DNA of 64,000 nt from a virus. The notes below the pieces were generated by a model. The model worked only from the letters and a program-made list of their open reading frames with translations. It had not been told where the DNA came from and did no database searches. How positions within the stretch are numbered: position 1 is the first letter of the stretch; the number at the start of each line of letters is the position of its first letter. Shown here in pieces: positions 1 through 64,000 of this stretch. The translations under genes and the position numbers were made by a program. The stretch lies in IMG/VR virus record IMGVR_UViG_3300025070_000022, positions 1 through 64,000 of that record, one strand, 5' to 3'.

Positions 1-157
1 CAACGATAGGACGAGAGGAAGAATCGTAAATCATCTTAGTCTTCACTGCGAACTTCTTTTCAATCATTTTAATCAGTTCGTCTAAACTTCCCGTCTTTCC
101 AACTATTTCCTCTATTTCATCTAGAGTCATTTCTTTTAGTATGTTTTCCCAAGTCAT
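1..157 (-). CDS. Partial W-K-D-I-L-tag protein, cut by the left edge
   Basis: Open reading frame starting at ATG 157 and running off the window (52 codons visible). It opens with MTWENILKEM, the same N-terminal peptide as the genes upstream, followed by an acidic helix-like stretch (LDEIEEIVGKTGSLDELIKM). The start overlaps the stop of the preceding 40-aa gene (ATGA), so it is probably translationally coupled. No fold or function recognised. Its value is as one more member of the tagged set. Confidence 0.75.
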   Translation of the reverse strand, partial: MTWENILKEMTLDEIEEIVGKTGSLDELIKMIEKKFAVKTKMIYDSSSRPIV

Positions 158-276
158 TTCTTCACTTCCTTAATCTTATTTCCAGTGACAAACTCTTTCT
201 TTGTCTCTTTCTCCGTTTTATCAATCTTCTTTGATTGTTCATCAAACCAAGCATCTAATGTATTACACCGTGTCAT
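154..276 (-). CDS. 40-aa hypothetical protein
   Basis: Small lysine-rich reading frame (begins MTRCNTLDAWFDEQ) wedged between two genes, with ATGA stop-start overlaps at both ends. This overlap pattern is the main evidence that it is real. It lacks the N-terminal W-K-D-I-L peptide of its neighbours. Function unknown. Confidence 0.55.
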   Translation of the reverse strand: MTRCNTLDAWFDEQSKKIDKTEKETKKEFVTGNKIKEVKK

Positions 277-1247
277 AGCAACACTTCCTTCCAACTTTTA
301 ATAACCGGACTAACCTTTACACTCATGTTCGACTTCATGTAATCTTTAATCAATTTACGAGTCTTAGCCGGAGTCAACTCGATTGTGAATTCAGTAATGG
401 TCCCTCCTAAGTCGGGAACTTTCATGTATCTAGATAGCATCTTTTGTGCCTTACCTGTAGGTGGAACCTTGAATGATTTACCGGACATTAACCTCATAAC
501 TCTACCTGTACTTACTCCTTCTTCCGTTCTTGCAGTAGAAATAGCACGACCCAATCTCTTTCTAAAATCGGGAATGGTTTGGAGAGTAGCGGCGGGTTTG
601 GAAGTTGTAATCGTAGCAATGTAGTTTTGGTCGTCAATGTCTTCAATTGCTTTATTCAAAACATCAACCAATCCAACAGGAACTAAATTTCCGCCATAAA
701 GGGCTTGATAAATTGGAGGAGTAGCGGTGTTTTCTTTATCGCTAACCCACCCATCTTTTTGTCTATCGGCAGTACCATGCTTCTTAGCGTAGAAAGTAGA
801 AAGGTAGTGTCCGTAGACCTTTTCCATCTCTACACCTCTAGCATAAGCCCCTGTCTGTCGGTTATACTTCTTAGGAATTGAGAATACGATATTTTGAGGA
901 TTCAAACTAGCATCGTCTTTCAACCCTTCAAGGTCATTGACAATTGCTTCTAGGGTTTCAGCATCCTCTTCAAAGAAAATTCCGTTAGCCCTGTCAACTA
1001 ACATCTTCCTAATTCTTCTAAGCATGGTATGTGCGCCGGAATTTCCATCATTAGGAGAACCCCTTCTAGGACTGGTGGCATGGTTTTCAACTGCAAGCAA
1101 TAAAGAGCCTTTCTTCATGCCGGAATTTGCACCTCTGCATTTTTTCTCCCAAGCCTCAAAATCTTTCTTGAATTTGATAACTCCACCAACTGTTTCAATA
1201 ACAGCGTCACCGATGCTGGCAGTATTCTTATTCACATCTTTAGGCAT
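273..1247 (-). CDS. Hypothetical protein with C-terminal SWKEVLL
   Basis: 324 aa, basic, mixed alpha/beta composition, no recognised domain. It does not begin with the tag shared by its neighbours, but its last residues are KSWKEVLL, a close match to W-K-D-I-L placed at the opposite end. Its start overlaps the stop of the upstream gene by one base. Because it is the largest protein of the cluster it may be a structural or enzymatic component, but nothing in the sequence names the activity. Confidence 0.8.
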   Translation of the reverse strand: MPKDVNKNTASIGDAVIETVGGVIKFKKDFEAWEKKCRGANSGMKKGSLLLAVENHATSPRRGSPNDGNSGAHTMLRRIRKMLVDRANGIFFEEDAETLEAIVNDLEGLKDDASLNPQNIVFSIPKKYNRQTGAYARGVEMEKVYGHYLSTFYAKKHGTADRQKDGWVSDKENTATPPIYQALYGGNLVPVGLVDVLNKAIEDIDDQNYIATITTSKPAATLQTIPDFRKRLGRAISTARTEEGVSTGRVMRLMSGKSFKVPPTGKAQKMLSRYMKVPDLGGTITEFTIELTPAKTRKLIKDYMKSNMSVKVSPVIKSWKEVLL

Positions 1248-1690
1248 TACTCATCCTTCCTTTTCTTTCTAGTTCGGTATGCGGGTTTGAATAATTTAGC
1301 ATGTGCTGGAGCAGTAGTAGTCACGGCCCCTGCCATTCTCTCAAGGTTTTCACTATTAACATCTCCCTTAGAATTCTGTTCCTTCTTTCGGCCTCTTTGT
1401 GGCTTAGGAGGTAGCCTTCCTTTCTTTGGCTTCTTTCTACGCTTGGGAGGACTAACCTTGGTGTCTTTAAAATTAGGACTGTCTCTTCTTCCAGCAACAA
1501 ATTCACTCATGGCCCATGTTTCTTCTCGGTTGCCGGATTCCCCATGTTTTCGTTCCCATTCTCTTTGTCTGTTTTCTTCTTCTTTACGCCTTTCTTCCCT
1601 TCTTAAGTAAGCATTATTCCTTTGAATTTTTGCTCTCTTAGCATCCATTTCTTTAGGATTATATTCTTTTAGTATATCTTTCCAACCCAT
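1247..1690 (-). CDS. Very basic W-K-D-I-L-tag protein
   Basis: 147 aa starting MGWKDILKEY. After the tag comes a charged, probably helical segment rich in R, E and K (residues about 15-50), then a disordered Lys/Arg/Pro-rich region (about 80-105) and a basic C-terminus. The composition suggests nucleic-acid binding or an internal virion protein; that is inference. It overlaps the next gene by one base. Confidence 0.75.
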   Translation of the reverse strand: MGWKDILKEYNPKEMDAKRAKIQRNNAYLRREERRKEEENRQREWERKHGESGNREETWAMSEFVAGRRDSPNFKDTKVSPPKRRKKPKKGRLPPKPQRGRKKEQNSKGDVNSENLERMAGAVTTTAPAHAKLFKPAYRTRKKRKDE

Positions 1691-1691
1691 C

Positions 1692-2150
1692 TTAAATCAC
1701 CGGATACCGATACATGGGTAATTTACTAAGTTCAACATACATGTCTTTATTCATTATATCCTGTACTTGAGAATAAGAAGTCACCTTATCTCCTACCCTA
1801 GCCGCCATTCTTTCTACCTTCTCCCTAGACTTTTCATCTAGTGGATTCAATAATGTAATTCTAGGCTTGCCTCTAGTATGCTTATTCCTCTCTTGTAATA
1901 ATTTTCCAAAAATTCCCTCTCCTGTATGGTCGGGTCTAATGTAGCCATTGCCTACGAAAAAGAATGTTCCCATGTCCTTATAGGAAGTAAAGCCCAAAAC
2001 TTCGCCCTCATCATTTACTTCGCTAACTAGGTTTAGTGGACTTACCTTAGTTGGGTAGCCCTTATCACTAGCAGTTCTAAAATTTGGCATATTCTCCGAA
2101 ACTGTAGATTCGTTTAGAACCTTGACTTCCTTGAGAATATCTTGCCACAT
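1692..2150 (-). CDS. GNAT-like acetyltransferase with W-K-D-I-L tag
   Basis: 152 aa. The tag MWQDILKEV is followed by a segment resembling the GNAT N-acetyltransferase core: a beta strand containing GEVLGFTSY, then GYIRPDHTGEGIFGKLL, which matches the acetyl-CoA-binding motif A pattern (Q/R-x-x-G-x-G/A) with TGEGIFG as the pyrophosphate loop. The family transfers acetyl groups from acetyl-CoA to amines; the substrate here cannot be told. If the tag is a targeting signal, this would be an enzyme delivered to a particular site such as the virion. Confidence 0.6.
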   Translation of the reverse strand: MWQDILKEVKVLNESTVSENMPNFRTASDKGYPTKVSPLNLVSEVNDEGEVLGFTSYKDMGTFFFVGNGYIRPDHTGEGIFGKLLQERNKHTRGKPRITLLNPLDEKSREKVERMAARVGDKVTSYSQVQDIMNKDMYVELSKLPMYRYPVI

Positions 2151-2151
2151 T

Positions 2152-2394
2152 TCAATCCTTCCTCAGTGAATAAAAATAAGTAGGGGATAAGTAAGGTTGC
2201 TTCTTACTTATCCAATCAGCACTGTTTAAAAATCTCCTCAAATTAGCATCTTTGAATCTACCAATACCTCTTTGTGATAATGAAGACTTTATGCCACCAA
2301 AAGAAATTTCATCTACATTTTCTAAAATGTCAGCGACTGCCTTTACTATGGTAGTACGAAGTCCATCGTGAGTTAGAGTATCCTTCCAAGACAT
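2152..2394 (-). CDS. Small W-K-D-I-L-tag protein, possible winged helix
   Basis: 80 aa starting MSWKDTLTHD. The rest has a helix-helix-strand pattern (TTIVKAVADILENV, then ISFGGIKSSL, then ANLRRFLNSADWI) that could be a winged helix-turn-helix, but this is a weak impression. Separated from the next gene by one base. Confidence 0.65.
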   Translation of the reverse strand: MSWKDTLTHDGLRTTIVKAVADILENVDEISFGGIKSSLSQRGIGRFKDANLRRFLNSADWISKKQPYLSPTYFYSLRKD

Positions 2395-2396
2395 GA

Positions 2397-3164
2397 CTAC
2401 AACCCCAAATTTCTTTCAATGATTGGGACCAATTCTTTGAGGGAGGGGCTAGATGCAATAACCGCATCTTTTTTGCTGATATGAAATTGTCCCCTATGTG
2501 ATTTAACTTTCAAAAAATCTTTACCATAATCTAACTTCAATTCCGGATTGCCCTTTGCTCGGCTAGATATATGACTAGAGTAAATCTCCCCTCCTAGTTT
2601 TTCTTGGAAGTGTTCTAAGAATTGTCTAGGCCCGAAGAATTTCAAAATAGATTTTCTTAACATAGGAAATTTATCTCGGTTTCTTTTAGAAAGGCCAGTA
2701 TCAACATATTGTCTAGCCCTACTTAGAGGTTGTATTTCTCTATCAATTTCGTTAATGGCGGGAACATAATTTACCTTGTCCAAGTACTTATCAATTCTCA
2801 AAATAATAGAAGACATTTCATTTTCCATCTCTTCTGTCACTCCTTCATAGTTTTCCATCATCTCTTGAGCGGCTTCAGGATACTGCTCCTTAATTTGTTC
2901 AGCATCATCCTTTCGCTGTAGTCTCCACTGTGCTTCATCAACAAGAGATTCTAGAGCCTTAAGTTCTTTAATTGCTGCCTCTTTATTTTCTCTTGTAGCC
3001 TTTCTCTTAGCCACACCAGCCTCTCCGCCAGTTTCTTGACTTCTCTGTGTTGTTCTTTCTTTGGCAGTTCTAGTATCTATTGTTGGGCGTGACATTCGCC
3101 TTGGTGCATCCTTCTTATGAGGTGTCCAATTCTTATCTCTTTTGAGAATATTTTCCCAAGACAT
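2397..3164 (-). CDS. Coiled-coil W-K-D-I-L-tag protein
   Basis: 255 aa from ATG 3164 (MSWENILKRD); an ATG two codons earlier is possible, but the chosen start matches the tag position of the neighbours. A basic low-complexity linker (residues about 10-50) precedes a long acidic helical stretch (about 55-125) likely to form a coiled coil, then a compact C-terminal region of about 110 residues. No recognised family. Confidence 0.75.
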   Translation of the reverse strand: MSWENILKRDKNWTPHKKDAPRRMSRPTIDTRTAKERTTQRSQETGGEAGVAKRKATRENKEAAIKELKALESLVDEAQWRLQRKDDAEQIKEQYPEAAQEMMENYEGVTEEMENEMSSIILRIDKYLDKVNYVPAINEIDREIQPLSRARQYVDTGLSKRNRDKFPMLRKSILKFFGPRQFLEHFQEKLGGEIYSSHISSRAKGNPELKLDYGKDFLKVKSHRGQFHISKKDAVIASSPSLKELVPIIERNLGL

Positions 3165-3166
3165 AA

Positions 3167-3385
3167 TCAAACCTCTGCATAAAACGATTCGCTGTTTGGC
3201 ATATTAACCTGCCTAGAGATAACTTTCAAGGAGCCGCCCATCATTTGTAGGGCGTTCTTGAATAAGGAAATTTCCCTATCCACAATTTCCTTTTCTTCTT
3301 GTGATAGTTTGGAAGTATTGACAGAATTCATAGTCTTCTCCATTTCTCTTAGGAGGGACAGTACTCTCTTTACTTCTGCTTCCAT
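3167..3385 (-). CDS. 72-aa hypothetical helical protein
   Basis: Starts at ATG 3385 behind GGTGATT. An all-helical small protein (MEAEVKRVLSLLREMEK...) without the tag. It sits inside the tagged cluster and its stop overlaps the ATGATT in front of the next gene. Function unknown. Confidence 0.6.
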   Translation of the reverse strand: MEAEVKRVLSLLREMEKTMNSVNTSKLSQEEKEIVDREISLFKNALQMMGGSLKVISRQVNMPNSESFYAEV

Positions 3386-3399
3386 AGTAATCACCGTTT

Positions 3400-3753
3400 T
3401 TAATATCCATGCCTTTTATGAGCCTTTTCCATATCGGAGATATATTTTTCTAAAATCTCGATAATTTCTATTTTTCCCATGTTACTTTTAATCTGTGGAG
3501 GACTCATCCCAACCTCCCCTAGCCAAAAATCAACAGACATAAGTTCATTATGAGTTAAACTATTAGGCCTGAAGTTGTCATTTCCCCCTCTTACCTTTAT
3601 ATTATGAATTATTCGTTTTAATCGAGGAATCACCTCTTTTTGTCTTCTAACCATCTTGTCAGTATCATCTTGTAACATTTCTTTTGACGCATATTTTCGC
3701 CCCAATCTTCGGGCTTCTTCCATCTCTATTTTGAGTATGTTTTTCCAAGTCAT
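3400..3753 (-). CDS. W-K-D-I-L-tag protein, 117 aa
   Basis: Start placed at ATG 3753 (MTWKNILKIE), one base after the upstream stop; the frame is open for ten further codons upstream but those overlap the previous gene. Basic helical protein with QKEVIPRLKRIIHNI and a C-terminal helix. No recognised domain. Confidence 0.7.
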   Translation of the reverse strand: MTWKNILKIEMEEARRLGRKYASKEMLQDDTDKMVRRQKEVIPRLKRIIHNIKVRGGNDNFRPNSLTHNELMSVDFWLGEVGMSPPQIKSNMGKIEIIEILEKYISDMEKAHKRHGY

Positions 3754-3754
3754 G

Positions 3755-4012
3755 TTAATCACCCAATTCTCTAATGCAAGCATCTAAGGATTCTACAAAT
3801 TTTTCAGTAAAGGCATCGGTTTCCATATTTTTATTTACAATTTGAGCCACTTGATTCAATAATTCATAAGCCTTCATGGTATCTTCGTCTTTACCTTTAG
3901 ACCCCTTTCTCTTTTCAGCCTCTCTCTTCATCCGAGGACTGACATTCATAAAAGCAGTCATGTCTTCGGGGTCTTCGTCAAGTATCTTTCTTAGTTCATC
4001 TTTCCAACTCAT
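3755..4012 (-). CDS. W-K-D-I-L-tag protein, 85 aa
   Basis: Start at ATG 4012 (MSWKDELRKI), immediately after the upstream stop (TGATATG). A charged linker (KRKGSKGKDEDT) is followed by a C-terminal amphipathic helix. No function recognised. Confidence 0.7.
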   Translation of the reverse strand: MSWKDELRKILDEDPEDMTAFMNVSPRMKREAEKRKGSKGKDEDTMKAYELLNQVAQIVNKNMETDAFTEKFVESLDACIRELGD

Positions 4013-4013
4013 A

Positions 4014-4337
4014 TCAATCAGTCCTTTTAGTATGATTAAACTTGAAACGGCCACCCATAACTTCCAACTGTTGTGCCATGCCCCCGCCGCTTTCTTTCAT
4101 AAAATCAGTAATTTTTTCCTCTTTATCTTCCAGTTCATTAAGTAGTCGGTCTAGCGTTTTAACAGTCAAAACTTCTGCTAGAATCAAAGATTCTAAGTAA
4201 TTGTCCAATACGCTTTTAATTAGTTTTATATCGTGTGCGCTAGACTCTACCAAGTCTTGATATAATTTCGCTCCCTCTTTGCTACTTTGTCCATATACCG
4301 TTGGGGTAGTCTTTTTTAATTCATCTTTCCAAGTCAT
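4014..4337 (-). CDS. W-K-D-I-L-tag protein, 107 aa
   Basis: Starts MTWKDELKKT. The body is predicted mostly helical (IKLIKSVLDNYLESLILAEV and a following acidic helix), ending in a basic tail. Stop and next start are separated by one base. Function unknown. Confidence 0.7.
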   Translation of the reverse strand: MTWKDELKKTTPTVYGQSSKEGAKLYQDLVESSAHDIKLIKSVLDNYLESLILAEVLTVKTLDRLLNELEDKEEKITDFMKESGGGMAQQLEVMGGRFKFNHTKRTD

Positions 4338-4347
4338 ATCAATCCAC

Positions 4348-4740
4348 TCACAAATTTCCTTTAAATCTAATTATAGCAGTATTAGGCTCAAAACTTATTT
4401 TCGCTTCTCGTTGATAGATTCTGTTGAATGCCCTAACAAGCCCCTTATCATCATCACCCATTGCACCTTGTATAGCATAAAATATGTCGGGGTTTTCATT
4501 TCTAGTAAAGCGATAAGGGCTATTCCCTAGTTTCTTCATTGCTGGAACTATTCTGTCTCGAACCATCGAAGTAAATTGGTCTTCGGAAAGACCAGTTTGT
4601 TGAGTGTTTTCTCGTTGAGAAAAATTACCGGACATTAGTTCTTGATGCTGTCTCTCTGACTCGTTCTTGCTTCTTTCTTGTTCTTCATAGTAGCCTTCCG
4701 GCATCGGAGGCTCGTTCTTTAGTATATCTTTCCAAGTCAT
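4348..4740 (-). CDS. W-K-D-I-L-tag protein, 130 aa
   Basis: Starts MTWKDILKNE at ATG 4740 (an ATG at 4746 is in frame). A Glu/Gln/Asn-rich linker (about 10-50) leads into a small domain with FTSMVRDRIVPAMKKLG and alternating strands at the C-terminus. No recognised family. Confidence 0.7.
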   Translation of the reverse strand: MTWKDILKNEPPMPEGYYEEQERSKNESERQHQELMSGNFSQRENTQQTGLSEDQFTSMVRDRIVPAMKKLGNSPYRFTRNENPDIFYAIQGAMGDDDKGLVRAFNRIYQREAKISFEPNTAIIRFKGNL

Positions 4741-4742
4741 AA

Positions 4743-5456
4743 TCATCTTCCGCCGATTCTTTCAGCAATCTTTTCTACAGGAAAACTAGACTGCGTTTGA
4801 GCATCCCGAACATAAGAGTCGGGATTATTGAGGTACTCACTAGCATTGAAATCCCGATGCTTGTAAGTTCCAGCCAATGCTTCTTTCAATAAATCTCTCA
4901 TGTGCATTGCTACCTTTCGGTATTCTGTCGTCACATTCAATGGCTCATTAAGTTGAAACGAAGCCAACTTCCTTGCATTGTCAAAATTAATAAAACCAAA
5001 GTTAGGTCTTTCACTACCCCGCTTCATCATAGCGGCAATTAGTTTCTCATCGTAATCTTGCGGTACAGTTGCTTGTTCGTTTTTCAATTCCTGTTTCTGT
5101 ACGGCGTTTTTATTCGTAACAAGTATTGCATTATTGCCTTGCTTTTCTGCCTTATATTCTAATTTATTTAAATGAGTAACGGCTAGTTCTAAAAATTCAT
5201 CATTGTCCATTCCGAGTGACCCCGTATAAAACATTAGACCGTCCTTGCCTTTTGGATTGTTGGCCAACTTAATACCGAATTGCCCTACTCTTTGAAATTC
5301 TGGGTCATTTCTAAATTCATTAATTATCTTATTTACCTGCTGACCTACTTCGGATATGTTTCTGTTTTTAATCTTGAGTTTGCCCTTATCCATTTGCCTT
5401 CTAATCTTGCTCTCACTACGGAACGGCCCTTTCACTATAATGTCTTCCCATGTCAT
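4743..5456 (-). CDS. W-K-D-I-L-tag protein, first gene of the left operon
   Basis: 237 aa from ATG 5456 (MTWEDIIVKG), chosen because GGAGAG lies just upstream and because it places the tag at the N-terminus; the frame is open 20 codons further. Contains a central strand-rich region (QFGIKLANN) and a C-terminal helical region. It is the promoter-proximal gene of the cluster that runs to the left edge. Confidence 0.75.
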   Translation of the reverse strand: MTWEDIIVKGPFRSESKIRRQMDKGKLKIKNRNISEVGQQVNKIINEFRNDPEFQRVGQFGIKLANNPKGKDGLMFYTGSLGMDNDEFLELAVTHLNKLEYKAEKQGNNAILVTNKNAVQKQELKNEQATVPQDYDEKLIAAMMKRGSERPNFGFINFDNARKLASFQLNEPLNVTTEYRKVAMHMRDLLKEALAGTYKHRDFNASEYLNNPDSYVRDAQTQSSFPVEKIAERIGGR

Positions 5457-5884
5457 GCTAATCTCTCCAAAAAAAATTCTCAAAATTTTTGGCGGAATTT
5501 GTTCGGGACTACGCAAAATATTATTTTAATAGTAAATGTATTCCCAGTATAAGAATAATACTATTTTTGTAAATGCTATTTGAGACATTAGTAATAGCCT
5601 CGCAGTACAGTACTAATTAAGTAAGCCTTAGCACAATACTATAGTGTCTTGGTAGTTTCCGACCCCCTTCTGCCTATCTACGGCTAGAAGTATCCTACTA
5701 ATAGTAATTTCGCTACCGTTTCATGCGCCAAACTTTGCACATTTAGTAATATGCCAACTACTATAAACGCAGTACTGCGAGCCTGTTAGTAGTGCGCCGA
5801 ATAGTACTCTATTTAACAGGGATTCTAATATTAATAGTGTTAAATTAGCAGTATTAGTGTTAGAATAATAAAAAAAATTTGAAA

Positions 5885-5939
5885 CAAAGCCATATGGTTG
5901 TGTAAAAATAGTGTTATACAACCATATGGTATGCTTTGA
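5885..5939. promoter_or_regulatory. Paired ACCATATGG palindromes in inverted orientation
   Basis: Two copies of the palindrome face each other: CAAAGCCATATGGTTGT on the left and ACAACCATATGGTATGCTTTG on the right, about 16 bases apart. Related single copies lie at 7181, 7821 and 8456. Likely a regulatory protein-binding site ahead of the left operon. Confidence 0.55.
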
Positions 5940-5952
5940 CTACCCTGTACGG

Positions 5953-5979
5953 AAGAGAGGGGCCGTTAAGCCCCCCTCT
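5953..5979 (-). terminator. G/C hairpin after the 40-aa zinc protein gene
   Basis: GAGGGGC and GCCCCCCTC flank a short loop, downstream of the minus-strand gene ending at 6021 and just before the palindrome pair. Position and stem suggest a terminator; there is no long U tract. Confidence 0.4.
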
Positions 5980-6020
5980 AACCTCGTTATAGGCATAGTC
6001 TCCACCTTGGAGTATTGTCT

Positions 6021-6143
6021 TTACTCGTATCTCGAAGCCAATTGGTCTGCTCTTAGTGCCTCAAGTTCGTTATAGCAATCATCGCAGATATATTGGTCGC
6101 TATCGTGATAGTCTTCTGCACATATGGCGCACTCTTCATCCAT
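6021..6143 (-). CDS. 40-aa zinc-ribbon protein
   Basis: Begins MDEECAIC and carries two cysteine pairs (CAIC and CDDC) about 13 residues apart, the spacing of a small zinc ribbon. It follows the preceding gene by 11 bases. Probably a protein- or nucleic-acid-binding module; the target is unknown. Confidence 0.55.
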   Translation of the reverse strand: MDEECAICAEDYHDSDQYICDDCYNELEALRADQLASRYE

Positions 6144-6154
6144 TTTGTTCACCC

Positions 6155-6508
6155 TCACATGCAAGCACTAAAATCATTCAAATGAATGGGTGTACCGTCC
6201 CATTGTCGAAAGGTATCGTTGTTCACTAAATACCATAGCCAATTCCTTTGCACTAGCCTAACGCTAGTATTGGAACGCCAAAGAATACCACTTAGGCGTT
6301 CCTTTGTTGTGTTGCTAGTCCAGCCACCTGCACTAATCATAATGTTGTTAGTGCAACCAGTAGGCTTCCAAGCGATTCGGTTTCCGTGAAGTAGTAGTTC
6401 AGTTATCATCAAGTGCCCCGAAGGAACTTGCCTAACTTCTGTATTATCTACCTTCATAGGACGGTCTGTAAAAAATGCCCTTGTAGTCACTTCTGTTATC
6501 AGTCTCAT
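6155..6508 (-). CDS. Hypothetical protein, 117 aa
   Basis: Start at ATG 6508 (MRLITEVTTRAFF), preceded by GGAGGAAGAACA; the frame is open upstream but that part overlaps the previous gene. Strand-rich with many Trp and Asn residues. No domain recognised. It overlaps the upstream gene by four bases. Confidence 0.65.
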   Translation of the reverse strand: MRLITEVTTRAFFTDRPMKVDNTEVRQVPSGHLMITELLLHGNRIAWKPTGCTNNIMISAGGWTSNTTKERLSGILWRSNTSVRLVQRNWLWYLVNNDTFRQWDGTPIHLNDFSACM

Positions 6509-6783
6509 TGTTCTTCCTCCTTGTTGTTTTCGTCCCATTCTTTTCGTCCACTCCATTCGTTATCTTCTTCCCAAATTGGTACTAGTGATGTTCTTAGAAA
6601 CCATGTAGTAGAAACAGTGTCACTACCAACCTTTTCGCATACTTCAAAATAGACAGTAGTAGGAGAGGCTTGGGTATAGGAACCGTTAGGGTAGGCTTTT
6701 CCTAGAATGGAGAAGTCGCTAAAACCTACGCTGTGGTGTGTAGTCTCGTAAGTAGTGGATGGTCGTTCTAATATGTCGCTCAT
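6505..6783 (-). CDS. Hypothetical protein, 92 aa
   Basis: Begins MSDILERPST and ends in an acidic KEEEQ tail that doubles as the purine-rich ribosome-binding region of the next gene. Ser/Thr-rich, probably beta. Overlaps its neighbours by four bases on both sides. Confidence 0.65.
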   Translation of the reverse strand: MSDILERPSTTYETTHHSVGFSDFSILGKAYPNGSYTQASPTTVYFEVCEKVGSDTVSTTWFLRTSLVPIWEEDNEWSGRKEWDENNKEEEQ

Positions 6784-7022
6784 ACCTCTTCCTCCATAGT
6801 AAAAATGTCTGTGTATCCGTTAGCCAAAAGCCAACCTGTAATTAGGTCCAACTTGTCGGAAGAACAAGACCACAAAAAGGAAACCAACGATGCTTGAAAA
6901 TTAGACCACTTATGGTCAAGATAATCTTCTGTAGCGTCGGGGAATAAAAGCATCTTGAATTCATACTGGGTTAATCTTCCTAGGTACTTTAGTGCGTCTG
7001 TAAATTCTCTTAGTGTAGTCAT
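6780..7022 (-). CDS. Hypothetical protein, 80 aa
   Basis: Begins MTTLREFTDALKYLG; helical throughout with several tryptophans. The start overlaps the stop of the 41-aa gene upstream (ATGA), indicating translational coupling. Function unknown. Confidence 0.65.
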   Translation of the reverse strand: MTTLREFTDALKYLGRLTQYEFKMLLFPDATEDYLDHKWSNFQASLVSFLWSCSSDKLDLITGWLLANGYTDIFTMEEEV

Positions 7023-7144
7023 TTGAAATCCATCCTAGCAATAATAATGTGCATTTCATTCACCCGCTCCCTAAGCAACAAAAGTTCCCTAGTCTGTTCT
7101 TTTAGTTCCGTCATTAATTCTATAAATTGCTGTTCTGTTAGCAT
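7019..7144 (-). CDS. 41-aa coiled-coil peptide
   Basis: Begins MLTEQQFIELMTELKEQ and continues with a heptad-like LLLLRERVNEMHIIIARM pattern, so it is probably a short coiled coil. It is the first gene of the unit behind the palindrome at 7181-7210 and is coupled to the next gene by ATGA. Confidence 0.55.
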   Translation of the reverse strand: MLTEQQFIELMTELKEQTRELLLLRERVNEMHIIIARMDFK

Positions 7145-7180
7145 GACCTAACCCCTACTCGTTTTTCATAAGGGTTGTTA

Positions 7181-7210
7181 GCAAAGTCACAACCATATGG
7201 TATGCTTTGC
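7181..7210. promoter_or_regulatory. ACCATATGGT operator-like palindrome
   Basis: GCAAAG and CTTTGC arms enclose a central ACCATATGGT. On the minus strand an ACCCTTATGAAAA element, possibly the TATA region, follows toward the gene starting at 7144. Same architecture as at 7821 and 8456. Confidence 0.55.
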
Positions 7211-7230
7211 AGACCCCCATAAGGGGGCCG
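7211..7230 (-). terminator. CCCCC/GGGGG hairpin
   Basis: ACCCCCATAAGGGGG forms a five-pair G/C stem with a four-base loop between the end of the gene at 7253 and the palindrome. Probably a transcription terminator for the upstream unit. Confidence 0.45.
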
Positions 7231-7252
7231 CTCAAGACCTTATTTTGCCTAA

Positions 7253-7753
7253 TCAGGCGTCCTCCTGTGGATTAGTACCAGTTCGGTACTGAATCATAGC
7301 GGCAACAGTACCGTCCCAAGAACCGTCGTCGTAGGCCGCACTATGCCATCGCTTGGATTGGTTAGATAGGGTCTTTCGTAGGGTTTCGGGTGTGTAGGCG
7401 ATAATACCTTCTTTGTTTTTCTTGCGGCGCAATACATCGTAAATTGGATGGTCTGCTTCTGTAGGAACTAGCAAGGATACGGCTTCGTCAATAAAGTCCC
7501 AAGCAGTAATTAGGGCTTGGGGGACTGTAGGAATGGAACCTTGTGAAAGGTATTGTCCATAGCCAAATCGCTTTGCTTGCTTTCGTGCATAAGTGTAGTA
7601 CATAGTAAGTTCTTTGTCGGATGCTTCGGTATCAACAGCGTCTTCGATTGCGTTAATCAATCGGTTGTGTATCTTTGCGTCGGGGTTAGGGTTGACTGCT
7701 AGGTGAGCAGATAACCGTTCTAGTTTTAGTGCGTTTTCTTGTGCTTTGGTCAT
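7253..7753 (-). CDS. Hypothetical protein, 166 aa
   Basis: Start at ATG 7753 (MTKAQENALK), chosen for the GGAGATGATTATT just upstream rather than the frame opening at 7786. Mostly helical (KLERLSAHL, LTMYYTYARKQAKRFG). No recognised domain. Forms a single-gene unit between two hairpins, with an operator-like palindrome upstream. Confidence 0.7.
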   Translation of the reverse strand: MTKAQENALKLERLSAHLAVNPNPDAKIHNRLINAIEDAVDTEASDKELTMYYTYARKQAKRFGYGQYLSQGSIPTVPQALITAWDFIDEAVSLLVPTEADHPIYDVLRRKKNKEGIIAYTPETLRKTLSNQSKRWHSAAYDDGSWDGTVAAMIQYRTGTNPQEDA

Positions 7754-7820
7754 AATAATCATCTCCATTAAGGTCTTGAGCGACACCTAACCCTCCACCT
7801 TATTTTTATTAGGGTCTTTC

Positions 7821-7849
7821 CAAAGTTAATACCATATGGTTGTACTTTG
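7821..7849. promoter_or_regulatory. Best-matched operator palindrome
   Basis: The most symmetrical copy: arms CAAAGT and ACTTTG around the perfect palindrome ACCATATGGT. On the minus strand it is followed by an AATAAAAATA box suitable as an archaeal TATA element, then the gene starting at 7753. Confidence 0.6.
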
Positions 7850-7866
7850 CTATAACCCTAAGGGTG

Positions 7867-7897
7867 GAGCGTGTATGGTATCTCGTCCATAACGCTC
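7867..7897 (-). terminator. Hairpin with GAGCG/CGCTC stem
   Basis: GAGCG pairs with CGCTC and inner TATGG pairs with CCATA, giving a long interrupted stem. A ten-codon frame (MDEIPYTLHP) with a good AAAGGAGC site lies across it on the minus strand, so an attenuator-like role is also possible. Confidence 0.35.
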
Positions 7898-7960
7898 CTT
7901 TATTACCTCTAGTCCCCAACTACAGTAGGTTTCTAACAGATAGTAAGTCGAGTCAACTAT

Positions 7961-8119
7961 CTACAGGTCTTTTTTGTGAATGTGAGGGGGGAAGGCCGAC
8001 TTGGTTACAAAAGTCTGTGTGTAATTTGCGTCGAGGCTTATTGATGCTTTAACTAGTATTATCTCATCAACTACTCTGTCCAGTGATTCGCTCATCCTTG
8101 GTTCACTTGTCTGCGCCAT
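7961..8119 (-). CDS. Hypothetical protein, 52 aa
   Basis: Begins MAQTSEPRMSESLDRVVDEI, with AGGGGGGA just before the ATG; a second in-frame ATG follows nine codons in. A helix (LDRVVDEIILVKASISL) then a polar tail. No function recognised. It lies in the unit governed by the palindrome at 8456. Confidence 0.5.
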   Translation of the reverse strand: MAQTSEPRMSESLDRVVDEIILVKASISLDANYTQTFVTKSAFPPHIHKKDL

Positions 8120-8157
8120 TCCCCCCTATCCATTGTAAGGTCTGCCCTAGGGTCTTT

Positions 8158-8253
8158 TTAAGAAACCTTGTCGGCAGGGAGTGTGTTAGCAGTAGAACTT
8201 TTCTTGGGTGGTAGTTCTTCTACTAGGAAATCCCATACATCGTATGGGGGCAT
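8158..8253 (-). CDS. 31-aa peptide
   Basis: Begins MPPYDVWDFLVEELPPKK. It starts five bases after the stop of the upstream 52-aa gene. Very short, supported only by spacing and amphipathic composition; the DVWDFLVEEL stretch could be a short binding peptide. Confidence 0.35.
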   Translation of the reverse strand: MPPYDVWDFLVEELPPKKSSTANTLPADKVS

Positions 8254-8258
8254 TCTTG

Positions 8259-8417
8259 TCATTCTTTGTCATGGGAAGGAGGGGTAGCGGGGCCACCATC
8301 CCCACTACTCCCATCCAACTCAATCCGTTTAGGAATAGGATTTATTGAAATCGCTTCTAGAATTGCATCCAGTGTTATAATCGTGGCTCGTAGTGCTGGT
8401 GTGTACTTTTCTGTCAT
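8259..8417 (-). CDS. Hypothetical protein, 52 aa
   Basis: Begins MTEKYTPALRATIITLD, a helix, then a Pro/Gly/Ser-rich tail. First gene behind the palindrome at 8456-8478, about 40 bases away. Function unknown. Confidence 0.5.
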   Translation of the reverse strand: MTEKYTPALRATIITLDAILEAISINPIPKRIELDGSSGDGGPATPPSHDKE

Positions 8418-8455
8418 ACACCCTAGCGACTACATTATTTTCATAAGGGTATCTC

Positions 8456-8478
8456 CAAAGTTAATACCATATGGTTGT
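8456..8478. promoter_or_regulatory. ACCATATGGT operator-like palindrome, half-degenerate
   Basis: CAAAGTTAATACCATATGGT matches the copy at 7821 base for base on one side; the other arm (TTGTGAATTG) is diverged. ACCCTTATGAAAA follows on the minus strand, as at 7181. Confidence 0.5.
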
Positions 8479-8505
8479 GAATTGTTCTTTTGTGGTGGAA
8501 ACCCC

Positions 8506-8524
8506 GACCCCCACAGGGGGGGCC
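8506..8524 (-). terminator. G/C hairpin after gene 8555-9067
   Basis: GACCCCC and GGGGGGGCC enclose an ACA loop. A second inverted repeat, CCTCAAGA-T-TCTTGAGG, overlaps the stop codon region at about 8555-8578. Together they probably end the upstream transcript. Confidence 0.4.
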
Positions 8525-8554
8525 GAGGAGTAGAACGGCGGCTTCCGGAGGGCC

Positions 8555-9067
8555 TCAAGATTCTTGAGGGGCCTCCTCGGTGTCGGCTACGGTTGGGCTG
8601 TAGTCGGTGTTCTTGTTGTATTCGGCAATGTACTTACCGGCGACAAAGGCAACAAGGGCGGGCATGTTAAGGGTGGTAGGACCGCCCTCTGTTTTTCGGA
8701 CTGGGTTGAACAATTCTCCACCTTCGCCCGTAGCAATGAAATGCATGGCGGCGGCTTGAACTGCGTTTTCGTAGTGGATGCGGTTGGGGTCGTTTGAGCG
8801 CATGCGTTGAACCATCAATTGCTCTGCTTTGTAACGCTTGAGCAATGACTTCAAGTGGGAAGCGTCAGCCTTTCGGTAGGCGTCTTCCTGTGATTCGTCT
8901 TTGAGTCCTTCAAGGGCATCTATGATTTGACCTTGCGCTCGCTCGGATAGGGTTGTCCAGTCGTTTGACTGGGCCTCAATTGCTTCTTCAAGTGGAGCGA
9001 ATCGGGCTAGTTCAGCCGATGCGTCCCACGCTTTCTTGGTTTCTGTTTTTGTTTCTGTTTTTGGCAT
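8555..9067 (-). CDS. Hypothetical protein, 170 aa
   Basis: Start at ATG 9067 (MPKTETKTETKK) behind GGAAGTGA. A Lys/Thr/Glu N-terminal tail precedes a helical core (AELARFAPLEEAIEAQ, KSLLKRYKAEQLMVQRM) and an acidic C-terminus. Noticeably more GC-rich than its neighbours. First minus-strand gene left of the divergent region. No recognised family. Confidence 0.7.
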   Translation of the reverse strand: MPKTETKTETKKAWDASAELARFAPLEEAIEAQSNDWTTLSERAQGQIIDALEGLKDESQEDAYRKADASHLKSLLKRYKAEQLMVQRMRSNDPNRIHYENAVQAAAMHFIATGEGGELFNPVRKTEGGPTTLNMPALVAFVAGKYIAEYNKNTDYSPTVADTEEAPQES

Positions 9068-9803
9068 GTTATTCACTTCCTTTGGTCGGTGTTCTACTCC
9101 TCGACACCATAACAGCCACATTTCGGCTATAGGGCCTCTAACAAAGCACACGACCTAATCAAAACACCCCTCAACCCTATTTTTTAGGTAGTGATAATAC
9201 TATCCAAGTAATTATTAATTTGATACTAGAGTAGTTCAATTGGCCTTATATTACATATACTATAGATGATAAGTTTGAACTTTCCAGCGTGATTCCAACT
9301 AGAATTAGAATCGAAAAGTGGCCTGAAAGGGTTAAAAACCCTGTTTTTATACATTATTCTAATATTCTAATTATTCTAATATCTATTCTATCTATGAGAG
9401 TGTGAATCTACCTATCACACACTCTATGAATATCTAAGGGCTAGAAAGTTAGAAAGTTAGAAACTTGGGAGCAGTACAGCGATGACGATTTGGAAACGAA
9501 AATTAGAATTAGAATAATGGGATTTCGAGAGGGTCCAATGCTGTTGGTGATTTTGAGGGGGTCGAATGCTATGTGTGAAATGCTATCTTCAAAACACTAC
9601 TTTCATTTTACTATTTTCAAAAATAAACAAGGTCACATAGGACTAAGTGGCGCACCCCTTTAAATGAATCACAGGTGTAAGGGTGTCTCGATGAGATAAC
9701 CGGCGGGGCCTTCTGCTTGAGTAGGGGGCCTAACGACAACGATTGATTCTTCAATCATTACTCGCAAGGGCCTCGCCACACACAATATAAATGAGGAATA
9801 CAA
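9068..9803. other. Divergent intergenic region
   Basis: About 735 bases with no supported gene between the minus-strand accessory block and the plus-strand early block. The minus promoter is probably the CCTAAAAAATAGG box near 9175-9187. The plus side has AATATAAATG at about 9784. Repeats in the middle are described separately. Near 9700-9777, GGCGGGGCCTT and AAGGGCCTCGCC form an imperfect inverted repeat enclosing a small GATTGA/TCAATC hairpin. Confidence 0.7.
9301..9515. repeat. Iteron-like repeats, candidate replication origin
   Basis: Three near-tandem ATTCTAAT copies (about 9356-9380) are flanked by their complement ATTAGAAT at about 9303 and, twice, at 9502-9515. Between them lies an 8-bp inverted repeat AGAGTGTG/CACACTCT (9397-9424) and a triple AGAAAGTT-type repeat (about 9442-9465). 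AT-rich repeats plus a hairpin at a divergent transcription switch are typical of origins; function is inferred. Confidence 0.45.
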
Positions 9804-9971
9804 ATGAAAATAATTGAATTTATGAGAAAGCACTACAAAGGATATAACGGAATGAGTAAAGACATTGGTTGGTACATGTGTGTACCAATGAAGGTCATTG
9901 CCGAGCAATTGGGAATGACAGTCGATGAACTTGGAGAACAGACTTGGTACTGGAAAGGTGAAGAAGAATGA
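9804..9971 (+). CDS. Hypothetical protein, 55 aa
   Basis: First gene of the plus block, with GAGGAATACAA before the ATG. Begins MKIIEFMRKHYKGYNG; contains a helical stretch (MKVIAEQLGMTVDELG) that could be a small helix-turn-helix, and ends GEEE. The stop overlaps the next start. Confidence 0.6.
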   Translation: MKIIEFMRKHYKGYNGMSKDIGWYMCVPMKVIAEQLGMTVDELGEQTWYWKGEEE

Positions 9972-10129
9972 ATATAATGTGCAAAGTATGTTTGAATAAT
10001 AGTTTCAATTGCCGTTGTACGGAGTTCGGTATGACTAGAGAAGTTTTTCTCGAAAAGCAAAGGAATCAAGAAATTAATAAATTTAATTCTATTGTATTGA
10101 CAATGATTGGAAAGGGTGAGGAAGAATGA
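9968..10129 (+). CDS. 53-aa zinc-binding protein
   Basis: Begins MNIMCKVCLNN with a CKVC pair followed by CRC, a likely zinc site, then a helix, and ends GEEE. ATGA overlaps on both sides. Function unknown. Confidence 0.55.
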   Translation: MNIMCKVCLNNSFNCRCTEFGMTREVFLEKQRNQEINKFNSIVLTMIGKGEEE

Positions 10130-10317
10130 AGCGAGTCACCAATCATATCAAAACTCTAGCAAGCCTAATCATTGACGAAGGAATGAACCGTGAAACTGAT
10201 TCCCTTCTAACCATAGTCAACTTTGAATGGGAGATTTACTCAAACCGACCTTTTACTAGCGAAGACATTTATTTGGCTAGAGCATGGGTCTACAAGAAAT
10301 TGGGGTTGGTTTCTTGA
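10126..10317 (+). CDS. Hypothetical protein, 63 aa
   Basis: Helical protein beginning MKRVTNHIKTLASLI. It overlaps the upstream gene by four bases and ends where the helicase begins. No recognised domain. Confidence 0.6.
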   Translation: MKRVTNHIKTLASLIIDEGMNRETDSLLTIVNFEWEIYSNRPFTSEDIYLARAWVYKKLGLVS

Positions 10318-11765
10318 TTCAAGGAACTGCTCAACAAGAAGCAATTTGGGATGAAATGCAAAACGGTAATGGCGACATTATGGTTGGAGCCGGTGCTGGC
10401 ACTGGTAAGACTTTCACAATTGTAGAAGGTGCAAATCGAATGTCCGGTAACATGGCGTTCTTCGCATTCAACAGTTCAATCGCTAAGGAACTTGGTAAGA
10501 GATTGCCCGATACAGTTTATGCCGCTACCTTTCACTCAATGGGACTAAAGGTAATCAAGGAAAACATCGGCTTTCGTAAGTTAGACAAGTGGAAGAGTTC
10601 AAACATCATCCGAGAAGTCATTGGTGAGAACTACTACGCACAGCCATTGGTCAAACTAATCAGTTTGATGAAGGGTGGTCTTATAGAAGCAACAGATAGG
10701 AAATCAATCAAGGGATTGATAGACCTATACCACATCCAATTCAAAACAGACAGTGACGAAGTTATGGCTTTGAAGAATCTTCCCGTAATTATGCAGAAGA
10801 TTAAATCATACCATACTATTGATTTCGATGATATGATTTGGCTTCCTATTGCGCTAAATATGCCAATGAAGAAATACGATGTTGTCTTTGTCGATGAGGC
10901 ACAAGACTTCAATCAAGCACAACGAATGCTCATACTAAAGTGTCTAGATGAAAACTCTCGATGCGTTATTGTTGGCGACCCAAATCAAGCAATCTATGGA
11001 TTTCGAGGAGCAGACTCTTCTTCTATGTCTTTGTTTGAAAAGAGCCTACTTCAACTGGGACGCACAGTAAGTAAGTATCCACTTTCTTTAACATGGCGTT
11101 GTCCAACTAGTGTGGTAGAAGAAGCCAATCGCTTCGTCAAGGATTTCCATGCTATTGAAGATGCCAAGGAAGGCAAAGTAGTGACCCATGCGGCCTTTGA
11201 GCCGGTCAAGGGTGACATGGTACTGTGTCGCTACAATGCTCCCCTCGCTAGTGCGTTCTACCGCTTGATTTCTAAGGGTAAATCTGCCTACATTCTAGGT
11301 AGTGACTTAGGGAAAGGGCTTGTCCAAAGTGTGAAGAAAATCACAAAGGACATGAACATGACTACCGATATGTTTGCTGAAAAATTAGACGATGAATATG
11401 TCCGTCAGCGAACTAAACTACAGGAGCAAAAGAAGTTGGCACAACTTAATACTCTTGAAGACCGACACGAATGTATTTGTCTTTTCGTTTATAGAACAAA
11501 AACTGTGAGAGAACTAATTGCTGAAATCGAAAGAGTCTTCCCTTACAAAGATGGCAAGGGAGATATTATGCTCTCTACTGTTCACAAAGCAAAGGGACTA
11601 GAAGCAGACAATGTGTATATTCTTGCTACTGAAAGAATGCCGCATCCAAGGGCAATAAACATGCGTGAAGAGATGAACATTTGCTATGTTGCTATTACAA
11701 GGGCCAAGAATAATCTTTACTATGTTGGACCTAAACCCGCAGAAGGAGTTGTACGAAATGGCTAG
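10284..11765 (+). CDS. SF1 DNA helicase (UvrD/Rep-like)
   Basis: 493 aa from ATG 10284; a TTG at 10314 that overlaps the upstream stop may be the true start. Helicase motifs in order: Q-motif region (TAQQEAIWDEM), Walker A GAGAGTGKT (about residue 36), DEAQD Walker B (about 205), GDPNQAIYGFRGAD (motif III), LTWRCP (motif IV), STVHKAKGLE (motif V) and YVAITRAKN (motif VI). The family unwinds DNA 3'-5' with ATP. In this early block it probably serves replication or repair. All key residues are present, so it should be active. Confidence 0.93.
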   Translation: MGLQEIGVGFLIQGTAQQEAIWDEMQNGNGDIMVGAGAGTGKTFTIVEGANRMSGNMAFFAFNSSIAKELGKRLPDTVYAATFHSMGLKVIKENIGFRKLDKWKSSNIIREVIGENYYAQPLVKLISLMKGGLIEATDRKSIKGLIDLYHIQFKTDSDEVMALKNLPVIMQKIKSYHTIDFDDMIWLPIALNMPMKKYDVVFVDEAQDFNQAQRMLILKCLDENSRCVIVGDPNQAIYGFRGADSSSMSLFEKSLLQLGRTVSKYPLSLTWRCPTSVVEEANRFVKDFHAIEDAKEGKVVTHAAFEPVKGDMVLCRYNAPLASAFYRLISKGKSAYILGSDLGKGLVQSVKKITKDMNMTTDMFAEKLDDEYVRQRTKLQEQKKLAQLNTLEDRHECICLFVYRTKTVRELIAEIERVFPYKDGKGDIMLSTVHKAKGLEADNVYILATERMPHPRAINMREEMNICYVAITRAKNNLYYVGPKPAEGVVRNG

Positions 11766-12051
11766 ACACACTTCAGTTACACACCGAAGAAATAGAAAGA
11801 AGTTCAAAGGAAAGAATTCTTACGCTCTTTCTGCTATGGATGAATGTTTCGATAAAAAGAGCGAGTGGTATTCTAAGGACTTATTCGTAGAAGTAAAGGG
11901 TATGATTCACCCTAACCACATGCCTAGGAATGTTCATGCTATGAGTTCGCTATTGCGTAGATACTATGCCAAGGCTAACGAACAAGACGGTACTTTAGGA
12001 CATAGAGAATCTGCCAACTATGTTGCATTGTGGAAGAGGCGAGAAGTATGA
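11758..12051 (+). CDS. Hypothetical basic protein, 97 aa
   Basis: Start at ATG 11758 (MARHTSVTHRRNRKKF), overlapping the end of the helicase gene. A basic N-terminal tail precedes a helical core (AMSSLLRRYYAKAN). Possibly nucleic-acid binding; no family recognised. Confidence 0.6.
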   Translation: MARHTSVTHRRNRKKFKGKNSYALSAMDECFDKKSEWYSKDLFVEVKGMIHPNHMPRNVHAMSSLLRRYYAKANEQDGTLGHRESANYVALWKRREV

Positions 12052-12221
12052 AGGATAGATGGAACGACGACCCCGAATATTTGATTAAATTAATCAATGA
12101 ATTCCATCAGTGGATGGTTTATGCTTCTACGCACAACTACAACAATACGAAAGTATTAGTTGATGCCTACAAAACTTTCTTTGCTGGACAATTGAGTGAT
12201 TCCGATGATAAATTGGATTAA
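12048..12221 (+). CDS. Hypothetical protein, 57 aa
   Basis: Begins MKDRWNDDPEYLIKLINEF at an ATGA overlap with the upstream stop. Helical and acidic. Function unknown. Confidence 0.55.
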   Translation: MKDRWNDDPEYLIKLINEFHQWMVYASTHNYNNTKVLVDAYKTFFAGQLSDSDDKLD

Positions 12222-12444
12222 GACATTCTTTGTCAGTGAAGAAAGAGTTGAAAGAAAACCAAAGTGCGGCAAATGCGGCCTTGGTGCTTCTGTCAATATG
12301 CTAATTGAATTCCAAACTCTAGATATGGAGGAGATGGAAGAAAAGATACTAACTCGACTATGCTACGGGTGCATGGAAGATATTCATATAAGATACAATC
12401 CTAAATGGATACCCGAACCAATAATGAGGAATAAAAATGAATGA
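12205..12444 (+). CDS. Zinc-ribbon protein, 79 aa
   Basis: Start at ATG 12205 (MINWIKTFFVSEERV). Cysteine pairs CGKCG and CYGC about 40 residues apart indicate a zinc ribbon. It ends inside the GAGGAATAAAAATGA signal of the next gene. Confidence 0.55.
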   Translation: MINWIKTFFVSEERVERKPKCGKCGLGASVNMLIEFQTLDMEEMEEKILTRLCYGCMEDIHIRYNPKWIPEPIMRNKNE

Positions 12445-12655
12445 AAAAAATATGAAAGAATACTACGATGATATGCTAAACGAAGTGTTTCCTAAGACAA
12501 ATATATCCGGAATAGATTACCCCTACTCCTATTTATTGAAGGAAATTGACCCGATTGCATACGAAGTTGGAATGAGCGACTATGAAAGCGTACTCCGTGA
12601 AGCACACGAAGAAGACGGTTCCTATGCCGACCTATTTGGAGATGAAGAAGAATGA
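12437..12655 (+). CDS. Acidic hypothetical protein, 72 aa
   Basis: Preceded by GAGGAATAAAA. Strongly acidic (begins MNEKNMKEYYDDML, ends GDEEE). The composition might suit a DNA mimic or adaptor, but nothing specific supports that. Four-base overlap with the next gene. Confidence 0.6.
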   Translation: MNEKNMKEYYDDMLNEVFPKTNISGIDYPYSYLLKEIDPIAYEVGMSDYESVLREAHEEDGSYADLFGDEEE

Positions 12656-12945
12656 GTGACGCAAACAAATGGATAACATCAACGAGAGTATCGTTGGATG
12701 AATTGGATAAGGAAGTCAAGCGACTACAATACTTAGAGAAGTATGCACCCACCTTCCAAGTATTCGCACAAAATGAAGAAGAGATGGATGAGGAATACAC
12801 ACAGCATGGTTCTTTGAAAGAGTGTGAGGAATACATAGCCGCACTTGAAGATGGATGGATAGGTAGAATTGAAGTCATCGAATACTATGTACCTACTAAC
12901 AATCCGCAAGTAAAGACATTAGAAGAATGGAGGAAAGAAGAATGA
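12652..12945 (+). CDS. Tandem-duplicated small protein, copy A
   Basis: 97 aa. Its first 25 residues (MSDANKWITSTRVSLDELDKE...) match those of the next gene position by position. After the shared helix it has an acidic, Tyr-containing region. Unknown function. Confidence 0.6.
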   Translation: MSDANKWITSTRVSLDELDKEVKRLQYLEKYAPTFQVFAQNEEEMDEEYTQHGSLKECEEYIAALEDGWIGRIEVIEYYVPTNNPQVKTLEEWRKEE

Positions 12946-13145
12946 CTGACACAGAAAAATGGATGGCATCTTGGAGAGTATCGCTAGTCGAATTAGAGAA
13001 AGAAATCAAGCGGTTGCGAAGAGCATGGCAAATACTACGCTCAAGAACAGAAATGAGTTGCGTATGCTTTACTGAATATCCCGATAGCCAAGACATAAAC
13101 ACACACGAATTGATGGACTTGGCTATGAAGGAGGCGAGCGAATGA
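12942..13145 (+). CDS. Tandem-duplicated small protein, copy B
   Basis: 67 aa from ATG 12942 (MTDTEKWMASWRVSLVELEKE). Same N-terminal helix as the upstream gene (KW-x-x-S-x-RVSL-x-EL-x-KE-x-KRL), then a diverged, shorter C-terminus with a CVC pair. Probably arisen by tandem duplication. Confidence 0.6.
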   Translation: MTDTEKWMASWRVSLVELEKEIKRLRRAWQILRSRTEMSCVCFTEYPDSQDINTHELMDLAMKEASE

Positions 13146-13438
13146 GTGAATGTACTGAATGTAATGGAACTAGAGAGAGAATTGTAGAATGTCATACCCA
13201 TGATGTTCTTTACAAGGAACCTTGTTACTGCTTGTTGTGGGAAGAAAGACTCAAGGAAGAACTAGCAATTAAAATGGCTAATGTGATTTCGGAAAAGACT
13301 TCCAAGGAAAGACTTGCACTGATAGTCGCTTCTCTAATTGCAGAAAAACACGGTTCCGAAGAAGAATCAGTTAGAGCGTTAGAGTATAGCGTACAACATG
13401 GTAACGCCGAATACCTTTTGAACTGGCCTCTCATGTGA
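13142..13438 (+). CDS. Zinc-binding protein, 98 aa
   Basis: Begins MSECTECNGTRERIVECHTH: CTEC followed by CHTH and CYC suggests a DnaJ-like or ribbon zinc site of the C-x-x-C-x-G type. A long helical C-terminal half follows. ATGA coupling upstream. Confidence 0.6.
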   Translation: MSECTECNGTRERIVECHTHDVLYKEPCYCLLWEERLKEELAIKMANVISEKTSKERLALIVASLIAEKHGSEEESVRALEYSVQHGNAEYLLNWPLM

Positions 13439-13701
13439 GGGTTGGTGACAAAGTGGCTAACATTAGAACTATCCAAAGATTAGAAAAAATACTAAAGAAT
13501 GGTAGTAAAAACACAGCAGAAATACTAGATGAGTATAAAAATCGCTGGCCGAAGGAGTCTTCGGGGGGTAGTAAGATTGGTAATCTTCTATCTCGACACA
13601 AACAATTTAAAAAAATTGGAACCGAAACTGTAACGGCTGAATTCAGTCAATACAGTTACCCCGTCAATGTATGGATATTGACAAAAGAGCATATGGTGTA
13701 A
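13435..13701 (+). CDS. Winged-helix-like protein, 88 aa
   Basis: Starts at GTG 13435, overlapping the previous stop. The pattern RLEKILKNGSKNTAEILDEY, then IGNLLSRHKQFKKIG, then a strand pair ending NVWIL is that of a winged helix-turn-helix. It resembles three proteins at 27328-28045. Probably DNA binding. Its last 15 bases lie inside the tRNA-Arg gene. Confidence 0.6.
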   Translation: MRVGDKVANIRTIQRLEKILKNGSKNTAEILDEYKNRWPKESSGGSKIGNLLSRHKQFKKIGTETVTAEFSQYSYPVNVWILTKEHMV

Positions 13702-13758
13702 TGGATAGCATACTGGCCTTCTAAGCCGGTGATACGGGTTCGACTCCTGTTATGCTCG
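13687..13758 (+). tRNA. tRNA-Arg (anticodon UCU)
   Basis: Acceptor arms GAGCATA and TATGCTC pair fully. The anticodon arm CTGGC-CTTCTAA-GCCGG gives TCT, and the T arm is ACGGG-TTCGACT-CCTGT. Discriminator G is followed by encoded CCA (to 13761). Reads AGA, a common Arg codon in this window. Confidence 0.92.
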
Positions 13759-13763
13759 CCAAT

Positions 13764-13846
13764 GTCGGAGTGGTGGAGTAGGTCAAACACGCAGGGCTTA
13801 AACTCCTGTCCTAAATGGTTCGCAGGTTCAAATCCTGCCTCCGACA
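13764..13846 (+). tRNA. tRNA-Leu (anticodon UAA)
   Basis: Acceptor GTCGGAG pairs with CTCCGAC. The anticodon arm is CAGGG-CTTAAAC-TCCTG (TAA). A long variable arm follows, then the T arm GCAGG-TTCAAAT-CCTGC. Discriminator A fits leucine. No encoded CCA. Confidence 0.9.
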
Positions 13847-13851
13847 CCTAC

Positions 13852-13926
13852 GGAACAATAGCATAGTTTGGTTAATGCTCTCGGCTCATAACCGAGTGAC
13901 CACAGGTTCAAATCCTGTTTGTTCCA
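13852..13926 (+). tRNA. tRNA with CAU anticodon (Met or modified Ile)
   Basis: Acceptor GGAACAA pairs with TTGTTCC; D arm GCAT...ATGC; anticodon arm CTCGG-CTCATAA-CCGAG; T arm ACAGG-TTCAAAT-CCTGT; discriminator A. Either elongator Met or an AUA-reading Ile tRNA whose C34 is modified to agmatidine in archaea; sequence alone does not decide. Confidence 0.9.
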
Positions 13927-13943
13927 CTAATTCAAATAGTGTA

Positions 13944-13981
13944 GTAGTGCTATCAATGACTACCGAGAGGGTGCGATGCCC
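13944..13981 (+). ncRNA. Two-hairpin RNA element A
   Basis: GTAGT and ACTAC enclose a 10-base loop. A five-base linker then leads to GGG-TGCGATG-CCC. The same arrangement with the same linker length occurs at 30185-30226. It lies between tRNA-CAU and the gene at 13999. Possibly a leader element or a tRNA-like remnant. Confidence 0.3.
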
Positions 13982-13998
13982 AATAATGAGGAATAAAA

Positions 13999-14352
13999 AT
14001 GAATATACATAAATTAGAACAACGAATATTGCTAAACGAACTAATGAACAGCCAATCTGTAAGTAGACAAATGCTAGTAGATGCTTTGATTGCTAACGGA
14101 CATTGTGGGTTAGACCCACTACCTGTGAAGAATTCAGTTAGGGCTGGAATGCTTAATCTTAGGATTAAATGTAGGGCTTTGGGCTTTGAACTCTTTACAT
14201 TTAACATTGGTGGACCTGCTGGTATTGACTACGGAATTACAGAAGAGGCTATCGAATACATGGAAGAAAACTTTGGAGTACCGGATTATGATGAAATGGG
14301 AGAGATAGTTGGGACTAAGTACCTATTCCCTCGATTAGAGGGAGAGGAATGA
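13999..14352 (+). CDS. Hypothetical protein, 117 aa
   Basis: Preceded by GAGGAATAAAA. Begins MNIHKLEQRILLNELMNSQ; the N-terminal half has a helix-turn-helix look (SVSRQMLVDALIANG ... SVRAGMLNLRIKCRALG), so DNA binding is possible. Ends LEGEE. No family named. Confidence 0.6.
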   Translation: MNIHKLEQRILLNELMNSQSVSRQMLVDALIANGHCGLDPLPVKNSVRAGMLNLRIKCRALGFELFTFNIGGPAGIDYGITEEAIEYMEENFGVPDYDEMGEIVGTKYLFPRLEGEE

Positions 14353-14353
14353 T

Positions 14354-14704
14354 TTGGGTAGAGGAGCAATACGAAGAATAGATTGGCCTTTGATGAAGGA
14401 AAGTGTTGAATTGGCTTTCGATTCCCTAGAAGATAGGGAATATGACAAGACTGAATTATATGACATTATCATACTCAACTACCGAACTTTAGGTAGAGAA
14501 AGATACGGACATAGAGGTACAGTACGCCAATTCGCTAGAAAGGGCGGAAGCGACTCTTACCGAAGAGTAGCGCAATGCGTCAAAGAAAGTGTGATTAATG
14601 GATATGGATGGGAAACCTACTACAAAAAAACTTACTTTTTCGAGGCTGACGGCACTAGACACATGAAAGAAAAAGCAAAAATAAGGAGGAATAAAAATGA
14701 GTAA
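14354..14704 (+). CDS. Basic hypothetical protein, 116 aa
   Basis: Starts at TTG 14354 (GRGAIRRIDWPLMKES), just after the previous stop. Contains a helix pair (VELAFDSLEDREYDKTELYDI) and a basic C-terminus that encodes the GGAGGAATAAAAATGA signal for the next gene. Possibly a small DNA-binding protein. Confidence 0.55.
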   Translation: MGRGAIRRIDWPLMKESVELAFDSLEDREYDKTELYDIIILNYRTLGRERYGHRGTVRQFARKGGSDSYRRVAQCVKESVINGYGWETYYKKTYFFEADGTRHMKEKAKIRRNKNE

Positions 14705-14843
14705 AAAATGTGAACATGAATGGAAATGTACTGGATATTATATTGATTCTTTTATGGATGGATATGGTATTGATGCAGTACTAGTTGAAGAAAGAATAAA
14801 TGAATATATCTGCACAGAATGTGGAGAAAATAAGGAGGAATAA
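14697..14843 (+). CDS. 48-aa zinc-ribbon protein
   Basis: Begins MSKKCEHEWKC and ends CTECGENKEE, so C-x-x-x-x-x-C and C-x-x-C could coordinate zinc. GGAGGAATAAAA precedes the ATG and recurs at its end. Function unknown. Confidence 0.6.
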   Translation: MSKKCEHEWKCTGYYIDSFMDGYGIDAVLVEERINEYICTECGENKEE

Positions 14844-14845
14844 AA

Positions 14846-15112
14846 ATGAACACAAGAAATAGAGAAAACAAAACACAAGTAGAATTTAAACTGATTGACG
14901 ATGAAAACATGCCGCCTATGGTGATTAGCATGAATGAGAACGATGAACCGAAGGTAGTGTTGAACACACATCACAGAATTTGGATTAGTCTTAACCGCCG
15001 AATTATTGCAGGTATTATTGATAACCTACAAGAAAAGATGGATGAGATTCTTAGTGGCTTCTTACTAGAACAGCGTCAAAACGAGAGAATGGATACGGAG
15101 GAATGGCTCTGA
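14846..15112 (+). CDS. Hypothetical protein, 88 aa
   Basis: Behind GGAGGAATAAAA. Strand-rich N-terminal half (VEFKLIDDENMPPMVISM) and helical C-terminal half. Overlaps the next gene by ten bases. Unrecognised. Confidence 0.6.
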   Translation: MNTRNRENKTQVEFKLIDDENMPPMVISMNENDEPKVVLNTHHRIWISLNRRIIAGIIDNLQEKMDEILSGFLLEQRQNERMDTEEWL

Positions 15113-16188
15113 AGAAGTTCAAGAGAGAACTAGGCAATGGCCGATGGGACCAAGCACTAAAGCGTGAACTTACCTTTCTATCCGAGGCTGATAACTACGA
15201 TGATGCTAAACTAGAATGGGAGGCTACTGGTGAGTGTTGGTGGTGGAATGGTGAAGATAATGCTGAAATACCCGAATGGATTAGAGACTATGGCTACTGT
15301 CTTTGTGGCCACAGCATTGTTTATCACTTCGCTATTCGTAATACTATCACTGGACTTACTATGGCTGTTGGTTCCGACCACATCAACTCCTATCTTATCT
15401 TGAAAGAGATTGAAAAGAATACTGGCATTGATAGGAAACTTATCACAGACGCTATGATTGAAGAATGGATTTCTGTTCGTATTGAAGGAATGAAGAATGA
15501 AGCATGGTGGTCTAAACACGGTGAGGATTTTGTTGAGAAGTTCACAGCAGTACGAGAATTGGACTTACGGTTGAATGTCAAAAGTACTTGGAAAGGTACT
15601 AAATTACGAAAGAGGGCTAACGACGATGGTATTGCTTCTATTGTTTGGAGATGGAACCATCCCGATAATCGTAGGGCGCAGATAAATGGAAGGGGTTATC
15701 CTAACAAGTCATTGTTAGCCGACCTAGACTATTTTTACAGATTTGTCGGAGGAGCGACAATCAATGGTCGCTCTTTTACAGAAGAAGAGTATGCTGACTA
15801 TCGAAAATCACTAGAAGATAAAAGAACCAAGTGGTCTACTAGTGAAATGTTAGAATGGTATGGTTTTTCCGATAAAGGTTATTTACAAAATTGGGAATTC
15901 CTATCTCCTGCTGAAAAGAATTTCATTAGGAAGTTGCACGATAGTTATTTGATGGCACATCGAAACTCGAATTACATGTCATTAAGTGCAGATGACATTC
16001 AAACTATCAAGCGTTTTATTGAATCGCCGGATGATTGGCTAATTGAAAAGGCGCAAGAGTTGAACATGGAGAACAGCGACATAGAAAGATTCTCCAAACT
16101 ACAACTAGGACGGGCTATTGCTCTAGAGCAAGCCCAACAGAAAAGGGAAAGTGACCGCTTAAATAGTGGTAGGACATGGGAGAAATGA
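15103..16188 (+). CDS. Zinc-finger phage-type protein, 361 aa
   Basis: Residues about 66-100 hold CLCGHSIVYHF followed by an N-x-x-TG stretch and VGSDHI, a pattern common in phage proteins of unknown role (C-x-CG-x-x-I ... N-x-x-TG ... VG-x-x-C/H-I). The remainder is helical and charged, rich in Trp. Possibly nucleic-acid binding. Preceded by an overlapping gene and followed 13 bases later by the ubiquitin-like gene. Confidence 0.65.
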   Translation: MALKKFKRELGNGRWDQALKRELTFLSEADNYDDAKLEWEATGECWWWNGEDNAEIPEWIRDYGYCLCGHSIVYHFAIRNTITGLTMAVGSDHINSYLILKEIEKNTGIDRKLITDAMIEEWISVRIEGMKNEAWWSKHGEDFVEKFTAVRELDLRLNVKSTWKGTKLRKRANDDGIASIVWRWNHPDNRRAQINGRGYPNKSLLADLDYFYRFVGGATINGRSFTEEEYADYRKSLEDKRTKWSTSEMLEWYGFSDKGYLQNWEFLSPAEKNFIRKLHDSYLMAHRNSNYMSLSADDIQTIKRFIESPDDWLIEKAQELNMENSDIERFSKLQLGRAIALEQAQQKRESDRLNSGRTWEK

Positions 16189-16201
16189 GAAAGGTGATAT
16201 T

Positions 16202-16408
16202 ATGATTACACTACGAATTTTAAACGAAACAGGACACACACAAGTTGAGATGGCTTCTTCCGAAGTCATTGAACAAATCGACAACCATCCGACACACTGG
16301 ATTTTTGTCGATGGAGAGATGATTAGCCGTCAAGACCTTGCTGGTATCAATTGGGATACCGTCGCATCTATTGACCTAACCCCCGCTATTGTCGGAGGTT
16401 CTCTCTGA
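16202..16408 (+). CDS. Ubiquitin-like beta-grasp protein ending in GG-SL
   Basis: 68 aa from ATG 16202 (MITLRILNETG). The layout follows the beta-grasp fold: strand 1 ITLRILN, strand 2 TQVEMAS, helix SEVIEQIDN, strand HWIFVDGEMIS (compare ubiquitin's IFAGKQL), a loop NWDTVA and last strand SIDLTPAIVGG. The di-glycine is followed by only two residues (SL), as in precursors that a protease trims. An E1-like enzyme and a JAMM protease are encoded within 4 kb on the same strand. Likely a protein modifier or a sulfur carrier; experimental proof is absent. Confidence 0.6.
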   Translation: MITLRILNETGHTQVEMASSEVIEQIDNHPTHWIFVDGEMISRQDLAGINWDTVASIDLTPAIVGGSL

Positions 16409-16452
16409 GGTTGTCCTCTCCCCCATAACCAAAACTTTCCCCAAGTGAAACT

Positions 16453-16743
16453 ATGGCTCTCTTCCGAGATTTCGATGAGTGTAAGAAACTCGCTGTTCTT
16501 ATTCTTGACGATTTCTTGGAAGAGAGTCACCCCGATTACCAAAGAGTAGTCGAAAGAATCCGCTACGAAGAAACGAGCGGAAGAACAAGTAAGGCCCAAT
16601 GCTACATGGTCATTACAAAAATAAAACAAGCCCTATGGAATAGCAATATTGCTGTAGAAATAGGGTTTCATGCCTACCTAGAAAGAAAGGTAGTTCAAAA
16701 AAGATTCATTTTAGAATACCAAGAGGCGAATAAAGATGAGTAA
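16453..16743 (+). CDS. Hypothetical protein, 96 aa
   Basis: Begins MALFRDFDECKKLAVLI; helical, with no recognised motif. No clear ribosome-binding site in the 44-base gap after the ubiquitin-like gene, so the start may be weakly used. Overlaps the next gene. Confidence 0.55.
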   Translation: MALFRDFDECKKLAVLILDDFLEESHPDYQRVVERIRYEETSGRTSKAQCYMVITKIKQALWNSNIAVEIGFHAYLERKVVQKRFILEYQEANKDE

Positions 16744-16894
16744 AAACCCAGAATATACTAACAACAATCGAGGTCGCCCTATAGCGACCAAATGCAGAGT
16801 TTGTGGCGGCTCTTTAATAACACCACAAGACATGAAATTAGAGGCGCATGAACCCTGCCTCAAACAATACAAATCAAAAACATACATGATGTGA
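16736..16894 (+). CDS. 52-aa zinc-finger protein
   Basis: Begins MSKNPEYTNNNRGRPIATK, then CRVCGGSL and HEPC, consistent with a C-C-H-C zinc finger. The basic N-terminus could contact nucleic acid. Coupled by ATG overlap upstream. Confidence 0.6.
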   Translation: MSKNPEYTNNNRGRPIATKCRVCGGSLITPQDMKLEAHEPCLKQYKSKTYMM

Positions 16895-16898
16895 TAAT

Positions 16899-18188
16899 AT
16901 GCAAAGAACAATTAGATTTAATCGAGACATTACTCATGGTGGGCCGCTAACTTGTACGGTCCACTTTGAATACGAAGGGCAAATAATACAATGGACTCAG
17001 CACCAAGTAGGGTCTGTCTTCTCTTTCGACGCCAATGCTTTAGGGTCTGCTGACCCTATCTTAGAACAATGCACCTCCGCCTTTTATAGTACTCTAAAAG
17101 GAGCATATTCTAGAACCCAATGGTATAGAACTACAGCCCATTTGCGTAGAACTTTAGTGGCTGACGATATTATGTTTATCGTATCTTTCCCTACTTCCGG
17201 CCATACTGCTGAAGTCATAATCTCTAAGAAAGGTAGTTCCTATTCTATTAATGGAATTACTATGGCTAGAAAGCAAATAGCCCCTGTCTTGGCCCGTATT
17301 CTATTGGACCTTAATGCTAAGAGCAAGAGAAAGGTAATGACCTATAGAGATTGTAGAAATGTTGTCACTTCTGCGATTACAGTTCCCGAAGACATTCGAT
17401 ATGTACTAACTTCCCGACTACCTTACACTTACTATAGAGAAGGTAACACTGTCCAAGTGAGGCTAAAGGTTATGCAAATATCGGATGATGATTATGCCAT
17501 TGAGATTAGTTCTAATGTATGGGGTAAAATATCTTCAAAGAACTTATTGACTCTCATAGGATTCTATCGACACGGGAAGAAAGTCGGTAATTGGAAGTTC
17601 CTAAGCCCCAAGACTTTGTTTGAACGGCTAGTTGGTAGAGAACCTACAGACTCGGAAGTGAAACTAATGCATGCCTTCCTAGAACAAAACCGCTCGGAGA
17701 AGTTAGTACAAGAGAGAGCAATGACTTTGTTAGATGATTTGCTAAAACAATACCCTACTAGAGTCATTAGAAACGATTGTGCAGAAATGATTAGAATAAT
17801 CGTTTTGGGTAAATCTTGTGATTGGTTGCTAACTGGTAGCAAAGAATCTTTGAATCGAGTTACGATAGGCCCACAAGCAGTGGCGACTAGAACCATGTTG
17901 AATGAAACTTCTTCGGAGGGTGAAGGCTTTACTCAAATGAAGTGGGGTAGTAGTATTTGTATTAATACTGGAGGGAAGAACCCTTCCCTTGGCGACCAAT
18001 TTGCATCTAGAATTCTTTCCCTATTGAATGATACTATTACAATAGGTAGGGTTAGTACTCTAAGTTCTTACCTACACAAAGAGAAACCTAGGTTGGTTTT
18101 TGAGAATTTGAAAACCCGTCACTTTGCTAGTGATTTTAATGGAGATGTAAATAATGAATTGCTTAGAATGCCAGTCGAAGAAGTTTAG
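16899..18188 (+). CDS. Hypothetical protein, 429 aa
   Basis: Long, well-supported gene between the ubiquitin-like and TFB genes. Begins MQRTIRFNRDITHGG. Mixed alpha/beta; a middle helical segment (RAMTLLDDLLKQYPTRVIR) and a C-terminal SSICINTGGKNPSLGD stretch stand out, but no family is recognised. The end overlaps the TFB start by 35 bases. No cysteine or histidine pattern of an E2 enzyme was seen. Confidence 0.75.
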   Translation: MQRTIRFNRDITHGGPLTCTVHFEYEGQIIQWTQHQVGSVFSFDANALGSADPILEQCTSAFYSTLKGAYSRTQWYRTTAHLRRTLVADDIMFIVSFPTSGHTAEVIISKKGSSYSINGITMARKQIAPVLARILLDLNAKSKRKVMTYRDCRNVVTSAITVPEDIRYVLTSRLPYTYYREGNTVQVRLKVMQISDDDYAIEISSNVWGKISSKNLLTLIGFYRHGKKVGNWKFLSPKTLFERLVGREPTDSEVKLMHAFLEQNRSEKLVQERAMTLLDDLLKQYPTRVIRNDCAEMIRIIVLGKSCDWLLTGSKESLNRVTIGPQAVATRTMLNETSSEGEGFTQMKWGSSICINTGGKNPSLGDQFASRILSLLNDTITIGRVSTLSSYLHKEKPRLVFENLKTRHFASDFNGDVNNELLRMPVEEV

Positions 18189-19020
18189 TTTTGATGAGAA
18201 TTTAGGTGAAATGATTTGTGTAGATTGTGGCTTAGTTATGGTCACAGAACCCTTTGAGCAAGGCGTGTATTTACAAGATAACCAAGGCTCCATAATTAGG
18301 GAGAGATGGTCTTCCAATCTACATGAAATGGGACTACAAACAATAAAGAAAAAGACCATATCCTTCGCTCAAATTGAAAACAAAGCAGTGTATAAAGGAG
18401 TTTCAATGTGTAGGCTATTAATGGCTTCTCTAAAGATACCAAGGACTTCTGTCGTCTTTACTTCAGTCGAGGAACTGTATTTGTCATTATACCGAAGACA
18501 TACCTTCACTACAATACCTCTTGAAGATAGGGCGGCGGCACTAGTCTACTATTCTTTGAAGAATGAAGCACTGCCTTTCACGCTAAAAGAAGTGTGTGCA
18601 GAATTCGAGTGTAATAAGAGACTCGTATTTAAGTTGGCTAGGAAAATAGCAAAGGAAGAAAACAATACGGGAGTATTCCTAATAAAAGAATGTAGACCAT
18701 TTGCTGAAAAATATGCTATGTTGTTAGTAGAAGAACTAACCCACTACCCTTCTTATCTAAGAAAGGTTTCGCAGTTATCAATTTATTTTGATAACTTACT
18801 CTCTAAATCTAGTGAGAACATAAAACCAAGCACTCCAGCCGCCTACTGTTCTATTGTGGCTACTATGGAGAACATGAACATAACGAACAAGAAAATAGAA
18901 TCGGTTAGTGGTATTGGGTATGATGCCATTGGCCGAGAAGCCAAGAGACTTCTAAAAATAATTAATACCAATAAAAAACAAATAAAAGGAAAGGGAATAG
19001 AATGCCTAGAAAAATACTAA
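18154..19020 (+). CDS. tfb: Transcription initiation factor TFB (TFIIB-like)
   Basis: 288 aa. The N-terminal zinc ribbon (CLEC at 3-6, CVDCG near 22-26) matches the TFIIB ribbon that docks on RNA polymerase. A B-reader-like linker contains a conserved IRERW stretch. Two cyclin-like repeats follow: RAAALVYYSLKNEALPFTLKEV and the region around STPAAYCSIVATMEN. TFB recruits archaeal RNA polymerase to TBP-bound promoters. A viral copy would let the virus prefer its own promoters. It overlaps the E1-like gene. Confidence 0.88.
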   Translation: MNCLECQSKKFSFDENLGEMICVDCGLVMVTEPFEQGVYLQDNQGSIIRERWSSNLHEMGLQTIKKKTISFAQIENKAVYKGVSMCRLLMASLKIPRTSVVFTSVEELYLSLYRRHTFTTIPLEDRAAALVYYSLKNEALPFTLKEVCAEFECNKRLVFKLARKIAKEENNTGVFLIKECRPFAEKYAMLLVEELTHYPSYLRKVSQLSIYFDNLLSKSSENIKPSTPAAYCSIVATMENMNITNKKIESVSGIGYDAIGREAKRLLKIINTNKKQIKGKGIECLEKY

Positions 19021-19595
19021 TAATCGGAGCCGGTGGAATTGGGAGTTATCTCATTGACACCTTGAACAACCTAACAGGAAATGGAAGTTACGAGCGGGAA
19101 CTCTACGAGATTACCGTAAGCGACCCCGACACTGTAGAAGAAAAGAATGTGACATACCAACGCTTTACAACAGATAATGTTGGAAAGAACAAAGCGTTTG
19201 TTATGAAGTCTAACTATGAACAAGTAAAGATTGGAAACAAATATCCAATTTTAGTTGACGACCAATTGAAAGGATATGACCTAGTGGTTTGTTGCGTTGA
19301 TAATTTGAACACACGACGCATGCTATACAAGGCAAATGTAGAAGAAGTAAAGTGGCTAGACCTTCGTTCACAAGGAAGAAACGCCGCAATGATTTCTTAC
19401 TTAGCAGAACCAAACACCTATGATTCGCTATTGGCTGGTCCGGATGGTTCTTTCTCATGTCAAGGAGATTCTTGGGATGGTAGCAAGGAAGGTATTCATT
19501 TCATGCATGCTGTAATTGCTAGTATAGGCGCACAGTGGATACAACGCTGGTTTGTTGGAGAGAGTGTTAATGCGTTTATGGTGGTGAATGTATGA
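19002..19595 (+). CDS. E1-like ThiF/MoeB-family adenylyltransferase
   Basis: 197 aa. The Rossmann ATP site is IIGAGGIGS (residues about 6-14), followed by SDPDTVEEKNVTYQRF (D, N and R positions of the ThiF family), VGKNKA, and DLVVCCVDNLNTRRML. A lone cysteine in FSCQGDSW (about 148) could be the thioester cysteine. The family adenylates the C-terminal glycine of ubiquitin-like proteins. It lacks the CxxC zinc pairs of MoeB and is short, so it may be a minimal E1. Encoded just upstream of the JAMM protease. Confidence 0.85.
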   Translation: MPRKILIIGAGGIGSYLIDTLNNLTGNGSYERELYEITVSDPDTVEEKNVTYQRFTTDNVGKNKAFVMKSNYEQVKIGNKYPILVDDQLKGYDLVVCCVDNLNTRRMLYKANVEEVKWLDLRSQGRNAAMISYLAEPNTYDSLLAGPDGSFSCQGDSWDGSKEGIHFMHAVIASIGAQWIQRWFVGESVNAFMVVNV

Positions 19596-19849
19596 AGTGT
19601 TGTGTTTGTAAAGGCGACATACAAGAGCATAGTCACAACGGTAAAGTCTATTGGACGGAAGGGCATAACGCACAACCTTTGGTAGATGGCCGTTGCTGTG
19701 ACGATTGTAATAATTATGTGGTCGGATTTAGAATATTCTGTTTCACCAATCAATCTTTAAATAAAGAAGAATGGGGAATACAAAAACTACGATACATACA
19801 AGCGGCAGTTCAAGAGCAACTAATTAGAAGTAAGGAGGAAGAGGAATGA
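19592..19849 (+). CDS. Zinc-ribbon protein, 85 aa
   Basis: CCVCKGDIQ, GHNAQPL and CCDDCNN form the pattern of a small phage zinc-ribbon family (C-x-x-C ... GHNA-x-P ... GRCC-x-x-CN). It lies between the E1-like and JAMM genes with four-base overlaps on both sides, so it is cotranslated with them. Whether it takes part in the modifier pathway is unknown. Confidence 0.7.
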   Translation: MKCCVCKGDIQEHSHNGKVYWTEGHNAQPLVDGRCCDDCNNYVVGFRIFCFTNQSLNKEEWGIQKLRYIQAAVQEQLIRSKEEEE

Positions 19850-20436
19850 GTAGAAGCGGAGATTGGTACATAAAAGTACACGGAGAAGACGACGATAGAC
19901 ATGACTGGGGTGAAGCAGAAGCAGACCACGAAGCGCACTGTCAAGGTCTAATCGAGAAATTGATTAGAGATGGTTTTGATGGCGATTGGTCAGCAGTAGC
20001 ATTTCACAATTCTATTTGGGAGGCATCTACTGAAATTCTTAATGGATTGGAAGTACAAGTTGTTGTAGATGGTAAAGATAATCTACACATTTCTTTTGGT
20101 ACTGCTGGTTTTGTTTCCTTCAAGGTTGACCCTGTTGGAATGACTCTACCGATTAAGTGCTGGATTCATACTCACCCTTTCGGCTCTGCTTACTTTAGTG
20201 GTACTGACTGGAATACAGTTGGCAAGTGGGAGCCTTTGATGCACAATGCTATTGTTCTAGGTGGCATAGGTCACTATGGCATTTGGAATAATAAGCACCC
20301 CAAACATCTTGACATCTATCGTAATTTTGAATACGACAGAAGGCAACATAAGCGAGAATACAAACCTGCTGAAATTAAAACGACTATCAATGAAATGCTA
20401 CTAGAGAAGAATTGGGATAGAGGTGAAGAAGAATGA
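19846..20436 (+). CDS. JAMM/MPN+ metalloprotease (JAB-like)
   Basis: 196 aa. The signature H-x-H-x7-S-x-x-D is complete in IHTHPFGSAYFSGTDW (about residues 104-119), the zinc site of JAB1/MPN+ isopeptidases and of prokaryotic proteases that process ubiquitin-like proteins. An acidic, His-rich N-terminal region (about 1-45) precedes it. The likely task is trimming the SL tail of the ubiquitin-like precursor or removing the modifier from targets. Ends RGEEE with a coupled downstream start. Confidence 0.82.
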   Translation: MSRSGDWYIKVHGEDDDRHDWGEAEADHEAHCQGLIEKLIRDGFDGDWSAVAFHNSIWEASTEILNGLEVQVVVDGKDNLHISFGTAGFVSFKVDPVGMTLPIKCWIHTHPFGSAYFSGTDWNTVGKWEPLMHNAIVLGGIGHYGIWNNKHPKHLDIYRNFEYDRRQHKREYKPAEIKTTINEMLLEKNWDRGEEE

Positions 20437-20573
20437 AGCAAAGCGAAGCAGAGAACATGGACGATGAAGATTTTAGAGAATGGTGGATAAACGAAGTGAG
20501 TGGTATTCCCAAAGGCGAATTGATTCAACTGTTTATGACTGTCGAATGGCAACTCATAGAGGTGGATAAATGA
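20433..20573 (+). CDS. 46-aa acidic protein
   Basis: Begins MKQSEAENMDDEDF; helical, acidic. ATGA overlaps on both sides. Function unknown. Confidence 0.5.
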   Translation: MKQSEAENMDDEDFREWWINEVSGIPKGELIQLFMTVEWQLIEVDK

Positions 20574-21160
20574 ATATATTTGCATTAACCAAAGACCCAG
20601 TACTATCAGCACAACAGATGTTAGACAAGCATGTGGTAAAAATGCCAACAGAAAGTTGTCAAATGTTGCACACAAACAGTCTGTATTTCCATTACAAAAG
20701 CGTTTATGGTACAGAACCTTCTCTCAAAGAATTGAAAGAATTTCATGTATTCATCAACTCTAAATTGATGAAGCCAGCCATGCTCAATCATCCTAGCACT
20801 ATTTGGGCAAGAACAACAAAGGCTAACTACATGTGGCTCTACAAACATGCCATTGCTCTATGTAAAGAATACACATTTAGGTATGGTAAGATTCACGGTA
20901 CAGAAAAAAGAATTGGCGACAGTTTCACTTTCTCTTATGAAGAAGAGGACTTAACTCCTGTGTCTATTGCTATGGCTGATATTTACCGTCTACCAAAGGA
21001 AAGACACAGTTGGGACTTTGTTATCAAGTCTTATCGTCACTATTACCTACAAGGTAAGTGGGACTTTGCTACTTGGAAAAAAGATAGAAGACCGGAATGG
21101 TGGCCCGAAAATCACTATCATAATATGATAAAGAATAGAAAACCCTTTGGAGGTAATTGA
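20570..21160 (+). CDS. Conserved-looking phage protein, 196 aa
   Basis: Begins MNIFALTKDPVLSAQQMLDKHVVKM. The D-P-x-x-S/A-A-Q-x-x-x-D-K-H-V-V-K-M opening recalls a protein family widespread in phages whose role is not settled. Later conserved-looking parts include HPSTIWART and the Trp-rich C-terminus. Possibly a DNA-acting enzyme. No catalytic assignment is made. Confidence 0.65.
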   Translation: MNIFALTKDPVLSAQQMLDKHVVKMPTESCQMLHTNSLYFHYKSVYGTEPSLKELKEFHVFINSKLMKPAMLNHPSTIWARTTKANYMWLYKHAIALCKEYTFRYGKIHGTEKRIGDSFTFSYEEEDLTPVSIAMADIYRLPKERHSWDFVIKSYRHYYLQGKWDFATWKKDRRPEWWPENHYHNMIKNRKPFGGN

Positions 21161-21161
21161 A

Positions 21162-21380
21162 ATGGAATATACACATGAAGATATTGGAAAAATAGTTGAA
21201 GTCACAGCATCCGATGGAACTTACATTGATGAAAGAGTTGTCACAGTACATTGTTCTGTTTGTGGTGCTTCTTTCATTGGGTTGATACGACACGCCGGAG
21301 GGTTTCTCGCTGGCCATACTGCCTTCCATACTTGGGAATTTCAAATGGAAATGGAAGCAGACAATGGAATGACTACTTGA
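21162..21380 (+). CDS. 72-aa zinc-finger protein
   Basis: Start at ATG 21162 (MEYTHEDIGKIVEV). CSVCG followed by RHAGGFLAGHTAFH gives a C2H2-like zinc finger. Function unknown. Confidence 0.6.
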   Translation: MEYTHEDIGKIVEVTASDGTYIDERVVTVHCSVCGASFIGLIRHAGGFLAGHTAFHTWEFQMEMEADNGMTT

Positions 21381-21417
21381 TGTTGTAGGTTAAATACTGA
21401 AAGGAGATGAGATAATT

Positions 21418-21636
21418 ATGAAGGCAATTGGAAATTGGGTGATACTGAAAACACAAGAAGAAGTTAGCGGTAGCGGCATTGTTTCTATAAATGATAATAT
21501 TTGTTTGGTTGTTGACTGCAACTATGATGATAGTATTGTTGGAAAGAAAGCAATCTACAATGCTAGTGGCAACCACTTCACTTACAATGAATTCATCATC
21601 GTTGAATGGAAGGACATTATGGCGGTGGTTGAGTGA
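21418..21636 (+). CDS. GroES-like co-chaperonin
   Basis: 72 aa, directly upstream of the GroEL-like gene and overlapping it. The Cpn10 layout is visible: AIGNWVILKT opening strand, GSGIVS before the mobile loop position, VVDCN, GKKAIYN, and the closing IVEWKDIMAVVE, comparable to the family's ILAVVE end. It is shorter than GroES (about 95 aa), and the mobile loop appears reduced. Expected role: lid for the virus-encoded group I chaperonin. Confidence 0.65.
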   Translation: MKAIGNWVILKTQEEVSGSGIVSINDNICLVVDCNYDDSIVGKKAIYNASGNHFTYNEFIIVEWKDIMAVVE

Positions 21637-23171
21637 TTCTAAACGGTAAAGAAGTTGGAGAGAAATTGCTAGAAGGTATTAGTTTAGTCGCTGATACTGT
21701 AGCCCCAACATTCGGGCCACAGGCCAAGACTGTAATCCTACAAGGTAATCCTCCAGTCGTAATCAATGACGGCGTTACTATCACTAAGTATGTGCGTTCC
21801 GAAGACCCATATGCTCAGTTGGGAGTCCAACTTGTTCAAGACTTAGCATCAAAGGCTCAATCAAAAGCCGGTGACGGAACAACCACTGCTTGTATTTTGG
21901 CTAGAGCATTATGCAAATCACTACATGAATTTAGAGATGCTAGAAGCATCCACGAATGGAGAACATACCTAACAGATGTTAGAGATGGTCTTCTATCTTA
22001 TTTGGATGATAGTAGTATTCCTGTCACCGACGATGATATTCAAAAGATTGCTACTATTGCGGCCAACAATGATGAAAAACTAGGCGAACTTATTGCTGAG
22101 GTTTTCAAAGCAGTTGGTAGAAACGGAGTAGTTTCTGTCGAAGAAAGTTTAGACTTGAATACTTCCTTTGAGATTAAGGAAGGACTAGAATTAGAGAGTG
22201 GTTACATTAGCCACTTGTTTGCTAATCGAGATAACGGAGATTGTGTTTTAGAGAATCCACTCATCTTATCCACTAACAAAATCATTAGAAAGTTCCAAGA
22301 CATTTTACCTGCTTGTGAATATGCTTCACAGAAAGGAAGACCCCTACTACTAGTTTGTAGGGGACTACAGAACATGGCTTTACAGAATGTCTTGTTGAAT
22401 GTAGCCCAAGGTAGACTCGATGTAGGAGTTATCGAAACTCCCAATTATGGAGATGCACAATTGGATGAACTCAAAGACTTGATAGCCGTTGTTGGTGGTA
22501 AAGCCTATTCCGATGAAGCAGACGACGACCTAAGAATAGTCAACGAGAATACCCTAGGTAGTTGTTCTAAAGTTGTTATTGATAAAGTCAAGACTACTAT
22601 TGTTGGAGGTAACGGAGGAGAGGCAGTTGTTGAAAGAATAGAAGCCTTGAGAAAACTTCACGAATTGGGTACGAATGAATTTGTGAAGGAAAGCATCTCT
22701 AAGAGAATCTCTAGGCTTAGTGGAGGTATCGCAGTAATCCGTGTGGGTGCTGGTTCATCCGTTGAAATGAGAGATACTAAAGAAAGACTTGATGATGCAC
22801 TCAACGCAACTAAGGCCGCTCTAGACGGCGGCTATATTGTAGGTGGTGGACTTACTATCCTAAAGTTCCAAACCCATTGGCCCCAAGAAAAACCTGTTGA
22901 CTATAGAATGTCAATGGCAACACTTCTATCTCCAATAGATACGCTCATGGGTAATAGTGAGTTTCCTCTAGCCGAATATGATATTGTAATTAATAGATGG
23001 ATTGAGGATAAAGAAGGCTGGCAAGGATTCAATGCTAAGGAAGTCACCATTAGTGATTTATTGATTGATGGAATCATTGACCCAACTCTTGTAACAAAGA
23101 GTAGTGTGTCTGCGGCCTTCTCTATTGCCATGATGTTTTTAACAACCGATGTAGCAGTTCTTCTTGAGTGA
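21633..23171 (+). CDS. Group I chaperonin (GroEL/Cpn60-like)
   Basis: 512 aa from GTG 21633. GroEL landmarks: PTFGPQAKTVIL, NDGVTI, KAGDGTTTA (ATP-binding loop, with the catalytic Asp), IAANNDEKLGELIAE, GVVSVEE, the apical region EGLELESGYISHLF and RPLLLVC, then RISRLSGGIAVIRVGA and ALDGGYIVGGG. These match bacterial group I chaperonins rather than the archaeal thermosome. It lacks the Gly-Met tail of GroEL and has an insert after GGG. Probably folds viral structural or replication proteins. Confidence 0.93.
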   Translation: MILNGKEVGEKLLEGISLVADTVAPTFGPQAKTVILQGNPPVVINDGVTITKYVRSEDPYAQLGVQLVQDLASKAQSKAGDGTTTACILARALCKSLHEFRDARSIHEWRTYLTDVRDGLLSYLDDSSIPVTDDDIQKIATIAANNDEKLGELIAEVFKAVGRNGVVSVEESLDLNTSFEIKEGLELESGYISHLFANRDNGDCVLENPLILSTNKIIRKFQDILPACEYASQKGRPLLLVCRGLQNMALQNVLLNVAQGRLDVGVIETPNYGDAQLDELKDLIAVVGGKAYSDEADDDLRIVNENTLGSCSKVVIDKVKTTIVGGNGGEAVVERIEALRKLHELGTNEFVKESISKRISRLSGGIAVIRVGAGSSVEMRDTKERLDDALNATKAALDGGYIVGGGLTILKFQTHWPQEKPVDYRMSMATLLSPIDTLMGNSEFPLAEYDIVINRWIEDKEGWQGFNAKEVTISDLLIDGIIDPTLVTKSSVSAAFSIAMMFLTTDVAVLLE

Positions 23172-23175
23172 TACT

Positions 23176-23574
23176 ATGAAGAGAGCCGTGACTGTAACAT
23201 TACCCGCCCCCTATGCGGCAGAAATAGCCTGTCCTATATGTGAGGGAAATAAATGTCTTGTTTGTAAAATGACAGGAACAATGAAGATTAATGTTGCACC
23301 AAAGATACCGATACAAAGAGCGCACATCATCAAGTATGTTGTTGATAACTTAGTAGAAGTATCCGCAGAAGTCACACGAATGTACGGTCTAGTTCCGGAG
23401 ATAAATACTACTGAAATGGTCGAAGTCAATGGAGAGCAATATGAGATTGTTCAAATCTCCAGTATAGGTGGGGCGTGTTGGATTGCTAATTGTTTATCTA
23501 ATTTAGAATCCCCCCAATATTTCACTAGCAGAAAGACCCTTTCTACATTTAAGGAGGGGATGCAAATTGAGTGA
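23176..23574 (+). CDS. Zinc-binding protein, 132 aa
   Basis: Start at ATG 23176 (MKRAVTVTLPAPY); an upstream TTG at 23164 is possible. CPICEGNKCLVCKMTG is a C4 zinc knuckle like the DnaJ central repeats. The C-terminal half is alpha/beta without a recognised motif. Location after GroEL might hint at a chaperone-linked role. Confidence 0.6.
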   Translation: MKRAVTVTLPAPYAAEIACPICEGNKCLVCKMTGTMKINVAPKIPIQRAHIIKYVVDNLVEVSAEVTRMYGLVPEINTTEMVEVNGEQYEIVQISSIGGACWIANCLSNLESPQYFTSRKTLSTFKEGMQIE

Positions 23575-23773
23575 ACTGACATTCGTAGGAGAGATACCTA
23601 GAAACAGCGAAGACTCGATAAGAGTCTACCAAGGACAGTATTGGAAGATTGATGTAATAGATTGTCGTTGGTATAACAATGATAAACCTACTAGAAAGGG
23701 AATACGAATGAACAAAGAGGAAGCCTTACTTCTATATCATATGCTAGGAGAAATATTGGAGGAAGACAAATGA
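23567..23773 (+). CDS. PC4-like single-stranded-DNA-binding protein
   Basis: 68 aa from TTG 23567. IRVYQGQYWKIDVIDCRWYN then PTRKGIRMNKEEALLLYHML matches the PC4/p15 core, in which a strand with D-I-R is followed by P-T-K-K-G-I-x-L and a helix. PC4 proteins dimerise, bind ssDNA and act in transcription or replication. Coupled to neighbours by short overlaps. Confidence 0.6.
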   Translation: MSELTFVGEIPRNSEDSIRVYQGQYWKIDVIDCRWYNNDKPTRKGIRMNKEEALLLYHMLGEILEEDK

Positions 23774-24129
23774 GAACACTAAAAAATAGAGCAAGACAAA
23801 AAAACTTCGTAAGTTGGTGCAAGACTGTTGAATCATCAGCAGAACTGCCCTCTCAAGAGAGAGCCGCCTTCGTAGACTCTTGGCCTACAGTTGCTAACAC
23901 AAATGATTTGATACGAGGGGCTTTTGTTTCCCACTGGAGTTTAATTTTAGGCGGAGAGATAAACCACATAGCACTGCCTGTCACCATCGGAACGCTAACT
24001 TTTATGCAATACGCCGCAGACCAACAGGGACTTAACGACTTATCACAAACAATCAATACCATGATTGCCAACATACCTAGAATACACAACAAGATTCTTT
24101 CGGATGGGGAAGATAATGAAGAAGAGTGA
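23770..24129 (+). CDS. Hypothetical protein, 119 aa
   Basis: Begins MRTLKNRARQKNFVSWC; helical with an acidic EDNEEE tail that serves as the purine-rich region before the next ATG. No family recognised. Confidence 0.6.
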   Translation: MRTLKNRARQKNFVSWCKTVESSAELPSQERAAFVDSWPTVANTNDLIRGAFVSHWSLILGGEINHIALPVTIGTLTFMQYAADQQGLNDLSQTINTMIANIPRIHNKILSDGEDNEEE

Positions 24130-24361
24130 GTGGGTTGAACTAGCAAGTTATCTTTGGTTTCTTAAAAAAATGAAACAGGGAAGACACGAACACATTGAGG
24201 AATTAATAAAACTCGTAAATGCTAGAATATTTACTGCTGGAATAGAAGAAGTAAGGGTGGAAGATAATGACGATGAGCCACCTAGCAAGACTTTGCGAAA
24301 CGATGCAGAAAAAAACATCAGCACAACAGACTCGTCTAATTCTTCAAGCGTTTGGTTCTAA
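24116..24361 (+). CDS. Hypothetical protein, 81 aa
   Basis: Start at ATG 24116 (MKKSEWVELASYLWFL) just before the upstream stop. A helix pair precedes a polar Ser/Asn tail. The last 95 bases overlap the ligase-like gene, an unusually long overlap for this genome. Confidence 0.5.
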   Translation: MKKSEWVELASYLWFLKKMKQGRHEHIEELIKLVNARIFTAGIEEVRVEDNDDEPPSKTLRNDAEKNISTTDSSNSSSVWF

Positions 24362-25772
24362 GCACATTCAACCACTACAACTTTTAAAGATACTAACTCT
24401 AGATTTAGAAAGTTCTAATATTGGTAAGCACAAAACAAAGAAGTGGATTTGTGAACACTTTGGTATATTTATAGAAGAGTTGGAAATATACGGAGATGAT
24501 TTGGGAAGAGCCGTATTCAATCTAGAAAGAGATAAACAGAAGACAGCCGACTATAGCCTAAATATGGTTATGCGACTCTTAGAAATGGATTCTAGACAGA
24601 AAGGTTCCTTTGAATTATTCTCCGAAGTTCTAGAAAGCCTATCTTCTATTGAAAGAAAATGGTTCATTTCTTTTTGGGTTAGAGAGCCTAAACTAAAGAT
24701 GGACAGAAAAAGAATCGTAGTCAATACCCTAAGCAAGTATTTTAATTTAGAACGCTCTTTAGTAGAAAAAGATTCCAAGATGCACGAACTAGATACTATG
24801 TATCATGCCTATTCTAATGATAGGAAATTAAGAAATGAATCAACTCATGGGTTGTTCATACCACCTATGTCAGCAAAGTCAAATACTAAGTGGAGCAAGT
24901 ATATACAACCTACTAATTCTATTTGTGAATACAGGTATGGTGGCATAAAAATACAGATTCATAAGAAAAAGAATAATATTATCTTCTTCAACAGAAAGGG
25001 CAAAATACTCACCTTGCCTAAGAGAATTAAGAGTTACATAGCCGACTACCCATCCGACTTCATTTTGGAGGCTGAACTCTATTGTGTAGACTCAGATGAA
25101 AAACCGCTAGACTACTATGAAGTGTTGAAGGTACTTCACAACAACCATGCTCAAACACAGGACTCTCTAAGGTATGTAATATTAGACTGCCTATCAAAGA
25201 ACGGAAGATGTATGATGAATGCGCCCTTCTCGGATAGGCTCAAGGCACTAGAAGAACTACCATGTCCTCCAACTAGGTCGGAAGAAAACGAGCCGTCTAA
25301 GGCGTTCTACAACCAAGCAATTAGTGATGGGTTCGATGGCATCCTCATTAGAGATTTAGATAGTAAGTACTATCCCAATGAAAATAGCGTAGCCGTCGTC
25401 ATACACTCTCCTCCTAGAATAGACTTGAACTTGGTAGTTGTAGGGGCAAAGGTAGATGACAAGAATGGCTTCTCAAGTTTTGAAGTGGCCTGTAGAAAGG
25501 AAAACGGATATGTTTCACTTGGTTATGTTTCTGGACTTTCTACAATAAATCACAAATTACTTTCTAATATGCTAAGGAAGATAGTTTCTTCGTTTAAGAA
25601 TAAAAAGTATTCTTTCTTACCTAGAGTAGTTTTGCATGTGAAAGCAGAAATAATAATGAAAAAGGATGATAAATACTCCCTAAGACTATCTAGAATACAT
25701 GCAATAAGAACTGATAAGTATGCGATAGACTCTAGTACAATTCAAGAAGTTGATGCCATAGGGGGGTTTTAA
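24267..25772 (+). CDS. Degenerate ATP-dependent DNA ligase-like protein
   Basis: 501 aa. A helical N-terminal domain (about 1-195) resembles the DNA-binding domain of archaeal ligases. The nucleotidyltransferase core begins near ICEYRYGGIKIQIH, the position of motif I (E-Y-K-Y-D-G-x-R). Here the nucleophilic lysine is arginine, the Asp is Gly and the Arg is Lys. Motif III is FILEAELY, motif IV is DGFDGILIRDLDS (Lys to Arg), and motif V (W-L-K-x-K) is not recognisable. An OB-like C-terminal part follows. Probably not a normal ligase; perhaps a DNA-end or replisome scaffold. Confidence 0.75.
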   Translation: MTMSHLARLCETMQKKTSAQQTRLILQAFGSKHIQPLQLLKILTLDLESSNIGKHKTKKWICEHFGIFIEELEIYGDDLGRAVFNLERDKQKTADYSLNMVMRLLEMDSRQKGSFELFSEVLESLSSIERKWFISFWVREPKLKMDRKRIVVNTLSKYFNLERSLVEKDSKMHELDTMYHAYSNDRKLRNESTHGLFIPPMSAKSNTKWSKYIQPTNSICEYRYGGIKIQIHKKKNNIIFFNRKGKILTLPKRIKSYIADYPSDFILEAELYCVDSDEKPLDYYEVLKVLHNNHAQTQDSLRYVILDCLSKNGRCMMNAPFSDRLKALEELPCPPTRSEENEPSKAFYNQAISDGFDGILIRDLDSKYYPNENSVAVVIHSPPRIDLNLVVVGAKVDDKNGFSSFEVACRKENGYVSLGYVSGLSTINHKLLSNMLRKIVSSFKNKKYSFLPRVVLHVKAEIIMKKDDKYSLRLSRIHAIRTDKYAIDSSTIQEVDAIGGF

Positions 25773-25793
25773 ATTAATTCTATTGCAGAAGAT

Positions 25794-26096
25794 ATGATTC
25801 GCAGATACGGAGAGGCGACTCAATTCGTATTTGGTTTAGATAAAGAAATGAGGGCTAGAGATGCTTTCTTAATAGGAAAGGTCAACAGTGAAATGATGGA
25901 AAGAAGAGAAATGAAAGCCAAGAGTACTGTCCACTTAGAAGAGATTAGCAATGGGGTTGGCCCCTACGAAGGATATATGGTGCTTACGATAGCAGGAAAT
26001 CAATTAGATTCGGAAGCGTTTATTCTAGCCAATGTAGTTTCAACCATACAGCAGAACTATGAATACATAGGAGCAGTGGTTCGTAGTGCTGAATAA
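25794..26096 (+). CDS. Hypothetical protein, 100 aa
   Basis: Begins MIRRYGEATQFVFGLDKEM; alpha/beta with YMVLTIAGNQLDSEAF. No domain recognised. Follows the ligase-like gene after 21 bases. Confidence 0.55.
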   Translation: MIRRYGEATQFVFGLDKEMRARDAFLIGKVNSEMMERREMKAKSTVHLEEISNGVGPYEGYMVLTIAGNQLDSEAFILANVVSTIQQNYEYIGAVVRSAE

Positions 26097-26502
26097 GAAT
26101 ATCTTAATAGGTATTCTTTTGAGCAAACCTGCTTACAACATAGAATTCTTTAGAAGTCCAAATTCTAGACTAGGTTATAGCATTAGGCCACGCATAGTCA
26201 TAAGAGGAAATCTACCTTTACTCCACCAAATAAATAGAACCCTTTCTCTCTACGGAATAGTTAATTCAGTGAAAGAAGTAGAGAACAAAAAAAGACCAAA
26301 ACCAATACTGGTAATTAGGGGCATTGAAAACAATGCTAAGACAATGGCTCTTATTCCCGAACACCTATTACAATTACAAAATCACATTCAAGAACACAAT
26401 GATGTTGTTCAAATGCTAGTTAGAAAGGAACACCTAACTCTAACTGGTATAGAAAACATAATGAAAATTAGAGGAATTATAAATGGCACTGACTACGATT
26501 GA
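26086..26502 (+). CDS. Basic protein, possible LAGLIDADG-like fold
   Basis: 138 aa from GTG 26086. ILIGILLSKPAYNIEF, then SIRPRIVIRGNLPLLHQI and ILVIRGIENNAKTM show the helix-strand-strand pattern seen in LAGLIDADG-type domains, but the catalytic acid at the end of the first helix is missing (a Lys is there). If related, it would be a DNA-binding derivative. Low certainty. Confidence 0.45.
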   Translation: MLNKNILIGILLSKPAYNIEFFRSPNSRLGYSIRPRIVIRGNLPLLHQINRTLSLYGIVNSVKEVENKKRPKPILVIRGIENNAKTMALIPEHLLQLQNHIQEHNDVVQMLVRKEHLTLTGIENIMKIRGIINGTDYD

Positions 26503-27328
26503 AAACAAGAAACCAACAATAATTGTCGGAAAGGCAGGAACAGGGAAGAGTACTCAAGCAAGACAAATATTGCCTAATGCTATCGTACTTTATGCTGACG
26601 AAATGAATATACGAGATGTTCTTTCCTTTCCTTTAGAACTAGGAATCATAATCGAAGATGTTCATTACAAACCAAAGACCGATGAAATTCTAAATGTCTT
26701 AAGAAAGTATCGAGGTACTATCGTCTTAACAAGCATAAATCAAAAATCAATACCTAATGAAATTAAAAATATGGTTAAGATAAAAAGAGCGGGTAAGATA
26801 AATTATAGACAAGAGCGGTTTGCAGAACTAGCCCCTAGAAGTCAAGAACCTAATAATTTAGAACGAGATGTATTTTCCTTAGTATTGGACTATCTAAGAG
26901 AAAGCGATAGAGAGCAGGTTTTAGAATTGATAGAATTCAATAACCCTCCCGATGTTCAAATAATAAGTTGGTTGGCTGAAAACATTCATCCTAACCGCCT
27001 ACTATTCATAGACACTGTAGTAAAAAGAAGATGGCCTCCCCGCTACTTCAAAGAAATGCTAGCCTATTCTCACAGTGGAAAAACATTCACTAGACCTAGA
27101 ATGCCTCAACGGAGAACCTATTCCAAAGTACCTAGCCTTTGTAGAAGGTTGGGGCTAAAGGGTAGTGATGAAAGGATACTTAGACAACTTCTCAAAGATG
27201 AAGCGTTTTCTAATTTCGCTAAAACCAAATTAAACAATTCCGAGTGTAGACTTTTAGGTTTGGGCGAGAAGAGAAAAAGAAAGCCGAAAAAGAAGACGAC
27301 TAAACGCATATCATTTGGTGAATTCTAA
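26483..27328 (+). CDS. P-loop (AAA+-like) ATPase, 281 aa
   Basis: Walker A VGKAGTGKST lies at residues about 15-24. LGIIIEDVH is a probable Walker B strand (about 54-62) and IVLTSINQ a sensor-1-like strand. The C-terminal half is basic and helical with a Lys/Arg-rich tail. The small ATPase domain and closeness to the RFC small subunit gene raise the possibility of a clamp-loader partner, but helicase-loader or packaging-accessory roles are equally open. Confidence 0.65.
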   Translation: MALTTIENKKPTIIVGKAGTGKSTQARQILPNAIVLYADEMNIRDVLSFPLELGIIIEDVHYKPKTDEILNVLRKYRGTIVLTSINQKSIPNEIKNMVKIKRAGKINYRQERFAELAPRSQEPNNLERDVFSLVLDYLRESDREQVLELIEFNNPPDVQIISWLAENIHPNRLLFIDTVVKRRWPPRYFKEMLAYSHSGKTFTRPRMPQRRTYSKVPSLCRRLGLKGSDERILRQLLKDEAFSNFAKTKLNNSECRLLGLGEKRKRKPKKKTTKRISFGEF

Positions 27329-27516
27329 TGGCTAATGAAGTGGCAATAAGGCACTTGAAAAAGTACCTAAGTAGTGGTTCCAAAACCACAGATGAAATCT
27401 ATAATCATCTAAATAAAAAACTAAAGTGGGGTATCAGCATGCCCGAACTTAGCAAAATGTTACCTAAGTTTGCTAGGTTAATTTCTATAGAAGAAGGCTG
27501 GAGGAATAAAAATTGA
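27328..27516 (+). CDS. Winged-helix-like protein, 62 aa
   Basis: AIRHLKKYLSSGSKTTDEIYNHL shows the helix-turn-helix of the family also seen at 13435, 27513 and 27758. Very short, essentially one DNA-binding domain. Overlaps the upstream stop by one base. Confidence 0.6.
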   Translation: MANEVAIRHLKKYLSSGSKTTDEIYNHLNKKLKWGISMPELSKMLPKFARLISIEEGWRNKN

Positions 27517-27761
27517 AACACATAAGACTAACAAATAAAATAAAGACATATTTAACAGAAAACGGACCAAAGAATACTAGAGAAATACAAGTCCACTGTT
27601 CTAAATTAAAGAATAAAAAGACTGGCTCGAAATCTAATGTAATGTATAATCAAAATATGAATGTGATTGGAAATCTAATGCGAAGAAAATACTTCGTAAA
27701 GGTTGGACATGATAAAAAAGTTGCCTTAGATATTTGGGCAATAAAGGAGGAATACAAATGA
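27513..27761 (+). CDS. Winged-helix-like paralogue, 82 aa
   Basis: Starts at TTG 27513 behind GGAGGAATAAAAA. KHIRLTNKIKTYLTENGPKN and the end VIGNLMRRKYF...DIWAI align with the next gene, indicating tandem duplication. Predicted DNA-binding regulator. Confidence 0.6.
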   Translation: MKHIRLTNKIKTYLTENGPKNTREIQVHCSKLKNKKTGSKSNVMYNQNMNVIGNLMRRKYFVKVGHDKKVALDIWAIKEEYK

Positions 27762-28045
27762 AACACAAAAGACTACAAAATAAAATAATTCAATTACTTG
27801 AGAACGAAGGAAAACCGATGAACACAAAACAAATCGTAGACCATCTATCTACATTGAAGACGACTCAAGTTGTCAAGAATAAGAATACTATTTATCAGTA
27901 CGAATCGGAAACTGCCTTTTGGCAACAACACAAAAGAGTGGTTGGCCAAATAATGAAGAGAAAACAATTTGATAACTTAGGCTATGATAATGAAACTAGA
28001 ACTAGCATTTGGGGATTACGAGGTGTAGCATATGCTATGGACTGA
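27758..28045 (+). CDS. Winged-helix-like paralogue, 95 aa
   Basis: Start at ATG 27758 behind GGAGGAATACAA. Opens KHKRLQNKIIQLLENEG and closes VVGQIMKRKQF...SIWGL, paralogous to the upstream gene. Overlaps the clamp-loader gene by 14 bases. Confidence 0.6.
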   Translation: MKHKRLQNKIIQLLENEGKPMNTKQIVDHLSTLKTTQVVKNKNTIYQYESETAFWQQHKRVVGQIMKRKQFDNLGYDNETRTSIWGLRGVAYAMD

Positions 28046-28937
28046 GAAGTATAGACCAAGTAAATTATCCGATGTACTGGGACAAGAACCATTTGTAATG
28101 GATGCTGAACATTGGGTTCTAGACAGACAATGCCCCAACCTACTGTTGTATGGTAATTCCGGTACTGGAAAAACAGGGGCCGCAGTTGCCCTAGCAAATG
28201 CTATTCTAGGCAAAGATGCAACCTCAAACTTTTTTGAAATTAATGCTTCCGATGATAGAAGATTGGAAACAGTTAGAACTAAAATCAAAAACATTGCACA
28301 AGAGTCTTCGATTGGAGATGTACCCTTTAGAATGATTCTTTTAGATGAGATGGATGGTATGACTACTGATGCTCAAAACGCTCTTAAGCGTTTGATGGAG
28401 CGTTACGAATCTAATATACGATTCATCATTACTTGTAATAATAGGAACAAGATTATCTATGCTTTACAATCTAGATGTGCAAACTACTTCTTCAAAAACC
28501 TCACATTTGAAGTCATTGAAGAAGCAATTGTTAGAATCCTAGAGTCCGAGGGACACCCCGTACCCGAAGAAATAAGGCAGTTCATATACTCCTTCAACGG
28601 TGATATGAGAAGGACACTTACCGAATTACAGGCATCAGTCGCATCCGGCATCCGGCTCAACCTGCAAATCGAAAAAGGCCTCAAAAAGTACGAACAAATT
28701 ACAATGAACATATTGAATAGCAATCCAAACGAAGCACTGAAAAATCTACATAATCTAATCTACGATGGAATCTCTACTAAGGAGATTTGCGTAGGATTAC
28801 ATGATTATATCATTTCTTCCGAGATGGACAGTAAAAAGAAATTGAAATTCCTACGAGTAATTGGTGAAGGAGAATGGCGTTCCCACAACATGACCCCTAA
28901 ATTACTTGTTTCATGGATGGTGGGAAATCTACAATAA
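28032..28937 (+). CDS. rfcS: Replication factor C small subunit (clamp loader)
   Basis: 301 aa. WTEKYRPSKLSDVLGQ is the RFC box; Walker A GNSGTGKT lies at about 41-48; Walker B is ILLDEMDGMT; sensor 1 is FIITCNN; the SRC motif LQSRC supplies the arginine finger. The family opens and loads the sliding clamp on primed DNA. No large subunit is seen, so the virus may use the host's or a homomeric loader. Complete and probably active. Confidence 0.95.
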   Translation: MLWTEKYRPSKLSDVLGQEPFVMDAEHWVLDRQCPNLLLYGNSGTGKTGAAVALANAILGKDATSNFFEINASDDRRLETVRTKIKNIAQESSIGDVPFRMILLDEMDGMTTDAQNALKRLMERYESNIRFIITCNNRNKIIYALQSRCANYFFKNLTFEVIEEAIVRILESEGHPVPEEIRQFIYSFNGDMRRTLTELQASVASGIRLNLQIEKGLKKYEQITMNILNSNPNEALKNLHNLIYDGISTKEICVGLHDYIISSEMDSKKKLKFLRVIGEGEWRSHNMTPKLLVSWMVGNLQ

Positions 28938-28950
28938 GGAGGTAAAAAAA

Positions 28951-30153
28951 ATGCAAAACGAAATAAACAAAGCGGCAGAGAAGTTAGGCATCTCGCAAGA
29001 AGATGCACAACTGAAATTTGAAGAGATATGCAAAGCGAATGGTGTAGAAACCGACTCGACCTTGGCAAAAGGTCTGTGGCGAGCCTACGCTCATCAGCAG
29101 ATAAGCATGAAAAAGAGAACGAACAACAACACCGAGCGTAAATCATTTGGAGATACGGCTTTCGGTTTCTTTGTTTCCCTAGAGGAACCAAGAGATATGA
29201 TGGCTTACAACCGACGAAGAGCGATTGAAGAATGGAAGCGTGATGCTTACAAAGCCTATCAAGAAGGTTTTGTTGCTACTGTTGAAGAAACAGAAGACGG
29301 CAAGTACACTGTAAGTCGAGTGTTCGATGGTGAGGAACAAACTAGAACTCTAGCAGTACTAGCAGACGGAGCAGAGACTCTAGAAGACGGCACTATTGTC
29401 ATTCCCTTAGATGTTACTAAGCGTTATACTAATGGTGGAGAAAACAAGAACTACGGGAAGCCATTGGCCAAAGAACTAATGCGCCGAAGTGGACTCTTCG
29501 TTGGTAAAGTCGGTGACGATTCCGACTACCAATTGTACTACTTCTCTTACAAGAATCAAAACGGTGTTGACTTCCTACCAAGAACCTTTGAGTACATTCA
29601 CATGCCAGTGATTAAGGATAGTAATAGAGAAGGATACATCTACGGATACACTAAGAAGACTTTGGAAGGTTGGGAATACAATGCGGAAATGGACCCCGAA
29701 GGTGACAACCATCGAGAAACTCCAATGACACCCTACAACTTAGTCAGCAGTATCCTAGCAGATAAGGTAGTTTCTCTATCTCTTCTTGATGATAGGCACA
29801 TGGAACAGCGTGACCTGCCATCAGTTGAACGATTTGTGATTACTATGGGTACTGTGTGTAATATGAACATGACTCCTACTTCTAACGGAAATAGAATCTT
29901 GAACATCACTGACCTTAACGCAGACTTCGACTACGACACTGACGGAATGACTACTTGTTGGGTTCCCCAACATATCGAAGTTGACTTTGGTATTGGTTCC
30001 GAAATTGTTGTTGTTGGTCGTACTTCTATGCGAGAAGGTGATGATGGCATGGAGCCTTCTACCATCAACTTGTCTGGACTTCTAGTTACTGAAAGAAAGG
30101 GACAAGTCGTTGAGATTACCGAAGACGAAGAAGAAAACCTTGATTGGTTTTAA
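28951..30153 (+). CDS. Putative SSB/RPA-like protein with acidic tail
   Basis: 400 aa from ATG 28951 (MQNEINKAAEKLG) behind AAGGAGGTAAAAAAA, the strongest ribosome-binding site nearby, suggesting high expression. An N-terminal helical part is followed by strand-rich regions plausible as OB folds (FGFFVSLEE, GLFVGKV, EIVVVGRTS) and an acidic end, EDEEENLDWF. An acidic tail ending in aromatic residues is typical of ssDNA-binding proteins. Position between clamp loader and recombinase fits. Identification is inference. Confidence 0.5.
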   Translation: MQNEINKAAEKLGISQEDAQLKFEEICKANGVETDSTLAKGLWRAYAHQQISMKKRTNNNTERKSFGDTAFGFFVSLEEPRDMMAYNRRRAIEEWKRDAYKAYQEGFVATVEETEDGKYTVSRVFDGEEQTRTLAVLADGAETLEDGTIVIPLDVTKRYTNGGENKNYGKPLAKELMRRSGLFVGKVGDDSDYQLYYFSYKNQNGVDFLPRTFEYIHMPVIKDSNREGYIYGYTKKTLEGWEYNAEMDPEGDNHRETPMTPYNLVSSILADKVVSLSLLDDRHMEQRDLPSVERFVITMGTVCNMNMTPTSNGNRILNITDLNADFDYDTDGMTTCWVPQHIEVDFGIGSEIVVVGRTSMREGDDGMEPSTINLSGLLVTERKGQVVEITEDEEENLDWF

Positions 30154-30176
30154 GTCGGCTAACTAACTCTAATGTG

Positions 30177-30235
30177 CGTGTGCAAGCAAGTTACCATATA
30201 ATGTTGCTCAAATGGGTGCGAAGCCCATTAACACG
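30177..30235 (+). ncRNA. Two-hairpin RNA element B
   Basis: AGCAA/TTGCT with a 14-base loop, a five-base linker, then AATGGG-TGCGAAG-CCCATT (extended stem). Outer CGTGT and ACACG can close a three-way junction. It resembles element A at 13944-13981 and precedes the gene at 30245. Confidence 0.35.
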
Positions 30236-30244
30236 GTGAAAACT

Positions 30245-30499
30245 ATGAATCAATTAACGATAACAGAAAATATGATTAAAACAAGCAGGGCTATTATTTC
30301 CTTTAGAAATATTGCTCACATTTCTTGGAAGTCCGATAGAAAATACAAGGAAGAAATAGACAATGACGAAATATTCTACGATGTTAGAATTTATTCTAAT
30401 TCATCAAAGGCAGACGCTATTCGACAAATGATGAATGAAAAAGAATTTATGAAACTAGCGGCGAACTATACTAATTGGGTGAATGCTAATGAGCGATAA
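30245..30499 (+). CDS. Hypothetical protein, 84 aa, copy A
   Basis: Start at ATG 30245 (MNQLTITENMIKT). The region AIISFRNIAHISWK resembles VCMTDIQFITWK in the next gene, so the two are probably diverged paralogues of a small beta/alpha protein. Function unknown. Confidence 0.6.
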   Translation: MNQLTITENMIKTSRAIISFRNIAHISWKSDRKYKEEIDNDEIFYDVRIYSNSSKADAIRQMMNEKEFMKLAANYTNWVNANER

Positions 30500-30710
30500 T
30501 ATTATTTTTGAAGAAGGTTTTCTTACCAAGGTAAATACTTGGACTGTGTGCATGACTGATATTCAGTTTATCACATGGAAAGAAAACTACGAAACTGGTA
30601 GTTACTTTGTTAAACTCCACATCGGAGATAAGGAAACTAGACTACAACTAGACACAGTAGAAGAAGTAGAACAACTAGTCCAAGAATGGACAACATCAAA
30701 AGGTGAATAA
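30489..30710 (+). CDS. Hypothetical protein, 73 aa, copy B
   Basis: Start at ATG 30489 (MSDNIIFEEGFL), overlapping the previous gene. Same strand-strand-helix plan as its neighbour: FITWKENYE, then YFVKLHIGDK, then a C-terminal helix. Confidence 0.6.
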   Translation: MSDNIIFEEGFLTKVNTWTVCMTDIQFITWKENYETGSYFVKLHIGDKETRLQLDTVEEVEQLVQEWTTSKGE

Positions 30711-30712
30711 AA

Positions 30713-31501
30713 ATGCAAAAAAGAAAAGAAGAACAAACGGAGATTGACATTGACAGTATGAGGGCCAAGATTCTAGCACAGACTAAGATGGCTAAGGACA
30801 CCCCTAGGAGAATGCGACTAGGAATAGAAGGTGATGCTAAGACTGGCAAGAGTGGAATAGCAATGGATACTGATAAGCGAACCTTCTACTTAGATGTAGA
30901 CGATGGCGGAGTACCTACTTGGAAAGCAAACCACGATTCGACTGATAGAATTACTATCTACAATCCGGCTGAATACGGAGAAGATGGAGAACTGCTACCA
31001 TATCAAACACAAGGAAACATTAGGTCTTTCATTGCTCTAGCAAGAGAAGCGGCTAAGACAGAAGATATTCTGTTTGTTTGGGATGGAATTGATACATGGC
31101 TTGAGTACTGTACTCTTTACATGACAGGAATGGAGAATGCTAGAATGCGACCTATGAAGACAGCAAAACAACAAGATTGGTGGCAACGAAACAATCCTTT
31201 TAGACAAGTTCTAAAGGAAGCCAAGGCTATTGACTGTGACCAAATTTACATCACTCATACTAAACCTCCCTTTAGAGATGAAGACCCACAACCAATTTGG
31301 AATAAGTGGGACTCCCATCTTTGGGGAGTAATCCGAACTACCCAAAGAAACACCGTCAAAGGTATGGAATACGAAGCCTATGTTAAAAGTAGTAAGTACT
31401 TCCCTAACCTCTTAAATAAGAGGTTTAGCGTCTTGACTGTTAGCCGAGAAGGTGAGGTTACATGGAAGGGATTGGACTGTGTTAAGAGTGGTGAAATTTG
31501 A
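30713..31501 (+). CDS. RecA-fold ATPase (Sak4/RadA-like)
   Basis: 262 aa. Walker A GDAKTGKS (about 40-47) is followed by TFYLDVDDGG and Walker B-type ILFVWDGIDTW, and later QIYITHTKPP. This short RecA core without extra domains matches Sak4-type single-strand annealing and recombination ATPases of phages. It sits between the putative SSB and the sliding clamp, which fits recombination-coupled replication. Confidence 0.75.
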   Translation: MQKRKEEQTEIDIDSMRAKILAQTKMAKDTPRRMRLGIEGDAKTGKSGIAMDTDKRTFYLDVDDGGVPTWKANHDSTDRITIYNPAEYGEDGELLPYQTQGNIRSFIALAREAAKTEDILFVWDGIDTWLEYCTLYMTGMENARMRPMKTAKQQDWWQRNNPFRQVLKEAKAIDCDQIYITHTKPPFRDEDPQPIWNKWDSHLWGVIRTTQRNTVKGMEYEAYVKSSKYFPNLLNKRFSVLTVSREGEVTWKGLDCVKSGEI

Positions 31502-32331
31502 TGCAACTAAGAGTTGAATCAAAGGAACTACTAGATGCAATCACAAGCGTAAAAGGTGCTGGAAAGTACTCGGTTGCTAGTGGTCTTAAGAGCGATAGTA
31601 TTGGCGACTTTACTTTCTTGGTACAACTAAATGACTCGTTAGAAGTTTGGAACGCTGATGCTGGTTTCATTCTTAGAGTTTCTATTCCACTAGTTGAAGT
31701 TTCTCAAGAAGAAGCAAATACAGTTTGGACACAGACTAAGGATTTGGGTGTCAATGCAACGCTAAGAATATCGGAAATAATTCCAATCTTGAAGAAATTC
31801 AAGGGGCAGATTACTATTGAAGGAGGTACTAGACTAACAATTACAGATACTAGTTCTAACCAATTTACTCTAAATACAGTACAGGTTCATCCTAGTTTAG
31901 ATGTAATTCATAGAGTTTCTGCAATGAATCGTCTAATCGTAGAAGAAGGAATGCCATACTTTAACACTACACAATACGAAGGTCACATTTCTATGGACGC
32001 TAAGGTGTTCTCTAGGACAATGGAGTTTTGTGAGTTAGTGGGTACAGGAATCTATGAAATAGACTTCAAGGCTGTTTCCGATACACCTACATTAGAATCT
32101 CCTTCTGTTCGTTTTTCATCTACTGATAGAGGTCGAAAGTCTTACTCACATGAATTAACCACAGAAGAATTACTACACTCAACAGGACAGTCTGCTACTG
32201 TTCTTTTCAGTGGACCCATCCATAAATTCTTCAAAAGCGGAACTATTGAGTTCTATTTGAAAGATGCTTTCCCGTTGCTTTTGGTGGGAGAAGACCGACT
32301 ATTGATTAAAACGCCAAGACTAGAAGAGTGA
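31501..32331 (+). CDS. pcn: PCNA-like sliding clamp
   Basis: 276 aa from ATG 31501. Opens LRVESKELLDAITSV and has a clamp-like second half (HISMDAKVFSRTMEFCELVG, VRFSSTDRGRKSYSHEL, ATVLFSGPIHKFFKSG, EFYLKDAFPLLLVG), closely following archaeal PCNA. It would tether the virus-encoded polymerase to DNA. Slightly longer than host PCNA (about 245-250 aa). The polymerase C-terminal fragment carries a matching PIP-type motif. Confidence 0.88.
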   Translation: MQLRVESKELLDAITSVKGAGKYSVASGLKSDSIGDFTFLVQLNDSLEVWNADAGFILRVSIPLVEVSQEEANTVWTQTKDLGVNATLRISEIIPILKKFKGQITIEGGTRLTITDTSSNQFTLNTVQVHPSLDVIHRVSAMNRLIVEEGMPYFNTTQYEGHISMDAKVFSRTMEFCELVGTGIYEIDFKAVSDTPTLESPSVRFSSTDRGRKSYSHELTTEELLHSTGQSATVLFSGPIHKFFKSGTIEFYLKDAFPLLLVGEDRLLIKTPRLEE

Positions 32332-32335
32332 TTAA

Positions 32336-34081
32336 ATGATAATCTCACATAATAATTCAAATATTTACATATCGTGGAGAGAAAATGGTACTAAGCACGA
32401 TTCTACTATTCCGTTTCGCCCATACTTTTTTGTGGAAGAGACTAGTAAGGAACCACCTACTTACCAGCCTAGTAAGTACATTACTAGGGAAATAGAATAC
32501 GAGAGAGGCGATTGGGTTAATCTTGAAGGTACTCGATTGAAGAAAGTCTATGCAGAAATGCCGGAAGACTTGAGGAATTTGAAGAGTTCCTTTTCTAGAA
32601 CTTACGAGGCTGATGTACCTTACCCCTACAGATATTGTGTAGACCGATTAGAAGAAATCAAAGAGTACGATATGCGTAAGTGGTATTGGGATATGGAATG
32701 GCAACAAGGTGGAGAACACCATGATAAGATTACTACTATTGTAATGTATGATAATTACGATAAGGAATACTATCAATGGGTTTGGTTTCCCGACCAAGAA
32801 CCCTATGATGGATTCAAAGCCTCCACTGATAAAGCACAACATTTATCGGTCTTTAATACAGAAGAAGAAATGATTGAATCTTTCTTGACTACAATGATAG
32901 AGAAAGACCCCGACATGTTAATTGCATGGTTTGGTAATTGGGCCGACCTTCCTAAGTTGTTTTCTAGATGTGCCTTCTACGATATTGACCCTAGCGTTAT
33001 TTCTCCTTTGGGAGTTGTTGATGGTATAAAGGTCAAAGACGGTAAGGTAAGATTCACTAAAGAAGAGAATGGCTATCACGCTACTGCTCAACCCATCCGA
33101 GGTAGGATTACACTAAACTTGGACATGGCTTTTGAAAGACAATGGAATGATGCACAAAAAGGCACACTACCTAGTCTCTCTCTAGATTATGTTTCTACTG
33201 CATTATTCGGTGAAGGTAAATCTAAGGAAACTAAATTTGAAGATGCTAACGAGTTTTATCGTAGAGGTTGGCTAGAAGACACTCAAGCCTACTTGAAGTA
33301 TGCTTTGATAGATGTAGAATTACTAGTAAAGATTGATGAAACTAACTTCTGTAGTGAAGCCATTCTTTCTTTACAGCGATTACTAATTGCTCCTTTCGAT
33401 GCTTGCTTCTTTGCTTCTAACATGGGTTCAATCTACTTTATGAGAAACGCTTGGTGGAAAGCCCCAACGGGAGAGAAGCCTAAGTTCAAAGTCTGCGATA
33501 AGTGCAATCATAAGAATCCAAACGAGAAGACACTAAGAGAGTGTAAGAAGTGCGGAGCAAGCCTATCTTATTCGGGTGCTATGATTTACAATCCTACTGA
33601 CGAAGGTACTAACGGGTTGCATTACAATGTAGCCGCTTTTGACTTTGCTGGTCTTTATCCTAGTATGATTATTGCTAGGAATATCTCGTTTGAAACTCTT
33701 ACAGAAGAGCCAACACTATTCAGTGCTGACTTGAATACTCCACAGAATCTACAGCCCGTAGCAGAAGACTACGAGAAAGACATGCGCTATTTCAAGACTG
33801 ACGAATTGGGACTATTGCCTCGCTCTCTTATCGACTTGAAAGAGTTGAGAGGCGAGTACAAGAAGTACATGAAAGAGGCTAGGAAGGCTGGAGATAAGGA
33901 GGCTGTTGTTAAGTGGAACAACAATCAAATGGCTGTAAAGCGTTTGATGGCTTCCTTCTATGGTATCCTTGCCTTCAAGGGATTCGGTTGGGCGAATGTA
34001 GACCTAGCCGCTAGCATTACTGCTAGTGCAAGAGAGGCTATTCGTAAGGCCGCATTTACAGCAAGGGAGATGGAAGGATGA
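32336..34081 (+). CDS. polB: Family B DNA polymerase, N-terminal part
   Basis: 581 aa. Exonuclease motifs: WYWDMEW (Exo I, D-x-E), AWFGNWADL (Exo II), YALIDVELL (Exo III). Then a zinc-binding insert CDKCNHK...CKKCG (about 383-405), palm motif A FDFAGLYPSM and motif B NQMAVKRLMASFYG. The frame stops at AREMEG, just before where motif C belongs. The remainder is encoded 1 kb downstream. Replicative polymerase with proofreading; the two chains must assemble. Confidence 0.93.
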   Translation: MIISHNNSNIYISWRENGTKHDSTIPFRPYFFVEETSKEPPTYQPSKYITREIEYERGDWVNLEGTRLKKVYAEMPEDLRNLKSSFSRTYEADVPYPYRYCVDRLEEIKEYDMRKWYWDMEWQQGGEHHDKITTIVMYDNYDKEYYQWVWFPDQEPYDGFKASTDKAQHLSVFNTEEEMIESFLTTMIEKDPDMLIAWFGNWADLPKLFSRCAFYDIDPSVISPLGVVDGIKVKDGKVRFTKEENGYHATAQPIRGRITLNLDMAFERQWNDAQKGTLPSLSLDYVSTALFGEGKSKETKFEDANEFYRRGWLEDTQAYLKYALIDVELLVKIDETNFCSEAILSLQRLLIAPFDACFFASNMGSIYFMRNAWWKAPTGEKPKFKVCDKCNHKNPNEKTLRECKKCGASLSYSGAMIYNPTDEGTNGLHYNVAAFDFAGLYPSMIIARNISFETLTEEPTLFSADLNTPQNLQPVAEDYEKDMRYFKTDELGLLPRSLIDLKELRGEYKKYMKEARKAGDKEAVVKWNNNQMAVKRLMASFYGILAFKGFGWANVDLAASITASAREAIRKAAFTAREMEG

Positions 34082-34317
34082 GTTCACAATTAAGTAAATT
34101 ACCACCACATGAAGGCTTAGGAGAAATTGTATTACTAGAAGCCGAAGAAGAAACAGGTGATATTAGTTTCTACAGACCGTGTTTATATCGTTGGAGTGCA
34201 GAAGAAATGTCTGCGTATGAAACTAAAAATGATAGAAGTAATTTTGGTTGGTGTGTTTATGGTGCTAATCCTGTTTATGGTGTGTTGGCATGGATAGTAA
34301 AGGAGGATGAGAAATGA
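34078..34317 (+). CDS. Hypothetical protein, 79 aa, between polymerase halves
   Basis: Begins MSSQLSKLPPHEGLGE; strand-rich, with FYRPCLYRW and FGWCVYG. Overlaps the polymerase N-part stop by four bases. First of seven small frames separating the polymerase pieces. Confidence 0.55.
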   Translation: MSSQLSKLPPHEGLGEIVLLEAEEETGDISFYRPCLYRWSAEEMSAYETKNDRSNFGWCVYGANPVYGVLAWIVKEDEK

Positions 34318-34424
34318 AGTGCATAAAACCAATGATACACAGACCGGAATTTGAAAGCAGTCGTCACTGTAAATTGTGTGAAGCAGAACGAATCATCAAG
34401 GAAATAACAGGTGAAGAAGAATGA
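34314..34424 (+). CDS. 36-aa zinc-knuckle peptide
   Basis: Begins MKCIKPMIHRPEF, has HCKLC, ends TGEEE; ATGA overlaps on both sides. Function unknown. Confidence 0.45.
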   Translation: MKCIKPMIHRPEFESSRHCKLCEAERIIKEITGEEE

Positions 34425-34621
34425 GTAAAAGAATACGAAGAACCGGCGTTGCTTGCACAGTATGTGGGGAAACCACTACTTCGGTTTATGCGAAAATTCA
34501 ATCAACAAAGAATTATAGAAGCATAGGAGGGGTTTGTTCTAATCTCCATTTTTTCCCAAAAAATCAAGATAACGAAGGATGGAAACACATTAACAGATTT
34601 ATTACAGGTGAAGAAGAATGA
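34421..34621 (+). CDS. Zinc-binding protein, 66 aa
   Basis: CTVCGE near residue 12 and a later lone Cys; basic N-terminus, ends TGEEE. Overlaps its neighbours by four bases. Confidence 0.5.
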   Translation: MSKRIRRTGVACTVCGETTTSVYAKIQSTKNYRSIGGVCSNLHFFPKNQDNEGWKHINRFITGEEE

Positions 34622-34677
34622 TTGAAATAGTAAAAGCCTTCGCCCTAGAAACATCAAAGGTGATAATAAATGAATGA
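34618..34677 (+). CDS. 19-aa peptide, doubtful
   Basis: MIEIVKAFALETSKVIINE fits exactly between two genes with overlapping start and stop codons; without that it would not be noticed. May only be a translational coupler. Confidence 0.25.
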   Translation: MIEIVKAFALETSKVIINE

Positions 34678-34807
34678 CAGATGTGTTAGATGCAAAAGCA
34701 ATGTGAGGATTACCCATCCTTCAAAGTGCTACTGCTTCTCATGCTATGTCAAATACTACAGAAGAACTGTAGTCAATAATAATAAAAGAGGAATAAAAAA
34801 TGTTTAA
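34670..34807 (+). CDS. 45-aa zinc-ribbon protein
   Basis: CVRC and CYCFSC pairs about 16 residues apart with a basic tail (KYYRRTVV). Likely a small nucleic-acid-binding ribbon. Confidence 0.5.
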   Translation: MNDRCVRCKSNVRITHPSKCYCFSCYVKYYRRTVVNNNKRGIKNV

Positions 34808-34955
34808 TTTAGATGAATTAATTGAAGTACAAAAAACAACAAACGGAACACTCAGCGAACTACTGGCTAATGTCAAGAGAAGTAATAAGATTTTGATGAT
34901 GGTCAACATTGTCAACATTGCTACTATCGTCACCTTATTGGTGGTGGTTCTGTGA
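34800..34955 (+). CDS. 51-aa single-pass membrane protein
   Basis: Behind GAGGAATAAAAA. A short soluble helix (MFNLDELIEVQKTTNG) precedes a hydrophobic C-terminal segment (ILMMVNIVNIATIVTLLVVV) long enough to span a membrane. Role unknown. Confidence 0.55.
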   Translation: MFNLDELIEVQKTTNGTLSELLANVKRSNKILMMVNIVNIATIVTLLVVVL

Positions 34956-35128
34956 ATTTACCTTACTGGTATTTAACAGAACTAACTCATAGTCCAGTTG
35001 GAGAATTACTATATTTTACGATAGTTTTGATTCCGTTTAGACTTGCTTTAAAATATTTATACAAGAGTTGGAAAAGTAATGATAGACAACCTAGTTTTTG
35101 GGATGATTACGATACGGAGGTTCGATAA
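34952..35128 (+). CDS. 58-aa membrane-associated protein
   Basis: Starts at GTG 34952, overlapping the upstream stop. The hydrophobic stretch ELLYFTIVLIPFRLALKYLY is a likely membrane segment; the tail is polar. Its end carries the GGAGG used by the polymerase C-part. Confidence 0.5.
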   Translation: MNLPYWYLTELTHSPVGELLYFTIVLIPFRLALKYLYKSWKSNDRQPSFWDDYDTEVR

Positions 35129-35129
35129 T

Positions 35130-36014
35130 ATGGAAGTAGTTTATGGACACACAGACTCAATCTATGTCAAGGTAGATTCTATAGAGTCGGCCTTTTCATC
35201 TCTCGAAAAAATAAATGAAGAAGTTAGAACTATCTTTCCTAATTTACTAGGCCTAGAAGAACACCCTGTTATTCTAGAATTTGAGAAATACTTTGAATCA
35301 TTAGGTGTAGGAATTACAAAAAACAGAAACGCTGGTTTAATTTCTTGGGAAGATGGAGTTTGGTTAGACGAGCCTAAATTTACTCTAACAGGATTTACTT
35401 CTAAGAGAATTTCCGAAACAACAACGATGAAAGAAGTTCAAACAGTGGCCCTCAATATGTGGGTTTCCGGTAAATCGGAACTAGAAATAGTCGATTACGC
35501 TAAGTCTGTTTATGCCAAAGTCCTTTATGGGGAAATCAATTACCGTGAAGTAGCAAAAAGAACTAGACTAAAGAAAGAGAGATTCCAAGTCAAATGTACC
35601 TGTAATAGAAAGTACGACATTAGAGAAATATCTTGGACTGATGGTGAGTTCTTTTGTGGAAAGTGTGCAAAACACCCTTCTAAGTTCCTAACAGCCAAGG
35701 GAAAGAAGCCGACTATAAGCGAAGGCATTGTAGGTGTATTGTATTCCATGCAAGAAAGAAACCTTACCTTTGAAGACTCCTATGTATTCTTAAGAATAAG
35801 ACCAGTTGGATTCTTTACTGACCCCTTAACCGGAGTTCGTAAAGAAGCCACTTATGTTTCCGGAAATACTTTTTCCGAGATAGAGGGTTTTGAACCCGAT
35901 TGGCCCCACTACGCCGAACAAGTAGTGAAAAAAGTACAACCCATTTTCGATGCTATGGGTTGGGATACTAAACAAATTAAAACTAAGCAACGAACTTTTG
36001 ATGAATGGTGGTAA
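35130..36014 (+). CDS. polB: Family B DNA polymerase, C-terminal part
   Basis: 294 aa from ATG 35130 behind ACGGAGGTTCGATAAT. It begins MEVVYGHTDS, so palm motif C (Y-G-D-T-D-S) is at its very start, with the first Asp replaced by His and the second kept. Thumb-domain features follow, with a zinc-binding site (CTCNRKY...CGKCAKH). It ends KQRTFDEWW, a PIP-box-like Q-x-x-h-x-x-a-a motif suited to binding the viral clamp. An upstream frame opening at 35079 lacks a ribosome-binding site. Confidence 0.9.
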   Translation: MEVVYGHTDSIYVKVDSIESAFSSLEKINEEVRTIFPNLLGLEEHPVILEFEKYFESLGVGITKNRNAGLISWEDGVWLDEPKFTLTGFTSKRISETTTMKEVQTVALNMWVSGKSELEIVDYAKSVYAKVLYGEINYREVAKRTRLKKERFQVKCTCNRKYDIREISWTDGEFFCGKCAKHPSKFLTAKGKKPTISEGIVGVLYSMQERNLTFEDSYVFLRIRPVGFFTDPLTGVRKEATYVSGNTFSEIEGFEPDWPHYAEQVVKKVQPIFDAMGWDTKQIKTKQRTFDEWW

Positions 36015-36016
36015 CT

Positions 36017-36934
36017 ATGACAGATAAAACAGATTATGAAATAGAAATAGAAGCGATGGCAGATTACACATACCAATTCTTGCCGGAAAATTACGACGAC
36101 CCAACCGAACCTATCCTAAAGATAAGTAAGTCTTCTCTAGGAACTTTCGATTGGTGTCCCAAAAAGTACGAGTTTAGTTATGTTAAGCGACTACCTCAAG
36201 ACCAAACAGAAGCCATGCGTAAGGGTACTATCATGCACAACGCAAGAGAAGATTTCTTTAACGATTTCGATATTAAGAAGGCAGAAGACATGACCCATAG
36301 CGAAGTAGTTGACTACTGTGCAACACTATTCCCGCTAGACGACTATTCGGACGACTACCAAACAATCATTGCTTTCGAGGCTCAACGATTTGTAGACGCT
36401 AGAACTGATGAAAAACTGGATGAGTTTTTACCTGCTTGTAACGAAGGTAAGTTTGATTGTGCTATTGTTATTCGTGCAGACCAAAACCCCGACTATATTC
36501 TAAGCAGGGATTATGTAGTTCATCTACAAGGAATCATAGATAGAATATTTAAGGAAGGCAACGGTTACATTCCAATGGAATTCAAGACTGGCCCTTGGAA
36601 GGATTACAAAGCAACTTCTATGAGAAAGGAAATGGCATTCTACAAGATTCTAATTGAAAACTCTAGTGACTTGGTTTTGAAACAGGCTGGACTAGAACCC
36701 AACATTCCTGTTAGCCATTGGGCTTGGTACTATCCAATCTCGAACCACTTCCATTGCGAAGACGCTACTAGTAGATACCGAGTAAATAATGTAAATGGAG
36801 TTATGAAGAACATTGCTAAGTTGATTCATGCCTACGAACAAAAAATATTCGAGACTAAGTTTTACTACAAGACTTGCACACACTGTTCCTTCTTTGGGCT
36901 TTGTGATGCGGCTCAAGATAGTGGGTGGCTTTGA
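36017..36934 (+). CDS. Cas4/RecB-like PD-(D/E)XK nuclease
   Basis: 305 aa from ATG 36017. An early cysteine (FDWCPKKYEF), the His motif GTIMHN, LQGIIDRIF (catalytic Asp), PMEFKTG (E-x-K) and the C-terminal cluster CTHCSFFGLC reproduce the Cas4 arrangement of a nuclease with a four-cysteine iron-sulfur site. Such enzymes trim DNA ends 5'-3'. No CRISPR array or Cas1 is present, so a replication or recombination role is more likely. Confidence 0.85.
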   Translation: MTDKTDYEIEIEAMADYTYQFLPENYDDPTEPILKISKSSLGTFDWCPKKYEFSYVKRLPQDQTEAMRKGTIMHNAREDFFNDFDIKKAEDMTHSEVVDYCATLFPLDDYSDDYQTIIAFEAQRFVDARTDEKLDEFLPACNEGKFDCAIVIRADQNPDYILSRDYVVHLQGIIDRIFKEGNGYIPMEFKTGPWKDYKATSMRKEMAFYKILIENSSDLVLKQAGLEPNIPVSHWAWYYPISNHFHCEDATSRYRVNNVNGVMKNIAKLIHAYEQKIFETKFYYKTCTHCSFFGLCDAAQDSGWL

Positions 36935-37086
36935 TGGTGGAAGGCTTAGACAGAAGTACTAAGAGAGATGATAACGCTGGTAAAATTGCATTAGACGCAA
37001 TTACTATTCTTAGTAATTTAGGTTATAGCCAATATTCCATACTACTGCTCAACAGATTGGAGGCTGTACTCAATGAACGAAACTGA
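36934..37086 (+). CDS. 50-aa helical protein
   Basis: Begins MVEGLDRSTKRDDNAG, then a hydrophobic helix pair (KIALDAITILSNLGY). ATG overlaps the upstream stop, and its end overlaps the next gene by 14 bases. Function unknown. Confidence 0.5.
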   Translation: MVEGLDRSTKRDDNAGKIALDAITILSNLGYSQYSILLLNRLEAVLNERN

Positions 37087-37438
37087 AATAGAAAACATAG
37101 TTAGGAATCGAGAATGGTCTTTCTCCGAGTTATCCAATTTGAGAAGTACTATTTCTAATCTAGGGGACGAGATTTACCATGAAATGAATCTAATGGATAG
37201 GTTTTCTTTAATTAGAGATGCCGAAGTTTATCCTTCTAAGACCTACGAAGAGAGTATGAAGAAAGCAGTTAAAATAGAATTAACTGGAATGATTGCAGAA
37301 GTTTTTACTAAAATGCTACAAACAGCAAAGATTGATTTTGGAGGAAATAAAAATGAAATATCCGAGGGAAGTGTGGGCGGGAAGTCACATCAAGAACGCC
37401 CCACAGATGAAAAGAAGAATAGTGCAGAAGAAGAGTGA
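37073..37438 (+). CDS. Hypothetical protein, 121 aa
   Basis: Helical (REWSFSELSNLRSTISNL, KAVKIELTGMIAEVFTKM) with a disordered acidic end, NSAEEE. The last 86 bases overlap the primase gene; the final 25 codons may be constrained by that overlap. Confidence 0.55.
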   Translation: MNETEIENIVRNREWSFSELSNLRSTISNLGDEIYHEMNLMDRFSLIRDAEVYPSKTYEESMKKAVKIELTGMIAEVFTKMLQTAKIDFGGNKNEISEGSVGGKSHQERPTDEKKNSAEEE

Positions 37439-38408
37439 CTACATTGAGTTTGTGAGAAGTCACAATAATAGGACCAATGTCTACACTACAGTCTACGACT
37501 TTGCTAAGTTTGCAGAAACAGCAAAGGTGGAATCTTCTGTTATCCTAGATAGGGTATTCTTCGACTTTGATGCTCATGGGGAAGACGGACTACAACATGC
37601 CTATGAAGATTTAAAGGATACCTTAGACTACATCGGTGGCACTAAACATACTACCTTCTTTTCCGGAAGAGGGTTTCACTTGTTTGTCTTTGGTGAAGTG
37701 ACCGATGAACCAAGAAATCTACAGTTCTACTTTAGAGAAGTAAAGGATTACCTAAAGTCTAATCATTATCAAAATGCCCCACTAACTTTAGATGAAAGAG
37801 TGGGACAGACTACTAGATTAAGAAGAGTACCCAATACTGTAAATCTAGCCAGCGACAATGGACATGGCATCCCCTACTATTGCATTCCAATCTTTGAAGA
37901 AGATATAGAGAAGGGAATCGACCACATACTAGATTTGGCTATGGCCCCTCGTCTTGTCCCTATGAAGTTCTCCGGTAGCAAGTTAGCAGTATGGCCTTCC
38001 GCACCCCCCATTGATGAAGTCGAAGGGGAAATTGAGCCTGTAGTCGTTGAGGGTTCGCTCCCTGTTCTCCCCTGTATCTACAATGCCATAATGGTTGAGA
38101 ACCCTTCCCACATGGCTAGAGTTTATTTGGTATCTTGGTTCCGAGATTTACTAACAGGAAGACAAGATTTGAAAGAACAAAAACAAAAAGAATCAATACT
38201 CAATACTATTGTAGATGAGATAGAAAAGATTGCTACTAGTTCCGATGAAGTTTGGCTTGATTGGGATAAGGCAACTACAAGAAAGCATGCAAAATTTACC
38301 GTATATGGTAATTACAATACTCCTAACTGTAAAACCAAGTTAATACCCGAAGGGTATTGTGCTGGTAAATGTTGGAGATACCCCGACTATTTGGAGGAAA
38401 AAAAATGA
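37353..38408 (+). CDS. Archaeo-eukaryotic primase, PriS-PriL-like fusion
   Basis: 351 aa from ATG 37353 behind GGAGGAAATAAAA. Catalytic FFDFDAHG (D-x-D) and FFSGRGFHLFVFG (the S-G-x-G-x-H nucleotide motif) mark the PriS core. RRVPNTVN is a conserved basic stretch. The C-terminal region ends TPNCKTKLIPEGYCAGKCWRY, whose cysteines resemble the iron-sulfur C-terminal domain of PriL. Synthesises primers for the virus-encoded PolB. Confidence 0.85.
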   Translation: MKYPREVWAGSHIKNAPQMKRRIVQKKSDYIEFVRSHNNRTNVYTTVYDFAKFAETAKVESSVILDRVFFDFDAHGEDGLQHAYEDLKDTLDYIGGTKHTTFFSGRGFHLFVFGEVTDEPRNLQFYFREVKDYLKSNHYQNAPLTLDERVGQTTRLRRVPNTVNLASDNGHGIPYYCIPIFEEDIEKGIDHILDLAMAPRLVPMKFSGSKLAVWPSAPPIDEVEGEIEPVVVEGSLPVLPCIYNAIMVENPSHMARVYLVSWFRDLLTGRQDLKEQKQKESILNTIVDEIEKIATSSDEVWLDWDKATTRKHAKFTVYGNYNTPNCKTKLIPEGYCAGKCWRYPDYLEEKK

Positions 38409-38749
38409 ACTACGATTATGCAAAATGGAATCAAATGATATACGGCCCTGCTTATTATGATGAAGGAGAACAAGAAGAACCTGCTCCTGTCATTTTATCC
38501 GCTTGGAAGTGGGAAGTTAGAATGGAAGGAAGACAAGTCTTTTGGAGATTTGAAAATAAGATGATGGGAACTTTTAGGTTCTCTCCTAAGAGATGGAATG
38601 ACGAAGGAAATGAGTATCCTAGGGAGTGGCCCGATTGGTTGCTCTTCGATTTTATAGATTATGTATGGGGCTATACCGACAAAGAAACAAAAGTTCTCAC
38701 CACATCTATAAACGAAGACTCTAAGCAACAAAAGTTGGAGTTGAATTGA
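38405..38749 (+). CDS. Hypothetical protein, 114 aa
   Basis: Start at ATG 38405 behind GGAGGAAAAAAA. Trp-rich strand-forming centre (WKWEVRMEGRQVFWRF) with an acidic N-terminal loop. No recognised family. Lies between primase and nuclease genes. Confidence 0.6.
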   Translation: MNYDYAKWNQMIYGPAYYDEGEQEEPAPVILSAWKWEVRMEGRQVFWRFENKMMGTFRFSPKRWNDEGNEYPREWPDWLLFDFIDYVWGYTDKETKVLTTSINEDSKQQKLELN

Positions 38750-39441
38750 TGCTGACTATTGATAGTAGGGAAAGAAAAGGCTCTAAACTAGTCGGTCTAG
38801 TTGTCGAAAAAGCCGACTCACTTGGGATACCAAATGAGAAAAAATGGATAGAGGTAGGTGATTATGTTTTTGACGATGTTTGTTTTGAAGCAAAGTCTTG
38901 TCTTGACTTCATTCAATCAGTATTGAACAAAAGAATTTGGACTCAAATAGATAACATGGACCGACATTACAAACACAACATAGTAATTATCTATGGTGAT
39001 TTAGAGAGCGATATTAAGTCCTTAGTAGAACATTCTAGAAAGACTAACTTTGTATTTAGTCAACACAATCTAAGAAGAAGATTTCTAGGAGCATTAGGTA
39101 GAATTACTCTAGACACTGACACAAGAGCCTTTTGGGTTCCTAGTGAAAAGGAAGCCTCTTTGATAATAACAACTATTTGTAAGATGAAGCCAATAGAAAG
39201 GCCCTCATTAAATCCGCAGTTGATAAAACGGATAGCAACTGATGATATGAGAGTTGATGTATTGACTTCTATTAAAGGAATTTCAGTGAAGAAAGCCAAG
39301 GCCCTTTTGAAGAAGTTTGGCTCTGTCGTTGAAATTTCCTATGCCAAACTATCCGAGATAAAAGCAGTAGAGGGATTTGGGACTACCCTTGCTGAAAGAG
39401 TACTAGAAGTCCTAAACACAGAAGATAAGGTGACAATATGA
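38749..39441 (+). CDS. ERCC4-type (XPF/Mus81-like) nuclease
   Basis: 230 aa. LTIDSRERKGSKL opens the ERCC4 nuclease domain, followed by GDYVFDDVCFEAKSCLDF, corresponding to the V-E-R-K-x-x-x-D core but with E-A-K instead of E-R-K. A C-terminal tandem helix-hairpin-helix is visible (LTSIKGISVKKAKALLKKFG, IKAVEGFGTTLAERVL). The family cuts branched DNA and flaps. The Arg-to-Ala change may reduce activity. Confidence 0.85.
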   Translation: MLTIDSRERKGSKLVGLVVEKADSLGIPNEKKWIEVGDYVFDDVCFEAKSCLDFIQSVLNKRIWTQIDNMDRHYKHNIVIIYGDLESDIKSLVEHSRKTNFVFSQHNLRRRFLGALGRITLDTDTRAFWVPSEKEASLIITTICKMKPIERPSLNPQLIKRIATDDMRVDVLTSIKGISVKKAKALLKKFGSVVEISYAKLSEIKAVEGFGTTLAERVLEVLNTEDKVTI

Positions 39442-41021
39442 ATGATGAAGATTGGGTAACAACCCCCGAATACAAAGACGAAGAATTACACGCCCTTCCT
39501 ATGGAAGAAGCGAGAGAACAGCCGGATAGGATTATAGGAGATACTAAATTACCTAAATTCTTAGAGGGATGGGTGAAGGAAGCAACCAATGTTTCTCACT
39601 ACAATGAAATACCTGCGGCCATGACTGCTTTAGTTCTAGTCGGACAAATGTGTAAAGGCTTTGTTAAGATACCAATTAAATCTTCTATCATAGATTCGAG
39701 AGTACATTTCATTTGGATTCAAACCTCCGGTACTGGAAAAAGTGAATTGATGAATTTTGTAATACCAGTTTCAAAGGGATTGTGGGAAAAAATTAACGCA
39801 CACCACAGTTATAGAGAACACAAGTACATAGGCCCACATGAAAAGTTAGAACAATTTGATAACTTTGAAGTTGTTGAGTACACTGATGCGGCATTAATAG
39901 GATACCAAAAAATAGTAATTGCTAATGAAGCATTTGTAGAAAACAATGCAGAAGTTGAAATTGGTGACGAAGTTTGGGAGCCAGTTAAGGGTTCTTTAGA
40001 TGGACATGGTTTAGCCCGATGGGATGAGTTCACTAACTCCGGTGTTTTCAGTAAAACCCAACATAAGAATTCAATTGTCACTTATTTGAATACATTAATG
40101 AATTCCATTGGTGGTTCTTCTCAAGTAATAACTAAGAAATTAAAAGAAGGTCCAGTAGTAGAATGCCATTCCGAGCGTTCTATTATGGCAACTACTTTCC
40201 CGCCGGATACACTAGATAAGGCGATTACAGAAACCGGACTATTTCAAAGGGCAACCGTCTATATTTGGAGAGTTCCGGAATACATCAAAGATGAAATTGA
40301 TGAGATGATTGTAGATAACTTTGGGACATTTGAAGATGTTAATTTGCCTATTGAGAAATACACAGAAGAACTGTTTGAGATTTACAAACTGACACAGGCT
40401 CGCTTCCTGTCTACTGCTAAGTACGATGAACAAGGGAATCAAATAGAAGCACCCAACCCAACTAAGGTAATTAGAAGGGGTAATGATTTTAGAGATGCTA
40501 TGCGCCTAAGAATGCATGACTTGAGAAAAATGGTAAAGGCAGAAGAAGGATTGACTAGAGAGGCCGCTAGAACCTTCTTGACAAGGATGAATATAATGAT
40601 GGGTAGGATTGCCTACCTTTGTTCTGTAGTAGAAGCCAAGGACATAAAAGACCCTAAAAAACAGTTCGTAGTCACTGCTAGAAATGTTAATCAATCCGCC
40701 TTCATTATCCGCAACTGCTATAAATCATTGATTTCGTGGTTTGCTCAAAGCCTACGGGTCACTAAGTCCGGTATGGCAAAAACGATTGGAGCGGGATATT
40801 TGGAAGTCTATGAAAATTTGATGGAAACTCAAGTTCGTAGAATCAATGATGTAGACGGTTGGGTTCCTAAGAAATCTATGATGGAGAACTACCGAACTAC
40901 AAAAAAGGTAAGTCCAGCAACAGGGTACAATCATTGGGATAAAGTCGAAGGATATTTTGAGGAAACAAAAGACAACCGAGCAGTATTCGTTAGATTAAAA
41001 AAAGAAGGTGAAAGAAAATGA
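39438..41021 (+). CDS. Putative replicative helicase (DUF3987-like P-loop ATPase)
   Basis: 527 aa. WIQTSGTGKSELM (about 95-107) is a Walker A loop and ARWDEFT (about 193) a likely Walker B. The N-terminal LEGWVKEATNVSHYNEIPAAMTALVLVGQM segment resembles primase-associated DUF3987/VirE-type proteins. A C-terminal wHTH-like region follows. Located after primase and nuclease, it is the best candidate for the fork helicase, as no MCM or DnaB is seen. Assignment is by context and P-loop only. Confidence 0.6.
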   Translation: MNDEDWVTTPEYKDEELHALPMEEAREQPDRIIGDTKLPKFLEGWVKEATNVSHYNEIPAAMTALVLVGQMCKGFVKIPIKSSIIDSRVHFIWIQTSGTGKSELMNFVIPVSKGLWEKINAHHSYREHKYIGPHEKLEQFDNFEVVEYTDAALIGYQKIVIANEAFVENNAEVEIGDEVWEPVKGSLDGHGLARWDEFTNSGVFSKTQHKNSIVTYLNTLMNSIGGSSQVITKKLKEGPVVECHSERSIMATTFPPDTLDKAITETGLFQRATVYIWRVPEYIKDEIDEMIVDNFGTFEDVNLPIEKYTEELFEIYKLTQARFLSTAKYDEQGNQIEAPNPTKVIRRGNDFRDAMRLRMHDLRKMVKAEEGLTREAARTFLTRMNIMMGRIAYLCSVVEAKDIKDPKKQFVVTARNVNQSAFIIRNCYKSLISWFAQSLRVTKSGMAKTIGAGYLEVYENLMETQVRRINDVDGWVPKKSMMENYRTTKKVSPATGYNHWDKVEGYFEETKDNRAVFVRLKKEGERK

Positions 41022-41251
41022 AAAAATACGAAAATACATTCATCGTGTTCGATGTAACAAAGGGACCGAAAGTTATCATTGAAGCGTTGAATACATACGG
41101 AGAAGAAGGATGGGAATGCGCTACAATGATTACTGTAGGAAACATGAACATTGTTGCTTTCCTAAAGAGAAGCATTGGCGAAGAAGAAACTAAGGCTGAC
41201 CCTGCTACGGAAAAAATCAACAAACTTTGGGCTACTGATGGCGGTAAGTGA
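41018..41251 (+). CDS. DUF4177-like small protein, 77 aa
   Basis: YENTFIVFDVTKGPKVIIEA then LNTYGEEGWECATM matches the small DUF4177 pattern (Y-E-x-x-V ... L-N-x-x-G-x-E-G-W-E). Function of the family is unknown. Overlaps the upstream stop. Confidence 0.6.
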   Translation: MKKYENTFIVFDVTKGPKVIIEALNTYGEEGWECATMITVGNMNIVAFLKRSIGEEETKADPATEKINKLWATDGGK

Positions 41252-41255
41252 TTAC

Positions 41256-41867
41256 ATGTCTAATGTACTAGCGTTGGACATAGAAACAAAAAACATGTCC
41301 CATGAGATAGGTGGGTTTGGTAACACACACATGTTCCAAGTTTCTACTGTGGCCACATGGAATGGCACAACAGGAAATGTTTATCTCTCTAAGGAAGAAG
41401 TAGGGGATAGTGTAGAAGCCCTTACAAAGTCCGGATTTAGTGTGAAGGATATGTCGGAGTTGAAGTATGATTTGGAGAAGCACCAAGAAGAAGGCGGTCT
41501 TTTGTTAGGCCACAACATAGGTGCTTTCGACTTACCCATCTTAAAAAATTCTCTAGACATTTATTGCGTTAGAAAATACTTAGACAATAAGCAGTACATC
41601 GACACTAGCCGGTACTTGACCAGCAACTTTGGTGAGCGTTTTAAGTTACAGAACTTAGCAGAAAATACGCTAAAACAAGATAAATTGATGGAAAGCGCAG
41701 AAGCCCCTAAACTTTGGAAGATGGGTAGATACGAAGAGGTTGTAGAGTATTGTATGAAGGATACTCAAATCGTATATGACCTTTGGAAGCATGGTCAAGA
41801 GAACGGCTTAGTCAAAGCCTTCTCAATAGAAAAAGAAGAATTTTTAGACTTGGAGGTTGATTGGTGA
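41256..41867 (+). CDS. DnaQ-like 3'-5' exonuclease (DEDDy)
   Basis: 203 aa from ATG 41256 (MSNVLALDIETKN); the frame is open further upstream through the preceding gene. Exo I VLALDIET, Exo II LLGHNIGAFDLP, Exo III YCMKDTQIVYDL (Y-x-x-x-D) give a complete DEDDy active site. A stand-alone proofreading or end-trimming nuclease, second to the one built into PolB. Confidence 0.85.
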   Translation: MSNVLALDIETKNMSHEIGGFGNTHMFQVSTVATWNGTTGNVYLSKEEVGDSVEALTKSGFSVKDMSELKYDLEKHQEEGGLLLGHNIGAFDLPILKNSLDIYCVRKYLDNKQYIDTSRYLTSNFGERFKLQNLAENTLKQDKLMESAEAPKLWKMGRYEEVVEYCMKDTQIVYDLWKHGQENGLVKAFSIEKEEFLDLEVDW

Positions 41868-42019
41868 TGGATACATGGGAATGGGTTGGTTTGTTTGCTT
41901 TCCTTATCGTGGTAGTTCTGCTGTTCTTTGCCGCTTTTGGTGGCTCGAACCTAACAGAACAAAGCGTTGAAGAATACATGCAACGGCTTATGCGAGATAA
42001 CAAAGACGACTTGAAATGA
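41867..42019 (+). CDS. 50-aa single-pass membrane protein
   Basis: Begins MDTWEW, then a hydrophobic segment (VGLFAFLIVVVLLFFAAFGG) and a charged helix. Likely N-out or N-in single span; role unknown. ATGA-type overlaps on both sides. Confidence 0.6.
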   Translation: MDTWEWVGLFAFLIVVVLLFFAAFGGSNLTEQSVEEYMQRLMRDNKDDLK

Positions 42020-42147
42020 CGCTAAAGCAGAAATGCAGTGAATGTAGCCAGTCTACTATTGCGTTTAGGTTACAGGGGTTTTATCTAGGCTCGGATAAAA
42101 AAGTAAAGTTATGGGAATGCCGCAACTGCGGTAATATTTGGAAGTAA
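42016..42147 (+). CDS. 43-aa zinc-ribbon protein
   Basis: CSECSQS and CRNCGNIW, about 27 residues apart, form a classical zinc ribbon with the C-terminal pair like RPB9/TFIIS ribbons. Last gene of the plus block, directly before the terminator. Confidence 0.65.
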   Translation: MTLKQKCSECSQSTIAFRLQGFYLGSDKKVKLWECRNCGNIWK

Positions 42148-42150
42148 TTT

Positions 42151-42199
42151 GGCCACTCGGCTCGCTCTATTTTGGGGCGAATCGGGTGGCCATTTTTTT
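42151..42199 (+). terminator. Terminator between convergent blocks
   Basis: GGCCACTCG pairs with CGGGTGGCC (nine pairs, one wobble) around an inner hairpin, followed by seven T at 42193-42199. It ends the 32-kb plus-strand block; the stem may also slow transcription from the opposite side. Confidence 0.75.
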
Positions 42200-42249
42200 A
42201 TGGATTTTTTTCCGGAGTGCAAAAGCGATTTGAAAAAATACTATTTTTT

Positions 42250-42357
42250 TTAAGAATACCTATTACCTACTAAAGAAGGCGACCACCAAAGCATCACTAG
42301 ATAAATTATAGCAACCACAACAACCACCATATCCAGTAGTTTTTCTTTAGTTATCAT
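42250..42357 (-). CDS. 35-aa membrane peptide, last gene of tail operon
   Basis: MITKEKLLDM followed by VVVVVAIIYLVMLWW forms a single membrane span. The ATG overlaps the stop of the tail gene upstream (ATGA). A tiny membrane protein at the end of the late operon could be a holin or release factor, but position is the only argument. Confidence 0.45.
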   Translation of the reverse strand: MITKEKLLDMVVVVVAIIYLVMLWWSPSLVGNRYS

Positions 42358-43412
42358 TGCACTCTAAATTCAATAACTGGCATAGTGTTAGTTCTATATT
42401 TAGACCCGTTTGAATCTACTCCATCGTGACCACCAGTGAAGTCGGCATTTGTTAGTGTTGCCGGACCAACAGTTCCACTAACTTTAGATTGTTCAGTCAT
42501 ACCCCATAATGAAATGGCATATAATTTACTTCCATCATCATTCCAAGATATACCGGAAAGCCACGGTGTTGTTCCAGTATTGTTTGTTGGTCGCCACGGA
42601 GATGTACCCTCATTACCATAGAAAGAAGTCAAATCGAAGGTAGTAATGAGCGTTCCGCTTGTAATATCGTAAGCAATTGATAAGTCATATTCGTAAATAT
42701 ATCCAGTATGTTGAGAAACATACATCTTAGTGCCATTAGGATTGAAAATTAAGTCAGATATGAGGTTATGTGATAATTGAATGCTACCCACAAATGTATC
42801 GTTCCTTTCAACTACATAGTTCGCAGTAGATACTGCGTACTGTTTAATTACTGATAGGCCGTTTGATTGACCGTAACCAAAATAATACCCAGAACCATCA
42901 GCATTCCAGCGAGCGTATCTAACGCCACCTCCACCGGCTAAAGCCCTACCAGTTGGAGAAAATGTTAAACTACTACCGCTTTGAGAAAGAGTCCCACTAC
43001 TTATTCTATTTCCGTGAAAGTCAGCAATAATTATTTTTGTTTCAGTGCTGTCCAAACCAAAACCATCACAACTGTTTAATAACCCCGCCCCCGCCCCCGC
43101 AGGGTTTTGTCTTACAACTGCTCCTGTTCCAGTAGAACTAATTGGTAACTTTGAAAAAAATACATGGTTGCTATCAAAAGAGTTCCCATTCCCTCTATTT
43201 GAAATATACATATCTGTACCTATTACTTGCATACCAGTCATCCAAGCGGAATTAGCCGCACCAGCGTTAAAGTTAATTCCTACTGCATTGTTTCCGGCAG
43301 TTTCATGTATGGCTTTAACAGAAGCCAAATTGTATAAGTTTGGATTAACTGTTGTAACAGCATTAGCCTCCTGTTCAGCACAAGAACCAGCAATAGCAAG
43401 ATACAAAATCAT
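42354..43412 (-). CDS. Tail-tip protein, probable beta-propeller
   Basis: 352 aa. Repeating segments such as CDGFGLDSTETKIIIADFHG, ARWNADGSGYYFGYG, LIFNPNGTKMYVSQHTG and ISWNDDGSKLYAISLWG are the strand signatures of a WD40/lactonase-like beta-propeller. Being last of the tail module, it is a candidate receptor-binding protein. The N-terminal hydrophobic stretch ending SCAE is not a convincing signal. Confidence 0.65.
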   Translation of the reverse strand: MILYLAIAGSCAEQEANAVTTVNPNLYNLASVKAIHETAGNNAVGINFNAGAANSAWMTGMQVIGTDMYISNRGNGNSFDSNHVFFSKLPISSTGTGAVVRQNPAGAGAGLLNSCDGFGLDSTETKIIIADFHGNRISSGTLSQSGSSLTFSPTGRALAGGGGVRYARWNADGSGYYFGYGQSNGLSVIKQYAVSTANYVVERNDTFVGSIQLSHNLISDLIFNPNGTKMYVSQHTGYIYEYDLSIAYDITSGTLITTFDLTSFYGNEGTSPWRPTNNTGTTPWLSGISWNDDGSKLYAISLWGMTEQSKVSGTVGPATLTNADFTGGHDGVDSNGSKYRTNTMPVIEFRVQ

Positions 43413-45307
43413 GCCCCCAAAACAACATAATCAGTTCCAGTTGAAATACAAGTAACACCATTACGAGCCGCTACTGCAATATCAGTTTGTGCGCCATTCA
43501 TGTTATCGCCCGTACTACTATCTGACCCAGTTCGCAATGTAAAACCATTACCGTCGTTATTGACAATAGTGAAATGAACACCTGCACCCTGATTGTCGGG
43601 AATCGTAATAACAGTGCCACTTCCAGTAACAAAGATGTATCTTCCGGCGTGAGTTGCTTCTGTTAAAGTAGTAGAAGTATTTAAACTAACAACTGGTAGT
43701 CTTGGAGAAACGAATGTTTGACCTGTTGCTACTGTTACACTACCACTCAACGCTAAAGTTGATACTCCTTCAACTGCGGCGACAGCACTAGAACCGCCGC
43801 TAGTATCGGTATCAGCAATATACCATCCTTCTGCTACACCTGCAATACCACCATCAGCAATAGCCTGTAATGTAATAGATTCACCTTGTAGTAGTTTAAT
43901 TGTATTAGTTACAGTGACTCTTTTATCGTGATTGATTAAACCATTATCAATAGTTCCTGCTGTAGGGGTAATTGTCATAGTAGTAGGGTGAACATTTTTA
44001 ATTGTAATAACCGTATCAGTATAAGCAGTAGGGGCAGGTAAGGTAGCAGTACCCGAAGGGTCATTAAGATAATTCATAGTAGCAGTAATTGTTGGATTAA
44101 TGGTAGCGGCATTATTTGGTGCGGCATTTTTATTATGAATAATAGTTGAACCAAAATTAACAACTCCATTTAATACGACTCCAATTGAAGTAGAAGCACC
44201 TCTTCCTGTAACTGTTTGTAATGTATCTGCCTCAGCAGTTAAGTAGGTATTACCATCTACTGTATAATTACCAACACCGTTTCTTTTCATAAAGCCGTTG
44301 CTTGTAAAGTCTGCATCTTGAAGAGGGTCGCCTAAAAAAGTTAATACTTGCCCTTGAGTTAATTCTTCAATTACACCATCAGCACCAGAAACTCTTCCCA
44401 ACACTCTTTCGTCATTAACAACATTTTGAATCTTAGCATAAGTTATTCCATCGTCCTTTACTCTTAAAGCATCTGAATTAATTTCAATGGTGGAATCATC
44501 AACACCCACATTTAGTGTAACATCTCCAGTTGTTCCTCCACCAGTTAAAGCACTACCCGCCACAACAGAAGTAATATCTCCCTGTGGTGCTAATGCGGCT
44601 ATAGAAGAAGCAGTAACGGTTTTAATAACATCATTCACTCCCGTAGCGTTAGTATCTTGAATTAAAACCTTATCAGTACCTTCAACCGTAGCAGACCCTA
44701 TGCCCGAAATAAATAATCCCTCACTGGTTCCAGTAATAGCACTTGTTTCTGTGTAGGTAGTACTTCCAGCATCATAGCCGATACTCACTGAATTTTCGCT
44801 CTTAGCCGTAGTCAAATACTGAATAGACCTATCATTCACAGTCCCACCCGCATTCAATTTAATTATAGCAATAGGAATATCACCCGAAGTTAGTTGTGGC
44901 ACTACATCAGTATCGGCCTTATCTCCTCTAATGGCCAATACATTTGTAGAGTCACTAGTCACCACTAAGACGAAGTATGCGTTTCCGGAGGCAGGTTCAT
45001 CGAAGGTAGAAGGAGTTCCTTGAGTGAAAGTAGCAGTAGCGATTTCTGGCATTAGTTTTCCATCTCTAATGACCTTACCTGCCCTCACTAAGAATTGCGT
45101 ATTTCCGCTAGAGTCTGTCTGTACTATGCTAAAATTTTTAGTTGCGTCTGCTGTAGTTCCGTTTAGAATGGCATAACTATTCTGCAACCCTACCGATAAT
45201 GCCTTGAGCAAACCACTATGCGGGAAATCTACGCCATCAACTAAGCCACTACCTGCGGGGTTAGAATGAAATCTACTGTACTGTCCTATGTTTCTGCTGT
45301 CTGTCAT
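43409..45307 (-). CDS. Tail fibre protein, 632 aa
   Basis: Start at ATG 45307 (MTDSRNIGQYSRF), just past the upstream stop. Thr/Ser/Gly/Asn-rich with long strand-loop repeats, typical of trimeric phage fibres. The N-terminal third shows NSYAILNG and a repeat-rich shaft, and the C-terminus ends in a compact beta region (FTIVNNDGNGFTLRTG) as in phage fibre tips. Cell attachment role inferred from composition and order. Confidence 0.7.
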   Translation of the reverse strand: MTDSRNIGQYSRFHSNPAGSGLVDGVDFPHSGLLKALSVGLQNSYAILNGTTADATKNFSIVQTDSSGNTQFLVRAGKVIRDGKLMPEIATATFTQGTPSTFDEPASGNAYFVLVVTSDSTNVLAIRGDKADTDVVPQLTSGDIPIAIIKLNAGGTVNDRSIQYLTTAKSENSVSIGYDAGSTTYTETSAITGTSEGLFISGIGSATVEGTDKVLIQDTNATGVNDVIKTVTASSIAALAPQGDITSVVAGSALTGGGTTGDVTLNVGVDDSTIEINSDALRVKDDGITYAKIQNVVNDERVLGRVSGADGVIEELTQGQVLTFLGDPLQDADFTSNGFMKRNGVGNYTVDGNTYLTAEADTLQTVTGRGASTSIGVVLNGVVNFGSTIIHNKNAAPNNAATINPTITATMNYLNDPSGTATLPAPTAYTDTVITIKNVHPTTMTITPTAGTIDNGLINHDKRVTVTNTIKLLQGESITLQAIADGGIAGVAEGWYIADTDTSGGSSAVAAVEGVSTLALSGSVTVATGQTFVSPRLPVVSLNTSTTLTEATHAGRYIFVTGSGTVITIPDNQGAGVHFTIVNNDGNGFTLRTGSDSSTGDNMNGAQTDIAVAARNGVTCISTGTDYVVLGA

Positions 45308-45308
45308 A

Positions 45309-45647
45309 TCACTCAACCTCTATGCTAATGTAAAAATCAATTTCTTCTCCGGAAGTAAATGGCCCTATTCCATCGAATGTAACTCTAGACAACATTTCTG
45401 TGTATCCGCTATTGAAAATTCCTATTTCTCTTATTGTGTATCCAGCAACGGAGGAACCCAAGAGAGTGAATTTGAAATCTACAATGTTCCCGTCACTAGT
45501 AGTAGAAGAAGCAGAAATATCGTATATGGGTACATCTAGGTTAATAGATGCCGGATTGGTAGAGTTACCACCCACTCCCACCCTAGCCTTTGTAAATGTG
45601 TTTTTCAAATGCAAGGCAATGTTTTCTCTAACGGAATCTACTATCAA
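45309..45647 (-). CDS. Baseplate/tail-collar-like protein, 112 aa
   Basis: KARVGVGGNSTNPASINLDVPIYD and AGYTIREIGIFNSG match the pattern of small phage fibre-attachment proteins, in which G-x-x-I-R-E-I-G-I-F is conserved. Overlaps the giant hub gene. Probably links the tail tip to the fibre encoded next. Confidence 0.6.
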   Translation of the reverse strand: MIVDSVRENIALHLKNTFTKARVGVGGNSTNPASINLDVPIYDISASSTTSDGNIVDFKFTLLGSSVAGYTIREIGIFNSGYTEMLSRVTFDGIGPFTSGEEIDFYISIEVE

Positions 45648-48600
45648 AATTCATCCTCCAGTATTGTTTCAAGGGTATTTCCGCCAGCCGATAGACCTAA
45701 ATTTAGGTCGAAGCCTAGTGTCTGCTCAAACCCAAGATTGAAAGAGTTTGCGCTTGCATTAGCCCTTTTCTTGACAACGATTTTTCTTTCTGTTAGGCTT
45801 ATCTTCTCAAAGAAATCTTTAGATGTACGAACATTATCGAAAGAATCGCTTCTTGATTGAGCCTCTATCTTTTTAGTATTCTTCAAAATTTCAGCAAACC
45901 TATCCGTTAAGCCTTTAGTGAATTTACCAAGTTCTAATTTGATAGTACCAATTTGAGTATGTTCCATTTCTAAAATTACATATTTAGAGTATGCAATTCC
46001 TTCTTGTAATAGTTCAAGTCCTATAATATCCGATGGTCTTACTTGTCCTAAATTCCTATGACCTAGTTCCAAAGAAATCTTCTTGTTAGAACTGGAATGT
46101 AATCTTAATAGGTTATACGCCCTATCGTCTACTTCCTGTTGAGTAGATAGGCTATTGTCGTTAATTTCCAATACCTTTCTTCCTCTTTCACGAATACTAC
46201 TTCCGTTCTTTCTAACTGCTATTTTATCGTTAGAATAAACTCTAACTTCATTGTAGAAGTCAAAGAGAACATCAGATTGGCTAAAGTTCACAATTTGTAA
46301 TTCGTTTTTTGCATCTGTAATTGTTATCTTAGGTGAAAATGCTGAATCCTTTTGGTCCTTGATTGAAAATTTATTATTGTCATAAATCAATCTTTTATTT
46401 TTCTTTTCAATTAGATAGTTAATTGCTGAAAATAAATCAGTTCCTTTTAGATTAGGTGCTACAATTAAGGGGTAGTCGTCGGAGTAGCCAGTAGTAAATT
46501 CTATGTCATTTTCTTCAAAGAGATTATTGATGAGAGTTTCTGTTTCTTCACCAATAGTAACTCCAGTACCTATGACTGCCCTAACTGGCTTACCTTTTAG
46601 GTTCTTATTCGTGGTGATAGTAATGGTATCCGATAATGAAACTATGCCTTTAGTCAACTTATGTTTCCCAAAGGTAATGGCAAGACCCCTTCCTACAATG
46701 TCACCATCTCCAGTCCCTAACCAATCTATTTCAGTTGAGGTTTTGAAAGCGGTATTACCGTCGCTGATACATAGTGTCGAAGGTATTTCTGCCTTCTTAG
46801 TTTCTATATCAGCGAATTGATATAAAGCCAATAGCGGGCTTCTAGACACAACATGTTCCTTTGTACCACTGACCACCTTTCCATCTAAGTCTACAGTACA
46901 ATACATAGACAACACTCCTTCGTTATGTCCCATGTTTTCTATTGCAGTACCAGTGCTATATGTTAGGCTTCTCTTAGGGGAGTTTTCACCCTTTATCAAA
47001 TAGTCTTTAATTGTACTATAGGTTTCATTCTTATATGGCATCTTAGTATATTCCGATGATAAAGTGTTTATTTTAATTTTACTAGGAGTATATTCGTAAG
47101 TACAAGTTTCATTAGGTTGCATAACCCTATAGTATCCCGTAGGCAAATTAACATCACTTAGTACTATATGTCTTTTAGTAGAACTACCACTGTCTATTTC
47201 ATGGGTCACTACATAACCCATTGAAGAAGGGGATGTGTTGTTTATTGCGGGTTGTTGTGTATCTAAGTCCACTGTTTGTGTAATGGTAGTGCCAGTTCCG
47301 TATTCTATCCCCTTTTCCGATACTAAATAGCATCCTGTTAAGTCTTTAATGAAATCTAAATATGGATAGTCACTGGAATTTAATGTGTATTTATACAAGG
47401 TAGTTCCCGATGGTCCTCTTACAGAAGCACTACTAGGTAGTTTAATTCTAAGTTTGAATCCCATATAGACCCCTTCTCCGTCGCTAGTCGTTGTAGATTC
47501 TAGACTACTATTGCCACCTCTTACGGTTCCTATTGGATTGTCAAATAGATTAGGTCTTACTGTAAATCCATAATTTAGCAAAGTTCCATTTGGATATTCT
47601 CTTAAATGGGCGTTGTTGATTGGCGGAGTTACTGTTCCCGACTCCGATAGAATTGAGCCATCTTCCGTGTCGAATCTATCTAATACTACTCCCATAAACC
47701 CATATCTTAGGAATTGAGAAGGAGTGGTAGCATTGACAGTAGCGTCTAAAAGAGAATTATAGTGTTTTAATAATAGACTAGAATGCCCCGTCACAGCAGA
47801 GTTGTCGATGAACGGAGCATTATTACTAGAACTACCTTGAGTCATTGGTAGGATTAAATGACTATGGTGATTGCTAGTAGCAGTGAGTCCGTTTAGTGCG
47901 CCTCCTATCTCTGTCGTAGAAGTATCATTTTCAAACTTACCACCGTGAAGTATTGAAATCAAAGGATGAATACTAGAATCAAACTCGGAAGCCCCCTTAC
48001 TATCTCCATGTCCTCTAAATATGGCTTGCCGTTTAACTGCCTTGAATAAATTACCTGTAGCAATTCCTCCCGAACTAGTTGTCTTTACTATCTTTCTAGT
48101 AGAATCCCCATGATACAAATTCTTTAGCGTTATTGTAGTGGTCGAAACACTAGAAACTTCCCCAATCATATTTCCATCGCTGTCACAAATAATGTCATTT
48201 GCACTTAGGGAAGAACTCACATCTGAAGTAGTGAGTATAGCATCGTCGGAATCTCTAAAGCCAAAAGTCGTTCCTAAATCTGTAAATTCATAAAAGTGAT
48301 AATTGAAGATTCTCATTGTTTTTGTTTTGTTTGGAAGGTGTTCGGGGTTTATTTGATTCATAGTTGAATCGAAAACTAACTCAGTTAATCTCATTAAACC
48401 AAAAGTAGTCATTTTGGTAATGTCTTCTACATCGTATTCTAAGATGTTAGCCGTATCATAATCATTGTCTAGGTATTTCTTTGCCTTTCCAGAACCTCCA
48501 TACTTAGAATGTTTATCGGAAGTAGTATCTTCTGTTGGTTTGTTCAACAAATACAGACTAAAGTTTTTCAAATCCCTATTAGAGTAGAACAGACTATCAT

Positions 48601-51600
48601 CTCTCAATTTACTATACGGTAATAAATCCGAAGTCGCAAATAGGAAAAGTCTAGCGGCTTTAGGGTCTAACTGTTCCAAGAAATCTTTAATGTAAAAGTT
48701 AGATTTAATTCTACCACCTAATGTAGAGTCGTGTGAAGTAAAAACTTTATCTCTAGAGTGACCTGCTTCATGTACCACATAATCCCAAAATAGTGAACCA
48801 CTAGCAGGGAAATATCCCCTCTCCTCAACTGGCAAGTGTAAATGAGAAGTTTCTCTAAATCTACTAGGTATTTTTTCTAAGGCGGTAGAACTTCTTCCTT
48901 GATTCATTTTGTAGGACGAAGCATAGTATTGAACCGAACTACTACCATCATAGTAATTAGCATCGGAAGCCCTACCAACCTCTTCCTTTTCTGCGGTACT
49001 AACATCAGTAGTGTGATATTTACTAGCAATCACTTGTGTTTTTCTATTAAAAATTCCTTTCTCTATGTGGTTTATTTTGTAAAGAGGAACTCCATATTTT
49101 TCAACATAGGTTTCGACCAATTCGTGAGTTAGTGCTGTAGTTGGTCTAAGATAATTGTAGTAGGTTGGCTTCTGCATATCATCAGCCCCATAATCAACTC
49201 CTGCTTCAATTCCATATTGAGAATTCAATAGAGTTATCATCTTACCCCCATGTAAATGCTCTCCATTCACTAGGTACAAATTGTGAGTATTTTTTCCGGA
49301 ATACTGATTATTTGCTGTAGTTGTGAACCCTAATGTAGAAATGGTTTCACCCAAACTGAAATTATTTACTGCCCTATCTAAGAAAACTCTCCAAGTATCT
49401 ACCCCACTTGAAACTGTATTATAGCATACTACTTGAGTACAATATCCTACAAATACAGAACTCAAATAAATAGGCAACCCTACATCTGCCACTGTCTTGA
49501 TAGTAGAAGTATTGGACGGGTTAATGTCTAGGTATTTGTTACCATCAACATCAAAACCACTACCACTACTAGTAGTAACACCTATTGTGGTTAATGTGGT
49601 ATCGTAAGTATCGCTATCATTATGGTCTACTCTTCCTAAAGTTACAGGGAAGTAAGGGGCTAATTCTATGGTGGTTTTTCCATCTACAGTAGAGGTGTTC
49701 AAAACAGTAAAATCAATCAAGGTATTGACTGTTTCAAAGGTTTCATAATTTGTACCTCCATCACTTAGTTTGGCTTGGAACGCTTCTTCCTTTCCTATAG
49801 AAGAGGGGTGTTGTATATGAAATCCAACGGCATTGCTATCAACTCCGGAAGTTCTAGAAGTAGTACTCCCACTCAGTAGAGTACCGTCTAGTTTTTCGCC
49901 ACTGTTGAAAAGTAATCCCTTGTCACTATTTCCCCCTAGGCTAGTAGCAAAGGTGGGTAGTTTATTGTTAGCAGATAGGGCTTTATTTAGAATATAATTT
50001 GTTTCTACTTCTTTCCATAGTTGTATTTCATTGACAGTATCAGTACTCATTGCTTCCGCCAATGGTAAATTTTTCAAAGATATTGTAGTTTTTCCTATTG
50101 ATGGAAAGTTTAGTGTTGTGGTCGCTCCCTCTCCTATGTACGCTACTACACCATTTGTGTATTTTACAAATAGTTTTTTATTTACTAAACCAGTACTAAA
50201 ATTAGTGATAGCAAAGGTTTTATTGTTAAAAGTTAAATCTCCCCCACTGTCCAAAACCCCGACAAGTTCTAACTTATTGTGTGGACTTCTAGTTGAATAG
50301 ATAATATCCTCCGAAAAATTAGAATTACGATTTACTATTGGAGAAATTAGTTTTGAATAGTTATCCCTACCGGAAATAGTCATAGTACTCATACCCATAT
50401 TTTTGTCTATTTCTATTTGTTCTATTTCTCCGTTGAATCTCTCTACTTCAATGATATATTGTCCGGAGACATATTCCAAAGAAGTGTAAGCAACATTGTA
50501 TTTTTTACCTATTGAGTTATTGAAGGATAGAGTTAGAAACTTTTGGTCTTTATTTGAACTCGTTACAGTCGCTTCAAGTCCTGCATAATTCTTATCCAAG
50601 AAAACTATTTTTAGTTGACTTTCTCTTCCTTCAATGAAAGGAAAGGTAGTGAGTAGATTGCTCTTAGATGAACTAAAGGCTCTACGATATAATCTATCAC
50701 CTGCGCTTAGTGTATAGGAAGAGGTAGAGAAGGAACTTTCTGTGTCTAATCTAGAACTAGTAGTGAAAGTAATATCTTGTGTAAATGCACTAGCATTGAA
50801 AGCATCAATTGTATCAACTCTTACTACTCTAGACCCTACTAATATTTCATCATCTAATGATAACAAATTCGCTAAATCATATCCTTCTTCTGTAGTAAAT
50901 GTGTACTCATTTCCTGTGACATTTGCCTTCACTGTCGCCTTGAGGGGGAACCATTCAAAGAACTCACCCCTATGCTGTTGCTGTCGAACTCTAAAAGCCT
51001 CAAACTCCCCTACCTTTGAGGACATGATTCGGGAGGTGTCTACAATTCTTGACTCCGCATAACCCCCCCTCCCGCCAAATGATTCTTTCAAATTGGTGCT
51101 AATAACCATAGGGACTTCGTTGGCTGTTTCGGGAGAATAGCCGTAGTGAAGATACCGATATGGGCCAACTAGATTGAGAGCGGATTTCACATTGTTGTCG
51201 TCACGCCTAGCATGGTAAAACGATTCATCATAATCTGTGAAGTCATTATTCACTAATGTCAATCCTTCATTAGAAGTCTGTTTGGTGCTAGTATAACTGC
51301 TAGTACTGGGGTCGTCTAGTACCTTTAAATTGTCAACAAGCGCAGTTTTAATGTTAAACTTACTGTAGTCTTTAACAGAAAAACCATAGTCTTGAGAAGT
51401 AATAAATGTGTTTGTCACAAATGAACTAATGGTAGCACTGCCCATTTGAGAAGAAGCATATTTGACATAATATTTTTTATTGTGGTCAAGTTGATTCTTC
51501 TTATCTAGTCTAGAATTGTGAAAGTAAAATAGGGGTTTAGAACATAGCAATGATTTATTCATTCTGTAGGTAGTGCTACCCGCAGTAATTTCAGTAGCAA

Positions 51601-52129
51601 GAACACCACTACTCACCGCCACTATAGTAGATTCATCCTCATCATCTCCTCTAAATACCATGAATTTAGTGTCCTTGGTAATAGAAGAACCTAGTCTCGG
51701 CTCAAATTCAAAACTATCCCCTGCAACATCATCAGTAGTAAATTGTGTAATTCTAGCAAAGTGGTGAGTTAATCCACTATCCGAGTTTATCAATACATAG
51801 TGATTATAGCCATTATCAGTAGAATTTAGGCGAATGCCTTCTTCAGTAATGCTATCATAGCACTTTATTTTGTACCCCTCGGTATTTTCTAAATTGGAAT
51901 ATTGTGTACCGGCAGAATCCGAACCTTGTAATTGCTGAACGAAAATGTCATTATTAGAATCATCAGTAGATATGTAAGTGAACATTCTATGGGTATCAGT
52001 ACAAGTAAGCGTATCGTGAATAATAGGATTCGTAGGGCAATCGAAATTGACATTGTTACCTGCGTTTCCTAGAGTGGCTTCCACAGTAGGATTTATTGCA
52101 GTACCCTTACGCATAGCATATACTGTCAT
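45644..52129 (-). CDS. Giant tail-tip/central hub protein, 2161 aa
   Basis: The largest gene. The C-terminal 350 residues, with KNELQIVNFSQSDVLFDFYNE and QQEVDDRAYNLLRLH, resemble tail hub proteins of long-tailed phages, which form the ring below the tape measure. The rest is Ser/Thr-rich beta structure, probably decoration and receptor domains. A HEAGH pentapeptide (H-E-x-x-H, zinc-protease type) lies in the central part. Position after tape measure and distal tail genes is classical. Confidence 0.7.
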   Translation of the reverse strand: MTVYAMRKGTAINPTVEATLGNAGNNVNFDCPTNPIIHDTLTCTDTHRMFTYISTDDSNNDIFVQQLQGSDSAGTQYSNLENTEGYKIKCYDSITEEGIRLNSTDNGYNHYVLINSDSGLTHHFARITQFTTDDVAGDSFEFEPRLGSSITKDTKFMVFRGDDEDESTIVAVSSGVLATEITAGSTTYRMNKSLLCSKPLFYFHNSRLDKKNQLDHNKKYYVKYASSQMGSATISSFVTNTFITSQDYGFSVKDYSKFNIKTALVDNLKVLDDPSTSSYTSTKQTSNEGLTLVNNDFTDYDESFYHARRDDNNVKSALNLVGPYRYLHYGYSPETANEVPMVISTNLKESFGGRGGYAESRIVDTSRIMSSKVGEFEAFRVRQQQHRGEFFEWFPLKATVKANVTGNEYTFTTEEGYDLANLLSLDDEILVGSRVVRVDTIDAFNASAFTQDITFTTSSRLDTESSFSTSSYTLSAGDRLYRRAFSSSKSNLLTTFPFIEGRESQLKIVFLDKNYAGLEATVTSSNKDQKFLTLSFNNSIGKKYNVAYTSLEYVSGQYIIEVERFNGEIEQIEIDKNMGMSTMTISGRDNYSKLISPIVNRNSNFSEDIIYSTRSPHNKLELVGVLDSGGDLTFNNKTFAITNFSTGLVNKKLFVKYTNGVVAYIGEGATTTLNFPSIGKTTISLKNLPLAEAMSTDTVNEIQLWKEVETNYILNKALSANNKLPTFATSLGGNSDKGLLFNSGEKLDGTLLSGSTTSRTSGVDSNAVGFHIQHPSSIGKEEAFQAKLSDGGTNYETFETVNTLIDFTVLNTSTVDGKTTIELAPYFPVTLGRVDHNDSDTYDTTLTTIGVTTSSGSGFDVDGNKYLDINPSNTSTIKTVADVGLPIYLSSVFVGYCTQVVCYNTVSSGVDTWRVFLDRAVNNFSLGETISTLGFTTTANNQYSGKNTHNLYLVNGEHLHGGKMITLLNSQYGIEAGVDYGADDMQKPTYYNYLRPTTALTHELVETYVEKYGVPLYKINHIEKGIFNRKTQVIASKYHTTDVSTAEKEEVGRASDANYYDGSSSVQYYASSYKMNQGRSSTALEKIPSRFRETSHLHLPVEERGYFPASGSLFWDYVVHEAGHSRDKVFTSHDSTLGGRIKSNFYIKDFLEQLDPKAARLFLFATSDLLPYSKLRDDSLFYSNRDLKNFSLYLLNKPTEDTTSDKHSKYGGSGKAKKYLDNDYDTANILEYDVEDITKMTTFGLMRLTELVFDSTMNQINPEHLPNKTKTMRIFNYHFYEFTDLGTTFGFRDSDDAILTTSDVSSSLSANDIICDSDGNMIGEVSSVSTTTITLKNLYHGDSTRKIVKTTSSGGIATGNLFKAVKRQAIFRGHGDSKGASEFDSSIHPLISILHGGKFENDTSTTEIGGALNGLTATSNHHSHLILPMTQGSSSNNAPFIDNSAVTGHSSLLLKHYNSLLDATVNATTPSQFLRYGFMGVVLDRFDTEDGSILSESGTVTPPINNAHLREYPNGTLLNYGFTVRPNLFDNPIGTVRGGNSSLESTTTSDGEGVYMGFKLRIKLPSSASVRGPSGTTLYKYTLNSSDYPYLDFIKDLTGCYLVSEKGIEYGTGTTITQTVDLDTQQPAINNTSPSSMGYVVTHEIDSGSSTKRHIVLSDVNLPTGYYRVMQPNETCTYEYTPSKIKINTLSSEYTKMPYKNETYSTIKDYLIKGENSPKRSLTYSTGTAIENMGHNEGVLSMYCTVDLDGKVVSGTKEHVVSRSPLLALYQFADIETKKAEIPSTLCISDGNTAFKTSTEIDWLGTGDGDIVGRGLAITFGKHKLTKGIVSLSDTITITTNKNLKGKPVRAVIGTGVTIGEETETLINNLFEENDIEFTTGYSDDYPLIVAPNLKGTDLFSAINYLIEKKNKRLIYDNNKFSIKDQKDSAFSPKITITDAKNELQIVNFSQSDVLFDFYNEVRVYSNDKIAVRKNGSSIRERGRKVLEINDNSLSTQQEVDDRAYNLLRLHSSSNKKISLELGHRNLGQVRPSDIIGLELLQEGIAYSKYVILEMEHTQIGTIKLELGKFTKGLTDRFAEILKNTKKIEAQSRSDSFDNVRTSKDFFEKISLTERKIVVKKRANASANSFNLGFEQTLGFDLNLGLSAGGNTLETILEDEF

Positions 52130-53283
52130 TGGTCTATCTCCTCGAATCTAAAGTAAAGTACTGTGTCTGCAAATCTAGGGGTTAAATTATTGACATTGAA
52201 TTTATTTCTAGCCCCCCTACTCATAGCAAATTCGTGAAACTCTCCCATAAATTGCTTGTTAGTGGTCGCACTATTTGTACCAGTAGCCCCGCTACCATTA
52301 GCACCCAAAAATAAATCTTCTTTATCCATAGCAAATGTCCCACTCCCCGAATGGGTAGCACTTGCCACTTCACTATTATTAAAATAAATTGCCATTACTT
52401 TGCTATCCGAATCATAAGTAGCGGCTATGTGAAATAGCCCATCAACATAAGATGGATTCATTGGTGCTTTGATATAGAGGTCTGTTGAATTTAGTGCAGT
52501 AGATTGAGAAGTATCCAAAGTCACTGCAAAAGAATCTCCGGAAGAAGACGATGGAGTGGCGGCAACCTTTCCTATGGAAGTAAAACCAAATCCATTCTTT
52601 ATGAATAGTTCTTGGCCTTCGTGTAGTATATTGTTTGCAGTGGAAATAAAGGTCAAAGTAGTCCCACTATTCCCACTAGATTTTGTTGTTCTAGCATAGA
52701 CATGACTGTATTTACCATTGGAGTCAAAAATACCTTTAGCATACGAGACTTGTGTGTGACTACCAAGCGGCCAATTAATTCCACTAGAAGGCAAAATTAA
52801 TGCAGAAGTTTCTAGACTTTGAGTAGTAGTACCCAGTGTAACAGAAAATTTAATCTTGTATTCTGCCGGTTGGTTTTCATTATGCAAAGTAGTATTTATC
52901 AAAGAAAGTTGCACCTTACTACTATGGAATATTCTCATCTCATGTGTGTGTTTTGCAGTTTCAGCCAAATAGTAATGAGAAACATAATCTGTTTGAGTCA
53001 CATCTTTGTCAATTGCTGGCATTACCTTTCCGGAGTCTGTTGATACATAATTTAAGGCTCCTACACTATGCCTACCGTATCCGTTTAAGTCGTATGGTGT
53101 CACAGTAGCCTCGATAGTAAAAGCGTCGTCTAAAGACCAAGGCCCATACACTACATCATCACTACTACCAATGCTAGAATCTGCTCCTATCGCAATATTA
53201 TCATAATAGTCTATTTTCACATGACCATTACACATTACAGGGAAGACTAAACTTCTTTGCTTTCCTGTTAATACTCGATACAT
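52126..53283 (-). CDS. LamG/concanavalin-like tail protein, 385 aa
   Basis: An N-terminal strand region with AFTIEATVTPYD and a C-terminal half with LFHIAATYDSDSKVMAIYFN and EDLFLGANGS, FMGEFHEFAMSRGA, show the LamG/ConA-like lectin sandwich (W/F-x-x-I-A-A-T-Y ... I-D-E-F/V). Such domains bind glycans, so a receptor-binding or adhesion role on the tail tip is likely. Overlaps the hub gene by four bases. Confidence 0.7.
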   Translation of the reverse strand: MYRVLTGKQRSLVFPVMCNGHVKIDYYDNIAIGADSSIGSSDDVVYGPWSLDDAFTIEATVTPYDLNGYGRHSVGALNYVSTDSGKVMPAIDKDVTQTDYVSHYYLAETAKHTHEMRIFHSSKVQLSLINTTLHNENQPAEYKIKFSVTLGTTTQSLETSALILPSSGINWPLGSHTQVSYAKGIFDSNGKYSHVYARTTKSSGNSGTTLTFISTANNILHEGQELFIKNGFGFTSIGKVAATPSSSSGDSFAVTLDTSQSTALNSTDLYIKAPMNPSYVDGLFHIAATYDSDSKVMAIYFNNSEVASATHSGSGTFAMDKEDLFLGANGSGATGTNSATTNKQFMGEFHEFAMSRGARNKFNVNNLTPRFADTVLYFRFEEIDQ

Positions 53284-53292
53284 AATTTCACC

Positions 53293-53964
53293 TCAAGAAA
53301 GAGCGTCGGCTAACTTGGTAGCAACCTTTCCACTTGGGAATACTTCTGCAATTTCAAACTGCATACTAAAACCCACATCAATAGTTTCCGAGTCTATTGT
53401 AGATTCAAAACTTCTAATGAATCCTTTCATTCCCTCGGAAGTACTAGAAGTAGGAAAGTCACTGACTACTCTACCAACAGTTCCGTAGTTGTCTAACTTA
53501 CCACCTTCCCCTCTAGAAGCGTAGTTGAATGGAATAGTGGTAGCAGTTCTAGCGTTGCCGTCTGCCCCTACCTTAGAATCATATAGAAATACTAGTTCGT
53601 TGATAGATTGGAATGTTTGTAATCCAGTAGAGTCTACACTAGAATGAATCATTTGTGCTATTTCAATTGGAGTGTAAATCCTAGGGCCTTCATCTTCTGT
53701 AGCCAGCCCATTCCATTTTTTATTGATAGCCTGTTCTGTGATGAAACCTTGTAGACTCACGCTTTTAGAAGCCATACCCAAGTCTAGAGCGGCGGTTACT
53801 GATTCTCCGGATAACGCTCCCGATAGAGGAACTTCGATAGAAGGAATTGTCTTGTTAGTACTGATGCTAAGACTAGTGACCTTCAAAGGAATGGTATTGA
53901 TAGATAAGTCGTCAGTTCGGTATGCCCCGAATTTCAAGAATACTACATGGTCTAATGCGCTCAT
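53293..53964 (-). CDS. Distal tail-like protein, 223 aa
   Basis: Begins MSALDHVVFLKFGAYRTDD. Strand-rich, with IPSIEVPLSGALSGESV and a final MQFEIAEVFPSG. Placed between tape measure and the adhesion genes, where the distal tail (Dit) protein belongs. Identified by position and size, not by a motif. Confidence 0.5.
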   Translation of the reverse strand: MSALDHVVFLKFGAYRTDDLSINTIPLKVTSLSISTNKTIPSIEVPLSGALSGESVTAALDLGMASKSVSLQGFITEQAINKKWNGLATEDEGPRIYTPIEIAQMIHSSVDSTGLQTFQSINELVFLYDSKVGADGNARTATTIPFNYASRGEGGKLDNYGTVGRVVSDFPTSSTSEGMKGFIRSFESTIDSETIDVGFSMQFEIAEVFPSGKVATKLADALS

Positions 53965-53968
53965 ATTA

Positions 53969-55495
53969 TCATGCTCCTAAACTTCTAGAGGAAGTCGTTC
54001 TGTTGATTTCTTTGTTAATCATCTTACCAACCTTCTGTGCTATAATTCTTAATTCACTGTCGGAAGACCCAACCCTACCGTTAATATTGACGGTGATGTT
54101 ATTTCCTCCACTGCTAACCATCTTTCTAGATTCTTGATTAGAATGTACTCGGCTTCCCTTTGGTAGTCTTACTAGTTCCGGTCCTCTTTCTCCAACTAAG
54201 GAGAGGCCGCTCTTAGTCACACCGCCGTTAGCGAATGGGTTTATTGCCAAAATAATAGCCCCTATTGCCGCCACAATAATACCAGCAAGAATGGCTGGTA
54301 ATGATATTACACCTAAAGCGAGTATAGGAAACAACGCAATTAAGGCTCCTATAGCCATGATAGTAAATGCTATTTTATTTAATTGATTCCCAAAAGAGTA
54401 TTTTATATCATCTATTTCTTGACCCAATATGGTCATTATTCCAGCCAAGGCAGGAGATAATAAAATAATTAGTAGGCCTACTGCCATTTCTAATAGGCCG
54501 TTAAGAGTGGTAACAAAACCACTCAGTAAGTCGGAAAAACTACCGTCTTCAAAAATAGCCTCATACATCAAAGTCAAGCCGTCAATAACAGTACCTAATC
54601 CTCTCCCTATTGTACGAAGACCTACCATTGATACTGCTAAAATGTTCTCAGCCCACTTCATTAATCCCTCTCCAGTCACCCCTAAATATTTAGCAAGTTT
54701 AACGACGGCATATACGCCGAGAATTACAAGTAATCCTATGGCTAACGCCTTTCCTATTACAAGTAAGGAAACGGTGAAAAACATACCTGCTTTTTTAGAC
54801 ACCTTATCTAATCTTTTATACATGGAAACTGACTTACTACCCAACCACGAAGTATATCGTGACAACTTCTTTTTATTTTTGAGTTCTTTTTTAACAGCAA
54901 TTGAACTCTTAGAAATAAAAGATAATAATTTAGATTGAGTAAAAAATTTCTTTAAGGTTAAGTCTGCCGGACCTTTGGGAGAAAGACCTAACAATCTATC
55001 CTTTCTAGTTTGAAATGCAGGGCCTTGCATCTTATTAGGGCCTTTTGCCAGTTCCATTACAGTTTCTATTTGCTCTTTAGATTTCCTAAAAGAACCCCCA
55101 ACTCCATAGAGAACAGAACCAATAAAACCCTCTTTCTTCCCCCCTGCTAAGGGCTTGGCAATGAATGTATCAATACCGGATAACATGGTATCCATACGAT
55201 TTTTAAAGATGAAATATCCGGGGACTCCGTACATTAACTTGTGGAAAATACCAGCAGGGCCGCTAGTTCTTCTTAAAAAACCCTTTTCCGCACTACCAAT
55301 AAATCTAGTAAGTATTGTTTCTACTTCTGCAACATCTTTAGTAGTTTTTTTAGCAGATTCCCCCAAAGTTTCCACTGCTTTGCTTTGTGCTTTCATAGCA
55401 GTACTAGATGCTCTTAGAATAGTAAGCATTTCTTTTTGAATTTGGACTAAACCATACATATTGTTGTTGATTTTTTCCAAATTTAATTCAGCCAT
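53969..55495 (-). CDS. Tape measure protein
   Basis: 508 aa. A helical N-terminus (LEKINNNMYGLVQIQKEML) and several long hydrophobic helices (for example FFTVSLLVIGKALAIGLLVI) precede the hallmark FANGGVTKSGLSLVGERGPELVRLPKGSRV near the C-terminus (shown here in part: GERGPELVRLPKGSRV). This motif is typical of phage tape measures. At about 1.5 angstrom per residue it would set a tail near 75 nm. The frameshifted chaperone genes lie directly upstream. Confidence 0.9.
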   Translation of the reverse strand: MAELNLEKINNNMYGLVQIQKEMLTILRASSTAMKAQSKAVETLGESAKKTTKDVAEVETILTRFIGSAEKGFLRRTSGPAGIFHKLMYGVPGYFIFKNRMDTMLSGIDTFIAKPLAGGKKEGFIGSVLYGVGGSFRKSKEQIETVMELAKGPNKMQGPAFQTRKDRLLGLSPKGPADLTLKKFFTQSKLLSFISKSSIAVKKELKNKKKLSRYTSWLGSKSVSMYKRLDKVSKKAGMFFTVSLLVIGKALAIGLLVILGVYAVVKLAKYLGVTGEGLMKWAENILAVSMVGLRTIGRGLGTVIDGLTLMYEAIFEDGSFSDLLSGFVTTLNGLLEMAVGLLIILLSPALAGIMTILGQEIDDIKYSFGNQLNKIAFTIMAIGALIALFPILALGVISLPAILAGIIVAAIGAIILAINPFANGGVTKSGLSLVGERGPELVRLPKGSRVHSNQESRKMVSSGGNNITVNINGRVGSSDSELRIIAQKVGKMINKEINRTTSSRSLGA

Positions 55496-55499
55496 GTTA

Positions 55500-55706
55500 T
55501 CACTTCACCTTATTCATTTCCTTGTTCATGGCTTCGGCTTTAAGTTCTTCTACATTTCTGTGTATATACAAAAAGTCCATCACCATACTTGCTGGCATTT
55601 GCATCACTTCTAAGGGGCTTATTGATAATGCGCTGGACAATGTATAGGTGATTAAGAGAGATGCCATAGCAGGGTCTTTACTCCTACCATTAAGGGCATC
55701 TCTCAC
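55500..55706 (-). CDS. Tail assembly chaperone, C-terminal frameshift extension
   Basis: 68 codons in the -1 frame relative to the upstream gene, reached through the A-AAA-AAC site at 55712-55718. Helical (MASLLITYTLSSALSI, HRNVEELKAEAMNKEM). A GTG at 55704-55706 could start it independently, but no ribosome-binding site is evident. Equivalent to the T part of lambda gpGT, which recruits the tail tube protein to the tape measure. Confidence 0.7.
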   Translation of the reverse strand: MRDALNGRSKDPAMASLLITYTLSSALSISPLEVMQMPASMVMDFLYIHRNVEELKAEAMNKEMNKVK

Positions 55707-56068
55707 TCTTCGTTTTTTGCTGAATCCTCTGCTAGTGCTTCCATTGGATTAGGTAGCACTTCTTTCAGTTGTGAGCCAATATATGGCGTGAGTCTAATTA
55801 GTTCTAGAGTAGATAGAGTTGGTTCTGTGCGAACAACAAACTTCTCTACTAGGTAGCGATACATTCCATTTAGGTCAATATCAAAACTTTGTGTCTTGGC
55901 ATCAATGTTCATTAGAGAAGTCATAGCCTGTTCTACTTCTAGCCATGTAGGTTCTCTAATCCAAACCTTAAGGTATTCGTCGCTTTCCGGTGACACTCTT
56001 AATTCGTGACACTTCTCTTCTTGTAGTGCAAATAATACACTCTTATTTTTTACGGTATTTTTCTCCAT
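55703..56068 (-). CDS. Tail assembly chaperone (gpG-like)
   Basis: 121 aa from ATG 56068 behind GGTGGAGAAAACT; the frame is open nine codons further. The core SDEYLKVWIREPTWLEVEQAM is typical of tail chaperones (W-x-x-P-x-x-x-E). It ends EDSAKNEE, with the slippery codons A-AAA-AAC as Lys-Asn. Slippage gives a fusion of about 189 aa with the downstream frame. Lies between the tube and tape measure genes as in lambda-type tails. Confidence 0.8.
   Translation of the reverse strand: MEKNTVKNKSVLFALQEEKCHELRVSPESDEYLKVWIREPTWLEVEQAMTSLMNIDAKTQSFDIDLNGMYRYLVEKFVVRTEPTLSTLELIRLTPYIGSQLKEVLPNPMEALAEDSAKNEE
55712..55718 (-). promoter_or_regulatory. A-AAA-AAC slippery heptamer
   Basis: On the minus strand the codons read GCA-AAA-AAC-GAA-GAG-TGA. 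The heptamer is in the right phase for -1 slippage, after which reading continues CGA-AGA-GTG-AGA into the downstream frame without a stop. Confidence 0.75.
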
Positions 56069-56123
56069 AGTTTTCTCCACCTTCAAAACCAACAAACAAA
56101 CAAACGGTGTTGGTGGAATATAA

Positions 56124-58364
56124 TCATCCTTGTAAAATCCAATGTGTTATGACCTCACAAGTATGCAAACTTCTTGCTTGGATAGTGCCTTCAATAGTCA
56201 CTGCTCCTTTGTCTTCCGGCATAGGCCAAGAGTTAGAAGTTAGGAAATAGTTGCTAAACTTGAGAGTAATCTTTTCTCCGTTGCCCTTTGTGAAAACTAA
56301 CTCAACTTGGCTATCTGTAGTTTCGGAAGTATTGACTAGTTCATTATACATTGCATCATCAGTGACCATAGCACTGAAAGTCATTTCGTAAGTTCTTTGT
56401 GCTGGAATAGCATCCTTAACTCCTCGACTTCCAATTCCAATGAATCGCTTATCAGTAAGTGTATTATTCATGGCTAGGCTGAAACTAGTAATCTTCAAGA
56501 ACGATTGTCCGAACATCTTAATTTGTCCATCGGAAAAGAAGAAAGGTTCTCGGAAAGAATCAGTAGAATCATAGTTGATGAATGAAGTTTCATCAGTGAC
56601 TCCCCTTCTAGCCTCATAAGATTCAGTCTTTTCTAAGTTGTGAATTGAACGAACCATGCAGTTCATACTCATCTTGAGTTCTTCGTTTTCGTTAGCAGTG
56701 AGGTTGAGAGTATTGACTCGGTTTCCTCTAGCAATTCTAACAAAGTTTTCTGTTTCATCAGCGTCACCTGTTTCAGTTCTGTAGGTATTGCTAGATGAGA
56801 GTTTAGAAAAGGATTGTTCTAAAGAGAACGATGGTAGATTATCTCCATCCTCTTCTGTCATTGTGTAAGTGATTGGATTAGTGATAGAAGTGGCCGTTCC
56901 TGTAGGAGCAGTCAATTCATCTAAGTCAGTATGTTGGTCGTCTAAAGCAGAAACAGGAGGAGTGAGGATAGTACCAATAGAGCGATAGAATAGTGGAGCC
57001 TGTCTATGGTTTCCTGTTGAACTTCTGTCGGGGTTTAGATAAAACTTGTCAGCAACATCAGCCGCTATATCGCTAGCGGCATTATCAGTAGCATCCAAAG
57101 TAGCACTAACAGTAGCCTTACCAAAGAAATAGTAAAGCCAAGCACCGTGATTTGCCATGACTCCTAAATCAGTAGCCCCTGCGGTTTCGATTCCTTTGTA
57201 TTGGTATGTGTAGTTTCTAGAACCACCAACCATAAGATTGACTTGTTTATTTTCTATTTCATTTTCGGGGAAAGTTAGTGAATCAACAACACCTAACCAA
57301 TTGTCTGCCGCTAGACGCTTGACCGACGAAGTTGCTGGAGCAGGTAATGGTGCGCCATATCTCTTTAGTACGAAAAAGTCAGCAGAGGCACTAACTGTAG
57401 TAGTAATTGCTGGAGAAAATGTAAAACTGGTAGAAGTGTTCGAGATTATTCTATGGATTGAAGTAGGAGAAGTCACAACATCTCCAGCCCCAGTAGTAGT
57501 AAAGGCAATAACTGGATTAGTACCAGCAACAGACAAAGTAAGACTATCTGCTCCCGAAACGCTAGAACCAGCATTAATAATAGTAGCATCTCCTAGTGAA
57601 ACTACTCCACCGTCAACATCACTCCCAATACTTACAAAGTCCCCGCTATTATCTCCGCCGGTGGCCACTGCCATAGTACCACTGCCAACATATCCACCTG
57701 TATTATTAGTGATGGTTAATACAGCACCGCTTCTAGTAATAGTAAGCCCACCCGCACCATTTAGTGCTGTTTGAACTGCTACAGCACATTGGATAGCAGT
57801 AGCAGAATTAGCAATACTTACTTCTACAAATTCATCAAAACCAGCATCACTAGCAACAGAGTCTCCCGCCGCATCAAATAAAATACCAAACGGTGAATCA
57901 CCCGCCGCACTTGCTCTTTGGATTGTAATAACTCCCGCACCATAATTTTGTCCGTCACCATCTGCGGCGGCAAAGGTAAGTTCTGTAGAATGAGCAGAAG
58001 GAGATAGGTGAACTTCTGCTCCAGTAGAAGACATGCTTCCAAGGCCAGTGATTGCGGCATTTTCTATAATTGCTTGAGCCGCAGTGACTTGAGTTCCAGC
58101 AGTTGTGACAGTGGCACTTCCTAATGTACCACTAGCAGAAGAAGAGGCTGGATTAGCAGTACGGCCTCCAGCGTAGTACTCTAAAGTACAACCTTGGTAG
58201 AGATTATTCACGAAAAGGAATTTACCTGTGTCAACATTTTCCGTATTTAGAGTGACCGTAGTTCCACTATCAGTCACATTTCCATTGCTTCTAAATGTAA
58301 AATCAACTTCGGGGACAAATGTCACCGATGCACCGCTTCCTAAAAATATATTATTGTTCGTCAT
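56124..58364 (-). CDS. Major tail tube protein with inserted decoration domains
   Basis: 746 aa. The C-terminal third (ARGNRVNTLNLTANENEELKM, NTLTDKRFIGIGSRG, YEMTFSAMVTD, VTIEGTIQARS) follows the pattern of phage tail tube proteins, in which strands alternate with a long loop. The N-terminal half is a Thr/Ser/Gly/Ala-rich, Ig-like beta region, probably exposed on the tube. Abundant virion protein expected. Directly precedes the chaperone gene. Confidence 0.75.
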   Translation of the reverse strand: MTNNNIFLGSGASVTFVPEVDFTFRSNGNVTDSGTTVTLNTENVDTGKFLFVNNLYQGCTLEYYAGGRTANPASSSASGTLGSATVTTAGTQVTAAQAIIENAAITGLGSMSSTGAEVHLSPSAHSTELTFAAADGDGQNYGAGVITIQRASAAGDSPFGILFDAAGDSVASDAGFDEFVEVSIANSATAIQCAVAVQTALNGAGGLTITRSGAVLTITNNTGGYVGSGTMAVATGGDNSGDFVSIGSDVDGGVVSLGDATIINAGSSVSGADSLTLSVAGTNPVIAFTTTGAGDVVTSPTSIHRIISNTSTSFTFSPAITTTVSASADFFVLKRYGAPLPAPATSSVKRLAADNWLGVVDSLTFPENEIENKQVNLMVGGSRNYTYQYKGIETAGATDLGVMANHGAWLYYFFGKATVSATLDATDNAASDIAADVADKFYLNPDRSSTGNHRQAPLFYRSIGTILTPPVSALDDQHTDLDELTAPTGTATSITNPITYTMTEEDGDNLPSFSLEQSFSKLSSSNTYRTETGDADETENFVRIARGNRVNTLNLTANENEELKMSMNCMVRSIHNLEKTESYEARRGVTDETSFINYDSTDSFREPFFFSDGQIKMFGQSFLKITSFSLAMNNTLTDKRFIGIGSRGVKDAIPAQRTYEMTFSAMVTDDAMYNELVNTSETTDSQVELVFTKGNGEKITLKFSNYFLTSNSWPMPEDKGAVTIEGTIQARSLHTCEVITHWILQG

Positions 58365-58391
58365 AAAATCCCTCTCCCTTTTACAAACTTA

Positions 58392-59111
58392 CTAGGGGAT
58401 TGTCTGTGCGTATCTCTTTGCCGTTAATGTCACTTTATATCCAAAGAGTCGTTTCTTTCTGTCATTTGCTTCGCTTCGATTTCCAACTTCCAATAAACTA
58501 AAGCATGAACCATCGCTTGCAGTATAACCCCGTCGTTTGCTCTCAAGTGCATGACGAAGTATCAAGTATAAAGACCTTAACCTATCTCTTCCGTAATTAG
58601 AATCTCTTGAATTAAACTTAATCGACTGCCCAGTTCTTGCTTTAGTTGGTGTAGCCGATAGAACAAGAGTAGTGCTATTCGTGATACTGGATACTGTTGT
58701 GCCATCTGGGATTCCTGTACCTGTGACCTCCATGCCTACAGCAATACCCGTAGTTGAAGTAAGGGTCATGTTGGTACTGCTGGTTGTATATGCCCCTCCC
58801 GAACTTGTGAACGAAGTACCAACGGCTCTCTCGTCGTGAATACAACGAAGGTGTAAAGTGAAAGTATAGGTTTCATTGCGAACATCATAAAGAACCGTAG
58901 GATATTCTATGGTGTTACCATCTTCAAAAACTATGATAACATCTTTGCTAGAAAGGTCATATCTAGCACCCTGTCCTTTTTCTAAAGTTCTAACATCAAT
59001 TAGGTTTGGCTTAGGTAATGCTACTGGAATAGTACCTGCTTGATTCAAAGCAGTAGCAGAAGCAGACCAATTATTATCCAGCAAATCTAGAATTAGAGTG
59101 ACCTCATCCAT
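58392..59111 (-). CDS. Tail protein with shared beta module, 239 aa
   Basis: The first 100 residues (MDEVTLILDLLDNNW, DVIIVFEDGNTIEY) and the last 70 form a core like small tail completion or terminator proteins. Between them (about 108-165) sits a module with GIAVGMEVTGTGIPDGTTV, which recurs in the connector gene at 59805-61109. Place in the operon suits a tail terminator. Confidence 0.6.
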   Translation of the reverse strand: MDEVTLILDLLDNNWSASATALNQAGTIPVALPKPNLIDVRTLEKGQGARYDLSSKDVIIVFEDGNTIEYPTVLYDVRNETYTFTLHLRCIHDERAVGTSFTSSGGAYTTSSTNMTLTSTTGIAVGMEVTGTGIPDGTTVSSITNSTTLVLSATPTKARTGQSIKFNSRDSNYGRDRLRSLYLILRHALESKRRGYTASDGSCFSLLEVGNRSEANDRKKRLFGYKVTLTAKRYAQTIP

Positions 59112-59295
59112 AGACCATTCCCTCCATTATTGATTGAGAGATAGCCCTTTCTAAATCCTCTTCGATGAACCTAGCCAATTCTTCATCCGAGAAAGAAATG
59201 TCGATTCCTAGAATAGTAGAAACCCTTTCCATTTCTAATTGACGCTCTTTGTGTTTATCTATCAAAGAGTTTAGGGTTTCAGTAATCTTCAACAT
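59104..59295 (-). CDS. Small helical protein, 63 aa
   Basis: Start at ATG 59295 (MLKITETLNSLIDKHKERQ), just after the upstream stop (TGATATG). Acidic amphipathic helices (EDLERAISQSIMEGM). Overlaps the next gene. Role unknown, perhaps a neck or chaperone-type factor. Confidence 0.6.
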   Translation of the reverse strand: MLKITETLNSLIDKHKERQLEMERVSTILGIDISFSDEELARFIEEDLERAISQSIMEGMVYG

Positions 59296-59296
59296 A

Positions 59297-59803
59297 TCAA
59301 TCCCTTCCGTCAAATCTACTTTCTATTTTTTTATGAATGTTTTTAATTAAAGACTCAATGAATGAATTAGAGGTTTTTGAAAACACACTAATTGTACCGT
59401 TTTCTTTATTGTGAGAACCTGCATTGTATTCATAGACAGGATAAACGCCTTGGTCTTCTGCTTTTAATCTGTATTCTTCGCCAAAATTATCAGCAATTTC
59501 ATTTATTTCGTCTTCAAACCCTCTGTACCACAAATCATACCAATCTACATCTAATGTTATTTGTATTTCTTCAAATGGTTTTGATATAAAGTCGTCATTA
59601 TGACGGCCAACATTTGGGTTAAAACTCAATATGTAATTAGGAAAATAAATCATTCCATTGCTGAACTCAAAACCTTCAAGTCCTTCCTTTCTTTCTATTG
59701 TATCAACAAGTTCCCGATACAAACCATTCATAAATTCTACTTTAGTGTGATAAGGAATGTGGGTTTTACCACCACTGTTATTTTTTAATATTTTTTTCCA
59801 CAT
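59297..59803 (-). CDS. W-K-K-I-L-tag protein in the tail module, 168 aa
   Basis: Begins MWKKILKNN, a variant of the tag found in the left operon more than 50 kb away. The rest is alpha/beta (LSFNPNVGRH, IQITLDVDWYDLWYRG) and might be a head-tail completion protein. It shows that the tag is not confined to one operon. Confidence 0.65.
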   Translation of the reverse strand: MWKKILKNNSGGKTHIPYHTKVEFMNGLYRELVDTIERKEGLEGFEFSNGMIYFPNYILSFNPNVGRHNDDFISKPFEEIQITLDVDWYDLWYRGFEDEINEIADNFGEEYRLKAEDQGVYPVYEYNAGSHNKENGTISVFSKTSNSFIESLIKNIHKKIESRFDGRD

Positions 59804-59804
59804 A

Positions 59805-61109
59805 TCAATCCAACATATACACTAAGTCTTTCTTACCATCAATAAGAGCCATCCCTTCTGTACGAAGTAAATCGTACTTCTCCTTCGCTGATATGTTTGC
59901 TCCAGTTTCAGCAATCATTATTGTTTGGTCGTCATGTCGTAGAATTTCTGCCGCAACTAATTTAGTAGTGGCTTCGTGAACTGTAGAAGGTACTCTTCCA
60001 TCACCAGCAACATAAGAAACAATGATTGAGTTCTTGTTATGATAAGGATACTTCTTCAAAAAGAAAATTCTTCCATCGTCGCTCATCATCCAAAAGTCTC
60101 CTAAACGCTTCATATCTTCTTTGTCAGTAAAAGGTACAATAGAACAGACTGTGGGGATTTCATTGGTAGTGGTAAAGGTTAGTGTACTTGAGGCAGAACC
60201 AGTAGCGGCTTTGGAAAGAGTGACGGTAGTTCCACTATCAATAGAAGAAATAGTAGTAGAGGCAGGGATATTAGTTCCTGTGACTTCCATATCTACTGCT
60301 AATTTACTAGAATCGGCTACAGTCAAACTAGTGCTGGAGTTACTAGTAGTACAAGACTGTTGAATAGTAGCCTTTAGTGTGCAACCTGCTCCATCATCTC
60401 CCGATAATAAAGATGAAATTAAGACCTTAGTACCATCTTGGTCGTCTTTTTGTGAAAAGAAGAAATCCGAAATATTTAGATTACTAGTTTCTAATTCTTT
60501 TGAAGCAGTTGCTCCTGTAAATTGAGAGGTATTCGAGGGAAATTTCTCATTAATCAAATCAACAATTTCATTGTTAGTGGTCTTTATTCCGAAGGTAGTA
60601 CAAAACTCATCGTTTGCTAGTGCGGAAACATCATTTTCTGCTAGTAATTCAAAAGAAACTCCACCGTTAGGTAGTTGGAAAATAATAGAGTGTATATCTC
60701 TAAAGTTGTCTAAGAGGGTAATGGACCCTTGAGCCGAGGCTAATTCTCGATAGTCATTACCTTCCCAAACTCTAAGGCTTACAATCTTTCTAATCTTCAT
60801 CTGTTGTAGTTGTATAAAACCCACATATCCACCATAATAAGAAGCAATAGGACTCCTAGTAAATTCAAAATCTTTAAACTCATTCTTCCAAATAATGGGT
60901 CTAAAAGAACGGTTAATTTTTTCATCTACCATCCCTTCTATTCTTTTAATAATGGAGCCGACTTGTGCGGCAGAAGGATTAGTACCGGAGGTGAAAGGAG
61001 TGACTTGTAGTAGGTCAGAAACTGCGGCTATATCTGTGTAGAAACCTTGTCCTGTAGCATAGTTTGGGTTAATTGAAGTATAGTCACTGGGGGAGGATGC
61101 TACTGGCAT
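59805..61109 (-). CDS. Head-tail connector-like protein with beta module, 434 aa
   Basis: FYTDIAAVSDLLQV, AAQVGSIIKRIEGMVDEKIN and the late HEATTKLVAAEILRHDDQ match the helix set of phage head-tail connectors (gp6/gp15 type). An insertion (about residues 265-325) contains SKLAVDMEVTGTNIPASTT, the module also found at 58392-59111. It likely seals the capsid portal to the tail. Confidence 0.65.
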   Translation of the reverse strand: MPVASSPSDYTSINPNYATGQGFYTDIAAVSDLLQVTPFTSGTNPSAAQVGSIIKRIEGMVDEKINRSFRPIIWKNEFKDFEFTRSPIASYYGGYVGFIQLQQMKIRKIVSLRVWEGNDYRELASAQGSITLLDNFRDIHSIIFQLPNGGVSFELLAENDVSALANDEFCTTFGIKTTNNEIVDLINEKFPSNTSQFTGATASKELETSNLNISDFFFSQKDDQDGTKVLISSLLSGDDGAGCTLKATIQQSCTTSNSSTSLTVADSSKLAVDMEVTGTNIPASTTISSIDSGTTVTLSKAATGSASSTLTFTTTNEIPTVCSIVPFTDKEDMKRLGDFWMMSDDGRIFFLKKYPYHNKNSIIVSYVAGDGRVPSTVHEATTKLVAAEILRHDDQTIMIAETGANISAKEKYDLLRTEGMALIDGKKDLVYMLD

Positions 61110-62722
61110 TATATCACCTTCTCTTTTAATTCAGCAAGTTCTTCTTCTAAATCGTCAAAGTTTCCTAGTATATCACTTATGAAATCCGAGACAAATACTT
61201 GTTGTGTCCTTACCTCATCTTTCATTAAGCGGAGATGGGACAAACCATAACTAGCCATTCTTTCAGCGTATTCTTCTTTGGTTTCTATTCTTGTTTTTTT
61301 GCCTATCTTTACCCTTTTTCCATATAGGAGAGGTCTTTCTGTAGGGGTGAATTGCCCTACTCTATCGTCACCTTTACCTTTTACTTTTAGATTAGCCATT
61401 TGTGTGAATTTTAGTTCAGTATATTGGTGGGCTATTTCAATCATAACTTCATTCTTTGCTTTGATATTATCTATAACATCTCTTTCAATAGCACCAGTAA
61501 ATCCAGCAGACATAAACTTCTTTTGTTTAACTACAGCAGTCTTAGTTTTCTCCGCTTCTGCTTCAGCCATAGGTATCCGTTGTCGGTCTTTCCATTGAGT
61601 ATCTAGGGAGTTTAGTTCCTTATACAACTTCTTTGCTTCCTTTAAATCTTCATCATCAAGAAGACCATCCTTCCTCTTTTTATTGACTAGAGATAGTTCT
61701 TCATATGTACTAAGAATATCTATTTTCAAATCTTCTACAGTCCTTCTAGGCTTAACAGATTTAACATTCTCTACTAAGTTCTTCACTCCTTCTGTGATGA
61801 AATCGTGAGATTTTTCTCCGATTACTTGTCTCTCACCCTTACTTTTAAAATCCAATGTCAATTTCAAATTATTAGAAATATCTAAATCTAAAACAGATGG
61901 CATAATGAGAAGAATGATTTTAGCAATAACTCCTGCATCAAAATCCAAACTTAAAAATATTTCAGTATCGGTTTTTTTCCTAGATTTAATTTCATCGGAA
62001 AATAATTCTTTAACGGCTTCGCCTAATGCATCCTTATCTTCTAAACTAACAAGTGCCTTTACTCTTTCTGTATCAGTACCGACCCTAACAATTTCTGCAA
62101 TTCCTTGTTCTCTAAGCACTTGTGATTTTTCTTCCAAGTCTATTTCTAGAGTGAATTTTTCTCCCTCGAAGAATTTCTCTTCTGTAAATTTACTTTCAGC
62201 CTCTTCCAATTTAGCGTCTATTGCATCTAAGAGAAGTTTGCCTAAACGAACATAGACTCTATCTTGTAATTTAGATATTTGCTCATCATCCAGTTCCTTT
62301 GCTTCATCTATATCTTTATCTGTAGGCTTTCTAAACTCGGAAAAAGAGCCGAAGCCGGAAACTCTTTTCAGTAAATTAGGAGCCTCTAAATCCTTTATTG
62401 AATAATTAAGTAGACTTGGAATTATCGGAGTTTTATCGGTTTCTTTTTTAGAGTAATCAATTATCAATCTATTCTTCAAATTATACGATTCATCATTAAC
62501 AATATCAGCAATAGTTCTTTGTTCTAAAGGAACTATTATCTCTTGTAATTTATCAACAAATTCTTGAAAATTTTCTTCTGTTCCATCCAACGAATCCAAA
62601 TCATCTAAAATTTTAGAATCTGTTGATAAATGTTCATCAAAAACAAGTTCTACAATATCCTTTTCTAAAGTATCCTTATTTAAATTATAAGTTGTTGTGC
62701 GATTCAGTTTGAAGTTGACCAA
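61109..62722 (-). CDS. Large helical structural or assembly protein, 537 aa
   Basis: Starts at TTG 62722 (VNFKLNRTTTYNL) behind GAAGGTGA. Almost wholly helical, rich in Lys, Glu, Asp and Leu, with coiled-coil potential (ETYEELSLVNKKRKDG-type segments around 330-370). It contains no recognised motif. By position before the connector genes it may be a scaffold or internal head protein. Overlaps the next gene by one base. Confidence 0.6.
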   Translation of the reverse strand: MVNFKLNRTTTYNLNKDTLEKDIVELVFDEHLSTDSKILDDLDSLDGTEENFQEFVDKLQEIIVPLEQRTIADIVNDESYNLKNRLIIDYSKKETDKTPIIPSLLNYSIKDLEAPNLLKRVSGFGSFSEFRKPTDKDIDEAKELDDEQISKLQDRVYVRLGKLLLDAIDAKLEEAESKFTEEKFFEGEKFTLEIDLEEKSQVLREQGIAEIVRVGTDTERVKALVSLEDKDALGEAVKELFSDEIKSRKKTDTEIFLSLDFDAGVIAKIILLIMPSVLDLDISNNLKLTLDFKSKGERQVIGEKSHDFITEGVKNLVENVKSVKPRRTVEDLKIDILSTYEELSLVNKKRKDGLLDDEDLKEAKKLYKELNSLDTQWKDRQRIPMAEAEAEKTKTAVVKQKKFMSAGFTGAIERDVIDNIKAKNEVMIEIAHQYTELKFTQMANLKVKGKGDDRVGQFTPTERPLLYGKRVKIGKKTRIETKEEYAERMASYGLSHLRLMKDEVRTQQVFVSDFISDILGNFDDLEEELAELKEKVI

Positions 62723-62734
62723 TGTAAATCACCT

Positions 62735-63382
62735 TCACATTAACCACTTGCCCCAAGCCGCTAATTTCTGCGCTTTTTGGGCTAAATGTAGACCGCTTTG
62801 TGGAGGTTCATAACTCATCTGTCCATTTGTAGGGTCAATCCAGTAAGGCCTTCCATAATTATCATTTCCACTAGGAGGTATAGGATAGCCACTGCCATTA
62901 TTCATAGCCAATCCAGTAGTGCCATAGGCTCCTTGTTGAATTGGTTGTTGTGGCATTCCATGTGAGGGATTAGAAGCCCCACTAAATCCTTGAGATTCAA
63001 GATATTGTTGTTTTGCCATTTTTCTTTGATTAATAATTTCACTATTTATTGCAGAATTCAAGATAGCATTCATATCTAAAGCGATATTCTCTTGAGTAAT
63101 TTGCTCATATTCTCGTAGGCTATCACTACTAACTTTCATATTTCCAGTAGTAGAATCTTGACGAAACTCTAATTTAGTTAGCATTCTACTAACACTTCTG
63201 TCAATTACATCTTCCATCAATTGCTCTAAACTAGATAAAAACTGTTCTCCGTGATATTGAAAGAATTCTTCCACATGGTTTTCTTGTAGAGAAAGCAGGT
63301 TATTTACAGTCTTAAACTGCGTGTCATTTTGCGCTTGTACTGCGCCCATTACTGCCCCATTACTTGTTCCAAATACGCCCAT
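62735..63382 (-). CDS. Hypothetical virion-module protein, 215 aa
   Basis: An N-terminal helical half (LLSLQENHVEEFFQYHGEQ) and a Gly/Pro/Tyr/Asn-rich, probably disordered second half, ending LAAWGKWLM. Such composition occurs in small head-associated proteins. No family recognised. Confidence 0.6.
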   Translation of the reverse strand: MGVFGTSNGAVMGAVQAQNDTQFKTVNNLLSLQENHVEEFFQYHGEQFLSSLEQLMEDVIDRSVSRMLTKLEFRQDSTTGNMKVSSDSLREYEQITQENIALDMNAILNSAINSEIINQRKMAKQQYLESQGFSGASNPSHGMPQQPIQQGAYGTTGLAMNNGSGYPIPPSGNDNYGRPYWIDPTNGQMSYEPPQSGLHLAQKAQKLAAWGKWLM

Positions 63383-64000
63383 TATTCCTCACCTTTAGTC
63401 ACTATAGTATTCAATCGCTCGCTAGATATTCTTATTTCGTTTGTTAGTCGTATTACTTCTTCTAGTTTATTTTCATCCGTAGTCGGAGTAGGAGGAGTAA
63501 CTATCCAACCTACGCCCACTAGCGAAACAACATCGGCCTTTGATAAGGTGGTAAGTGGCCCCTTAGATAAAACTTGGGGCATTTTTGGTCTTGGAATGAA
63601 TGCCTTAAAATCTAAGCCATGCTCGTCTGCCAGTATTTGCTGTTGTAGCATTTCCATTTGTCTATGATGTGTAGCGTGTTTAGGGCAATAAGTACCTCTC
63701 ATCGGCCTACCTTTAGTGACATGGCTTAGTGGGATAGGGGGTCGCATGTAATCTCCGCTCTCCCAAATATGATGAACACCGCAGACAACGCAACGGTCTT
63801 TTAAATTAAATTTCCAGCCATATTTGATGAATAAGAATTTCTTTTTTTCTGCATTGAGTACCTTGGTAATTTCTTTCAGCATCTTCTTTGGTTTAATCTG
63901 CACGAAAGAATATTCGGAAACTGGACCTGCGGCTCTTGCGCTCATTAGAGGAGGCAAGAAAGAACTAGCAATGCTAGGATTGTTGGCGATTAGGTTGGGC
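63382..64000 (-). CDS. Partial zinc-finger protein, cut by the right edge
   Basis: The frame is open to the window end, so the true start lies beyond 64000. CVVCGVHH and CPKHATHH, separated by about 33 residues, form a probable C2-CH/HNH-like zinc site (about residues 57-97 counted from the first ATG-like codon at 63957). Upstream, PNNPSIASSFLPP is low complexity. Could be a head-packaging accessory or nuclease; an HNH catalytic site is not clear. Confidence 0.65.
   Translation of the reverse strand, partial: PNLIANNPSIASSFLPPLMSARAAGPVSEYSFVQIKPKKMLKEITKVLNAEKKKFLFIKYGWKFNLKDRCVVCGVHHIWESGDYMRPPIPLSHVTKGRPMRGTYCPKHATHHRQMEMLQQQILADEHGLDFKAFIPRPKMPQVLSKGPLTTLSKADVVSLVGVGWIVTPPTPTTDENKLEEVIRLTNEIRISSERLNTIVTKGEE

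Follow-up and report, generated by a model that had tools for sequence, protein, structure and literature searches.

In T4, the ten N-terminal residues of the internal proteins, termed the capsid targeting sequence (CTS), suffice for bringing these proteins into the head; CTS positions 4 and 7 are the main determinants of targeting, and the internal proteins are injected (PMC9026906). In P1, the N-terminal 30 residues of DarB are a packaging signal that sends the protein, as well as a reporter, into the head (PMC9024508). In P22, capsid assembly requires the C-terminal helix-turn-helix of the scaffold, and scaffold-fused cargo is packaged (PMC9962691).

Here we analyzed the first 64 kb (the window) of an 89,940-base IMG/VR record, in which a peptide of about eight residues, M-[ST]-W-[KEQ]-[DNE]-[IV]-[LI]-K (the tag), recurs on late proteins. 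The original prediction, which read the peptide as a docking or targeting signal, knew of no named system of this kind; the T4 CTS (PMC9026906) and the DarB signal (PMC9024508) are such precedents. Like the CTS of IPI, IPII, IPIII, and Alt, the tag takes up roughly 10 N-terminal residues on otherwise unrelated, fast-evolving proteins, those of T4 being head proteins, and a prohead protease and a scaffold are present here too. The likeness is one of chemistry only (Y-Q-E-F-I in T4 versus W-K-D-I-L here), as no sequence homology of the tag to the T4 CTS (MKTYQEFIAEA) was found. Unlike the T4 CTS, which is cut off by gp21 at a conserved Glu, the tag is followed by no strongly conserved position past residue 8 that could mark a protease cut site (395 tags), with cleavage at a loose site being possible. 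Also unlike T4, the virus studied here and its relatives have approximately 8 to 22 carriers per genome, C-terminal copies as well, and a match to the C-terminal tail of the scaffold; when the ends of gp22 and gp21 were compared, no scaffold-tail copy was seen in T4.

With P1 DarB the tag shares its N-terminal position, whereas the Dar proteins have no N-terminal consensus in common (PMC9024508) and hundreds of proteins share one here. As in P22, the scaffold ends in short predicted helices, with a conserved W motif in 52/52 sequences; P22 fusions, by contrast, are engineered and rely on a long segment (238-303 or more), while the present element is apparently natural, spans ~8 residues, and mostly lies at the cargo N-terminus. 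Encapsulin cargo-loading peptides are likewise short cargo peptides that dock inside an HK97-fold shell (PMC8346489, PMC8229669), but an encapsulin is a compartment of the cell that holds one or few cargos and has no scaffold, tail, or genome. Cargo of a stand-alone compartment of this type was ruled out, given that the record encodes portal, terminase-like, and tail-module genes.

The record and its tagged genes

The record encodes a TFIIB-type zinc ribbon, a Cpn60 chaperonin, an RFC-like clamp loader, and a family B DNA polymerase, together with an open reading frame (ORF) that we read as PCNA-like without a Pfam match. Its late genes include an S78 prohead protease (Peptidase_S78, Pfam E 2.3e-10) as well as a portal and an SU10-like capsid protein, both with Pfam scores slightly under the cut-off; terminase-like and tail-module genes are also present. 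In record coordinates, the capsid protein is encoded at 67612-68955 and the protease, fused to a scaffold as described below, at 68966-70171. Because this gene content and the size of ~90 kb fit, we label the record a magrovirus-like genome, i.e., that of a putative tailed virus of Poseidoniales archaea (compare PMC10160649). In abundance, magroviruses reportedly rank near the top of planktonic marine viruses (PMC10160649). The two ends of the record overlap at 98% identity (1-165 with 88810-88975 and 272-440 with 89772-89940), which implies a circular or permuted molecule. The late genes accordingly descend from 5516 to 1 and, past the join, continue downwards from 89940, and the tags at 157 and 88966 belong to one gene. 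Two further tagged genes lie in the end copy of the overlap and are absent from the start copy.

All ten N-terminal peptides predicted in 1-5456 were found on the minus strand (at 157, 1690, 2150, 2394, 3164, 3753, 4012, 4337, 4740, and 5456), as was the eleventh, MWKKILK, at 59803. The ten genes had been described as consecutive; the tags stand, but the run is not unbroken, with untagged ORFs at 154-294, 273-1247, and 3167-3394. The tagged features of the window are as follows.

2-157, minus strand: MTWENILK protein, truncated by the record end to 52 aa in the window; second copy at 88721-88966, 81 aa
276-299, minus strand: KSWKEVLL, the tag in its C-terminal version; final 8 residues of ORF 273-1247 (324 aa)
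273-1247, minus strand: 324-aa cargo candidate with C-terminal tag; 29-member family in relatives, no Pfam match
1247-1690, minus strand: MGWKDILK protein, 147 aa, very basic
1692-2150, minus strand: MWQDILK protein, 152 aa, GNAT fold by AlphaFold2 and PDB fold matches
2152-2394, minus strand: MSWKDTLT protein, 80 aa
2397-3164, minus strand: MSWENILK protein, 255 aa; 9-member family in relatives
3400-3753, minus strand: MTWKNILK protein, 117 aa
3755-4012, minus strand: MSWKDELR protein, 85 aa
4014-4337, minus strand: MTWKDELK protein, 107 aa
4348-4740, minus strand: MTWKDILK protein, 130 aa
4743-5456, minus strand: MTWEDIIV protein, 237 aa, first gene of the late run
59297-59803, minus strand: MWKKILK protein, 168 aa, among tail genes; no Pfam match

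Beyond the window, tags occur at 64509, 64932, 73714, 78242, 78640, 78851, 79240, 79725 (GTG start), 83219, 87745, 88074, 88966, 89396, and 89776, with a close variant, MSWEDILL, at 77915. The whole record thus holds ~25 tagged genes, ~15 of them beyond the window and every one late and on the minus strand; the eleven tags first reported are fewer than half of this total. One tagged gene (59297-59803) sits among the tail genes, a placement that counts against head loading. Several tagged starts are internal methionines inside longer open frames; a G-rich, Shine-Dalgarno-like stretch at -12 to -7 of the starts across the whole tagged set supports their being real.

When 13 near-complete genomes were searched with one uniform rule, the late strand had 173 tagged starts and its complement 0, which excludes chance; there were ~8 to 22 tags per near-complete genome and almost none on the opposite strand. 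In a set of 80 related loci, gathered with the C-terminal portion of the terminase-like protein as query, plus 9 genomes, 690/690 strict tag matches were on the late strand, the 57 minus-strand matches among them coming from three genomes with a minus-strand late operon. Nearly all of the 80 loci carry several late-strand tags. A scan of 2.9 million viral contigs with the exact tag DNA pattern matched 31 contigs; of 24 newly examined, 22 encode the same protease-scaffold described below, and one of the two without it has eight tagged genes in its 11 kb locus. The tag thus travels with this virus group. No tag was found in 39 late genes read from halovirus HVTV-1, although this virus is related and has a homologous protease. 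A host or bacterial origin was rejected: in ~85,000 cellular genomes, the exact M-x-W-K-D-I-L-K DNA pattern gave 22 scattered single matches, consistent with chance, and no clusters of tagged genes. Some neighboring genes bear a second N-terminal tag, M[TS]WDYY[ND], which may be a different address or an exchangeable version.

A common peptide on dissimilar proteins

The profile of 395 non-redundant eight-residue tags reads M, [STNK], W, [KEQF], [DNE], [IV], [LIV], K/R, and conservation ends after residue 8. By BLAST, 565 distinct tagged proteins fell into 251 families, 166 of them singletons. Alignment of 98 representatives gave a mean column identity of 4%, with M1 and W3 invariant, K8 above 90%, and nothing else in common, in agreement with the prediction of unrelated bodies on one peptide. 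The median length of the representatives is 112 aa (range, 44 to 811), and the pI is above 9 in 41% and below 6 in 41%. Pfam searches with them returned one strong match, a PAP2 phosphatase (E 5.7e-13), and ten weak ones; PADLOC matches to tagged proteins were weak only, and PHROGs matches were mostly to families without known function. A common cargo function, e.g., anti-defence, could not be shown by Pfam, PADLOC, or PHROGs. The GNAT-like enzyme predicted among the tagged proteins was borne out, as the product of 1692-2150 models as a GNAT acetyltransferase (best PDB fold match, E 1.9e-4). In its AlphaFold2 model (pLDDT 87), tag residues 1-4 score below 50, disordered and outside the fold. 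In one related locus, the GNAT protein forms a fusion with a segment resembling the C-terminal portion of the basic neighbor (1247-1690); the cargo is thus modular. Families with six or more members usually retain the tag in some form, with losses occurring; the list behind this statement includes one GroES-like family picked up falsely by the loose pattern.

The tag was predicted to be anchored at residue 1. This often holds, but strict anchoring does not: W is offset by 1 to ~8 residues, the Met-to-Trp spacing differs even among homologues (MSNWMDILK, MTEWKEILK, MMDEWKEILK), and some copies are C-terminal. The pattern W-x-x-[IV]-[LIV]-[KR] was found in the last 20 residues of 35 proteins versus 1.7 expected from shuffles, and 0/35 carry the N-terminal tag as well. 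Among 16 aligned homologues of the 324-aa protein (273-1247), K317 and W319 are invariant and S318 nearly so, the terminal KSW being the most conserved stretch of the family.

These data bear on two readings in which the peptide is not a signal. Descent of all tagged proteins from one diverged paralogous family, the outcome named at the outset as contradicting a targeting tag, is refuted: although some families are many-membered and a few have basic C-terminal segments in common, the sequences form 251 families of 44 to 811 aa, acidic to basic, with one GNAT fold and one PAP2 domain among them. The conserved start could instead be an element at the DNA or RNA level, i.e., a translation enhancer or a gene-shuffling recombination hotspot, with the peptide as a by-product. 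This would fit the coming and going of tagged genes between strains and the bias of codons 2-5 to A/T-rich forms (AGT for Ser, 85%; AAA for Lys, 95%). A/T-rich codon bias is common beside start codons. The codons for I6, L7, and K8, however, are used near background frequencies, all six leucine codons included, which indicates that the peptide rather than the DNA is conserved, and neither the variable W offset nor the same peptide at protein C-termini is expected of such an element; we therefore disfavor it as most improbable.

The C-terminal tails of the protease-scaffold and its neighbor

In the AlphaFold2 model of the 391-aa S78 protein (mean pLDDT 53, low confidence), the protease is fused to one long helix, residues 283-365, the typical layout of a protease-scaffold. 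Two short helices are predicted after it, 372-377 and 380-387, the second being WSDIHKAV in this low-confidence model. The C-terminus of the protein reads ...EEIADMSWSDIHKAVGGNI, with the core M-[SD]-W-S-D-I-H-K. Across protease-scaffold tails, W is present in 52/52, [DE] at +2 in 52/52, [ILV] at +3 in 52/52, and M at -2 in 47/52; W380 is among the few invariant residues in the C-terminal half of the protein. A 75-aa protein (73141-73368), which has a heptad stretch resembling a coiled coil, terminates in ...KMSWNDIEKFVNGRN, and its relatives, a family of ~80 aa that adjoins the protease-scaffold, keep this C-terminal motif. The core common to the tag and both tails is M-[ST/D]-W-x-[DE]-[IV].

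We then counted M[STDNE]Wx[DEN][IV] beyond residue 45 in 13 proteomes (~382,000 aa); this pattern was picked after both motifs had been seen, and the count is thus a description and not a blind test. Of 25 matches, 13 were at the protease-scaffold C-terminus (13/13 genomes), 11 at that of the ~80-aa protein, and 1 elsewhere. With a profile built from tags only, the protease-scaffold tail ranked 1 to 8 of ~225-300 internal tryptophans in nine genomes, and 14-35 of ~250-330 in the four most divergent genomes. In the present genome, the protease-scaffold tail and the ~80-aa tail ranked 1 and 2 of 252 internal tryptophans when M at -2 was rewarded, 1 and 3 when it was not, and 3 and 8 when the +4 column was included. 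Position +4 is where the two elements disagree, being L/I in the tag and H in the scaffold. The four most divergent relatives have also lost the scaffold K at +5, with their tags unchanged.

Destination of the tagged proteins

We consider it probable that the tag is a capsid-targeting (prohead-loading) signal that copies the scaffold tail. The predicted docking or targeting role of a peptide on unrelated proteins is supported by the recurrence of the same motif as the conserved C-terminal tail of the protease-scaffold, and for this reason loading into the capsid is the best-supported destination, as judged from sequence. The scaffold tail would dock on the growing prohead from within, with the major capsid protein of its inner face as the most likely partner, a contact suggested by analogy to P22. 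Some twenty late proteins would have acquired a copy of this docking element, in most cases N-terminal and in some C-terminal; the cargo would co-assemble with the scaffold, remain in the head once the scaffold is removed, and, together with the DNA, be delivered into the next host cell, where it may act. The cargo would most likely dock where the scaffold tail does, the capsid protein being the probable location of this site.

Two other readings keep the peptide as a docking element and change its partner. The tag could be a capsid-targeting signal that binds the scaffold core (its coiled coil), with the likeness to the tail due to convergence or to a shared self-association motif. In T4, internal proteins co-purify with gp22, and the propeptides have affinity for the core (PMC9026906); in the divergent viruses, moreover, the tag varies less than the scaffold tail. 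We nonetheless regard binding to the core as unlikely, as it leaves unexplained why the same core sequence stands at the extreme C-terminus of the scaffold and, in 11/13 genomes, of a second protein. Docking onto a non-capsid hub in the infected cell, such as the viral chaperonin, a site of assembly, or a component of the tail or of injection, appears less likely still. The virus does encode a Cpn60 chaperonin, and one tagged gene lies among the tail genes, yet the tags are all in the late operon and the motif recurs in the prohead protease-scaffold and its neighbor, not in tail or early proteins.

Under the preferred reading, that of a capsid-targeting signal copied from the scaffold tail, the kind of system is a known one, that of the T4 CTS; what the sequences point to here is a scaffold-tail-like tag in an archaeal virus, not homologous to T4. 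A limited literature search found no earlier report of a capsid-targeting sequence in an archaeal tailed virus, a result that is provisional. If the reading is true, the tag would be such a sequence and also a natural version of the P22 scaffold-fusion trick. We put at about even the chances that magroviruses evolved a portable docking peptide from their own scaffold tail, usable at either end of a protein, by which each virus ships a fast-changing set of some twenty head proteins.

Should the tag prove to load proteins into the head, ~250 protein families, almost all of them of no known function, become candidates for delivered proteins, and the virion cargo of uncultured viruses would be readable from sequence alone, using both tags together. 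The hosts of magroviruses are uncultured, and head loading would then be open to culture-free testing.

A second N-terminal tag in related loci

Related loci also carry another N-terminal tag, M[TS]W[DN][YFW]Y[DN][IE], which stands at protein starts in 86 of its 87 occurrences and is borne by 19 body families (families of the protein bodies behind a tag). The genes bearing it lie mostly between the portal and protease genes, as exemplified by three of the related viral loci (others exist):

L055:16738-17007, second-tag gene
L044:9534-9971, second-tag gene
L059:16534-16731, second-tag gene

This genome lacks the second tag. In one ortholog family, 48 of the 57 members bear the second tag instead of the main one; the family's representative here starts with the main tag:

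73361-73714 (record), ortholog starting MWERILK

Other late-region and replication ORFs

Three further ORFs lie beyond the window:

70179-72665 (record), 828-aa ORF; ATP-dependent DNA ligase domain at E 1.1e-27
79822-81438 (record), 538-aa ORF adjoining the terminase-like gene
88071-88724 (record), 217-aa protein with C-terminal end PEIWLDIKKKMQERLQ

The 828-aa ORF, located between the portal and protease genes, is possibly a virion-carried ligase. By eye only, one stretch of the 538-aa ORF resembles a LAGLIDADG homing endonuclease. The PEIWLDIKKKMQERLQ end of the 217-aa protein, kept in most relatives, is similar to the tag core, a similarity that may be coincidental. Within the window, the family B DNA polymerase (32336-36014) appears to be split, as the Pfam match of ORF 32336-34081 is limited to the profile's first part and a YGHTDS motif lies in a separate ORF (35079-36014).

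Strain variation in putative cargo genes

The two record ends overlap (window 1-440 versus record 88810-89940) but differ by an indel that includes two whole tagged genes, which indicates that the putative cargo genes, those for tagged proteins, differ among strains of one population.

Follow-up and report, generated by a model that had tools for sequence, protein, structure and literature searches.

Does a tailed archaeal virus carry a ubiquitin-like pathway of its own, and, if it does, is that pathway used to tag proteins or to carry sulfur? The question is raised by the IMG/VR record IMGVR_UViG_3300025070_000022, 89,940 bp in full, of which positions 1 to 64,000 are the 64,000-nucleotide window analyzed here. 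The virus is of the magrovirus type, with Marine Group II as its inferred host; magrovirus-type viruses are an abundant marine group. Prokaryotic ubiquitin-like tagging is known as host housekeeping, in sulfur transfer, and in host anti-phage defense. An initial annotation, made from the sequence alone, had pointed to genes for a ubiquitin-like modifier (Ubl), an E1-like enzyme, and a JAMM protease, with a zinc-ribbon gene fitted in by overlaps, and all of these are present with their motifs and overlaps.

The modifier

The Ubl is encoded at 16202..16408 on the plus strand as a 68-aa protein ending in AIVGGSL, that is, AIVGG followed by an SL tail. An in-frame GTG start would give an 80-aa Ubl, and the alignment of homologues favors the ATG at 16202. 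The initial annotation had let its reading of this protein depend on the fold and on the conservation of the GG, and both bear it out. The AF2 model has the beta-beta-alpha-beta-beta-beta grasp with a pLDDT of 79.7, and the five structures closest to it are MoaD and ThiS proteins, at middling Z scores of 5.0-5.6. Foldseek alone finds nothing for the model at E<=0.001, the sequence profile has no meaningful match in the PDB, and the NCBIfam and Prok_Ub profiles do not match. VGG is invariant in 45 of 45 distinct homologues and AIVGG is kept in 44, while the tail varies in sequence and is 2 residues long in 34, 1 residue in 1, and absent in 10. The protein thus has, as far as a predicted fold can say, both class marks of the ThiS/MoaD/SAMP modifiers, the beta-grasp and the conserved C-terminal GG. 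There is no lysine in the window Ubl, none in 17/45 homologues, and one in 26/45, where 5.1 would be expected. Such lysine poverty fits avoidance of self-tagging, but it speaks weakly for conjugation, since lysine may also be missing from ThiS-type carriers, E. coli ThiS being an example.

The E1-like adenylyltransferase

Encoded at 19002..19595 (plus strand) is a 197-aa ThiF/E1-like protein with the motifs GAGGIGS and DNLNTRR. It matches Pfam ThiF PF00899 at E=8e-16 with 58.3 bits, above the cut-off of 28.1, and it has PDB profile matches to E1s. It carries GxGGIGS, D41/D43, N49, Q53, K64, and D100, with C153 as the candidate catalytic Cys; of the catalytic residues expected, nearly all are kept among 75 distinct homologues, and the residues of the nucleotide site, with the Gly motif, K64, and D100 among them, are invariant, as is C153. 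C153 was equated with the Cys loop of MoeB/UBA4 by eye from motif order, an equivalence that automatic alignment did not fix. The protein has neither a C-terminal rhodanese domain nor a Zn CxxC pair. In MoeB, the adenylation residues are Gly41, Arg73, Lys86, and Asp130 (PMC12355090). The position of Arg73 is an invariant Tyr52 in the viral protein, whose short N-terminus leaves no room for the partner-subunit N-terminal Arg, and because of these two features canonical adenylation is not assured, judging by sequence.

The JAMM protease

The 196-aa JAMM/MPN+ metalloprotease is encoded at 19846..20436 (plus strand) and carries the motif HTHPFGSAYFSGTD, in the pattern HxH-x7-SxxD; the motif has been defined as E-xn-H(S/T)H-x7-S-x2-D (PMC300881). 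E69, H108, H110, S118, and D121 are invariant in 74 distinct sequences. The Prok-JAB profile reaches the window JAMM at E=0.0054, under the cut-off, and matches 14/15 family members, the best at 1.7e-4. The AF2 model has its best matches to PfJAMM1, PDB 5ld9/5lda, with Z of 9.0/8.9, these being structures of P. furiosus JAMM1 in the presence and absence of SAMP2, and AMSH and Rpn11 also appear at Z 8-9. About 316 relatives were found in the viral collection. The JAMM is intact alongside all ten tail-less modifiers, and the tail has been gained or lost at least 3 times on the E1 tree; hence cutting off the tail is not the only task for which the protease is retained.

Co-occurrence and origin

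Among 28 large related records, collected through E1, the JAMM is present in 28/28 and the modifier in 27/28, the single miss being due to a contig end. The Ubl, E1, and JAMM are core, fixed genes of this virus group, and each of them has a dN/dS well under 1, as under purifying selection. With fold and GG conservation added, the case for a virus-encoded modifier, E1-like enzyme, and JAMM protease is a sound one. A host origin for the Ubl was rejected, since the Ubl profile, run against 84,980 species genomes, matched no more than three contigs, all from one Altibacter metagenome-assembled genome (MAG); those contigs also carry other genes of the magrovirus-type group and are therefore probably viral contamination. 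The trio goes unmentioned in the magrovirus papers covered by our literature search, and the open literature searched has no joint mention of magrovirus with ubiquitin or with ThiF, although two papers outside that search, one of 2017 on magroviruses and one of 2025 on Poseidoniales viruses, may list the genes.

Neighboring genes

The three genes lie in a replication/transcription block, with the virion genes on the opposite strand, and the idea that virion proteins are modified, one of those in the initial annotation, finds no direct support in this arrangement. A TFIIB/TFB-like factor (18154..19020, plus strand; TFIIB zinc-binding domain, Pfam 4.7e-8) overlaps the E1-like start by 19 nt at its 3' end, likely a translational coupling in this clade. 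Two further conserved genes are possible accessories. Downstream of the Ubl, a 52-aa zinc-finger protein (16736..16894, plus strand) is a core gene found in conserved order at 83 loci, with C20, C23, H38, and C41 of its CxxC...HxxC pattern invariant; between the Ubl and the TFB, the 429-aa P429 (16899..18188, plus strand) is conserved at 87 loci and has no PDB profile match and no convincing Pfam match. The large neighbor P361 (15103-16188) likewise has no PDB profile match, and PDB profile searches thus give neither P361 nor P429 a claim to be an E2 or E3.

The 85-aa zinc-ribbon-like ORF (19592..19849, plus strand; 10 distinct homologues) overlaps both the E1 and the JAMM genes by 4 nt each (ATGA). 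The initial annotation counted it with the system, but it is present at only 20 of ~97 loci, is clade-specific, and is not a core component.

Comparison with known systems

The closest likeness is to the archaeal SAMP/UbaA/JAMM systems (Haloferax volcanii SAMP1-3, UbaA, and HvJAMM1; P. furiosus SAMP2-JAMM1), which share a GG-ended beta-grasp modifier, one non-canonical E1, and a JAMM, and whose PfJAMM1 is the best match to the viral JAMM model. They differ from the viral trio, which sits in one block, has a 2-residue tail on most of its modifiers, and has an E1 that is shorter, nearer by profile to PRTRC ThiF than to UbaA, and furnished with Tyr in place of MoeB Arg73.

The PRTRC system of bacterial plasmids also combines a Ubl (protein C), an E1 (PRTRC_ThiF), and a JAB, which is PRTRC protein A. 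PRTRC_ThiF is the NCBIfam profile closest to the viral E1, at 1.7e-15, but its 57 bits are far under the cut-off of 144.75; no PRTRC ParB or B partner is recognized in the virus; and the Marinobacter PRTRC C Ubl has a single terminal G and is unlike the viral Ubl in sequence (hhalign, 0.2%). We therefore do not assign the trio to PRTRC. In crAss001, a crass-like tailed phage of ~100 kb, gp76 (ThiF-like) adjoins gp77 (JAMM). Its E1, however, has a long N-terminal extension, its JAMM is fused to extra regions, and gp79, picked out by eye as a candidate Ubl, lacks a terminal GG and does not resemble the magrovirus-type Ubl in sequence; the relation may be a distant one.

ThiS-ThiF, MoaD-MoeB, and the JAMM-processed sulfur carriers QbsE/QbsD, HcyS/HcyD, and CysO/Mec+ share the modifier fold and the GG end, and in some of them a JAMM cuts off a short tail, as in QbsE/QbsD of the siderophore thioquinolobactin. 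In contrast to these, the virus has no detected rhodanese, sulfur-acceptor, or cofactor genes, and it keeps its JAMM in tail-less lineages. The bacterial anti-phage systems CBASS Cap2/Cap3, Bil, and Bub resemble the trio in placing Ubl-type conjugation and a JAB protease at the virus-host interface, and the viral E1 matches PADLOC E1-E2 models weakly; those systems, however, are host defenses with an E2 part, whereas this one is virus-borne with no E2 match, in E2 searches that also missed their controls.

Conjugation or sulfur transfer

We lean toward reading the trio as a virus-encoded, E2-independent conjugation and deconjugation system of the SAMP/UbaA/JAMM kind. From the genes, their predicted folds, the conservation of catalytic residues, and the fixed co-occurrence, we infer the catalytic steps and the targets as follows. 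The 1-2 residue tail, where present, would be cut by the JAMM or by a host protease to expose the GG; the GG end would be adenylated by the E1-like protein and may be held on Cys153 as a thioester; the modifier would then be attached straight to lysines in host or viral proteins with no dedicated E2 or E3; and the JAMM would remove and recycle the tag. In archaea, lysine tagging by E1 alone, with removal by a JAMM, has been described, with a TATA-binding protein as a target (PMC4895103). No match to an E2 was found in the viral record by family searches that detected no control either, and no proteasome core was found in the virus. Because the trio lies in the replication/transcription block beside a viral TFB, our guess is that viral or host transcription or replication proteins are the likeliest targets.

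The main rival is a JAMM-processed sulfur carrier, in which, after tail trimming by the JAMM and adenylation of the GG by the E1, a thiocarboxylate would form and, with the use of host sulfurtransferases, donate its sulfur to a protein, a cofactor, a nucleotide, or a tRNA. We consider this unlikely, though it has real points in its favor: MoaD and ThiS are the nearest structures to the modifier, its fold and GG end are also those of ThiS-type carriers, JAMM trimming of short tails is known from QbsE/QbsD, and the virus carries three tRNAs. Those tRNAs are Arg-UCU, Leu-UAA, and Met-CAU, however, outside the Lys, Glu, and Gln tRNAs that usually bear wobble 2-thiouridine (s2U34), and no rhodanese or PP-loop thiolase domain was detected in the 89.9-kb record by searches that did detect their controls, so that thiolation of viral tRNAs, also proposed in the initial annotation, is disfavored. 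No sulfur-acceptor enzyme is among the Pfam matches listed, and host enzymes could substitute for the missing ones. An intact JAMM in tail-less lineages would be unexpected if trimming were its only task, although release of adducts in the manner of CysO/Mec+ is possible. Bacterial neighborhoods of ThiS/MoaD-like proteins, E1, and JAB are themselves a known sulfur-transfer set (PMC1779556). Of the two pathways in the initial annotation, SAMP-like conjugation or sulfur transfer, the SAMP-like character stands as the best fit, with the JAMM nearest to PfJAMM1; the JAMM kept without a tail and the missing rhodanese and PP-loop thiolase favor conjugation and fall short of proof.

It is improbable that the trio serves as counter-defense or decoy against host SAMP tagging or a Bil/CBASS-like defense, in which host tags would be taken off by the JAMM or the host E1 would be tied up by the modifier. 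The trio does sit with early-type genes, its JAMM resembles the archaeal desampylase JAMM1, and bacterial defenses use Ubl conjugation against phages (PMC10097602); but a conserved E1 of the virus's own, complete with an invariant Cys, would be superfluous for a decoy, the three genes are conserved jointly as core, and the PADLOC matches are to the generic E1 domain only. A Ubl/JAB pair for tail assembly, like lambda TAPI/TAPK, deserves hardly any credence, since, although the virus is tailed and phages with a Ubl and JAB inside the tail cluster exist (PMC1779556), the trio belongs to the replication block and is encoded on the other strand from the virion genes, the viral JAMM has no NlpC/P60 domain, and the conserved E1 is absent from TAPI/TAPK clusters, so that we reject this identity on location and domain content.

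Returning to conjugation, we suggest tentatively, as a thought nearly as easy to believe as to doubt, that magroviruses own a dedicated, complete, reversible, group-wide protein-tagging set that marks host or viral proteins such as transcription factors. A complete Ubl-E1-JAMM set is among the core genes of a large group of viruses that, by the inferred host, infect uncultured and very abundant marine archaea, and in the course of an infection such viruses may attach chemical tags to proteins. Read in this way, it would be a full virus-encoded set of Ubl, E1, and deconjugase acting in archaea. If conjugation is the true activity, the virus would own an E2-free form of tagging, giving a simple model for the origin of ubiquitin signaling and a route by which a virus could reprogram the archaeal cell.

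Gene order and conservation of the trio

The ubiquitin-like modifier (Ubl; 68 aa, 16202-16408) lies on the plus strand upstream of a ThiF/E1-like adenylyltransferase (E1; 197 aa, 19002-19595), a zinc-ribbon ORF (19592-19849) and a putative JAMM metalloprotease (196 aa, 19846-20436), each found where the initial annotation had placed it. ATGA overlaps link the last three ORFs, and the TFB gene (18154-19020) runs 19 nt into the start of E1. Related loci largely keep the order Ubl, 52-aa zinc finger, 429-aa protein P429 (16899-18188), TFB, E1, JAMM, chaperonin; the zinc-ribbon gene, initially counted with the set, proved clade-specific. The 52-aa protein (16736-16894), which has an invariant CxxC...HxxC and adjoins the Ubl in most loci, is possibly an adaptor or nucleic-acid binder. 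A pyrimidine-dimer glycosylase-like protein (20570-21160; phrog_624, 3.4e-49) changes position relative to the E1-JAMM pair by clade.

Of 28 large related records, nearly all reached via E1, every one carries JAMM and 27 carry the Ubl, the sole miss being a contig that stops just short of the expected position; both are single copy apart from one 184,733-bp record. Ten extra records picked via PolB hold E1 in 6 and the Ubl in 4, and in every miss of either the expected place is at or beyond the contig end. The JAMM profile matches 316 stretches of the viral collection, and dN/dS is ~0.1-0.25 in Ubl, E1 and JAMM wherever estimable. Judged by this distribution in sequence records, the trio is core and not a passenger. 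Ubl identity between neighbours is 55-85%, and that of TFB and P429 ~25-45% outside the closest clade, by which measure the Ubl is the better conserved.

The 184,733-bp record (G024, containing locus L051) has two Ubl and two JAMM copies, probably because two virus sequences were joined in one contig, by concatenation or as a chimera. Contigs L099-L101, assigned to a bacterial genome (Altibacter MAG EAC109), contain genes belonging to this group of viruses and are probably binning contaminants; L101, with E1, the start of JAMM and a 47% identical Ubl ending AIVGG-QN, is taken as a divergent member of the group.

Identity of the virus

The window covers bases 1-64,000 of an 89,940-bp virus record. 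A plus-strand block at ~10-42 kb encodes a UvrD-type helicase, TFB, Cpn60-type chaperonin, ATP-dependent ligase, RFC, PolB and ERCC4-type nuclease; portal, prohead protease, SU10-type capsid, tail tube and terminase are on the minus strand. Set against the published description (PMC12999244) of Magrovirales, which are tailed and infect Marine Group II/Poseidoniales archaea, this virus agrees in its layout over two strands, the size of its genome and its gene content, and we infer it to be a magrovirus. PolB domain matches fall in two separate ORFs (32336-34078 and 35079-36011) with a gap of ~1 kb; residues ~384-411 of the first are variable across related records and CxxC-rich here, possibly a zinc insert. 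Three tRNA genes, Arg(TCT), Leu(TAA) and Met(CAT), cluster at 13687-13927; for another magrovirus, a tRNA-Arg-TCT with an identical host counterpart has been reported (PMC5628999).

The modifier

Homologues of the Ubl were gathered from 97 viral loci (first two scans). The 45 distinct full-length proteins form a gap-free alignment of 66 residues, and VGG closes the domain in all 45 (AIVGG in 44, AVVGG in 1), bearing out the di-glycine read initially in the window protein. VGG is followed by two variable residues in 34, one in 1 and none in 10. Because the two-residue tails (SL, NL, SY, NY, HY, QY, SC and others) differ even among near-identical neighbours, being SY, QY and LY in loci L040, L045 and L049, they look like sequence for discarding. 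The tail-less state needs at least 3 changes on the tree of E1 proteins.

The AlphaFold2 model (42 sequences; pLDDT 79.7) is beta-beta-alpha-beta-beta-(helix)-beta with a disordered C-terminal end. The beta-grasp assignment made at the outset is upheld by this Ubl-like prediction, for which the VIA-align top five are MoaD (3rpf, 5mpo, 6jc0, 6jbz) and ThiS (1zud) at Z 5.0-5.6, and nearly everything ranked after these is SUMO, ubiquitin or another Ubl; Foldseek alone gave no match at E ≤ 0.001, with a list of mostly Ubls. Lysine is absent from the window Ubl and from 17 of the 45 homologues; another 26 contain a single lysine, usually at position 3. The virus's composition would predict ~5.1 lysines per protein.

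E1-like protein and JAMM

E1 scores 58.3 bits against Pfam ThiF. PRTRC, a bacterial plasmid system with its own ThiF, supplies its nearest family and best NCBIfam profile (PRTRC_ThiF, 57 bits), but membership is excluded by a score far under the family cut-off. Profile matches in the PDB include UBA5, MccB, NEDD8 E1, Uba4, Cap2, MoeB and ThiF. At or near 100% in 75 distinct sequences are GxGGIGS, D41, D43, K48, N49, Y52, Q53, K64, Q88, D100, N101, R105, R122, R126, N127 and C153 (in SFSCQGDSWDG). Counting from NxxxQ against listed MoeB residues (PMC12355090), K64 and D100 are MoeB Lys86 and Asp130, and Tyr52 takes the Arg73 position. C153 is at the place of the MoeB-like cysteine loop by motif order, an equivalence left unfixed by automatic alignment.

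JAMM residues Glu69, His108, His110, Ser118 and Asp121, invariant in 74 distinct sequences, make up the complete E-xn-HTH-x7-SxxD signature (PMC300881). Prok-JAB matches 14 of 15 members (best 1.7e-4), and the structures closest to the AF2 model (pLDDT 76.6) are P. furiosus JAMM1, by itself (5ld9, Z 9.0) or together with SAMP2 (5lda, Z 8.9), AMSH and Rpn11.

Conjugation or sulfur transfer

We lean modestly toward the trio being a conjugation system. All ten lineages without a tail retain a complete predicted JAMM active site, so the protease's role would go past trimming. The 89,940-bp record has neither rhodanese nor PP-loop thiolase (search controls positive in 13/14 and 14/14 genomes), and no sulfur-acceptor enzyme is among its Pfam lists. 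There is also archaeal precedent, since archaea use a modifier, single E1 and JAMM for lysine tagging, with TATA-binding protein a documented target (PMC4895103). The first two points tell against the main rival, a sulfur carrier relying on host enzymes, which we consider doubtful; it draws on the ThiS/MoaD-like fold and on bacterial operons in which Ubl, E1 and JAB are known to serve sulfur transfer (PMC1779556), both of which oppose conjugation, as does the Arg-to-Tyr change in E1. A decoy or counter-defence role is improbable, and one in tail assembly hardly credible.

Relation to known systems

As a conjugation system, the trio would come nearest to archaeal SAMP/UbaA/JAMM1 in mode of working. 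Bacteroides phage crAss001 (L104, MH675552.1, 2244-6654) encodes ThiF-like gp76 next to gp77, which is annotated only as a metalloprotease and has the JAMM motif HSHNNMATFFSGTD (Prok-JAB 4.9e-4); E1-JAMM pairs therefore occur in a bacterial virus as well. Its gp79 has, by eye, the look of a beta-grasp domain, and Crassvirales may have a Ubl-JAMM-E1 set too. The literature searched, outside which lay the two main magrovirus genome papers, links magroviruses with neither ubiquitin nor ThiF, and single genes were possibly annotated earlier. What is new is a complete, strictly conserved Ubl/E1/JAMM trio owned by archaeal viruses.
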